Origin: an uncultured Candidatus Poseidoniales archaeon
GTDB lineage: Archaea; Thermoplasmatota; Poseidoniia; Poseidoniales; Poseidoniaceae
Assembly (NCBI GenBank): GCA_905182185.1
Contig: CAJJAP010000006.1
Location: forward strand, 1 to 32,282
Length of the DNA: 32,282 bases
Direction of reading: 5' to 3'
The translations under genes and the position numbers were made by a program. Below are positions 1 through 32,282 of this stretch, one piece after another. The notes beneath the pieces are model-generated. The model did no database searches. It was not told the DNA's origin and saw nothing but the letters and a program-made list of their open reading frames with translations. How positions within the stretch are numbered: the first letter of the stretch is position 1; every line of letters begins with the position of its first letter.

Positions 1-797
1 CTTCTGCTTGCTCAACGACTGGATGACCTGCATTTGACCACATAATTTTGCCCTTTGGATCATATGCGGCTAGTTTACCATCATCCAAAGCGCATACAAA
101 GCCATGCGAAGTGCATGATAGGCTTTCAATGCCTCGCTCCTGCTTGAGGACTAATTTACCCTTACCAGTAGAAATGGTGCCATCTGCATGACCGAATAAT
201 TGCTTTTTCGCCCCATTAACTCCACACATCACTGGAGATTCGGATGCTAATTGCTCGTATTCCATGCTCCCGTCATCGCCAATAACCCCCAATCCACATT
301 GTGGTCGGCCCAAGCCAATAACAAGTTCATCTTTTTATTGAAAATATAGTCCACGGTCGCTCAGACATGCGCGATACCCATTGTAATTCCCCTGTAAAGG
401 AATAACACCATACTGCAGATTCAAGGAAATCGTTGTGCTCTATATCATAAACAGATGATACGACCATTACTTGGCCGTTATGAATTGTAAGTTCATCTGC
501 TGAGCCTTCTAGAGCATACGACCATAATTGCTCCCCACTAGAATATGAGAATGCACTAACGTGTAAACCACAAGTTGCGAATAAGTAATCATCTTGCCTT
601 GCAAAATCACTGACCCTATCCCCCGCTTCTATTGTCCAGATCACATCGCCTTGCGAATTCCACATTCGCATTCGACCATCCCAGCCACCGGCGATTAAAT
701 CACCTTCTTGAGATTGAAATAATGATGAAACGCATTGGCCTAGAGAGCGCACCATCCATGCTGCTGCCTCAAGGTCCATGTTACCTGCAGTGGGCAT
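1..797 (-). CDS. PQQ/WD40-like beta-propeller protein, C-terminus off the window, one frameshift
   Basis: Repeats of propeller blades can be read along the minus strand: a blade around 'WDGRMRMWNSQGDVIW', one with 'SGEQLWSYAL', one with 'FTGELQW', then, in another frame, 'GDDGSMEY', 'HADGTISTGKGKL' and 'YDPKGKIMWS'. This x-G-x-x-x-W/L-x pattern is typical of PQQ-like or WD40 propellers, which usually act as protein-interaction scaffolds. The first frame stops at 327, but a second frame stays open from about 335 to base 1 with the same blade pattern. Removing one base from the T5 run at 332-336 joins them as '...FSIKDELVIG...'. I therefore read one gene with a 1-nt insertion (sequencing error or recent mutation). 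The start could be 797 or the ATG at 779. No signal peptide is seen, so a cytoplasmic location is inferred. Specific function unknown. Confidence 0.7.
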
Positions 798-844
798 TAG
801 CGCATAAGTAACTCGCTGCTATTGCATCAATCCAATCCCAATCA

Positions 845-1762
845 TCAATCGGTCAAAGGAATGGTTCTCTTGGGAATTGCGAATGTCAAGGCAAATGCTA
901 CCAGTCCGAATAAACAGGCCGAATAATAATGCCCCATCGTGAAAATAACCAAGGATGCAGCGGTCCTTAGAACTGCTACTGAACCCGATTGAAGAGACCA
1001 TATCGAAAAACCTGCTGCGATTAATGAAAGCCCCATGAATGCAAAACCGATCATGATGTAAGTTCCTGCTGCGCTTGAATCCATTAATGGGTGTTCCATT
1101 TGTGAAGGAGTTAAATCAATAAGTCTTATTTCACAATCGCTTTGATTGTTTGAACATGGTTGGGCAGCAAATTTACTTTGGCTCGGGACTGTGAAGTCGA
1201 TTGACGTAAAGCCGGTTGGTTCTATCATCGCTGGTGGAGAGAGGATAACTCGGTTTGACAAAACATCACGATAACCATCTCTCTCGACGATAATGTCGAC
1301 TCTGGCCAAACCTGGGTCCAAAAATTCCATCAAGAATTTCCCATTTTCATCACTGATGGTTTCATTTGATTTCCAAGTCATCTCTGAATCCCATGAGATA
1401 TGAATTGTGGCATTGGCTAATGGGTCGCCGTTGTCATCGTAAATTGTACCTTGAAAAACTGCTGACTCATCAGGCGCTCCCATGCTCATTCTGTAGACAA
1501 ACTCGTCTGGGCGAATCAAACCCGAATCCGGTGAAGCATAATCAAGGCCATTTAGGAATCCAAACATACAGATGAATAAAATGAATATTGCTATCGCTTT
1601 GCCCATTCTGTGCATATTGGGGTCTTGTATGGTCAGTATCGTTGAAGATGAGGAGAAAGTCATAGCCCCAGTCGCTTCTGATAATCCGGTTAAATCATCG
1701 ATATAATCCAGTTTTTCTTCAACTGGTTCAAAGGCGGCATCAAGATGTTCGCCCTCTGCCAT
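845..1762 (-). CDS. Membrane protein with carboxypeptidase-regulatory-like (CnaB-type) domain
   Basis: 305 residues. An acidic N-terminal segment (about 1-50) precedes a hydrophobic helix near residues 55-72 ('AIAIFILFICMFGFLNGL'). Residues about 100-175 form a beta-rich module: 'GTIYDDNGDPLANATIHI', 'SDENGKFLMEFLDPG' and 'IIVERDGYRDVL' match the carboxypeptidase regulatory-like / CnaB fold often found outside the membrane. The C-terminal third has two or three further hydrophobic segments ('YIMIGFAFMGLSLIAAGF', 'TAASLVIFTMGHYYSACLFG', 'LVAFALTFAIP'). I infer one extracellular Ig-like module anchored by several helices. The gene lies 18 nt from the end of hflX on the same strand and could be co-transcribed. 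No enzymatic motif is visible. Confidence 0.75.
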   Translation of the reverse strand: MAEGEHLDAAFEPVEEKLDYIDDLTGLSEATGAMTFSSSSTILTIQDPNMHRMGKAIAIFILFICMFGFLNGLDYASPDSGLIRPDEFVYRMSMGAPDESAVFQGTIYDDNGDPLANATIHISWDSEMTWKSNETISDENGKFLMEFLDPGLARVDIIVERDGYRDVLSNRVILSPPAMIEPTGFTSIDFTVPSQSKFAAQPCSNNQSDCEIRLIDLTPSQMEHPLMDSSAAGTYIMIGFAFMGLSLIAAGFSIWSLQSGSVAVLRTAASLVIFTMGHYYSACLFGLVAFALTFAIPKRTIPLTD

Positions 1763-1780
1763 AAATCAACTTATGATAGA

Positions 1781-3175
1781 CTACTTGATAACAATGCGCG
1801 CACCGGATTTGGCCAATAACTTAGAAATTTCAGCCTCAGACACCCAAATCGTCATATCAACACTACCATCTTCTAATAACAAATAATCTGTTACCAAACC
1901 TGCATTGTGTAAATCAGAAACATAACCAGCAACTGCCCGCTCGGTAGCGTAATTTTCTGGCGGCAATATTTGCAAATGTAGTGGTGGGCCAAATAAATAG
2001 AATAAAATTCTGTCTTTTAGGTTCTGCATCCCCTTACCGCTATGGCTGGATATCAGAATTGGCTCGGGTAATGCTAGTGCCGCTACTGTTGCCTTTGCCT
2101 CCTCAAGTTGATGGGGAGTGGCCTTGTCTATTTTTGTCAGTACAACCATTATCTGTTGTTTGACTGACATCTCATCATTGCGCCAAGGGAAGTCGTCGTC
2201 TAGGTCTTCACCGAATAATCTTTCAAAAACTTCGCGACGACTTGTGAATAGTTTTCTTTCCAGTTCAAGAGGAGGGTCGCTGGCATCGGCTAATATTAGC
2301 AATAATTCACATTCCAGTGCTTCGGAAAGTGTTGCTCGGAATGCTTCTAAAGTTGCATTCGGTAATTCATCAATAAAACCGATTGTATCTGCCAATAGTA
2401 CTCTTGGACTTGCCTCAAGTCTGCCGACTGTTGTTTCAAGCGTTGAGAATAATTTATCCTCGATCAATACTTCTTTTCCAGATAGTGCGAGGAATAGTGA
2501 TGACTTACCGGCATTGGTATATCCTGCAATTCCAACGGTTTGAGCACCGCTTCGAGTTCGTTGTCTTCTACGCTCTGATTGTGCGTTTGCATGACGCTGT
2601 TGACGCTTGGCTAAACTTGCGATTTCTCTGTTGAGATTCTCCATTACCGCCTGAAGGGCAGTGGCACCACTAGAACCATATCCGGCTCTTTCACCAGTGG
2701 TTTGCAAATTAACTAATTCTCTTAGGACTGTTCTATCAGATTGCAATTGGGCAATTCTTACTTGAGTTCGTGCTTCCATTGAGGATGCATGAGATGTGAA
2801 AAGAGATAGTAACAGTCTGACTCGATCCCATACCTCTACCTTTACCGCATCGCTTACCGCAACTAATTGCCTTGCTGCTGCATTATTGTGGATTAATACA
2901 AGGTCAACTGATTTCCATGGGTGGCCATCAACTGTTGCTGCCAATTCATCAGCAACATCTTGTAATCTGCCTTTTCCAAAATAACTGCGTGGGTCTTCCT
3001 TGCCACTTTGATTTAATCGTTCTACGATTTCAATTCCCATAGTCGCCACAAGTGCTTCGAATTCGTCACTATTCTCTCCATCCCTTATCATAAGGATGGC
3101 TTTGCGGCCTTGATGATTTGTTCTTGCCTCACCTAAGATGACGCCACCGGCTCCGGCGAGCAGGGGAATTGTCAA
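1781..3175 (-). CDS. hflX: GTPase HflX
   Basis: 464 residues, within the usual HflX range. The N-terminal HflX-specific domain contains the conserved glycine-rich 'SYFGKGRLQDV' stretch (about 64-74). A coiled helical linker with 'RTQVRIAQLQ' (136-145) follows. The Obg/TrmE-class G domain has G1 at 218-226 (GYTNAGKSS), a G2 threonine within 'FSTLETT', G3 'DTIGF' at 263-267 and G4 'TKID' near 357. Family members bind the large ribosomal subunit and in bacteria split or rescue stalled ribosomes; archaeal members also bind the 50S subunit. The call start is a TTG at 3175; the conserved core does not depend on it. The gene is divergent from the Pcc1-like gene, whose longest reading frame would overlap this start by a few bases. 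Confidence 0.93.
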   Translation of the reverse strand: MTIPLLAGAGGVILGEARTNHQGRKAILMIRDGENSDEFEALVATMGIEIVERLNQSGKEDPRSYFGKGRLQDVADELAATVDGHPWKSVDLVLIHNNAAARQLVAVSDAVKVEVWDRVRLLLSLFTSHASSMEARTQVRIAQLQSDRTVLRELVNLQTTGERAGYGSSGATALQAVMENLNREIASLAKRQQRHANAQSERRRQRTRSGAQTVGIAGYTNAGKSSLFLALSGKEVLIEDKLFSTLETTVGRLEASPRVLLADTIGFIDELPNATLEAFRATLSEALECELLLILADASDPPLELERKLFTSRREVFERLFGEDLDDDFPWRNDEMSVKQQIMVVLTKIDKATPHQLEEAKATVAALALPEPILISSHSGKGMQNLKDRILFYLFGPPLHLQILPPENYATERAVAGYVSDLHNAGLVTDYLLLEDGSVDMTIWVSEAEISKLLAKSGARIVIK

Positions 3176-3243
3176 TCTTTGTCGGCTCCCCCATGGCTAG
3201 GCCTTGGGCCATCCTCATAAGAGCCCGCCCCCAGCATCTGTTC

Positions 3244-3477
3244 ATGGGCGAGATGCACCATGCAACCATTGAATGGCAAGGCGATGTAGCTCTTGCCACC
3301 ACATTTCTCGCCGCTGCTTCCAGGCCAAATTGTAAGGCAGAAATGAGCGAAGAGGGCGGGGTTGCAAAATTAGAGATCACCGTTAGTAATTCAGATTTGC
3401 AAACCCTGAGAGATATTGTTGATGAATTACTCATCGCTCTAGCCGACATTGAAGAAAAATTCTTAACTTCAAATTAA
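3244..3477 (+). CDS. pcc1: KEOPS complex subunit Pcc1-like protein
   Basis: Short protein of about 77 residues from the ATG at 3244; the frame is open from 3169 and another ATG lies at 3193. The C-terminal half, 'VSNSDLQTLRDIVDELLIAL', resembles the final helix pattern of Pcc1, the small dimerising KEOPS subunit that works with Kae1, Bud32 and Cgi121 in t6A tRNA modification. I chose 3244 because Pcc1 proteins are roughly 75-90 residues and the preceding translation ('MARPWAILIRARPQ') does not look like a Pcc1 start. No other KEOPS gene is in the window. The assignment rests on length and pattern only, so it is moderate. Confidence 0.6.
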   Translation: MGEMHHATIEWQGDVALATTFLAAASRPNCKAEMSEEGGVAKLEITVSNSDLQTLRDIVDELLIALADIEEKFLTSN

Positions 3478-3553
3478 ACTCTAATCGCATTTAATCATCT
3501 TTACAGAAAATAAACAGGGCATTCATATACTGATTCACCGGCAACGTAGGTCC

Positions 3554-4519
3554 ATGACGAGTACAAGCCTAAGACTCGCAGTTTCATGCATGCCTTACTT
3601 GGAGAAGAAGGTGCGCTCCAACGGCGATGCTGCTGAGTTCAGAATGCTTAACCGTGTTTGGAGTGATCATCTAGAATTGATCGGAGTCTGTCCTGAAGTT
3701 GCTATTGGCATGGGGGTGCCGCGCCCTACTATCAGGCTGGTCAAGGGTGAAGAAAGGATTTCTCTCATTAATCCAAAGAATGGTGACGACTATACCGACA
3801 AAATGCTAGAATATGCGGAAGTTCAATCTGATTTCCTGATAAACTCGGGAATAAGTGGTTTCGTTTTCAAAAAGGGCTCGCCAAGTTGTGGGCTTGAGCG
3901 AGTAAAGGTATACCGTGGTGAAAACGCGCATGCAGAGAAAGTTGGTGCTGGAATGTTTGCTAAAGTATTCACCACGTTATACCCCCACATTCCTGTTATT
4001 GAAGAAGGGAGATTAAGCGATCCTCTTCAGGCAGAACATTTTCTGGCCAGAGTATATTTCTTTGACGAATGGTTAAATGTGGGTGTTGAGGGGTGGAGTG
4101 CAGCGAAATTGATGCAGTTTCACTCAGAGAACAAATTATTCCTCTTGAGCCGCGCCCCAGATGCGAAGAGAATCTTGGGTCGTGTCATTGCTAATGCGTT
4201 TGAAAACAATGAACATCCAGATATTGTTGCTTTGAAATATATGGCTGAAGCACAGAATCATCTCTCAACACTTGACTACACCAGCGGACCAATTGCTCAT
4301 GCGATGGAACGCAGTGTTGGAAGGTTGCCTCTAATGCCTAGCCAAGATAGAAAGGAGCTTATCGAAGTTATTAGCCGATATAGAAAGGGATTGCTTTCTC
4401 GTTCTGCCGCTCTAACCTTACTAGGCCACCACATCAATCGATACGGGGATGGAAACATCAGACATCAGAATTTCATTGCCCCTATTCCCTATAAAATGGG
4501 CTTAATGGCGAGAGTTTGA
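3554..4519 (+). CDS. TudS-type (DUF523) desulfidase domain fused to DUF1722 (YbgA-like)
   Basis: 321 residues. The N-terminal DUF523 domain (about 5-155) keeps three cysteines, C12 in 'VSCMPY', C46 in 'GVCPEV' and C112 in 'GSPSCG'. These match the three cysteines that hold the [4Fe-4S] cluster in thiouracil desulfurase TudS. The 'FVFKKGSPSCG' motif is characteristic of the family. The C-terminal DUF1722 part (about 190-310) shows 'WSAAKLMQFHSENKLFLLSR', typical of YbgA-like proteins. DUF523-DUF1722 fusions are known in bacteria. I infer a role in removing sulfur from damaged or over-thiolated pyrimidines; the in vivo substrate of such fusions is not established. It stands as a single-gene unit between Pcc1 and convergent exonuclease III. 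Confidence 0.85.
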   Translation: MTSTSLRLAVSCMPYLEKKVRSNGDAAEFRMLNRVWSDHLELIGVCPEVAIGMGVPRPTIRLVKGEERISLINPKNGDDYTDKMLEYAEVQSDFLINSGISGFVFKKGSPSCGLERVKVYRGENAHAEKVGAGMFAKVFTTLYPHIPVIEEGRLSDPLQAEHFLARVYFFDEWLNVGVEGWSAAKLMQFHSENKLFLLSRAPDAKRILGRVIANAFENNEHPDIVALKYMAEAQNHLSTLDYTSGPIAHAMERSVGRLPLMPSQDRKELIEVISRYRKGLLSRSAALTLLGHHINRYGDGNIRHQNFIAPIPYKMGLMARV

Positions 4520-4543
4520 TTCTTTAGACAATTAAAGCAATTT

Positions 4544-5323
4544 TCACAAATCAAGATCTAATACCAAAGGTGCATGGTCGCTGATATCAATCCCACCTTG
4601 GCGGATTATTGAGATGTTCTTAACCAGTTTTGAAGCCGCTGGGTTAGCGAGGAAGTAATCGATTCTCCACCCTCTGTCTTTGACTCTTGCTTGCCCTCTA
4701 TTAGACCACCATGAGTATTCTTTGTGCCCTTCTCCAACATGGTCGCGGAATACATCACTCCAACCATCGGAAAGTAATTGGCTGAACCACTCTCGTTCAT
4801 GTGGTAGGAAACCACTCGACTTTTTGTTGCCCTTTGCATTCCAAATATCATCCTCTGTATGTGCGACATTGAGGTCGCCGCAAACTATTACTGGAGTATC
4901 CAATGCTAGGAATGGTTGTAACCATTGTCTCCATTCAGCCATCCAAGATTCTTTGAAGATTTGGCGTTCTTCTTTATTTGAACCGCTTGGTAAATAGGTA
5001 TTGATACAGGTTAACTGACCATGCTTTGAAACAATTATTCTACCCTCTGAATCATCTGGATCTAGTTTGCTTTCCTTACCAGTTCTAATCAGTTCCATTT
5101 CTCCACGCGATAATGTTGCAACCCCCGAGTAACCCTTTTTCTCCGCTGGGTGGAGGTGTATTGAATAGCCATCTGGCCAGTTCCAACCCTTAGGAAACTG
5201 TTCTTCCAAAACGCGAGTTTCCTGCAGCATCCAAATATCGGCATCTATTGAATCGAAGTATCCATCTATTCCTTTGCGGATTGCAGCCCGAAGACCGTTG
5301 ACATTCCATGACACTAAGCGCAT
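4544..5323 (-). CDS. xth: Exodeoxyribonuclease III (AP endonuclease, EEP family)
   Basis: 259 residues, the standard length. Motifs of the endonuclease/exonuclease/phosphatase fold are all present: 'LVSWNVNGLRA' at the N-terminus (metal-site Asn), 'LQETR' (catalytic Glu near 36), 'GYSGVATLSR', 'INTYLPSGS', 'VIVCGDLNVAHTEDD' (Asp/Asn pair), 'WSNRGQARVKDRGWRIDYFL' and the terminal 'DISDHAPLVLDL' (Asp-His). The enzyme cleaves DNA 5' of abasic sites in base excision repair. The start is an ATG that directly begins the conserved 'MRLVSWN'. It lies 33 nt downstream of the FAD oxidoreductase gene on the same strand. Confidence 0.95.
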   Translation of the reverse strand: MRLVSWNVNGLRAAIRKGIDGYFDSIDADIWMLQETRVLEEQFPKGWNWPDGYSIHLHPAEKKGYSGVATLSRGEMELIRTGKESKLDPDDSEGRIIVSKHGQLTCINTYLPSGSNKEERQIFKESWMAEWRQWLQPFLALDTPVIVCGDLNVAHTEDDIWNAKGNKKSSGFLPHEREWFSQLLSDGWSDVFRDHVGEGHKEYSWWSNRGQARVKDRGWRIDYFLANPAASKLVKNISIIRQGGIDISDHAPLVLDLDL

Positions 5324-5356
5324 GTTCCCCTCTCATGCTAGGCGGTGGATAAGGAT

Positions 5357-6472
5357 TCAACCAAATAAGTTTGAGATATGCCTGCCACATTGCCTGCCCG
5401 ATTCAACAGCAGCATCGGCTAATGAAAATTCATTGTCAACCCAATCTCCAGCCAATAGAACATTGTGATTCGAAAAGGTATCAAATTTAATTGCAGTTTC
5501 TGGATTTGGATGAAGTGAAATTTTACTCTGTCCTCTTTGTGAAATAATGTGTTCTCTCCAACCACTAGCCCTCTCATCCATGAATTTGTAGAGGCCATCA
5601 AGACGTTCCTGTGAAGAATTAAATTGCTCACTTCCACCAGTTGCAATCGCACTCAATAAACTGCCACTAGGACCAATCCCTGGGTGGATGTTTTTCATAT
5701 CAAAAATAGCCATTTTATTCTCACCATCAACTATTGCCTGAAGTTGTTGAAGAGGTTTGGAGTCAAGGGATACATCAACGATTGAGGCGGTAATTGGTTG
5801 GCATTGTGGCAAGCCGATTTCCCCCGCGTCAGAGGTCATTTCACCTACAAAACTACGTGTTTTGCTATGGCCACAAGCCAATATTATGACGTCTGTTTCA
5901 ACTGTTTTTCCATCACTTATCAGCGCCTTGCCTTGCTCGATAGAAACCACTTCTAAGTTGGAATCTATCAGTACACCGACTTCATCTAATGCCATTGCTA
6001 AACGGCCAACTAATCCCGACCAACCTTCCCCAACACAAGAGAGATTACCTTTTGTTAATGCTCGATATCTTGATTCAGAATCAACGCCCCAACCACTAAT
6101 AAATTGGGCATTTATTACATGGGGATTGGTCGGATCTTTTGACTTGAGAGCCTTTTTGTTTTCAATTACTTTTCTAGGATTTCCTTGAGGCCTAATAATT
6201 CCATTAGAAACGCTTTCTATACGATGCAGGCGCAAGGGTGACTTAGCAATTTTTACAGTGCTGAGTTTTGTTGCTAATCTCACCAATGGCCCTTTATTCA
6301 AAACAAAATGAGGACCATAGCCAATTGCAAAATCATCAATGTGTTGTGAAGTACCTCGCCCACCAATTCTTTTTGCTTTTTCAACGATTACAACATGGTG
6401 TCCAGCAGAGGTTGCGGCCAATGCTGCTGAGAGTCCAGCCAGACCTGCTCCTATGACGAGGACTCGCACCAT
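5357..6472 (-). CDS. FAD-dependent oxidoreductase, amine oxidase/phytoene desaturase-like
   Basis: 371 residues. The N-terminus has a textbook FAD dinucleotide-binding motif, 'VLVIGAGLAGLSAAL' ending in an acidic residue ('VVIVEKAKRIGGRGTS'), followed by the GG-R-x-x-S/T motif of the amine-oxidase/protoporphyrinogen-oxidase/carotenoid-desaturase superfamily. A C-terminal FAD-contact segment, 'NVLLAGDWVDNEFSLADAAVESG', fits the GDW motif of these enzymes. The protein is shorter than typical desaturases (about 490), so the substrate domain is reduced and the substrate cannot be assigned. Divergently arranged with nadC. Cytoplasmic or membrane-peripheral location inferred; no transmembrane helix evident. 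Confidence 0.8.
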   Translation of the reverse strand: MVRVLVIGAGLAGLSAALAATSAGHHVVIVEKAKRIGGRGTSQHIDDFAIGYGPHFVLNKGPLVRLATKLSTVKIAKSPLRLHRIESVSNGIIRPQGNPRKVIENKKALKSKDPTNPHVINAQFISGWGVDSESRYRALTKGNLSCVGEGWSGLVGRLAMALDEVGVLIDSNLEVVSIEQGKALISDGKTVETDVIILACGHSKTRSFVGEMTSDAGEIGLPQCQPITASIVDVSLDSKPLQQLQAIVDGENKMAIFDMKNIHPGIGPSGSLLSAIATGGSEQFNSSQERLDGLYKFMDERASGWREHIISQRGQSKISLHPNPETAIKFDTFSNHNVLLAGDWVDNEFSLADAAVESGRQCGRHISNLFG

Positions 6473-6552
6473 GTTAGGCCGTGCAACTCATCGCCCATCA
6501 ATGTTTGAGCGGCAAGGGATTAATTGAAGTTAAGTCACACATAGCAGTTGTC

Positions 6553-7497
6553 ATGGCAGAGAAGGCGAAACCCCCTCATCACCGTGGCCACCTGTTGTGG
6601 ACTGCGGAAGAAGGGCCTAGCAGGTTACTTCTCAGCAGTATTGACCGTTGGGTTGGCGCAATTGTGGCCGATGACGGAATAGACATGCCCTCTTTTGGAA
6701 GAGGCGATGAAGTAGAAGCTACCCTCATTACCAAGGCTGATGGAATTATTGTTGGCACTTGTGCTGTTGACCATATGATACAAATTTGGGCTCCGTCACT
6801 GAAAATATCATGGCGAGCAAGTGATGGCAAGCAAGTATCCAGTGGTGATGAAATCGCCACCCTTAGCGGCGATAGAGAATCCCTTTTGATGATGGAAAGA
6901 AGTATTCTGAATATTATTGGATACTTATCTGGAATTGCTTCTGAGGCTAAGAAATGGTCTTCTGTCGCACCAAATCAAATCGCTTGTACCAGAAAAACTG
7001 TTTGGGGATTATTGGATAAATGGGCTGTTCATATGGGCGGCGGGTTAACCCATCGCCTCAATAGAAATGATGCTACAATGATCAAAGAAAATGACCTCGC
7101 AACTATGTTGGGCGACATCGATGGTCATGCCAATCGGATTACTTCATATCTGCAATCTGTTGATATTGAACAGTGTGGTGCTTTCCTAGAAGTAGAGGTT
7201 AGAGAAGAAAAAGAAGCGATGATGGCAGCGATGATTTGGTCATCCCGCCGTTCTTCAGAAAATTTATCTAAATTAGTAATTATGTTGGATAATTTTAATC
7301 CTGAACGATGTAAAGCAGTTGCTGATGAAATGACTGAATTAGAAGTTCGCGAACACGTTATTCTTGAAGCGAGTGGTGGAATTACATTCGACGATATCAA
7401 TGATTGGAAGGAATGTGGACTAGATATCCTTTCAACCAGCACAATAAATCGAGGTGTTGCACCACTCGATGTTTCAATGTTGGTCAACAGTGCTTGA
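6553..7497 (+). CDS. nadC: Nicotinate-nucleotide pyrophosphorylase (carboxylating)
   Basis: Quinolinate phosphoribosyltransferase makes nicotinate mononucleotide from quinolinate and PRPP in de novo NAD synthesis. The family core is clear: 'SGDEIATLSGDRESLLMMER' then 'LSGIAS', the PRPP/quinolinate motif 'TRKTVWGLLDKWAVHMGGG' followed by 'THRLNRNDATMIKEND', 'FLEVEV', 'VIMLDNF', 'VILEASGGITFDDI' and 'DILSTSTINRGV'. The frame is open from a GTG at 6481, but 6553 gives 314 residues and aligns the N-terminus with the family; upstream residues are not conserved-looking. PPS follows after 12 nt, so the two are likely one cofactor-synthesis operon. No nadA or nadB is in the window. Confidence 0.92.
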   Translation: MAEKAKPPHHRGHLLWTAEEGPSRLLLSSIDRWVGAIVADDGIDMPSFGRGDEVEATLITKADGIIVGTCAVDHMIQIWAPSLKISWRASDGKQVSSGDEIATLSGDRESLLMMERSILNIIGYLSGIASEAKKWSSVAPNQIACTRKTVWGLLDKWAVHMGGGLTHRLNRNDATMIKENDLATMLGDIDGHANRITSYLQSVDIEQCGAFLEVEVREEKEAMMAAMIWSSRRSSENLSKLVIMLDNFNPERCKAVADEMTELEVREHVILEASGGITFDDINDWKECGLDILSTSTINRGVAPLDVSMLVNSA

Positions 7498-7509
7498 GGG
7501 GGCGTTGTA

Positions 7510-8253
7510 ATGTCTGATTTTGCTGCTGATAAAAGCCATCCACGCTATCAATCATTATTGATGCGTCATCGTTTAGAAATGGCTGCGAAGGCAGGGATGC
7601 TTGCCGATAGTGCGTTGATTGCACATGGAAGAGGTGAGGCATTCGATTACCTCCTTGGCGAGGCTACAATTGCGAGTGCGCATGATGCTACAATGGAGGC
7701 GTTGGCACATTTACAAAATGCTGACTGTGCTGTAATCAGTTTGAATGGAAATGCAATCGCTCTTGCAGGAAAGGAATTAATGCAACTAGCAAGTTTACTC
7801 AAAATACCTGTAGAAGTCAATGTTTTTTATCGCACCCCTGAAAGAATGAAAGCTTTACTAAGCCATCTTTATGAAATAAGAGATACTAATCAATTGGATG
7901 TTGAAATATTAGGTGAAAACCCAGATGCCAAAATACCTGGACTTGAAGGGCCAAGAGCAAAATGTTGTGAAAGTGGAATTTTCAATAGCGATGTGATTCT
8001 GGTTCCTCTTGAAGATGGTGATCGCTGCGAGGCACTTGTCGCAATGGGCAAAGTAGTTCTCGTTATAGATTTGAATCCATTATCACGCTCAGCAAAGATG
8101 GGTAGTGTTACCATCGTTGATGAATTATCAAGAGTGGCCGAAAACCTACTGCGTGGTTCTATGCAAAAAATCCTTAGAAAACCGCGCACTGATTATGACA
8201 ATAATGGCCATCTTCAGTCTGCAATAGACCACATTACTTCCAGTTTGTCTTAA
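7510..8253 (+). CDS. 4-phosphopantoate--beta-alanine ligase (archaeal PPS)
   Basis: 247 residues, the expected size. It matches the archaeal phosphopantothenate synthetase family (COG1701, formerly DUF137): 'HPRYQSLLMRHRLEMAAK', 'LIAHGRGEAFDYLLGE' (about 36-51), 'VISLNGNAIALAGKELMQLA', 'IPVEVNVFYRTPERM', 'IPGLEGPRAKCCESGIF', 'DVILVPLEDGDRCEAL', 'MGKVVLVIDLNPLSRSA' and 'VTIVDELSRV'. It joins 4-phosphopantoate to beta-alanine using ATP, the archaeal alternative to bacterial PanC in CoA synthesis. It is a good marker that the window is archaeal. It ends one base before the convergent leuB-like gene. Confidence 0.93.
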   Translation: MSDFAADKSHPRYQSLLMRHRLEMAAKAGMLADSALIAHGRGEAFDYLLGEATIASAHDATMEALAHLQNADCAVISLNGNAIALAGKELMQLASLLKIPVEVNVFYRTPERMKALLSHLYEIRDTNQLDVEILGENPDAKIPGLEGPRAKCCESGIFNSDVILVPLEDGDRCEALVAMGKVVLVIDLNPLSRSAKMGSVTIVDELSRVAENLLRGSMQKILRKPRTDYDNNGHLQSAIDHITSSLS

Positions 8254-9438
8254 TCAAAATTGTTCTGCAAGTTTATCTGCTAGTCTAGATGAAATACTCT
8301 CTCCGACGAATGAACATGAAGATTTACCACCTAAATCGTAGGTCAGATTCTTACCATCTTTGAGATGGTCGGCTACGCTTTCATCGATTAGTTTTCCAAT
8401 CTGAACCATTTGATCGTTGGATTTTTTACGCCCTAACCAATCCATCATCATTTGAATTGAATTAATTGAAGCGATAGGATTGACCTTGTTCTGTCCTGCG
8501 TGCTTTGGTGCAGAGCCGTGAACTGGTTCGAAGAATGCTTGCTTGTCACCAATGTTGCCAGATGCTGCCATTCCCATACCACCTTGCAAAACTGCGCCTA
8601 AATCAGTTGCAATGTCTCCAAACATGTTGGAAGTTACAACAACATCATAGTATTCAGGAGAACGTGTAATCCACTGCATAAATGCGTCAATATAACTGTA
8701 ATCGAGTTCGGACTTTGGATAATCTAGTGCGACTTTCTCAAAGACACTGCGGAATAATTGGCATCCCCTAGTTACGTTTGATTTATCTACACAAGTTACC
8801 CTTTGAACTCCATCTACTGGTGCACCATTTCTTGTTTCTGCAATTTCGAATCCCATGCGCATTAGGCGTTCACTACCAACTGATGAAATTGGCCGTGGAT
8901 CATAAGCAACTTCACCAGAGAGCCCAGGAAATTCTAGTACCGGTGGCTCGTAAGGTTCTCTACCCAAGGCTCGGTCAGCGCTTCTCCTTAGTAGTGAATG
9001 ATACAATCCTTCTGTGTTTTCTCTTAGAATGGTCATATCGACCATTCCCGGTTGCCAAACTTGAGTAAATTTACCATGTATCTTGTGTGGTACGCCTTCA
9101 TAGAGTTTGATAGGTCTAACATTTGCATAAAGGTCTAATCCACTTCTCATCCCTAAAATAACTGAACCACCAGCAAGATCTCCATTTGGCAAAGTTGCCC
9201 CTGGATGCCCGATTGCCCCTAAATAGATTGCATCGGCTTCATCTCGACAAAATTCAAAGGAACCTTGTGCCCATTCTTCTCCGGTATCCAAATAGTGTTT
9301 ACCACCACAAGGAATTACAGTTTGCTCAAAGCCAATATTGGTATTTGCTTCGATGGTATCAAGGATTCTTTGAGCTTCTAAAGCCACCTCTCTACCGGTG
9401 CCGTCGCCCGGCAAAACTGCAATACGATAGTCACTCAT
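8254..9438 (-). CDS. Isocitrate/isopropylmalate dehydrogenase family protein (LeuB-like)
   Basis: 394 residues, a full-length beta-decarboxylating dehydrogenase. Visible: 'IAVLPGDGTGREVALEAQRI' at the start; 'LDLYANVRPIKLYEGV'; the phosphorylation/substrate loop region 'TILRENTEGLYHS'; 'VTCVDKSNVTRGCQLF'; the metal-binding aspartates in 'DAFMQW' and 'VVTSNMFGDIATDLGAVL'; and the NAD-binding 'FEPVHGSAPKHAGQNKVNPIA'. 'EPVHGSAP' and the absence of an NADP-type arginine cluster suggest NAD use. Isopropylmalate, isocitrate, homoisocitrate and tartrate enzymes share this fold, and I cannot pick the substrate. A dehydratase of the matching pathway (23776-25768) is elsewhere in the window, which makes the leucine-type reaction attractive. 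The start ATG begins the conserved N-terminus. Confidence 0.87.
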   Translation of the reverse strand: MSDYRIAVLPGDGTGREVALEAQRILDTIEANTNIGFEQTVIPCGGKHYLDTGEEWAQGSFEFCRDEADAIYLGAIGHPGATLPNGDLAGGSVILGMRSGLDLYANVRPIKLYEGVPHKIHGKFTQVWQPGMVDMTILRENTEGLYHSLLRRSADRALGREPYEPPVLEFPGLSGEVAYDPRPISSVGSERLMRMGFEIAETRNGAPVDGVQRVTCVDKSNVTRGCQLFRSVFEKVALDYPKSELDYSYIDAFMQWITRSPEYYDVVVTSNMFGDIATDLGAVLQGGMGMAASGNIGDKQAFFEPVHGSAPKHAGQNKVNPIASINSIQMMMDWLGRKKSNDQMVQIGKLIDESVADHLKDGKNLTYDLGGKSSCSFVGESISSRLADKLAEQF

Positions 9439-9678
9439 GATATCTTTGCAAAGGCAACCCCTACATGAACGCGACCCTAATCATTTGATGGAAGGAAAAA
9501 TGACCCGATGACATCAGGTAATTTTAGCAGGAATGTATTCGGCTGATGTATAAGGTCGGCATCCACTGTAGCCCGATTCCATTGACAGTTGGTCCGTAGT
9601 CCATCGCCCGTGGAATGGAAAGGAAGGTCATTGATTGGTGGTATGCTTCATAGGCTGTCATCCTTGAGTTGGACAAAC

Positions 9679-10320
9679 ATGGGCGAGGATGTAAACGACA
9701 ATTCTGAGAAACAAATACATCTCAACTCGCTCCCTAACGAGGTTCAAAGACTTGCAGATGCTATGGTGGGAATCGACCCAACTTGGGATTTACGCCAATG
9801 GATGATAGACCAAGCCAATATGACACTTGACATAATCGCAGTAGATTTGAACCGTGAAAGATTAACTATTGAACAAAGATTACACAGAGTAAATGCTATC
9901 GCAAAGCGATTAGAACCGCTATCCGATGGCAATGTTGACCCAAATCAAACAAATCTATTTGACTGCTTTGACCTAAATGATGATCATGGAATTAGAGGTC
10001 TTGGACAAAGGGCTGCTGAGCCAAATCTGCAAAATCCTGTTGAACTTGATGACATCACACATCCAGTCAATACCTTCCTTAACTTTCTGCCTGATGACCA
10101 CGGGGATGACCCCTTATTGGCTATTGCATGTCAACTAATGCTATTTGTTGTAGAATCTGTAATGGGTAAGGGTGAACCTGTAGCGACATTGGAGTCAATA
10201 TTCGTTGGAATGGCCGAACACGGCGTCAATGTAAAAGAAACTGAAGAAGCGTTGGAACACCTACTAACAACCGGTGGTTTGGTTGAAGTTGACGATGATT
10301 GCTTTATCCCACTGGTCTAA
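9679..10320 (+). CDS. Hypothetical protein with possible C-terminal winged-helix domain
   Basis: I do not recognise the family. From the ATG at 9679 it has about 213 residues; the frame is open from 9589 but the extra residues look like translated leader. The composition is acidic. An N-terminal helical part ('PNEVQRLADAMVGIDPTWDL', 'IEQRLHRVNAIAKRLEPL') is followed by a low-complexity acidic stretch and a C-terminal part 'LESIFVGMAEHGVNVKETEE' plus 'ALEHLLTTGGLVEVDDDCF', which has the helix-turn-helix-wing rhythm of archaeal winged-helix tails such as that of MCM. DNA or protein binding is an inference. It stands upstream of three membrane-protein genes on the same strand. Confidence 0.6.
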   Translation: MGEDVNDNSEKQIHLNSLPNEVQRLADAMVGIDPTWDLRQWMIDQANMTLDIIAVDLNRERLTIEQRLHRVNAIAKRLEPLSDGNVDPNQTNLFDCFDLNDDHGIRGLGQRAAEPNLQNPVELDDITHPVNTFLNFLPDDHGDDPLLAIACQLMLFVVESVMGKGEPVATLESIFVGMAEHGVNVKETEEALEHLLTTGGLVEVDDDCFIPLV

Positions 10321-10384
10321 TAAAGTCGGGAGCCCATTATACCCCAGCCGTTATTTGATATGCCATTGGCACCAATAATAATAC

Positions 10385-10984
10385 ATGGGAATAATTAAAT
10401 CGGTAACGATTGGAATTATGATGATGGTGATTCTCCCGATGTTTGGAGTTGATTTTGTTGCTGCACTGGCGATTGCAATCACTTCAGCTTTCTTGGCGGA
10501 ATCATCGTATCATAGAGGCCAGCAGCAAAAAATGTTTAGACAAAGCAATATATTACGTAACCAACTTGAATATTCAGGAAGGGAAATTTTTCAATTGCAA
10601 AGCGAATTATCAACAACCAATACAAACTTGGTCTTAGCAATAAATGAAATCCAGCGACGTGATGCAGTCGGTTCTCCCGCTGCACGCAGATTATTGTCGA
10701 GACAAGAAGAAGCCATTAACGCTCAAACATTAGCCATGGAAACGCACGAAGGAAGGCAAGATCATACCCTCGATAGTATGAACCGCCTTCTGATGATGCA
10801 GGCTAATCAAACTGCTAAAATGCAGCAAACCTTAGTTGATGTGTTGAATAAGCTATTACATGAGCCTCGTCAAAATGTTACAATGCAAGACAGTGTATTG
10901 GTCCAGGAATCCAATACCTCTGCCCCAACCTCAACAAATTGGGATTCACCAACGGATTTCAGTTCGATTGTCTTTGCTGAATGA
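10385..10984 (+). CDS. Small membrane-anchored coiled-coil protein, unknown function
   Basis: 199 residues. One or two hydrophobic helices fill the first 40 residues ('VTIGIMMMVILPMFGVDFVA', 'ALAIAITSAFLAE'). They are followed by a long, charged, glutamine-rich helical region (about 45-160: 'RNQLEYSGREIFQLQSEL', 'QANQTAKMQQTLVDVLNKLL') that looks like a coiled coil. The tail is Ser/Thr/Pro rich and disordered. No catalytic motif. It is the first of three consecutive same-strand genes for small membrane proteins, suggesting a shared membrane assembly, but nothing in the sequence names it. Confidence 0.65.
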   Translation: MGIIKSVTIGIMMMVILPMFGVDFVAALAIAITSAFLAESSYHRGQQQKMFRQSNILRNQLEYSGREIFQLQSELSTTNTNLVLAINEIQRRDAVGSPAARRLLSRQEEAINAQTLAMETHEGRQDHTLDSMNRLLMMQANQTAKMQQTLVDVLNKLLHEPRQNVTMQDSVLVQESNTSAPTSTNWDSPTDFSSIVFAE

Positions 10985-11030
10985 CTAATGCCATGATAAA
11001 ATTGACAACCAAGAGCGCTTTGCCACTGTT

Positions 11031-11345
11031 ATGGCGATGACCAAGAAACAAGCCGCTCAAAGAATATTAGATTCTTTTGAGACTGAATCTCGTAGAAAGA
11101 ATCGCACTATTCTATCTTTAGTACCTGCATTGGCTACATCTGCAGCGATTGCAATGTATTATTCTTATGAGGTTGCTATTGGTTGTATACTTTTATTTTT
11201 AGCACTTATCCAGTTTGGCCATGAGCGAATGGGTAAAAGTATTGAAGAAAGCAAGGTCGCTTCAATCGCATCACTGGGATGGAAAATAGAAGATTTGGAC
11301 GATGATGACTTGATTGAAAAACTGAATAAAATTATTCATAAATAA
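11031..11345 (+). CDS. Small membrane protein with two transmembrane helices
   Basis: 104 residues. A basic N-terminus ('MTKKQAAQRILDSFETESRR') precedes two adjacent hydrophobic segments (about 27-45 'ILSLVPALATSAAIAMYYS' and 48-63 'AIGCILLFLALIQFG'), then an acidic C-terminus ('WKIEDLDDDDLIEKLNKII'). By the positive-inside rule both ends are probably cytoplasmic. The start may be the ATG at 11031 or the second Met two codons on. It sits 7 nt before the next membrane-protein gene and is likely co-transcribed with it. Family not recognised. Confidence 0.6.
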   Translation: MAMTKKQAAQRILDSFETESRRKNRTILSLVPALATSAAIAMYYSYEVAIGCILLFLALIQFGHERMGKSIEESKVASIASLGWKIEDLDDDDLIEKLNKIIHK

Positions 11346-11352
11346 TGAGTGG

Positions 11353-12027
11353 ATGAATATGTACGATGATGCTATTACATTGGAAGAATTGCTGGCTCAG
11401 CAAAAATCATTCAATATCAGAATTGTTGTTATTATGGTGCTTTTAATAGCCACTTTAGGTGGTGGATTACTGCAAGATTCACAATTACTATTTATCTCAT
11501 TTGTTTTATTTTGTTTTTCCGTCTACCTGTTCGTGGAGCGGCGTTCTAGGGATGAAAAAATAGATGAAATCCTAAAAAGAATGGATTTTTCACTATTGCA
11601 ATTCGAAGATTCTAAAACTAGGAATTCTGTTGAACGAAAATTAACGAAATTATTTGGCAATATCCCTCAACGCATTACCTCAAATTCAGAAATGGCTAGA
11701 ACGAGAGGAACTGATGAAAAGGGCCCTACTTGGGGTAAGCAAGATGGCGCATTCGGTGAAGTAACCAACTTTAGGAATGCGATTGAGCATGGCAAGATCT
11801 TCGATGGCCTTGAAGGTGAATTATATAAATCTGAAAAATTGATTAAAGACGCTAATGAAAATTATTCTGAAATGGCTCAACAACGCTGGGAAAAGTCACA
11901 AAGTAATGATCCTGATTTGGTGGAGGCGGGAGTTGAAACTCTTGCCGATTTGGTGACCACTGATTATTTTGAAAAGAATTCAAAGGATGGCGCAGTTGAA
12001 GATTTGATGGGTCAAAACTCCGAATGA
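11353..12027 (+). CDS. Membrane protein with two transmembrane helices and a long cytoplasmic tail
   Basis: 224 residues. Two hydrophobic helices lie at about 22-40 ('IRIVVIMVLLIATLGGGLL') and 45-63 ('LLFISFVLFCFSVYLFV'). A basic 'ERRSRDEKIDEILKRM' and a soluble helical tail rich in Glu, Lys and Asn follow. The layout (short acidic start, TM hairpin, charged tail) is like that of the preceding gene, so the two may be distant paralogues or partners. No motif links it to a known family. It ends 50 nt before a sugar nucleotidyltransferase gene. Confidence 0.62.
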   Translation: MNMYDDAITLEELLAQQKSFNIRIVVIMVLLIATLGGGLLQDSQLLFISFVLFCFSVYLFVERRSRDEKIDEILKRMDFSLLQFEDSKTRNSVERKLTKLFGNIPQRITSNSEMARTRGTDEKGPTWGKQDGAFGEVTNFRNAIEHGKIFDGLEGELYKSEKLIKDANENYSEMAQQRWEKSQSNDPDLVEAGVETLADLVTTDYFEKNSKDGAVEDLMGQNSE

Positions 12028-12077
12028 GTGCCTATTGCATAGGTAAGGCCAAAAGGGTAAATCATTTGCATTAATTC

Positions 12078-12827
12078 ATGAAGGTAAAGGCAATTCTTGT
12101 GGCAGGTGGCCATGGCAATCGGTTATTTCCCTTTACAAAATATACTCAAAAAACACTATTACCATTATTTGAAAGACCGGTAATCGACTATGCATTAGGG
12201 ACTATTAGAAGGTCGGGAATTAAAGATATAACCATTATTTCAAATCAATTCATTGGCCAAATCGCAAAGCATGTAGGTACTGGCTTAGAAGACGAAAAGA
12301 TTCACTATGTGTTAGAAGAAACGCCCTCTGGTGTTGCTGCTGCATTGGAATTGGCAAGACCGCATAATGAAGATTGTAGATTGTTAATCTATTTCTCAGA
12401 TAATATCACAACTGTGGAACTGGCTGAAACAGTTGAACAATATATTTCATCAGAAAGTAACCCTGGGTGCGTATTATTGGCAAGAGAAGAGAAGAATCCG
12501 CAAGCATTTGGAGTCGCTGTTATGAGTGATGCCGGAAAAGTCATTGACATCGTAGAAAAGCCGACGAATCCTCCTTCAAATTTAGCCATTGGAGGAATCT
12601 ATCTATTCGATGAACGGTTTTGGGGTTTCTTTGACGAAGGGGTCGCTGAAATGGCTGAAGACTTCTCAATTTCTGATGTGACCCGTCGCTATGTCAAGGA
12701 TGGTAGCGCTACACTGTTGACTGTTGGAGAAGAAACATGGGTAGATTGCGGAACTGCAGAATCATTACTTCAAGCCTCGATTATGGCCAGAGATGGAAAA
12801 CTCAATCCTTCACCTCATCGCGAATAA
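12078..12827 (+). CDS. Sugar-phosphate nucleotidyltransferase (RmlA/GlmU-type)
   Basis: 249 residues. It opens with the nucleotide-binding signature 'AILVAGGHGNRLFPFTKYTQ' and 'KTLLPLFERPVIDYAL', the G-x-G-x-R-x(n)-K-P pattern of GT-A nucleotidyltransferases. 'LIYFSDNI' supplies the metal-binding Asp, and 'VIDIVEKPTNPPSNLAIGGI' is the sugar-binding EKP motif. 'TWVDCGTAESLLQA' is the usual C-terminal motif. The reaction joins a sugar 1-phosphate to an NTP to give an NDP-sugar. The sequence is closest in style to glucose-1-phosphate thymidylyltransferases, but base and sugar specificity cannot be read. With the following UDP-sugar dehydrogenase and GtrA-like gene it forms a precursor/transport group for surface glycans. 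Confidence 0.87.
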   Translation: MKVKAILVAGGHGNRLFPFTKYTQKTLLPLFERPVIDYALGTIRRSGIKDITIISNQFIGQIAKHVGTGLEDEKIHYVLEETPSGVAAALELARPHNEDCRLLIYFSDNITTVELAETVEQYISSESNPGCVLLAREEKNPQAFGVAVMSDAGKVIDIVEKPTNPPSNLAIGGIYLFDERFWGFFDEGVAEMAEDFSISDVTRRYVKDGSATLLTVGEETWVDCGTAESLLQASIMARDGKLNPSPHRE

Positions 12828-12899
12828 ACAGTTGCAGATTTATTGGCACATTATTCTGATTAATGATAAGGCATCTTAATCAAAGATGGAACCTCACAG

Positions 12900-13730
12900 G
12901 TGACTATGAAGGTCGGTATTATCGGTGCTGGAATGGTTGGCGGTGCTATTGAGCACTGTTTCAGACACGCTCATGAATTATTCATTCACGACCCTGCGAG
13001 AGGCACTACTCTCTCCGATGTCACCGATAATGTCAATATGGCATATATTGCAGTTCCAACTCCATCACACCCAGTAACTGGAGCGTGTGATACCTCTATC
13101 GTTGAGGGGATCTTGGATGAACTTCCTGATGGTTTCATCGCCGTTATCAAAAGTTCAATTGTTCCAGGGACTACACAGCAATATCACGAAAAATATAGCA
13201 ACTTGAAAATTGCCTATTCTCCTGAGTTTCTAGTTGAAAGGCAACGTCTTGAAGATTTTGCCAATCAAGATATTTTGGTTTGTGGGACCCATCATGAAGA
13301 TGTTGCTCAATTGGTATTTCAGCAACATCGAGAAGCTGGTGTACTACGTATAGACAATACATTTCAGGTAACTCCGACTCAAGCAGAATTAGTCAAATAT
13401 ACCAAAAATAGTTTCTATGCAGCCAAGGTTATTTTTGCCAATCAAATGTATGATATCTGTCAAGGCATGGGTGAAGATTGGTACCAGATTCGCGATATTA
13501 TTACCACTGAACAAGCACAACCAATCGGCCCATCTCACCTCGACCCTATCTTTGGATTAAACAGAGGATTCGGTGGCAAATGTCTGCCAAAAGACACACT
13601 AGCACTCGGTGTATTGGCTGAGAGTCTTGGAGTAAAATATGATCTAATGAATGCCCTCCAAACTGATAATCAACGACTCCGTGGAGTCTTAACAGGCAAG
13701 GAAAGCGATGTTGTTACCCTTGATGACTAA
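12900..13730 (+). CDS. Short UDP-glucose/GDP-mannose dehydrogenase family protein
   Basis: 276 residues, against about 430 for complete enzymes. The N-terminal NAD domain begins '[14 protein letters not shown]', then '[12 protein letters not shown]', '[12 protein letters not shown]' and '[16 protein letters not shown]'. The central helical domain keeps the catalytic lysine and asparagine in '[18 protein letters not shown]' (K166, N170) and the catalytic cysteine in '[11 protein letters not shown]' (C228). The C-terminal UDP-binding domain is absent, and the ORF ends with a clear stop. Such shortened versions are seen in marine archaeal and phage genomes; how they bind nucleotide is unclear. 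A second, similarly short member is at 29927-30715. Start is GTG at 12900 or ATG at 12906. Confidence 0.85.
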
Positions 13731-13768
13731 TTCAACAACTTGAAACAATCCAGCACTTCTCCGAGACT

Positions 13769-14197
13769 GTGGACAAGCGACTTGGGCAACAGGTTGTACC
13801 GCGCGGAACAATCCGCAGATTTACTGTTTCTGGAGGTTTTAACACACTGCTGTTTTGGCTGATTTGGGAATTTTTAATGCTCTTTTCACCATCACTGGGA
13901 ATTTCTAATACCTTCGCGTGGTCCATCGGCTGGTTCATTTCAAGTATTTCTGCACACTTTGTTCATCGATATTTTACATTCGATGGGCGCAAAGATGTTC
14001 GCCATACCGCCATTGGTGCATTATCGGTATATGCCTTTGGACTAGTCGGTTCTACATTGACTTTTGATTCATTGGTTATTCTGAGTGAACTGCCAATTAG
14101 GTTGATTTTCTTACTCAATGTATGTGCTTGGGGAATATTCACCTGGGGAATGATGAAGTGGATGGTTTTCGGATATATTGATGAAAGCGAAGAGTGA
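13769..14197 (+). CDS. GtrA-like family membrane protein
   Basis: 142 residues with four hydrophobic helices. The GtrA pattern is present: 'IRRFTVSGGFNTLLFWLIW' at the N-terminus, 'SIGWFISSISAHFVHRYFTF' in the middle, and 'NVCAWGIFTWGMMKWMVFGY' at the end. GtrA-like proteins are thought to move lipid-linked sugars across membranes or assist glycosyltransferases. The placement after nucleotidyltransferase and UDP-sugar dehydrogenase genes supports a role in surface-glycan assembly. The start is a GTG at 13769, 38 nt after the dehydrogenase stop. It converges with the glutaredoxin gene, 4 nt apart. Confidence 0.85.
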   Translation: MDKRLGQQVVPRGTIRRFTVSGGFNTLLFWLIWEFLMLFSPSLGISNTFAWSIGWFISSISAHFVHRYFTFDGRKDVRHTAIGALSVYAFGLVGSTLTFDSLVILSELPIRLIFLLNVCAWGIFTWGMMKWMVFGYIDESEE

Positions 14198-14201
14198 ACT
14201 A

Positions 14202-14534
14202 TCAATTAAAGCCGATAGCGTTTTTTATTTTATCAGCAATGCTTTTCTTTGGCAATTCAGATACCAAACCAAGTTTGTAATTTAATTCATCGCGCTTTTG
14301 TAAATTTTGTAAATCATCAAAGCCGCCAATATGCTCACCGTTGATGAATATTTGTGGAATTGATTTCGCCCCCTTTGTAGCGATTGCAAATGCTTTCTGC
14401 ATTGAAGGGCTTGAACCTAATTTCTTTTCTTGATATTTTATTTTCTTCGAATCAAGAAGACGTTTCGCGTTGACACATGCTGGACATCCACTCTTTGTCC
14501 AGACCACCACTTCGGAGGTTTGCCCTTTCGCCAT
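14202..14534 (-). CDS. Glutaredoxin family protein
   Basis: 110 residues. The active site is C17-P-A-C20 in 'VVWTKSGCPACVNAKRLL'. Other glutaredoxin landmarks are the cis-proline in 'KSIPQIFINGEHIGGFDDL' and the GG-x-D motif. CPAC replaces the common CPYC. A roughly 25-residue basic tail ('LPKKSIADKIKNAIG') extends beyond the fold. The protein is likely a cytoplasmic thiol-disulfide oxidoreductase. The physiological reductant in archaea without glutathione is an open matter for this family. It stands between convergent GtrA-like and divergent TerB-like genes. Confidence 0.9.
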   Translation of the reverse strand: MAKGQTSEVVVWTKSGCPACVNAKRLLDSKKIKYQEKKLGSSPSMQKAFAIATKGAKSIPQIFINGEHIGGFDDLQNLQKRDELNYKLGLVSELPKKSIADKIKNAIGFN

Positions 14535-14628
14535 ACTAGTCGGCTCTCCCCATCACCCTTCAAGGTAGCCATTTTCCGTATATCATCGGGCGAGGGTTTG
14601 ATGGGGGAGAACAATTACGGAGGATTTG

Positions 14629-15060
14629 ATGCTACCCGACATCATTCACAAATTACCACGCGATGAACGCTTTGCATATGCGCGCTTACTTGCTTATATG
14701 ACTAGAGTTGACAATGAGTTGTCAGTTGCTGAAATGGCAATGTTTGAACAAAGACTCGGAAATGCTTTACTTTCACCAAAGCAAAGAGAAATGCTTCGTC
14801 TTTCATTAAAAAATCCACCAACTTTAGAATCCTGCCTCGAAGGCATGGGTGAAGAAGCGGGAAGACTCGCACTACGAGATTCGGTTCTAATGGCTGCTGC
14901 CGATGGCACAGTCGATGAAGATGAAAGAGAAATATTGGAAGAGATAGCAGCTCATTTTGGTCTAGTAGATGATGCAGTTGAACGATTATTACAATGGACC
15001 ATTGAAGGATATAATTGGATGGACTCTGGATTTGAGTTGCTAAACGGATTATCGGAGTGA
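14629..15060 (+). CDS. TerB-like domain protein (first of tandem pair)
   Basis: About 143 residues, all helical. 'ERFAYARLLAYMTRVDNELS' and 'LRDSVLMAAADGTVDEDERE' followed by 'ILEEIAAHFGL' match the TerB/DUF533 domain, where paired D-G/N-E motifs coordinate metal between helices. The ATG at 14629 is preceded by a GGAGGA Shine-Dalgarno-like stretch at 14619-14624, which decides the start over the TTG at 14626. It overlaps the next gene by 4 nt. Proteins of this family are linked to tellurite/stress response systems and to membrane-associated complexes, but no ter operon genes are here, so function is unassigned. Confidence 0.75.
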   Translation: MLPDIIHKLPRDERFAYARLLAYMTRVDNELSVAEMAMFEQRLGNALLSPKQREMLRLSLKNPPTLESCLEGMGEEAGRLALRDSVLMAAADGTVDEDEREILEEIAAHFGLVDDAVERLLQWTIEGYNWMDSGFELLNGLSE

Positions 15061-15488
15061 ACTACTTGTTTACTGACCCATTAGGTGATTGCTCACCTGG
15101 TGATAAAAGAATATATGCATCAATTTTAGTTTTAGTCGCTTCTGCTGATGGTGAGTTAGTTCGAGAAGAGTTTTGTGCCATAGAAGCCCTAATGGGGCGA
15201 ATTCTAATTCATCCTGAAGCGCGGATTGATATCAGCAATCTCATAAATGACCCTCCGGATCTAGAAGAATTGCTTATCACAATAGATTCTTCTCTAATCA
15301 AATTTGTATTGAGAGATGCTGCATTGGTTGCTGCTGTTGATGGAGACTATGATGCTGCGGAATTGAAAGTGATAAAACGACTGGCAACTGCTGCTGGAGT
15401 AAAGGATAATACTCTCAAAGAAATCTTTGATTGGGTCAACTCCGGACTGGCATGGCATCATCAAAGTTTGGATATCCTTGGTTTATAA
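15057..15488 (+). CDS. TerB-like domain protein (second of tandem pair)
   Basis: 143 residues. It starts at a GTG overlapping the previous stop (GTGA), a sign of translational coupling. 'RIYASILVLVASADGELVRE' and 'LRDAALVAAVDGDYDAAELK' parallel the upstream protein's motifs at the same spacing, and both end with a tryptophan-containing helix ('WTIEGYNWMDSG' versus 'WVNSGLAWHHQS'). The two are clear tandem paralogues. Acidic D-G pairs could bind a metal ion. A heterodimer is a plausible inference. Function not assigned. Confidence 0.75.
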   Translation: MNYLFTDPLGDCSPGDKRIYASILVLVASADGELVREEFCAIEALMGRILIHPEARIDISNLINDPPDLEELLITIDSSLIKFVLRDAALVAAVDGDYDAAELKVIKRLATAAGVKDNTLKEIFDWVNSGLAWHHQSLDILGL

Positions 15489-15544
15489 CATCACTATTTT
15501 AGTGGAATCTCCACTGGAAATAGGCCTTTTTTTTATGAGTCACA

Positions 15545-17575
15545 TTGAAACGGCAAAAGCCAGCCCGCTGGCTTGGTGGAGTCATGCAGAGCGGTGTGAG
15601 CGGCTGGTACGCGAGATTGGACAGGTGTCTATCCGACAGACCTACTCAGGTTGAAATTTGGTTGAATGCTTGGGAGAATTCTCTTCGTAATCACCAACCT
15701 ATTGCTGCAATCTTACCAAAAGACTGGCCAACACTTCCGGCTAATTTACTGACTGATCCTGGCCATGTATTAGACCACCTTTTAGCAAGGCATGATGCTG
15801 AATCTGATGGCCGCTCCCCACGTGGCGCACATCCAACACCACCTCGTCTTGCCGATGCGGTCATCGCTTCGGAATTACATGAAACATTAACTCGACCAAA
15901 AGCTCCGGTAAAATCCACAAGTATGCAGATTAACAATTTGCCACCAGGATTTAGACAACATATTGAACAACTCAATCTACCACAGCACTCTCAAGAAAAT
16001 GAAGTTGATGATGAAACTGAAATGAGTGCGGTTAACAATGGAATTAGAACACTCAGCGGAGTGCCGCTACCGATAGCAGATACTGCTTGTGGTGGAGGAT
16101 TATTCCATGCACGAGTTATTCGAAGACATGCGGAAGCACACGAGGATGGAAACCCGCAAACCAAAATTGACGATACTAGGACATTACTTTCTTCTTTCCA
16201 AATTATTGACATTGACGATTTGGTAGTCGCCTCTACCCGCCGCCGATTATTACTAGAAGCAATCCGCTTCAATTTGGTTTGTCTTGAAGGGGAACGTGAA
16301 GGATGTTTAACCCGTTCAGAAGCTGAACAAATCCTTGAGCATTCTGTGAAGCAAGGCGATACATTACAGGGTGAATGGCCTTGGCAAATCGCACCGAAGT
16401 TAGTCGTCACCAATCCACCATGGTTACGAATAAAGGACAGGTTTAGAGGAATGGAAGATGGTTCACAACTGAGAAAGGAACTCGGTGAACAACTTCGCTC
16501 AATCGGTGATGAAAACGGTCCACGATTCTCTACAATGAGGGGAAATGTCAACTTGTATCGCCTATTTATTGAGCGAAGTTTACAAATTCTTGAAGTTGGA
16601 GGACGCCTAAGATTAATTGCTCCTGATAGTTTATTGCGAGAACAATCTTCTCATCCATTGCGCCAATTACTAGTTGAAAAGCATGGATGGAGTGATGTTT
16701 GGGCAGTTGAAGAAGCGAACCATCTATTCCCCGGCATGACTCAGGGAGTTGTGGTTTTAGGAATTACTGCAAAACAATCCTTGGATTCACTTGTGGTAAG
16801 AGGTCCAATTAGCCGTTCCGACTTAGGCCGTGATAATGGAGGATTATCAAACCGCGTTCCATCTTTTGAAATGGAAACACAGCGATGGAAGAATTGGGCA
16901 AGAGGTACATGGGCTATTCCAAGATTACCGCGCGACAGAATTGAGAGAAAGCATACACTAAAAATTCTAGACCGACTAGCAAAACTACCACGTCTAGGTG
17001 ATGACGATCACTATCTAGCAACCAATGGCCACTGCGTTAGAGTACGAGTGGGGGAAATCGACCAAACTTCACACGTCAAAAAAATCGATACTTGGGTCAA
17101 GGGTCGGAGAAACAGACCTTTCATCAGAGGAGTTCATTTTTGTGAAGATGAGGATGGTTCAATATTCATCCGCCATCCTGCATTTAGGACCGATATCCCA
17201 TCACGAGCAAACGAGCGGCAATTAGCAATGTGGATCGGTGAATCAAACCAGCGCTATGGCGTTCGTATCGCTTGTCAAGCAATTGTCAACGCTCACCAAG
17301 ATAGACGCTTGCGCTGGGCAGTAATCTCCGATGGTTGTGTTCTGGGCAACAGTGTTAACCACATTGAATTACATCCCGATATCAAGCAATTCCTAACTGA
17401 AAAGCATGGTTCTTTAGAAACTGCATTGCATTGGTTATGTGAATTATTGAATGAGAATTCTTTAGATGAGTGGGCTCGTGCTTGGAGTGCCAACAACAAC
17501 GTCAATAATTATGAATTGGAAATGCTTCCTCTCGCTATTGAAGTTGCGCCGGAAATCGGAACTATAAGGGCATAA
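15545..17575 (+). CDS. Orphan adenine-specific DNA methyltransferase (Eco57I/type IIG-like)
   Basis: 676 residues from a TTG at 15545; an in-frame ATG is at 15584. SAM motif I is 'IADTACGGGLFHARVI' (about 177-192), with an acidic motif II region 'FQIIDIDDLVVAS'. Catalytic motif IV is N290-P-P-W293 in 'LVVTNPPWLRIKDRF', as in N6-adenine methyltransferases. 'LQILEVGGRLRLIAPDSLL' is the following strand-helix unit. The roughly 300-residue C-terminal part would hold target recognition. I see no PD-(D/E)XK nuclease motif in the N-terminal 150 residues and no restriction gene nearby. It may therefore be a solitary regulatory or housekeeping methylase, or a self-protection enzyme. The N-terminus is uncertain: another frame from the ATG at 15535 gives a plausible short start. 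Confidence 0.85.
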   Translation: MKRQKPARWLGGVMQSGVSGWYARLDRCLSDRPTQVEIWLNAWENSLRNHQPIAAILPKDWPTLPANLLTDPGHVLDHLLARHDAESDGRSPRGAHPTPPRLADAVIASELHETLTRPKAPVKSTSMQINNLPPGFRQHIEQLNLPQHSQENEVDDETEMSAVNNGIRTLSGVPLPIADTACGGGLFHARVIRRHAEAHEDGNPQTKIDDTRTLLSSFQIIDIDDLVVASTRRRLLLEAIRFNLVCLEGEREGCLTRSEAEQILEHSVKQGDTLQGEWPWQIAPKLVVTNPPWLRIKDRFRGMEDGSQLRKELGEQLRSIGDENGPRFSTMRGNVNLYRLFIERSLQILEVGGRLRLIAPDSLLREQSSHPLRQLLVEKHGWSDVWAVEEANHLFPGMTQGVVVLGITAKQSLDSLVVRGPISRSDLGRDNGGLSNRVPSFEMETQRWKNWARGTWAIPRLPRDRIERKHTLKILDRLAKLPRLGDDDHYLATNGHCVRVRVGEIDQTSHVKKIDTWVKGRRNRPFIRGVHFCEDEDGSIFIRHPAFRTDIPSRANERQLAMWIGESNQRYGVRIACQAIVNAHQDRRLRWAVISDGCVLGNSVNHIELHPDIKQFLTEKHGSLETALHWLCELLNENSLDEWARAWSANNNVNNYELEMLPLAIEVAPEIGTIRA

Positions 17576-17697
17576 TACGGAAATGCTTCGGAACGATTTT
17601 CCAGTTTACAGTCTAGCATTATCGTCACATGAACATCAATGCCCTTTATTAGTGATAGCCGTTTAGTTTGGTTGCCGAAGACCTTGGATTGATTGAT

Positions 17698-18276
17698 ATG
17701 GGCGTTCATCCAAAAATCGGAATTACGGGTTTACCTCGTAGCGGCAAATCTGCGGTAATGGAAAAAGTTCTTTCCATGCTGGTTGAAGAAAGAACCAAAG
17801 AAATCATATTGAGGGGCGGTCAAGATACTGCTGTCGTTGGTGGAATGAGAACTGAACCGATCGTTGAAAATGGCGAACGCTTAGGATACAAAGTAATCGA
17901 TATCGTATCTGGAGCAGAGGCCATAATGGCTCATAAATCAATAGATTCAAGACTTCGGGTGCTTGGTTATGGAATTGATATTGAAGCACTAGAAACCGTC
18001 GCTATCCCTGCAATCGAATACGCAAGGGATGAATGCGAAGTTATCGTTATTGACGAAATTGGTAAATTTACTGTCGAGTCTGAAAACTTCGTTAATGTAG
18101 TTCGCAGTGCCCTTGAAGTTGACAAACCAACCCTGCTAACCCTCCACAAGAAAAGCCGTCATCCACTATTGCAAGACATTCGAAGAAGAGATGATGGACG
18201 CATCCTAGAAGTTACTCCTGTAAATCGCGCCCTACTTCCATATAAGATTCACAAACTAATGCGTGAAACCTATTGA
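17698..18276 (+). CDS. Nucleoside-triphosphatase, THEP1 type
   Basis: About 192 residues from the ATG at 17698; a TTG at 17668 would add ten residues. The Walker A loop is 'GITGLPRSGKSAVM' close to the N-terminus, and 'EVIVIDEIGKFTVES' is the Walker B of the THEP1/NTPase_1 family, in which D-E-I-G-K is diagnostic. 'RPLLQDIRRRDD'-like text near the end ('HPLLQDIRRRDDGRILEVTP') corresponds to the usual final helix-strand. Family members hydrolyse NTPs in vitro with low specificity; the cellular role is not settled. It follows the DNA methyltransferase by about 120 nt. Confidence 0.87.
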   Translation: MGVHPKIGITGLPRSGKSAVMEKVLSMLVEERTKEIILRGGQDTAVVGGMRTEPIVENGERLGYKVIDIVSGAEAIMAHKSIDSRLRVLGYGIDIEALETVAIPAIEYARDECEVIVIDEIGKFTVESENFVNVVRSALEVDKPTLLTLHKKSRHPLLQDIRRRDDGRILEVTPVNRALLPYKIHKLMRETY

Positions 18277-18319
18277 TTCAGCCGTTGGGTTCATGCCTTG
18301 ACCGCTTCTGGGTTGTATT

Positions 18320-18661
18320 ATGCAAAGACCTGCCGATGCCGCATCTCGTTTATTTATGGCCACTGGGTTGGGATTGATTTTAGCTGCAGCCTTTGGACTC
18401 CAACAACAAATGCTTGACTTTGATAATATTGGGCCGGGCTGGATTATTGGGATAGCGGGCCTACTTCTTGTTGGCCTATCCATTTTAGTGGCCAAAGGTG
18501 AAGGCCCATTTGCCAAAGCATATCCGCTGGAAGATGATTTAGAAATGGCCAATCGCGTTAAAGGAGATGTTGAAGAGACGGAAAAGGATTCGGATGTTGG
18601 CAATGCATGGGCCAAATTAGAAGCAACTGTTCTTGAGCAAGATATCTCCGAACAAGAGTAA
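18320..18661 (+). CDS. Small membrane protein with two transmembrane helices
   Basis: 113 residues. Two hydrophobic segments lie at about 10-26 ('FMATGLGLILAAAFGLQ') and 38-56 ('GWIIGIAGLLLVGLSILVA'), followed by an acidic soluble tail ('VKGDVEETEKDSDVGNAW'). I do not recognise the family. The gene lies between THEP1 and gcvH on the same strand. The 43-nt gap upstream leaves little room for its own promoter, so co-transcription is possible. Confidence 0.6.
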   Translation: MQRPADAASRLFMATGLGLILAAAFGLQQQMLDFDNIGPGWIIGIAGLLLVGLSILVAKGEGPFAKAYPLEDDLEMANRVKGDVEETEKDSDVGNAWAKLEATVLEQDISEQE

Positions 18662-18741
18662 TTTACTATTTCAATAAGCAATCAGCGCATCGGTGCATTC
18701 ATCAAATGATTGCTCATCGCCAACAATACGAGGCGATTGTA

Positions 18742-19125
18742 ATGAGTGAAGTCCCTGAAAATATGTACTATACAAAAGAGCACGAATGGATCAGAGTTGA
18801 GGGTGATGAAATCGTCATCGGCATCACTGACCATGCTCAGAATGCATTGACTGATATTGTCTATGTCGAACTGCCAGATGTGGGAGAAGAACTCGGGGAT
18901 ATGGAAGAATTCGCTATCGTCGAATCGGTAAAATCTGCATCTCCTATTTTCGCACCTTTGGCTGGCAAAGTCACTGCGGTAAACGAAGAATTAGATGACA
19001 CTCCAGAACTGCTGAATGAACAACCATACGGCACTGGTTGGATTATTCGCATGCGCTTAAGCAATCCTGAAGCAGTATCCACATTGATGGATGCCGCTGC
19101 CTACAAAGCAGAGATTGGCGAGTGA
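18742..19125 (+). CDS. gcvH: Glycine cleavage system H protein
   Basis: 127 residues from the ATG at 18742, the normal size; the frame is open from 18706. The lipoyl-bearing lysine is K64 in 'AIVESVKSASPIFAPLAG', and the N-terminal 'YYTKEHEWIRVEGDEIVIGI' and 'ALTDIVYVELPDVGEELG' are standard GcvH. The protein shuttles the aminomethyl group between GcvP, GcvT and GcvL. None of those partners, nor a lipoate ligase, is in the window. The stop overlaps the GTG of the RNase H gene (GTGA), implying coupled translation of unrelated functions. Confidence 0.95.
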   Translation: MSEVPENMYYTKEHEWIRVEGDEIVIGITDHAQNALTDIVYVELPDVGEELGDMEEFAIVESVKSASPIFAPLAGKVTAVNEELDDTPELLNEQPYGTGWIIRMRLSNPEAVSTLMDAAAYKAEIGE

Positions 19126-19670
19126 AGACTTTGAGTGAAGGGGACTTGTTGAGCCTCTACGTTGATGGGTCTTGTTTAGGAAATCAAAATGTTGATGAAA
19201 ACACCCCTGCTGCATGGGGATTAGTAGTTGTCAAAGGCGACACTGGTTTAGGTAAAGGCAGTGGCGAAATTATTGATGAAACATCTGCAATGGTAATCAC
19301 CGACAAGCATACTGAAGGTTTTATTGGGGCTGAAGTTGGTTCAAATAATACTGCTGAATTATCTGGATTTGCTGCTGCTTTGAAGTGGCTATTGGTGGAA
19401 GGAGGCAAACAGCCTGCCATAATTAGGGCTGATTCTCAATATGCTGGTAATTTGGCGGCAGGTGTTTGGAAGGCAAAGGCAAACCGAGAACTTGTAGCAA
19501 GAGTTCAGATGCTTTGGAAGGAAGTTTCTCAATTACGACAATTATCATGGAGCCATGTTAGAGCACATCGAGGACATCGTTGGAATGAAAGAGCCGATCA
19601 CTTGGCATTGCGTTGTGCAAATCAAGAGTCTCCTGCACCTCTAAGTTTTTGGAAACCGGGTCAAAGATAA
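19122..19670 (+). CDS. rnhA: Ribonuclease HI
   Basis: 182 residues. Type 1 RNase H catalytic carboxylates can be placed: D15 in 'LYVDGSCLGN', Glu in 'NNTAELSGFAAAL', Asp in 'IIRADSQYAGN', and the final Asp in 'NERADHLALRC', with the flexible-loop histidine region 'HVRAHRGHRWNE'. The enzyme cleaves RNA in RNA-DNA hybrids. An insertion of about 30 residues between the first two strands ('GSGEIIDETSAMVITDKHTE') is larger than in the E. coli enzyme. Translationally coupled to gcvH by a GTGA overlap. It ends 1 nt before a convergent gene. Confidence 0.93.
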   Translation: MKTLSEGDLLSLYVDGSCLGNQNVDENTPAAWGLVVVKGDTGLGKGSGEIIDETSAMVITDKHTEGFIGAEVGSNNTAELSGFAAALKWLLVEGGKQPAIIRADSQYAGNLAAGVWKAKANRELVARVQMLWKEVSQLRQLSWSHVRAHRGHRWNERADHLALRCANQESPAPLSFWKPGQR

Positions 19671-19671
19671 A

Positions 19672-20532
19672 TTATTGTAATCTTTGAATCAACCAATCTC
19701 TCAATTCTTGATTCATATCAGGTCGGCGTAGAGCATGGTCTATCTGTGATTTCAACCAAGGTAGTGGCGACCCTGAATCATACCATTGATAGCCATCTAG
19801 CAGTACTCCAACCAATCCGCAGTTATCCATCCAGTGTTGTTGAATCGCGATAGATTGTAATTCTCCATGGGTTGCCAAATCATAATGATGGAGCAACTCT
19901 GAAAAGTCTTCTGTGAAAATATATCTACCACATAAAACTAGATTTGATGGGGCATCTGCTTTATTCGGTTTTTCAACTATTGAAGTGATATGTTGACCAT
20001 CCATTTCAACAACTCCATAATTGCTTACTTCATCATCAGCAACTCTGACAAGCCCTACACATGGTAGATTATTTGCAGCATAGCAATCAACCAATTCAGC
20101 GCTGGCATTAGATGGACTATAATCGCTGGCAGTAGTGTGATTATTCATCAATAGGTTATCACCTAGTAGCACCAAAAATGGACCACTTATTGATGCTGTG
20201 GCTGCTGATATCGCATTAGCTAATCCAAGTGCCTGGTGTTGAATATGGACCAATACCTCTACATCGTTAAATGGAGAGAGGACTATTGGATCTAAGTCAC
20301 TTCTTTTATCGAGTAACCACGAATTATCTGCAAGTAGTGCTGATAAATCCTTACGCGGTGAAGTAATGATGTGCAATCTCTTTGCTCCTGCTGCAACTGC
20401 CTCTCTGGCAAGATGCGTTAGAACTGGGATGTCGACTAGTGGCAAGGCTTCCTTAGCGATGCTTGCACTTGCGGGTAACATCCGAGTACCAAGGCCACCG
20501 GCGACCAAAATCGCATCCAAAACCTCCGCCAT
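19672..20532 (-). CDS. UTP--glucose-1-phosphate uridylyltransferase-like protein (GalU type)
   Basis: 286 residues from the ATG at 20532; the frame extends to 20598 but would then run over the start of the divergent gene. 'AILVAGGLGTRMLPASASIA', 'KEALPLVDIPVLTHLAREAV', 'FLVLLGDNLLM' (metal Asp) and 'ITSIVEKPNKADAPSNLVLC' are the GalU/RmlA signatures, and 'WYDSGSPLPWLKSQI' closes the fold. The K-E-A/M-L-P version is typical of UDP-glucose pyrophosphorylases. Its product, UDP-glucose, would be the substrate of the UDP-sugar dehydrogenases in this window, though the genes are not adjacent. Confidence 0.83.
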   Translation of the reverse strand: MAEVLDAILVAGGLGTRMLPASASIAKEALPLVDIPVLTHLAREAVAAGAKRLHIITSPRKDLSALLADNSWLLDKRSDLDPIVLSPFNDVEVLVHIQHQALGLANAISAATASISGPFLVLLGDNLLMNNHTTASDYSPSNASAELVDCYAANNLPCVGLVRVADDEVSNYGVVEMDGQHITSIVEKPNKADAPSNLVLCGRYIFTEDFSELLHHYDLATHGELQSIAIQQHWMDNCGLVGVLLDGYQWYDSGSPLPWLKSQIDHALRRPDMNQELRDWLIQRLQ

Positions 20533-20583
20533 ATCACCACTATGATGCCACAGGCTTTCAAGCCTAAGCCCTTCAGCAGTATT

Positions 20584-21003
20584 ATGCAGCCAAATCAAGA
20601 GGCAAAGATATTCGGTATTTTCGGATTGTTGCTAGTTGTGCAAACATTCCTTGATGTTGCTCCCGCAGGTCCATGGGATTCTCGTTCATTTAGTAGAGGT
20701 GTTATCGGATTATTAGGCCTGTTGCTACTATATTTCTCTTGGTTTCGATTTACCTTTGACAAAAAAGGAGTTGCTCCTGTAGTAAAACTTTGGAAAAATC
20801 CAAAATCTTCTTCAACAACTGTAATTGTGTTTGGTTTTATTTGTTTAGTATTTACTAAATTCATAATCAATTCCAAAATCGGAGAATCATTTCCACAAAC
20901 TACTGGATTAATTATTACGTTCATTGGACTACTTGCAATTGCAAATGGAACCTATGTTTGGTTGATTAGCGCAGGCCCATTAGCGGTAGATGAAGAAGAA
21001 TAA
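20584..21003 (+). CDS. Small multi-pass membrane protein
   Basis: About 139 residues from the ATG at 20584 (an ATG at 20542 is also in frame). Four hydrophobic helices are visible: 'FGIFGLLLVVQTFLDVA', 'GVIGLLGLLLLYFSWFRF', 'TTVIVFGFICLVFTKFI' and 'GLIITFIGLLAIANGTYVWL'. The C-terminus is acidic. No family recognised. It is divergent from the GalU-type gene with only about 50 nt between starts, and convergent with the HEAT-repeat gene (stops adjacent at 21003/21004). Confidence 0.6.
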   Translation: MQPNQEAKIFGIFGLLLVVQTFLDVAPAGPWDSRSFSRGVIGLLGLLLLYFSWFRFTFDKKGVAPVVKLWKNPKSSSTTVIVFGFICLVFTKFIINSKIGESFPQTTGLIITFIGLLAIANGTYVWLISAGPLAVDEEE

Positions 21004-22485
21004 TCAATCGATAAAGCCAAGTTCTTGGTCAAGTACATCCAATGCTTCACCTAAGTCTGGTAATTCACCTGGCTCTTGAAGTGAACTTTGATGCGGGCTT
21101 GGAGGTAAAGGATTACTAGGAAGTTCTCCCTTTCCATCCATCCAATCAATCCATTGCAAATATCTCTTTTCTCTTCTAAGTTTCAATGATGCCCATAAAT
21201 CTTGCAAATCAACGTTATTGGCTTTGAAGTGGGTGATTCTAAGTGAGAAGTTTTGTGGGTCGACCTCTTCCATTCGCAATAATAATTCACGCAATCGAGT
21301 TCTAACCACTTCATCTCCATCATGCCAAAGTGTTGTCAAAATCCCCCTCTCATCGTCTGGAAATTCGGTGATATAATCGCGCAGATTAACTACCAGGTTA
21401 CGCCGTACAATCGGTAGTGGGTGTTGGGTTAGAATCTCTACTTTATCGGCCCACAGCGAAGTGTCTAGGAATCTCAAATCTGAAACCGTTGTGGCTGCAA
21501 TTGCCAAAACAATTTCGTCATCATCTTGTAGCATCTTTTCCAAAAACGGAATTGCCGCATCACCAATTCTTCGGAACAATCTAGTCAAGACGTCGGCCAT
21601 TGCTCTCCTGACCAGAACTTCATCTCTCTTGTGTAATCTATTGGCTAATGCAATTCCTACTTCTAGATCAACTTCTAACAAACGGGCAAGACATAGTGAG
21701 GTTTTGACGGCAACCTCTTCATTTGGGTCACTGGCTCTGCGCAATAGAATTTCTGCCAAACCTAGTGGCTCAACCAATTCTGATCTCTGTATAAGGAGCC
21801 GCGTCCACTCGATTAACAGTAAGCGTCGGTCATCGCTTCCACTTTCCAATCTTGCTAGAAGCCACTTGGCAGCCTCTACTCCTTGCTCATGTGCAACGAC
21901 TGAAGTTGAGCGAGGAATCATTGCGGTTGGGTCCCAATCCATGTTTTGCGGGCCTTCAGCTGGTTGTGTATGCCAAGTTCCTGGGCGTTCTGCCAAGGCG
22001 ATTGATTCAATCAAATGATATCCTTGATGAACTGGTTGGCCTCTTGGAACCGTGGATAGACCATCTATCAAGGCAATTGCTAGCCACCATCGGTCAACAT
22101 TGGGTGCTTCTGGGTCAAAGGCTTGACTGAGCCAATTTAGAGCAATGGTATACAATAATCGCTCAGCCACTTTGTCCACTCTACGACCAAGCCATTTGTC
22201 ATGTGTTTCAAATGGGTCATCTGAAAGATTCATTCGATGGGGGACTATTTGGTCAACAACCGAATTTAGATTAGCCTCAAACATCCCTCTGTCAACCGAC
22301 ATCATGGCCAATCCTAGCTCAACAATATCATTAGGAGAAATTGGATCTATGATTGGAAAGTCTGGATCGGACATTGGAGGTTGTGGTAAAGGCCAAGAGG
22401 TTGTTCCCCTCTCTAATGCCTCTACTAAACCAGTTGCGACTGCCTCATAGGCTAAATCGGAAAGTTTGCTCCGCGCTTTGGACAT
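21004..22485 (-). CDS. HEAT-repeat protein, unknown function
   Basis: 493 residues, cytoplasmic, rich in helices. Several HEAT-type units can be seen between about 190 and 390: 'LLRRASDPNEEVAVKTSLCL', 'LHKRDEVLVRRAMADVLTRL', 'MLQDDDEIVLAIAATTVSDL', 'LTQHPLPIVRRNLVVNLRDY' and 'LWHDGDEVVRTRLRELLLRM'. Each has the x-D-x-x-V-R/I signature between paired helices. Flanking regions are not recognisable. The gene begins 9 nt after the end of the TFB gene on the same strand, so it is probably co-transcribed with it and could be part of transcription or DNA transactions; that is inference. Confidence 0.7.
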   Translation of the reverse strand: MSKARSKLSDLAYEAVATGLVEALERGTTSWPLPQPPMSDPDFPIIDPISPNDIVELGLAMMSVDRGMFEANLNSVVDQIVPHRMNLSDDPFETHDKWLGRRVDKVAERLLYTIALNWLSQAFDPEAPNVDRWWLAIALIDGLSTVPRGQPVHQGYHLIESIALAERPGTWHTQPAEGPQNMDWDPTAMIPRSTSVVAHEQGVEAAKWLLARLESGSDDRRLLLIEWTRLLIQRSELVEPLGLAEILLRRASDPNEEVAVKTSLCLARLLEVDLEVGIALANRLHKRDEVLVRRAMADVLTRLFRRIGDAAIPFLEKMLQDDDEIVLAIAATTVSDLRFLDTSLWADKVEILTQHPLPIVRRNLVVNLRDYITEFPDDERGILTTLWHDGDEVVRTRLRELLLRMEEVDPQNFSLRITHFKANNVDLQDLWASLKLRREKRYLQWIDWMDGKGELPSNPLPPSPHQSSLQEPGELPDLGEALDVLDQELGFID

Positions 22486-22494
22486 ATCTACGCC

Positions 22495-23421
22495 TCAGAT
22501 ATCGAGTTCGATGTTGAGGTTTTGAATCAATTCCTTGTAACGGTTACGAATAGTTACTTCGGTAACGCCTGCGACTTCTGCAACTTCACGTTGTGTACGT
22601 CTTTTACCACAAAGAACAGATGCGATATAAATGATTGAAGCTGCAATTCCAGTAGGTCCTCTTCCACTAGTCAATTCCTTCTCTTGAGCCGCCTTAATCA
22701 ATTCGTATGCCTTTGCTTCAACTTCAGCGTCTAGGCCAAGTCCTGAACAGAATCTTGAAATATAATCTTCAGGTCCAGTTGGCATGATTTTCATCTTTAG
22801 TTCGCGTACCATGAAACGGTATGTGCGGCCAATTTCCTTGCGGCCGGTACGTGATGCTTGTCCGATTTCATCTAGAGTACGTGGTACACCACATTGTCGG
22901 CATGCTGCATAGAGGGATGCTGCTGCAACCCCTTCGATTGAGCGTCCTCGAATCAATCTCTTGTCAACTGCTTTCTTGTAGTTGACTGCTGCTGCTTCTC
23001 TTACAGATTTAGGTAGTTCTAAACGGCTGGCCATACGGTCAAGTTCAGCCAAAGCCATTGCTAAGTTACGCTCGGTAGCGTTGGAAACTCTGCTTCTCTT
23101 TTGCCACTTTCTCATGCGGTAGAATTGTGAACGGTATTTTGAGTTGATTGTCTTTCCAGAATAATCCTTATTCTGCCAATCAATGTCGGTTGACAAACCT
23201 TTGTCGTGGAGCATAACGGTCATCGGCGCCCCAGTACGAGCTCGCTGATCACCTTGTTCAGGAGAGAAAACTCTCCATTCTGCGCCTTGGTCGATTACAT
23301 TGTCTTCTAAGACCAAACCACAGTCGTCACAGACGACTTCGCCACGAGTTTCATCTCGTGTTAATTCTCTACTTCCACAATCGCTGCATTTTACGGTGTC
23401 TTCCACTTGTTGTTCATCCAT
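22495..23421 (-). CDS. tfb: Transcription initiation factor TFB (TFIIB)
   Basis: 308 residues from the ATG at 23421; the frame continues to 23481 but the extra residues are not TFB-like. A zinc ribbon has C12, C15, C31 and C34. The B-reader region '[20 protein letters not shown]' follows. The first cyclin fold carries '[20 protein letters not shown]' and '[14 protein letters not shown]'; the second '[20 protein letters not shown]', ending in the helix-turn-helix '[20 protein letters not shown]' that contacts the BRE. It recruits RNA polymerase to TBP-bound promoters. A GGGGAGG stretch lies 10-16 nt upstream of the start. The HEAT-repeat gene follows in the same operon. Confidence 0.96.
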
Positions 23422-23775
23422 TTTAATCCCGCCTCCCCACGATGAACGCAATGTCCAACTTGCAGGGTAATAGTAATTCAACCCCCCAGCGTGGCATACT
23501 TAAACCCTACGCCGGCATAGTCTAATAGTCGTAATGGTGAAACATGGCGCAGTTGCCCGAATAACTATTCCAATACTACAAAAGTGTTGATTTAAGATTT
23601 AAATTTCGCCGAGTTCAAACATATTTCTTTACATAGTTAATTAAAAAAAACTCAATCTGATTCAAAATTACCGTTTTTTGGAAAAATATTAGCATAATAT
23701 TCGGGGATAGGTCTGTGTTTGGGCGAGTTCCGAACCCGTTATACCTACACCGCACTTGAGATAGTTTGGGGGAGA
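23422..23775. promoter_or_regulatory. Divergent intergenic region between TFB and dehydratase genes
   Basis: About 350 nt with no supported gene. On the minus strand a TATA-like box TTTAAGTA lies at 23497-23504, about 80 nt from the TFB start, preceded by G-rich bases that could be a BRE. The middle (23590-23700) is strongly AT-rich, with an A8 run near 23643 and 'ATATTAGCATAATAT' near 23686-23700, and probably contains the promoter of the plus-strand dehydratase. A GGGGGAGA stretch just before the ATG at 23776 looks like a ribosome binding site and favours that start over the upstream TTG at 23719. Confidence 0.45.
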
Positions 23776-24276
23776 ATGATGCGAGGTGAATGGCCAACAA
23801 ATGAAATCTCTCTCACCGAGGGAAAAAGAGTACTATTTTTGACCAAGGATTTAGATCTAATCCGTAAACAACTATACCATGGTTTAGATTTGAAAATGGA
23901 AGATTTGCGCATTGAAGATCTACTCGATGACATCAATACCGATGTTATGACTCCTGCATGGGTTTGTTTTGACCACGACCCCGTTGAAATTGCCAAAAAT
24001 GCTTATGCGGGATTAATGCATAATGGATTGAGGGTATTCAATGAAAATGCACTAAAGAATGGGAATTTTGAAGTTATTGTTTCTGGTCAACGCAAAGGTA
24101 CTGGCTCTAGTAGAGAAACAGCACCTCAATGTGAACGCTGGTCTGGAATAAATATCGTAATTGCGGCATCATTCGCCCCTATTCACGAAAGAAATAACAT
24201 CAATCTAGGTCAACTAATGGGAGACCATGATAATGCTAACACGCTTGCAGAACGGAGAGAGCATCGCTCTATCTGA
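23776..24276 (+). CDS. Aconitase/3-isopropylmalate dehydratase, swivel (LeuD-like) part
   Basis: About 166 residues from the ATG at 23776; the frame is open from a TTG at 23719. The swivel domain is clear: 'DDINTDVMTPAWVCFDHDP', 'GQRKGTGSSRETAPQCERW' (the substrate-binding GSSRE motif) and 'ASFAPIHERNNINLGQL'. After about 24225 this frame turns into unlike sequence ('ANTLAERREHRSI'), while the expected continuation ('MLTRLQNGESIALSEF') is in the next frame, that of the large part starting at 24227. Deleting one A around 24232-24233 joins them. I read this as the N-terminal half of a fused LeuD-LeuC-type enzyme split by a 1-nt indel. The alternative is two translationally overlapping genes (50-nt overlap). 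Confidence 0.8.
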   Translation: MMRGEWPTNEISLTEGKRVLFLTKDLDLIRKQLYHGLDLKMEDLRIEDLLDDINTDVMTPAWVCFDHDPVEIAKNAYAGLMHNGLRVFNENALKNGNFEVIVSGQRKGTGSSRETAPQCERWSGINIVIAASFAPIHERNNINLGQLMGDHDNANTLAERREHRSI

Positions 24277-25768
24277 GTTCACTGATAGATATGACCCTGT
24301 AACAAAAATAATTCTAGAGCGGGGTGGATTATTTGCTTTCGCAAAGGCGATGAAGGCTGGTGAAATTTCATTGCCGCCAATCAATACACCTACCCGTCCA
24401 ATGACTATGGCAGAGAAAATCATTGCCCGCAATTTGGTCGGACAAGATGTTGACCAATGCGTCAAACCACATGACCCAGTAATTGCCCAAGTACAAGGTG
24501 GATATTCTCACGAATTCACTACTGCCCAAGTTCATAATTTCCTTATCGAAGAATATGGAGAAGATTATAGTTTGTTAAATCCAACTAAATTTGCAGTCTT
24601 CGAAGACCACTTACTCTACGCTCACCATAATCCAAAATTCGTCCCACATATGGCAAAGGTTCAGGTTCTACGGGATTTGCAAATTGAGTTTCAACAGCAT
24701 ACTGGTGTCCGAGATTATTCGGCCAAGGATGGAGTTTCTCCTGGAATTTGTCACCAAGTAGCAAGAGAAGAATTTATCGAAGTTGCAGATTTCATCCAAG
24801 CCACTGACTCCCACACTTGCATGGGTGGTGCATCTAATGCCCTTACTTGGGGTGTTGGTTCAACCGAATACGCTAACCTAGTTAGTGCAGGATTTACTTT
24901 CGTAAAAGTCCCTGAATCAATCCGATTTGAATTGGTGGGCACTCTAAACAATGGATGCACTGCTAAAGATATTATTCTCTATATTTTATCCGACCATGCT
25001 CGCGAAGAATTAACTCTTAACCGTAGCATGGAGTTTGGTGGCTCTGGTCTCACTTCAATCTCAGCTGATGAGAGAGCGACTCTTTGTAACATGGCTACAG
25101 AATGCTCCGCAAGAACTGGAATATGTGAAGCGGATGACATACTGTATGATTGGATGCTAAAAACTCAACCACATCTTGATATTGAAGTCATGAAAAGTCG
25201 TGCTGTTGCTCCGGATGAAGGCGCAGAGTATACCGGTGGAGTCCACGTTATCAATCTCTCAGAAATTGTACCGATGGTCGCACACCCGGGTAATCCAGAT
25301 GAGGGAATCCCAAGCGACCCGACAAATGGCGCCAATATTACTGATATTGGACAAGTCGAAATTAACATCGCTTATGGTGGCTCGTGTACTGCTGGAAAAG
25401 AAGACGATATTGCTTACTATGCCTTGGTTTGCCAAGCGGCAGAAGATGCTGGTTTAACCGTCAAAGATGGGGTTGAATTCTATATCCAATATGGCTCGGG
25501 AATCGTAAAAGAAATGGCTGTGCAAAGAGGATGGCATGCCTTATTTGGACGGGTAGGAATCAATTTGATCGACCCTGGTTGTGGTGCTTGTATTGGCGCA
25601 GGACCTGGCGTTTCTATCAACCAAGAACAAGTCACTGTTTCAGCGATTAATCGTAATTTCCAAGGTCGTTCTGGGCCAGGGAGATTATACTTGGCTAGCC
25701 CATTAACAGTAGCAGCATCGGCATTCACAGGCGTAATAACCGCATGGAATGATGATTTGTTCAATTGA
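24227..25768 (+). CDS. Aconitase/3-isopropylmalate dehydratase, catalytic (LeuC-like) part
   Basis: 513 residues. [4Fe-4S] cluster ligands are in 'ATDSHTCMGGASNALTWGVG' and in the C-x-x-C of 'DPGCGACIGAGPG'. Other aconitase-superfamily motifs are 'EFGGSGLTSISADERATLCN' and the substrate-loop 'YGGSCTAGKEDDIAYYA', where most isopropylmalate dehydratases have GSCTN. Termination uses 'GRLYLASPLTVAASAFTG'. The first 70 residues ('MLTRLQNGESIALSEF', 'PPINTPTRPMTMAEKI') read as the linker from the swivel domain, supporting the fusion. The enzyme would isomerise 2-isopropylmalate or a related hydroxyacid by dehydration/hydration. Its partner could be the LeuB-like protein at 8254-9438. Substrate not certain. 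Confidence 0.87.
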   Translation: MIMLTRLQNGESIALSEFTDRYDPVTKIILERGGLFAFAKAMKAGEISLPPINTPTRPMTMAEKIIARNLVGQDVDQCVKPHDPVIAQVQGGYSHEFTTAQVHNFLIEEYGEDYSLLNPTKFAVFEDHLLYAHHNPKFVPHMAKVQVLRDLQIEFQQHTGVRDYSAKDGVSPGICHQVAREEFIEVADFIQATDSHTCMGGASNALTWGVGSTEYANLVSAGFTFVKVPESIRFELVGTLNNGCTAKDIILYILSDHAREELTLNRSMEFGGSGLTSISADERATLCNMATECSARTGICEADDILYDWMLKTQPHLDIEVMKSRAVAPDEGAEYTGGVHVINLSEIVPMVAHPGNPDEGIPSDPTNGANITDIGQVEINIAYGGSCTAGKEDDIAYYALVCQAAEDAGLTVKDGVEFYIQYGSGIVKEMAVQRGWHALFGRVGINLIDPGCGACIGAGPGVSINQEQVTVSAINRNFQGRSGPGRLYLASPLTVAASAFTGVITAWNDDLFN

Positions 25769-25821
25769 GTGGGTAGCGTTCCGAAGGACGCACTAAAAGC
25801 CCTTTGAAATTCAATATTCGG

Positions 25822-25861
25822 TTGGATGGGGTTTCGGATAACCCCTTCCAACTTATCCGAA
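25822..25861 (+). terminator. Inverted repeats downstream of the dehydratase gene (hairpin A)
   Basis: A 12-bp stem with one mismatch pairs 25822-25833 with 25840-25851 around a TCGGAT loop. A second, mutually exclusive 9-bp perfect stem pairs 25833-25841 (TTCGGATAA) with 25853-25861 (TTATCCGAA). It lies 54 nt after the stop at 25768, between convergent genes, fitting a terminator, although no long T run follows. The 13 bases GGGGTTTCGGATA recur in a similar hairpin at 30876-30900. Confidence 0.5.
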
Positions 25862-25898
25862 TCGATTAGTTGATACAATCATATCAAAAACAGACTAA

Positions 25899-26484
25899 TC
25901 ATTCAGGAATCCCACGATGCCTTTTCTTGAACTTTGGAAGAACATCTTGTAATTTTGAACGGATCTCTTCGACGCTATTGCAGGGAAACACAATATCTTC
26001 AAGCACAGCGTCATCTAACCTCTTGCGATTATCTACAACCTGCCCAGCAATCTTTGAACTCCATCCCTCAACAGATGTTGCGAGTATGGGTCTTTTGAAT
26101 TGCCATGCGTATGCGATTTCACTTAAGGTCCCAGCACCACCACCAACTGCAATTACAGCATCAGAATTTGCTACAATTGCATTTCTACTAACATCTAACC
26201 CAGTTGAATGATAATATCTGCATGATTATAAGCGGGTTTTGGGTCAAAACCTGGCAATATGGCGATTGTATCTGCTTCCGTAGAGTTTGATGCAGATTTG
26301 GCTCCGCGATGAGCAGCGGATGGCAGAAGACCCAAACCCCCTGTGACTATTCTGTGACCCTCTTCAACAAGCATTCTAGAAATATCTTCGACCAAAATTT
26401 GCGCTTCTTGGTCAATATCTCGTCCCCCAAGATAGCAATTTGAAATCGGTAACTCAATTCTCCCCCTCCGGCTATTCCATTCAT
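25899..26484 (-). pseudogene. TIGR00725/LOG-like Rossmann-fold protein, two frameshifts
   Basis: Three frames join into about 195 residues. Key segments: 'QIAILGGRDIDQEAQILVED', 'MLVEEGHRIVTGGLGLLPSA', 'IAILPGFDPKP', 'ADIIISTGLDVSRNAIV', 'DAVIAVGGGAGTLSEIAYAW' and a tail ending 'KKRHRGIPE'. The GGGxGTLSE motif and the order of strands match the TIGR00725 branch of the LOG/SLOG nucleotide-binding fold. One G appears missing from the G5 run near 26430 and one T from the TT near 26205; restoring both makes the length divisible by three. No substitution-type stop is seen, so sequencing error is likelier than true decay. Ligand and reaction are unknown for this branch. Last gene of a minus-strand cluster, 32 nt after the methyltransferase domain. 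Confidence 0.72.
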
Positions 26485-26575
26485 TGTTTCAGTGTTTAGT
26501 TATTGGCTTCAGACAATCAATTTTTTGTGAATTCTAATCCTAAGTATTCATGTATTGGAGTGCAATCATCTACAT

Positions 26576-26791
26576 TTACTCCTGGCGAATGAAATTCTCG
26601 GTTCGTGTAAGGCCAACTAATGATGCCATTCTTTCTATGAAACTCTGTGACCTAGTGTGTTCAACGCGATTCCTACCTGTCGACCTCACTGTTTTGTTGT
26701 ATGTAATTTTGTCATTCGCAAGTGACAATTGTGGTCTTTGAATTGTTGTTGTACAGATTATATTTACACTATCTGGATGACAAACAGTCAC
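26576..26791 (-). CDS. Open segment: SAM-methyltransferase C-terminal part
   Basis: Fragment of the large gene. 'VTVCHPDSVNI' is the strand after the GG turn of the methyltransferase, and 'VEHTRSQSFIERMASLVGLT' is the final helix before the last strands. After a frameshift near 26590 the chain ends 'FHSPGVNVDDCTPIHEYLGL' and stops at 26517. Confidence 0.5.
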   Translation of the reverse strand: MTVCHPDSVNIICTTTIQRPQLSLANDKITYNKTVRSTGRNRVEHTRSQSFIERMASLVGLTRTENFIRQE

Positions 26792-26877
26792 ATTGCATGA
26801 CCTCCCTGTTCTAAAGAATCGGAGATAATTTTCAAGACCTCCAAGGCCTCTTCATCACTTTCGATATCACACAAAAA

Positions 26878-27306
26878 CTAAATTGCAGATTGCAAGGAGT
26901 ATTCGCCTTCTTTCACATCATTAGGACCGTTTATCCAATTCACTAGGGGGTGCGCTGTGACTTTCTTTTTTAGCTCAACATTCGGATCATAAGCATCAAT
27001 AGTGTATCCTAAATCAGCTATTTGTTTGGTCAATCTCCCACTTCCGCACCCCCAATCTAGAACTTCACCAGAATAATTTTCACCCAAGAGTTCGATGAAC
27101 CACGGGTCATGTAAATCTGATTTATCTTGAATTTCAATTGCGCTTCTGAAGGTTTCAATACCCTCTAATTCAGGGAAGTGATGAGGTTCTGTATCTCTCA
27201 GTGATCGGGTAAGAAGTTCACGAAGATTTGTTTTATCCCAATTCTTCCAACACAAGTATGCTTTTCTCACCATACTATCCCAATCATCATCACCGTAGAT
27301 TTTCAA
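26878..27306 (-). CDS. Open segment: kinase C-terminus and SAM-methyltransferase N-terminal half
   Basis: 142 residues of the large gene. Residues 1-50 complete the kinase C-lobe ('DDDWDSMVRKAYLCWKNWDK'). Residues about 70-125 are the SAM-binding half of a class I methyltransferase, 'EVLDWGCGSGRLTKQIADLG' with the acidic motif II residue in 'YTIDAYDPN'. After two nearby indels (about 26905 and 26885) the chain continues 'NLVLCDIESDEEALEVLKII' and 'DSLEQGGHA', motif IV and V of the fold. Confidence 0.68.
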   Translation of the reverse strand: MKIYGDDDWDSMVRKAYLCWKNWDKTNLRELLTRSLRDTEPHHFPELEGIETFRSAIEIQDKSDLHDPWFIELLGENYSGEVLDWGCGSGRLTKQIADLGYTIDAYDPNVELKKKVTAHPLVNWINGPNDVKEGEYSLQSAI

Positions 27307-27524
27307 ATCCCTGCAATATCGATTATGACCAATCTATGATCTGGTGTTAGGATTAGATTTTGCGGCTTCAAATCCCAATAAACGAATTTGTTTTCCTTGC
27401 ATTCCCGAAGCAAATCTAACCATGGACCTACATTTGTTTCAAAATTTGGATGTTCTCCCTCGACCCAATCGTAAGAAATTATAGTCGGCTCAGAATATTG
27501 TAACTTGAAATTATTCGCAGACAA
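27303..27524 (-). CDS. Open segment: kinase-like catalytic loop
   Basis: 73-residue fragment of the large gene with the kinase catalytic core: 'YWDLKPQNLIL' matches the H-R-D-L-K-P-x-N loop, with W in place of the usual HR pair, and 'LVIIDIAG' stands where the metal-binding D-F-G is expected. 'YDWVEGEHPNFETNVGPWLD' precedes it as the hinge and helix D region. Missing one G near 27307 separates it from 26878-27306. Confidence 0.65.
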   Translation of the reverse strand: MSANNFKLQYSEPTIISYDWVEGEHPNFETNVGPWLDLLRECKENKFVYWDLKPQNLILTPDHRLVIIDIAGI

Positions 27525-27606
27525 GACACAGATTTAGCAGAGAGTTCTTCCATTAAATTGAGAGCCTCATTGTTAAATTGAACATTCTCATGATGAACTT
27601 TAATCG

Positions 27607-28077
27607 CTAAATCGTCTTTCTGAATACAACTCCTTCAGAAACCATCTCCACGAATCTCAAATCTGTATAGCCTAAATTATGAAGTTTTACAACCGCTTCA
27701 GAGATTCTGTATCGTGGACGAATATTTGGTTGGGCAGATCTAAATCGAGACATATGTGCTGGCATTTCAGTGAAGATTCTTTCAACCTCAGTCTCAATAT
27801 TTCTTGCCATTTTTGAGTGAAAAAACTCCTTAGCGATTTCAAGGGTTGAGGATTCATGTTCTAGATGGTGCTCCAATGCAGAAACACGATAAAGACTCGA
27901 AATCAATCTGGATTCTCGTAATTTAGAATCCATGACTACATTTTCTGAAAATTCTTTCACCCAAGCTCCATCATCCCACAATGTGCGATTCATTTCCATG
28001 TTGTTGAAGGAGAATATCTGGATAATTGCGCATAATCTTACTGCAAATGATGTCACCTCGAATATTGTCAACATCAT
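27607..28077 (-). CDS. Open segment: helical linker and start of kinase-like domain
   Basis: Fragment of the large gene. From about residue 25 ('NMEMNRTLWDDGAWVKEF') it is helical and charged ('LREAR'-like 'LRESRLISSLYRVSALEHHL', 'FTEMPAHMSRFRSAQPNIRP'). It ends with 'LHNLGYTDLRFVEMVSEGVV', a glycine-containing strand pair fitting a kinase N-lobe. After a frameshift near 27615 the N-lobe lysine strand 'DDLAIKVHHENVQF' follows. Confidence 0.55.
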   Translation of the reverse strand: MMLTIFEVTSFAVRLCAIIQIFSFNNMEMNRTLWDDGAWVKEFSENVVMDSKLRESRLISSLYRVSALEHHLEHESSTLEIAKEFFHSKMARNIETEVERIFTEMPAHMSRFRSAQPNIRPRYRISEAVVKLHNLGYTDLRFVEMVSEGVVFRKTI

Positions 28078-28249
28078 GTTTCAAAATTGGGGAATTCTTT
28101 CGCTCTTGCGGGACTGCAAAAGGCAACCAAGCCACTTTCCGTTCTTCCTTTCCAACTGTTTTGCCTCTAATTCTTTGAGCGTATAGAGACCAAATCGAAT
28201 CCCCCCTTCTCGTCTGAATACTCGAAATCAATGGAGCCATATGGACCAT
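27971..28249 (-). CDS. Open segment: RRGDSIW motif region of second GT-like module
   Basis: Fragment of the large gene. Real sequence runs from about 'TRRGDSIWSLYAQRIRGKTV' through 'VAWLPFAVPQERKNSPILKH' to 'DIICSKIMRNYPDIL'. The first 12 and last 10 or so residues of this frame are out of frame. It links the GT-like module to the helical segment at 27607-28077. Confidence 0.5.
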   Translation of the reverse strand: MVHMAPLISSIQTRRGDSIWSLYAQRIRGKTVGKEERKVAWLPFAVPQERKNSPILKHDVDNIRGDIICSKIMRNYPDILLQQHGNESHIVG

Positions 28250-28358
28250 TCGGATAGGATGTTGGGTCTAACACGATTGTATTGCCCCCCCTAATGAGCA
28301 AATCTTCATCGATCGTTGCGCCAGTCAGAATGTACTGGCCTAGAACTGAATTTTCCAC
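28167..28358 (-). CDS. Open segment: end of second GT-like module
   Basis: Fragment of the large gene. The authentic part is 'DEDLLIRGGNTIVLDPTSYP' to about 'YGSIDFEYS'. The first residues shown by this frame and the last ('FDLVSIRSKN') are out of frame. The true flanks are 'HSDWRNDR' before and 'TRRGDSIWSLYAQ' after, in neighbouring frames. Confidence 0.5.
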   Translation of the reverse strand: MENSVLGQYILTGATIDEDLLIRGGNTIVLDPTSYPNGPYGSIDFEYSDEKGGFDLVSIRSKN

Positions 28359-28466
28359 TTTCGATTAATCTTAATGCTTCGCTATTATTCGATTTCAGAT
28401 TGAATAGTCCCCACGGGAATTCGAGATGATCAAATCTTGATGTCGAAAGGTCATGATGTATGTCAT

Positions 28467-29540
28467 TCAGATTTCTAGACCCCACTTTATTCGTAGAAAA
28501 CCTGATTTTTCCATCATCCTCGAATAATGTAAGTCCAACATTTGTGTCCTCAATGTGAATAATGGGTGAATGGGAGGATCACCAATCACATGCCCAATCC
28601 CAACATCAATTCCAAATTTCTCCATATGCCAGACTGTCTGCAAAAATGCGTCAAACCCTTTGCAGTTAGGGTCACTTGAATTACACAGATGTAGTTGCAT
28701 ATCTTCATCCAAAATCCAAATCAATGGACGATTGTCATTTCCAATTTGATCTAAAGTTTTACGATGTAAGACACATCTACCCCATGATACCCCTGTTCGA
28801 TATTTTTCATTCGAAAACCAAGGTCCCAATCCTCCCATATTTGCAAGTTCTGTGGCTGACTTTTCATCATAAATAATGATTTCAAGAGTGGTCAGATTTG
28901 CTTTCTGAAATATACTATCAATTTCGCTTGGGTTGATTTTGTGAAGGCAAGCCACTAATCTCGTCCTATGAGGCCATTTTGGGATGATTTTCTTGAGTGA
29001 ATCAACGAATTTTTCTGCTAAACCTAAATCGCTAAATGTAACACCTATCGTTAGATCATAATGCTCAATTCCCCCCTCAAAATGTGGATTCTCTGTACCT
29101 CTTTCTTTCGATAAACCTGTTACCGTGTGTGAATCAAGTTGGTCCAATTCTATTCCGAATCTCTCTTTAGTGACCTGAAGGAATTCATCCCACTGTTCTT
29201 CAGCCATTCGAAATTGATGTTTCATCGCAAACCGTTGGATTCCCTGGGTTTTCCTCTTAGAATTAGAGTCCGAAATACGACCCGATTTTCGAGCATCATG
29301 GTGCACAAGGTGCTGATTAAGTCGTTTCCAATGATGATTTTTATTTTCAAAAAGACGGATACAAAAATCTCTGTCAGTACATGAGAGAATCGATTCATCG
29401 AACCCTCCAGCTGCAAGGAATGAGTCCATTCTAACAAATAGGTTGGAACCTTGAATGTGTGGATTTTTTATTAGAAAAGAATCACATTGAAGTTCTATTA
29501 GGCACGGATAAATTGAATCCTTCAGGATTTGATAGATCAT
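28467..29540 (-). CDS. Open segment: GT2 C-terminal half plus second GT-like module
   Basis: 357 residues, the longest uninterrupted piece of the large gene. The acceptor side of the GT2 domain is 'AAGGFDESILSCTDRDFCIR' and 'LNQHLVHHDARKSGR'. A second alpha/beta module then begins ('YDLTIGVTFSDLGLAEKFVD', 'LVACLHKINPSEIDSIFQK') and contains 'PLIWILDEDMQL', which resembles a DxD-type metal site. The frame ends at 'IKWGLEI'; the alternative frame goes on with 'SRNLNDIHHDLSTSRFDHLE'. The apparent ATG at 29540 is an artefact of the frameshift. Confidence 0.72.
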   Translation of the reverse strand: MIYQILKDSIYPCLIELQCDSFLIKNPHIQGSNLFVRMDSFLAAGGFDESILSCTDRDFCIRLFENKNHHWKRLNQHLVHHDARKSGRISDSNSKRKTQGIQRFAMKHQFRMAEEQWDEFLQVTKERFGIELDQLDSHTVTGLSKERGTENPHFEGGIEHYDLTIGVTFSDLGLAEKFVDSLKKIIPKWPHRTRLVACLHKINPSEIDSIFQKANLTTLEIIIYDEKSATELANMGGLGPWFSNEKYRTGVSWGRCVLHRKTLDQIGNDNRPLIWILDEDMQLHLCNSSDPNCKGFDAFLQTVWHMEKFGIDVGIGHVIGDPPIHPLFTLRTQMLDLHYSRMMEKSGFLRIKWGLEI

Positions 29541-29922
29541 ATCGGGTTAATCCTGCCACCACCTGATGGCATTGTTCATCGACAAGCGAAACACATTTTT
29601 CTAAATATTCGGCGTCCCACCAATCATCGTCATCCAGAAGTGCCAACCATGTAGAATCAAGCTCGATTTTCCAATCATGCCGATTCAGTATGATTTCATC
29701 AATCGCATGATTAATCGCTCCACTCAACGACTTTGTTCGCTTGTTTATTGTGGCATGTATATTATTTCCAGAGAGTAAGTGTGGATAATCGTCTTCTTTT
29801 TCATGAACAATAAGAATACGATCAGCGGGACGACTTTGATTTGAAATTGAGTCAAACGCTCTATTGAAATCACCGTTTCTTTTGTGAGTTGGAATAATGG
29901 CGATAATCTTCAAGATAACCAC
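29482..29922 (-). CDS. Open segment: GT2 glycosyltransferase N-terminal half
   Basis: 146 residues of the larger reconstructed gene. The GT-A nucleotide-sugar fold starts 'IIAIIPTHKRNGDFNRAFDS' and reaches the metal-binding acidic motif 'ALLDDDDWWDAEYLEK'. The frame ends artificially at 'SVPNRTSM'; the next frame continues with 'DSFLIKNPHIQGSNLF'. Family 2 enzymes transfer a sugar from an NDP-sugar to an acceptor. Removing one A near 29485 joins it to 28467-29540. Confidence 0.75.
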   Translation of the reverse strand: MVILKIIAIIPTHKRNGDFNRAFDSISNQSRPADRILIVHEKEDDYPHLLSGNNIHATINKRTKSLSGAINHAIDEIILNRHDWKIELDSTWLALLDDDDWWDAEYLEKCVSLVDEQCHQVVAGLTRYDLSNPEGFNLSVPNRTSM

Positions 29923-29926
29923 TCAC

Positions 29927-30715
29927 TCATCCGTCATTTGATTCAAATTCCTGAGTTTCAACTGCTTCTTTACTCCCTCTCTCTTCCAGTATTTTCAAGA
30001 TTGAATTAGGGTCAATATCGACTGAAGACAGGGCAGCAGTATCCTTCGGCACACCATTTCCCATCAAAACCGCCCAATCCAGGAGTTAGGTGGGCTGAGT
30101 TCCGAACCCTTCTATCCGTCCAAACAGATTCCATAACCGGATATGGGTCCACGCCGATTCTTTCGCTATACGCTCAATTTCACAAGTGAATGTTACCTTT
30201 GTGGCAATATAAGCATTGTGGGCTAATTTCCCTAATTCCGCTTCAAGGTGATTTCATACGAAGTCGGGGGATAGAATCTGGAACCCAATCGAAACAACTC
30301 AACGCGATTTCCATATCTTCTTGTCCACCACTGATGACAATTCGATCCGGATCTGCGAACCATTCTACTGCATCCTTTTCCCTTAGAAATTCGGGCATAT
30401 ATGCAAGCCGAAGACTAGGGTGCTTGGAATTGATCTTGTCCATAGTGCCAGGATGTAGGGTGCTTTTTACCACCACCAAACCACAGTATTCATCCTCTGA
30501 CAACTTGCTACATACAGCAATTACATTGCTCATATCCAATGTTGAATCTTCTGAGGCATCCGTATTGACACATACAAATGTCAATTCAGATATGAGAGAA
30601 CATCTTGCCAATTCCCTCTTCCGTCTATATCATATCCACTTACTTCATGGAATTCGGCCAAACCCAATTCTGCAGCTTTACCAACTGATCCTAAACCAAT
30701 GATTGAAATTTTCAA
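29927..30715 (-). pseudogene. Second short UDP-sugar dehydrogenase, three frameshifts
   Basis: Reading across three frames gives about 263 residues: 'LKISIIGLGSVGKAAELGLA' (NAD-binding), 'LTFVCVNTDASEDSTLD', 'GLVVVKSTLHPGTM', 'LAYMPEFLREKDAVEWFADP', 'EAELGKLAHNAYIATKVTFT' (catalytic Lys and Asn), 'RIGVDPYPVMESVWTD' and 'TPGLGGFDGKCVPKDTAALS' (catalytic Cys). It is as short as the protein at 12900-13730 and also lacks the C-terminal UDP-binding domain. Joints are near 30600, 30245 and 30160. The likely start is a TTG at 30715 with GGAGGG at 30721-30726, 5 nt upstream. All active-site residues are intact, so sequence error is likelier than decay. First gene of the minus-strand island cluster; its UDP-sugar-acid product could feed the adjacent glycosyltransferase. 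Confidence 0.72.
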
Positions 30716-30961
30716 ATTATCCCTCCGTAGAAAGATGTCTAACATGTAGTCACTAACGGCTTGAGATATTATCCTTTCGCAAGGGGGGCCCTTTGAAACG
30801 GGGGCGTTTGCATGGGTAGGCAGTCTGTACTCGGCCCACTGAACAGCCCATTGTACTCGGGTTCCATAATGTCTTGAGGGGTTTCGGATACACCCCTTGC
30901 GATTTCGTGGACATGATATGTCTGCAGTAGCATTAAGCACCCCCCCCCCTCTAGTACAAAT
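30716..30961. other. Noncoding, GC-rich intergenic segment between island and lipoprotein gene
   Basis: No supported gene. It contains a G6/C3 patch (30783-30791), two copies of TGTACTCGG (30826-30834 and 30852-30860), hairpin B at 30876-30900, and a C10 run at 30940-30949. Divergent promoters for the flanking genes should be here, but I cannot place a confident TATA box. Confidence 0.4.
30876..30900. repeat. Hairpin B, partial copy of hairpin A
   Basis: GAGGGGTTTCGGATACACCCC shares the 13-base GGGGTTTCGGATA and the following CCCCTT with hairpin A at 25828-25847. The GGGGT/ACCCC arms form a short stem around the TTCGGATAC loop. Both copies also have GCCCTTTGAAA upstream (at about 25799 and 30788), at different distances. 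The pair brackets the three-gene minus-strand cluster. Confidence 0.5.
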
Positions 30962-31320
30962 ATGAGAAAATTGCAATTTTGCTTACTCTAACGATGCTGC
31001 TCGGCTCCCTTGTTGGTTGCCTGGGTGAGGATGATGACGCCCCCTCACTAGTAGGGAGACTGGTATGAAGGTGAAGAAATGATAATTGATATCAAAGAAG
31101 ACGGTTCGGCTGTAATTTCTGATGGAAGTACCGAACTTTGAGTGCCGATGGTGATACCCTTACCCTTACAATCGATGATCACATAGAGGAATACACATTT
31201 GTAATTAAGGGAGATTGGCTGTGGTTGAAGGATTTGGGCGATAATGATTCTTGCATACCTTTAGCACCAGATGCCTATATGCAAGAAGATGAGCAGACTC
31301 CTCCTGCGATGTGCGAATAA
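30962..31320 (+). pseudogene. Small secreted lipoprotein, three frameshifts
   Basis: Joining frames gives 119 residues. The start 'MRKIAILLTLTMLLGSLVGC' is a lipoprotein-type signal sequence with the lipobox LVGC, followed by the acidic 'LGEDDDAPSLVGDWYEGEEM', 'IDIKEDGSAVISDGST' and then the open frame to 31320 with 'LTIDDHIEEYTFVIKGDWLW' and 'PDAYMQEDEQTPPAMCE'. Fixes needed: one A added after ATGAGAAAA (30969), one G removed from GGG near 31055, and one A added near 31137; together they make the length a multiple of three. The alternating beta pattern resembles small lipocalin-like 'G-x-W' domains used for ligand or inhibitor binding, but no family is named. Anchored outside the membrane by inference. 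Confidence 0.6.
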
Positions 31321-31569
31321 TTCTCCAAATCACAGGGCCTAGATTCTACTGCTAATCGCATGGGCCCCCCCTCTGTATTGACGGGTATCGCGTCGGTACC
31401 CAAGCGACTGGCGTATCACGCGTGGGTGTCGGAAGGGGCAGATGTCCGATTTAGAATCTAAGAATATTCTAATGACTTTGTCTGCGTGTATCGATTTTAA
31501 CATCTTAAATGATTGGAAAGGGTAAATGCCGCCTAAAGAAGTATAAACCGGTATTGATTGAATCTAAAT
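31321..31569. other. Intergenic region with GC-rich, foldable core
   Basis: No gene seen. The part 31363-31440 is much richer in G+C than its surroundings. ACCCAAGCG (31398-31406) pairs with CGCGTGGGT (31419-31427) with one mismatch, and the stem can be lengthened through 31393-31397 / 31428-31432 with wobble pairs. An alternative stem GGGTA/TACCC uses 31383-31387 and 31397-31401. A 7-bp inverted repeat TTAGAAT/ATTCTAA follows at 31451-31457 and 31466-31472. It could be a terminator or a small RNA; it does not fit a tRNA or 5S rRNA. Confidence 0.4.
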
Positions 31570-32282
31570 GTGAGCAAACCTGCAATTGTATTTACATGCC
31601 TAATTATGTTGCTACATACCTTGCCGGTTGTCTCAGCACAAGCCCAACCGCCTCCTCCAGATTATACGTTGATTTGTGAGCATACTAATACCAATATAGA
31701 GGTTGATCCAAACACCCCTAATCCTCCAGAAGGTAGCGCAGAATGCACTGTGCAAAATCACGAGAGTTATGCAATTGAGTTATCAATTGAGACAGAATTG
31801 GAATTGGTTGAAACTCAACATGTGAATTCAATTGAAATCCAGGGTAACAGCGAGGAAACCTTCGAGGTTTCTCTGAAAGGGGAAGATGAGATGTTAATGA
31901 GGAGTTTGCTTCTAAAAGTAATAACTAAAGTTACCAAAACCGGAGGGTTTGACTATTCGGACGATGAATCAAGAACCTATAGCAACATTGTCAATATTCT
32001 ACAGTATGCTGGGTTTTCCATTGAAGCACACCAATCTAACGAAGATGTGGAATTAATCGACGGTGAAGAATTACAATTGAGCTACACCATTACCAACACC
32101 GGAAACGGAATGGATTCCATCCTTTTTAATTCGAGGTCATATGCAACACCAGTTTGTGATGAAACAAAACGACAAGAAATCAATGACGGGGGTACTCTGT
32201 GTGAGTTATCGACACCTGTTTCAGATGATTGTGACGAAGAACTGGTTGCTAAGGATGCCGATAATCCCGAGGCGAATGTAAA
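31570..32282 (+). CDS. Secreted protein with CARDB/Ig-like repeats, truncated by right edge
   Basis: An uninterrupted frame of 237 codons from a GTG at 31570 to the window end. The signal peptide is 'SKPAIVFTCLIMLLHTLPVV' then 'SAQAQ', with a plausible cleavage near Ala-Gln. The mature part alternates beta strands and is acidic and Asn/Thr rich: 'ECTVQNHESYAIELSIETEL', 'NSEETFEVSLKGEDEM' and 'LQLSYTITNTGNGMDSILF'. The last is the 'T-I-T-N-T-G-N' pattern of CARDB/NEW3-type adhesive or surface domains. Cysteines in 'TPVCDETK', 'GGTLCELS' and 'SDDCDEE' suggest disulfides. It is free of frameshifts, unlike the genes immediately to the left. Probably a cell-surface or exported protein. Confidence 0.75.
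   Translation, partial: MSKPAIVFTCLIMLLHTLPVVSAQAQPPPPDYTLICEHTNTNIEVDPNTPNPPEGSAECTVQNHESYAIELSIETELELVETQHVNSIEIQGNSEETFEVSLKGEDEMLMRSLLLKVITKVTKTGGFDYSDDESRTYSNIVNILQYAGFSIEAHQSNEDVELIDGEELQLSYTITNTGNGMDSILFNSRSYATPVCDETKRQEINDGGTLCELSTPVSDDCDEELVAKDADNPEANV

Follow-up and report, generated by a model that had tools for sequence, protein, structure and literature searches.

Results

Identification of a modular fusion gene within a recurring archaeal gene set

The analyzed window, a stretch of 32,282 nucleotides from an uncultured Candidatus Poseidoniales archaeon, carries three same-strand genes belonging to a recurring archaeal set, namely a dehydrogenase-like gene, a GT-GT-kinase-MT (glycosyltransferase-glycosyltransferase-kinase-methyltransferase) fusion gene and a SLOG cluster-4 gene. 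TFIIB supports an archaeal source, and the analysis is in line with the phylum to which Ferroplasma belongs. The fusion gene (26517..29922, minus strand) encodes about 1,160 amino acids in 13 pieces, with 11 frame changes and a single in-frame stop between them. Read from 29922 to 26517, the chain comprises a glycosyltransferase family 2 domain, then a second, glycosyltransferase-like one that is extended by a long tail, followed by a protein-kinase-like domain and a class I SAM methyltransferase. The stop is a TAG codon inside the methyltransferase, the remaining 11 piece boundaries are frame changes, and the chain ends at 26517.

A single collinear chain was confirmed for the window. A profile of seven relatives, built without any window row, matched the joined pieces in one alignment covering profile positions 3-1186 of 1198 (E 1.6e-164; 501 sequences), and none of 500 shuffled controls was reported at E<=10. 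Without joining, six of the 704 six-frame pieces matched this profile at E<=0.01, and these all lie on the minus strand of the fusion region in collinear order. Furthermore, all three module boundaries fall within uninterrupted frames: the boundary between the two glycosyltransferases within 29546-28470, that between glycosyltransferase tail and kinase within 27978-27610 (residues 669-791), and that between kinase and methyltransferase within 27333-26881. Piece 27978-27610 alone did not match the seven-relative profile at E 0.01; in the joined protein, the alignment to the L035 glycosyltransferase tail ends at residue 739 and the alignment to the L032 kinase starts at residue 775, both positions lying in this piece. 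Split arrangements exist at L032 and L033, with distinct genes for GT-GT, for kinase-MT or MT, and for SLOG. Since the window's boundaries are uninterrupted and the profile match is continuous, it is highly improbable that the window likewise contains several separate adjacent genes.

A previous sequence-only reading had placed the four motifs on one strand in the order given above and had interpreted them as glycosyltransferase(s), kinase-like and methyltransferase modules; the arrangement was reproduced and the modules are supported by sequence. Its statement that no intervening start region occurs holds because each module boundary is spanned by one open frame. Frame slips had been regarded as the only kind of break, which applies to the 11 frame changes but does not account for all interruptions because one in-frame stop is present as well. 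The predicted product of roughly 1135 residues has to be corrected to the length given above.

Features of the individual modules

Module 1, a glycosyltransferase family 2 domain (ALLDDDDWWDAE), spans 29060..29922 on the minus strand, its inner boundary being approximate and set by eye. The Pfam family Glycos_transf_2 (PF00535) matched 29922-29482 with 1.1e-10 and 42.1 bits, above the curated cut-off of 23.3, and the motif DDDD is invariant across eight aligned rows. In the PDB, this domain scores best with a probable GlcNAc transferase (1.1e-5), followed by a glucosyltransferase (1.4e-5). The similarity of module 1 extends to further GT2 glycan enzymes of the PDB and, weakly, to bacterial chondroitin synthase (2z86/2z87; 7e-4, no individual stretch passing alone), an enzyme that is not known to carry kinase or methyltransferase modules. 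Module 2, the second glycosyltransferase-like domain (WILDEDMQL; 28336..29060, minus strand; boundaries approximate, by eye), is collinear with the relatives. For piece 29540-28467 of this module, no PF00535 row and no Pfam match above cut-off was obtained, PF10111 reaching 12.1 bits versus a cut-off of 27.3. The adjoining conserved tail of the double glycosyltransferase, which has no family name (27693..28336, minus strand), is supported by alignment and by the L035 match; piece 28267-27974 matched profile positions 582-663.

Module 3 (27160..27693, minus strand) is protein-kinase-like. The catalytic loop D..PxN (WDLKPQN within YWDLKPQN) and the metal-binding D (IIDIA) are present, the glycine loop is poor (EMVSEG instead of GxGxEG), and the Pkinase match on 27524-27303 was below cut-off (0.008; 16 bits versus 31.7). 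A 15-row kinase profile including the window matches eukaryotic-type kinases in the PDB. Within these rows, the expected catalytic Asp is replaced by Asn in ten and kept in the window and four others. Kinase activity may therefore be absent, judging from this replacement and from the poor glycine loop in the window. Module 4, a class I SAM methyltransferase (VLDWGCGSGR; 26517..27160, minus strand), matched Methyltransf_23 (PF13489) on 27306-26878 above cut-off (9.8e-7; 29.1 bits versus 27). It features motif I (DWGCGSG), and the profile of the relatives matches class I methyltransferases in the PDB.

Partner genes, relatives and distribution

Upstream of the fusion, a short UDP-glucose/GDP-mannose dehydrogenase-like gene (29932..30712, minus strand) is broken into several frames. 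It matches TIGR03026 at 2.9e-16, below its cut-off, and shares 36-59% identity with the L030 gene; one piece scored 1e-11 for AglM, also below cut-off. Downstream, the SLOG cluster-4 (LOG-like) gene (25902..26476, minus strand), distributed over more than one frame, was recognized by homology to the L072 SLOG gene (48-49% identity, 4e-40). SLOG relatives at L032 and L033 belong to PF18306 (128-137 bits). Neither partner gene had been mentioned in the sequence-only reading. A core aconitase-family gene with one frame slip (23719..25768, plus strand) flanks the set and marks the left edge of the variable site.

A pattern scan, which sets a minimum, gave eight named archaeal loci that encode the fusion. 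The dehydrogenase-like gene lies upstream in seven of them (exception: L089) and the SLOG gene downstream in six (at L086 the contig ends, at L091 there is none). Intervening genes were observed at L087 (NYN) and L090 (His phosphatase), and an NYN-nuclease-like gene is located nearby in four of the eight loci. Moreover, adjoining genes overlap by four bases at least once in each of L084, L085, L087 and L090, based on coordinates of mechanical ORFs. At L085, an ABC-ATPase-like gene follows the SLOG gene.

Full-length relatives in a single frame (1,716-1,739 amino acids) originate from Thermoplasmata and Methanomicrobiales MAGs, including a Methanogenium MAG (L084, 1721; L085, 1737; L088, 1723; L089, 1716; L090, 1739 amino acids). 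The L087 protein (1630 amino acids) has a short N terminus, that of L086 (at least 1272 amino acids) is cut at a contig end, and the Ferroplasma acidarmanus Fer1 copy (L091) is once broken into two frames. The relatives carry an extra C-terminal region with glycosyltransferase-2 matches, which the window chain does not have. Part of this region is without a Pfam match of its own, and a phmmer search of the L088 C-terminal region against the PDB returned only a chance-like periplakin row (0.0085). With at least eight named archaeal loci, the arrangement is not unique to planktonic archaea, for which the sequence-only reading had known of no such description. Among the listed titles and abstract openings of open-licence literature, none describes a GT-GT-kinase-MT arrangement.

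The fusion family is rare and patchily distributed among archaea. The kinase-methyltransferase profile was matched in six of 389 genomes of the phylum, three of them with the fusion. Kinase and methyltransferase reside within one open frame in 6/350 genomes (G370, G630, G614, G492, G649, G687) and in two frames in G227. A methyltransferase match by itself was rejected as a criterion of family membership, since 224 of the 350 genomes match, mostly weakly, via the methyltransferase part. Homologous GT-GT chains are also present in archaeal double-GT proteins of the window's family (L034-L037, 770-808 amino acids), which are without a kinase-MT match (L034). A Pseudoalteromonas plasmid protein (1116 amino acids) likewise features homologous glycosyltransferases, with a kinase-like domain between them and no methyltransferase match; its gene is located together with genes for RibA, an asparagine-synthase-related protein and an N-acetyltransferase. 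A phage or viral origin was rejected, as phage records searched with the L030 protein and two scans of viral contigs yielded no relative.

Proposed function of the gene set

It is somewhat probable that the fusion enzyme works as an assembly line in the cytosol. It would attach sugars one after another to a single acceptor, and the product would be methylated and, in members that retain the catalytic Asp like the window, phosphorylated too. The dehydrogenase-like partner may supply or oxidise a sugar, and the SLOG partner may act on a nucleotide-derived precursor. No membrane-spanning stretch was predicted in the window composite; of seven fusions scanned, six had none either and L084 showed one borderline stretch.

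Other readings were weighed against this proposal. The O-antigen terminator WbdD of E. coli O9a consists of a methyltransferase (1-210), a kinase said to be eukaryotic-type (211-459) and a C-terminal domain with a predicted coiled coil (460-708), according to passages of the source (PMC3482155). Like WbdD, the fusion joins a eukaryotic-type kinase and a SAM methyltransferase in a single polypeptide in the setting of glycan assembly, and the window keeps the catalytic Asp. A kinase phosphorylating the end of the GT-made glycan, followed by methylation of the phosphate, could stop chain growth, but such a terminator is unlikely. As the sequence-only reading had noted, the module order is reversed relative to the WbdD domain limits given in that source: in the window and its relatives, the kinase precedes the methyltransferase. 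Moreover, the window chain stops just after the methyltransferase and the relatives continue into their glycosyltransferase-containing region, whereas WbdD has its coiled-coil region there, and the passages of PMC3482155 describe no fused glycosyltransferases. WbdD was also absent from the PDB matches listed (28 rows to E 1e-3 in search A5, the best 60 of 129 in A4, the best 60 of 1333 in A7), and Asn prevails at the catalytic position. The earlier suggestion of surface-polysaccharide extension with a methyl-phosphate cap is not supported, given the last two findings and the lack of a membrane stretch; methyl-phosphate capping by the fusion would be a guess.

Alternatively, the methyltransferase may act on the sugar itself, e.g., on hexuronic acid, and in most members the kinase domain may be a pseudokinase with a binding or regulatory role. 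The Asn replacement, the dehydrogenase-like partner in most named loci, the AglM score and the Pseudoalteromonas protein, which keeps its kinase-like domain without a methyltransferase match, are in line with this reading. In Haloferax, the methyltransferase AglP acts on hexuronic acid. In view of the five rows retaining the catalytic Asp, including the window, the reading is rather doubtful. Instead of a surface glycan, the gene set might yield a soluble product, either a small molecule or a glyco-nucleotide, of an antibiotic-like or defence-linked kind, as suggested by the lack of membrane stretches, the nearby SLOG and NYN-nuclease-like genes, the patchy distribution and the neighbors of the Pseudoalteromonas gene. 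This reading is similarly questionable, since relatives are missing from the phage records and viral contigs and PADLOC returned only partial rows for four of six proteins scanned (ShosA, mad2, NYN, pVip; 6e-10 to 4e-5) and none for two. Assignment to a known defence system was rejected on account of these partial rows.

In archaea, glycans are for the most part built by series of enzymes that have one domain each and often sit in the membrane. With less probability, the proposed assembly line could be an unrecognised, horizontally moving archaeal system in which a giant soluble protein cooperates with a shortened sugar-nucleotide dehydrogenase and SLOG to produce a defined, methylated and perhaps phosphorylated glycoconjugate of a new class. 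Several GT-like modules (up to four by motif reading) would be combined in this protein with a methyltransferase and either a kinase or a pseudokinase. The single-frame genes of the Methanogenium MAG and Thermoplasmata make a recurring soluble chain of this composition, with its partner genes and patchy inheritance, amenable to direct tests: product analysis could reveal a new archaeal glycoconjugate and the ordering of steps on one chain.

Integrity of the window copy

Whether the window copy represents a recently decayed pseudogene, as opposed to an assembly error, appears evenly balanced. Its 11 frame changes and in-frame stop accumulate within 3.4 kb, compared with one certain coding slip and, at frame edges, up to three doubtful ones over roughly 21 kb of flanks. 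Both partner genes are broken as well, the window row is placed on a very long branch (3.14), and the contig end holds an open frame of 241 amino acids, which speaks against noise at that end. Homopolymers show no clear excess length at the frame changes (3.64 versus 3.27 at random; 0.123 of 2000 draws as high). The corresponding value is 0.0375 with the in-frame stop counted in; homopolymers as cause of the breaks are not supported once it is left out. Against decay, only one stop accompanies the 11 frame changes, and the core aconitase-family gene on the same contig is slipped too. Furthermore, conserved residues are kept as well as in the intact outlier L032: among 53 positions of the first 485 residues that do not vary across ten other rows of the family, 43 are retained in the window (eight changed, two gaps), similar to 43 of 51 in L032.

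Structure of the Fusion Gene

The fusion gene extends over positions 29922 to 26517 on the minus strand and is distributed over 13 pieces, the 12 boundaries of which represent 11 frame changes and one in-frame TAG within the methyltransferase. All motifs quoted in the sequence-only reading, which had described successive glycosyltransferase, kinase-like and methyltransferase modules, were recovered on the minus strand in the order stated. Pfam searches assigned the first piece to Glycos_transf_2 (1.1e-10) and the methyltransferase piece to Methyltransf_23 (9.8e-7). The kinase piece matched Pkinase weakly and under its cut-off (0.008), and no Pfam row reached its cut-off for the second glycosyltransferase module. 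Furthermore, a profile of length 1198 was built from seven relatives without any window sequence. In a search of 501 sequences, the joined pieces, i.e., the broken frames strung together as one protein, gave a single alignment covering profile positions 3–1186 (E = 1.6e-164), and none of the 500 shuffled controls was reported. When the unjoined window was translated in six frames, 6 of 704 pieces matched at E ≤ 0.01, all of them in the fusion region and in order. A five-relative profile also picked out this region (2.6e-22).

The two glycosyltransferase domains meet within open piece 29546–28470, the glycosyltransferase tail and the kinase within 27978–27610, and the kinase and the methyltransferase within 27333–26881. 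The joined protein aligns to the double glycosyltransferase of relative locus L035 as far as residue 739 and to the kinase-methyltransferase of L032 starting at residue 775. Both edges sit in piece 27978–27610 (residues 669–791), which by itself remained above E 0.01 against the seven-relative profile. Since the module boundaries lie inside open pieces and both alignment edges in one piece, the fusion is independent of mending the frames.

The relatives agree with the one-chain reading. Single-frame fusions were found at L084 (1721 aa), L085 (1737 aa), L088 (1723 aa), L089 (1716 aa) and L090 (1739 aa), which belong to the eight named loci L084–L091. The L087 fusion (1630 aa) has a shortened N terminus, that of L086 comprises at least 1272 aa and runs to the contig end, and in Ferroplasma acidarmanus Fer1 (L091) the gene is split over two frames. 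Split versions were also observed: at L032, a SLOG-kinase-methyltransferase gene adjoins a double-glycosyltransferase gene, and at L033 the double glycosyltransferase is fused to a polysaccharide deacetylase, with methyltransferase and SLOG as separate adjacent genes.

The relatives extend about 520 residues beyond the methyltransferase, with full matches at seven of the eight named loci and 60 residues followed by the contig end at L086; the window gave no match to this region. We read it, from DxD-type motifs, as two putative glycosyltransferase modules. Searched as whole proteins, L072 and L088 each gave two Glycos_transf_2 stretches in Pfam and L090 gave one, and the sole PDB row obtained for the L088 C-terminal region was chance-like.

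Genomic Neighbourhood

Upstream of the fusion gene lies a dehydrogenase-like gene (30712 to about 29932) and downstream a SLOG cluster-4 gene (26476–25902), each in more than one frame. Within the flanks compared, which differ in length so that absences hold only for the stretch compared, the former was present at 7/8 and the latter at 6/8 named loci, and an NYN-nuclease-like gene at four (L086, L087, L089, L091). L087 additionally has a radical SAM gene near the fusion, and L090 a histidine-phosphatase-like gene. Gene boundaries with four-base overlaps occurred at least once each in L084, L085, L087 and L090. For the dehydrogenase-like gene of L030, Pfam detected N-terminal and central domains only.

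A second sugar locus, at 12078–14197 and 19672–20598, encodes a nucleotidyltransferase, a GtrA-like protein and another dehydrogenase-like frame that has just the N-terminal and central domains; a GalU-like gene follows further along the window. Two TerB-like genes lie side by side at 14626–15488, and an Eco57I/Alw26I-like adenine-specific DNA methyltransferase gene (676 aa) at 15545–17575.

State of the Window Copy

On the evidence below, the breaks are about as likely to reflect decay of the gene as poor local coverage. Comparison of about 21 kb of flanks with genus relatives revealed one certain coding slip, namely in the aconitase gene (662 aa in relatives, split in the window), and at most three further length differences, at frame edges; the fusion gene, by contrast, carries 11 frame changes and one stop. 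Over the first 485 residues of the fusion, ten other family rows share 53 invariant residues; the window keeps 43 of these (8 changed, 2 gaps), and the intact outlier L032 keeps 43/51. In a tree built from the double-glycosyltransferase region, the window sits on a long branch (3.14). Homopolymer length at the 11 frame changes did not clearly exceed that at random positions (3.64 vs. 3.27; a fraction of 0.123 of 2000 draws was as high); with the in-frame stop included, this fraction was 0.0375.

Predicted Functions

Regarding the kinase and METHYLTRANSFERASE modules, a 15-row kinase profile including the window matched eukaryotic-type kinases in PDB (CDKL2, CDKL5, CDK5 and Aurora, about 1e-6 to 1e-5). 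The kinases were outranked in the list by pentatricopeptide chains, none of which had a stretch passing alone. The catalytic-loop Asp is present in five rows (window, L032, L077, L078, L079) and replaced by Asn in ten, including all seven large fusions aligned, while every one of the 15 rows has the metal-binding Asn and Asp. The usual glycine loop is absent from the window kinase-like domain in this alignment. The methyltransferase module matched ordinary class I enzymes.

Beyond module order, neighbours, relatives and patchy distribution, which were demonstrated, a mechanism can be proposed in which sugars would be transferred in order to one acceptor, either sugar or phosphate would be methylated, and phosphorylation may occur in members possessing the catalytic Asp. 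As acceptor, a protein, a membrane-face lipid or a small molecule would each be possible. The scan found no hydrophobic stretch able to span the membrane in the window composite, and among seven fusions only L084 showed a membrane-type stretch, a single borderline one inside the methyltransferase. The likeness to WbdD, to which the sequence-only reading had compared the protein, is an analogy of parts: relative to the WbdD described in PMC3482155, the kinase/methyltransferase order is reversed and, unlike in WbdD, nothing follows the methyltransferase in the window chain. No sequence tie to WbdD was seen among the PDB matches listed.

Distribution and Related Module Combinations

In a phylum survey (five-relative profile, E ≤ 1e-15), 6 of 389 sampled genomes matched. 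Three of them, G000, G370 and G227, have the fusion (in the first and last of these in broken form); the others have SLOG-kinase-methyltransferase (G179), methyltransferase only (G240) or kinase only (G415). Within the window's own family (170 genomes, eight-row profile, E ≤ 1e-6), three genomes matched: G000, G041, where a 1206-aa frame combines the kinase part and radical SAM, and G001, with the methyltransferase part only. In the class of G370, kinase and methyltransferase share one frame in 6/350 genomes. Tree labels assign the named fusion loci to Thermoplasmatota and Methanobacteriota, and the family therefore crosses phyla.

The core aconitase site was compared in 12 genus relatives, considering frames of at least 100 aa. 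In one, the contig stops 77 bases beyond aconitase; in the other 11, the operon was not seen beside aconitase within the stretch examined (1.2–1.9 kb in four, 2.9–12 kb in the rest). In our reading, the operon is inherited patchily. Gene content beyond aconitase varies among these relatives (L109–L120) and several contigs end nearby, marking a variable site.

A double-glycosyltransferase gene accompanied by GTP-cyclohydrolase-II-like, asparagine-synthase-like and arylamine-N-acetyltransferase-like genes is common to archaea of the window family and a Pseudoalteromonas donghaensis plasmid, the archaeal gene names being taken from about 42–58% identity to annotated plasmid genes. Such clusters were located on contig C5 of G000 (L034, 3173–9655), at L036 and L037, in part at L035, and at L082 (11932–18454). 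The plasmid glycosyltransferase protein additionally has a kinase-like domain. Moreover, related gene sets at L038, L077, L078 and L079 join kinase-like and glycosyltransferase modules to radical SAM modules (in one case with SPASM) or to histidine-phosphatase modules and show strong module shuffling.
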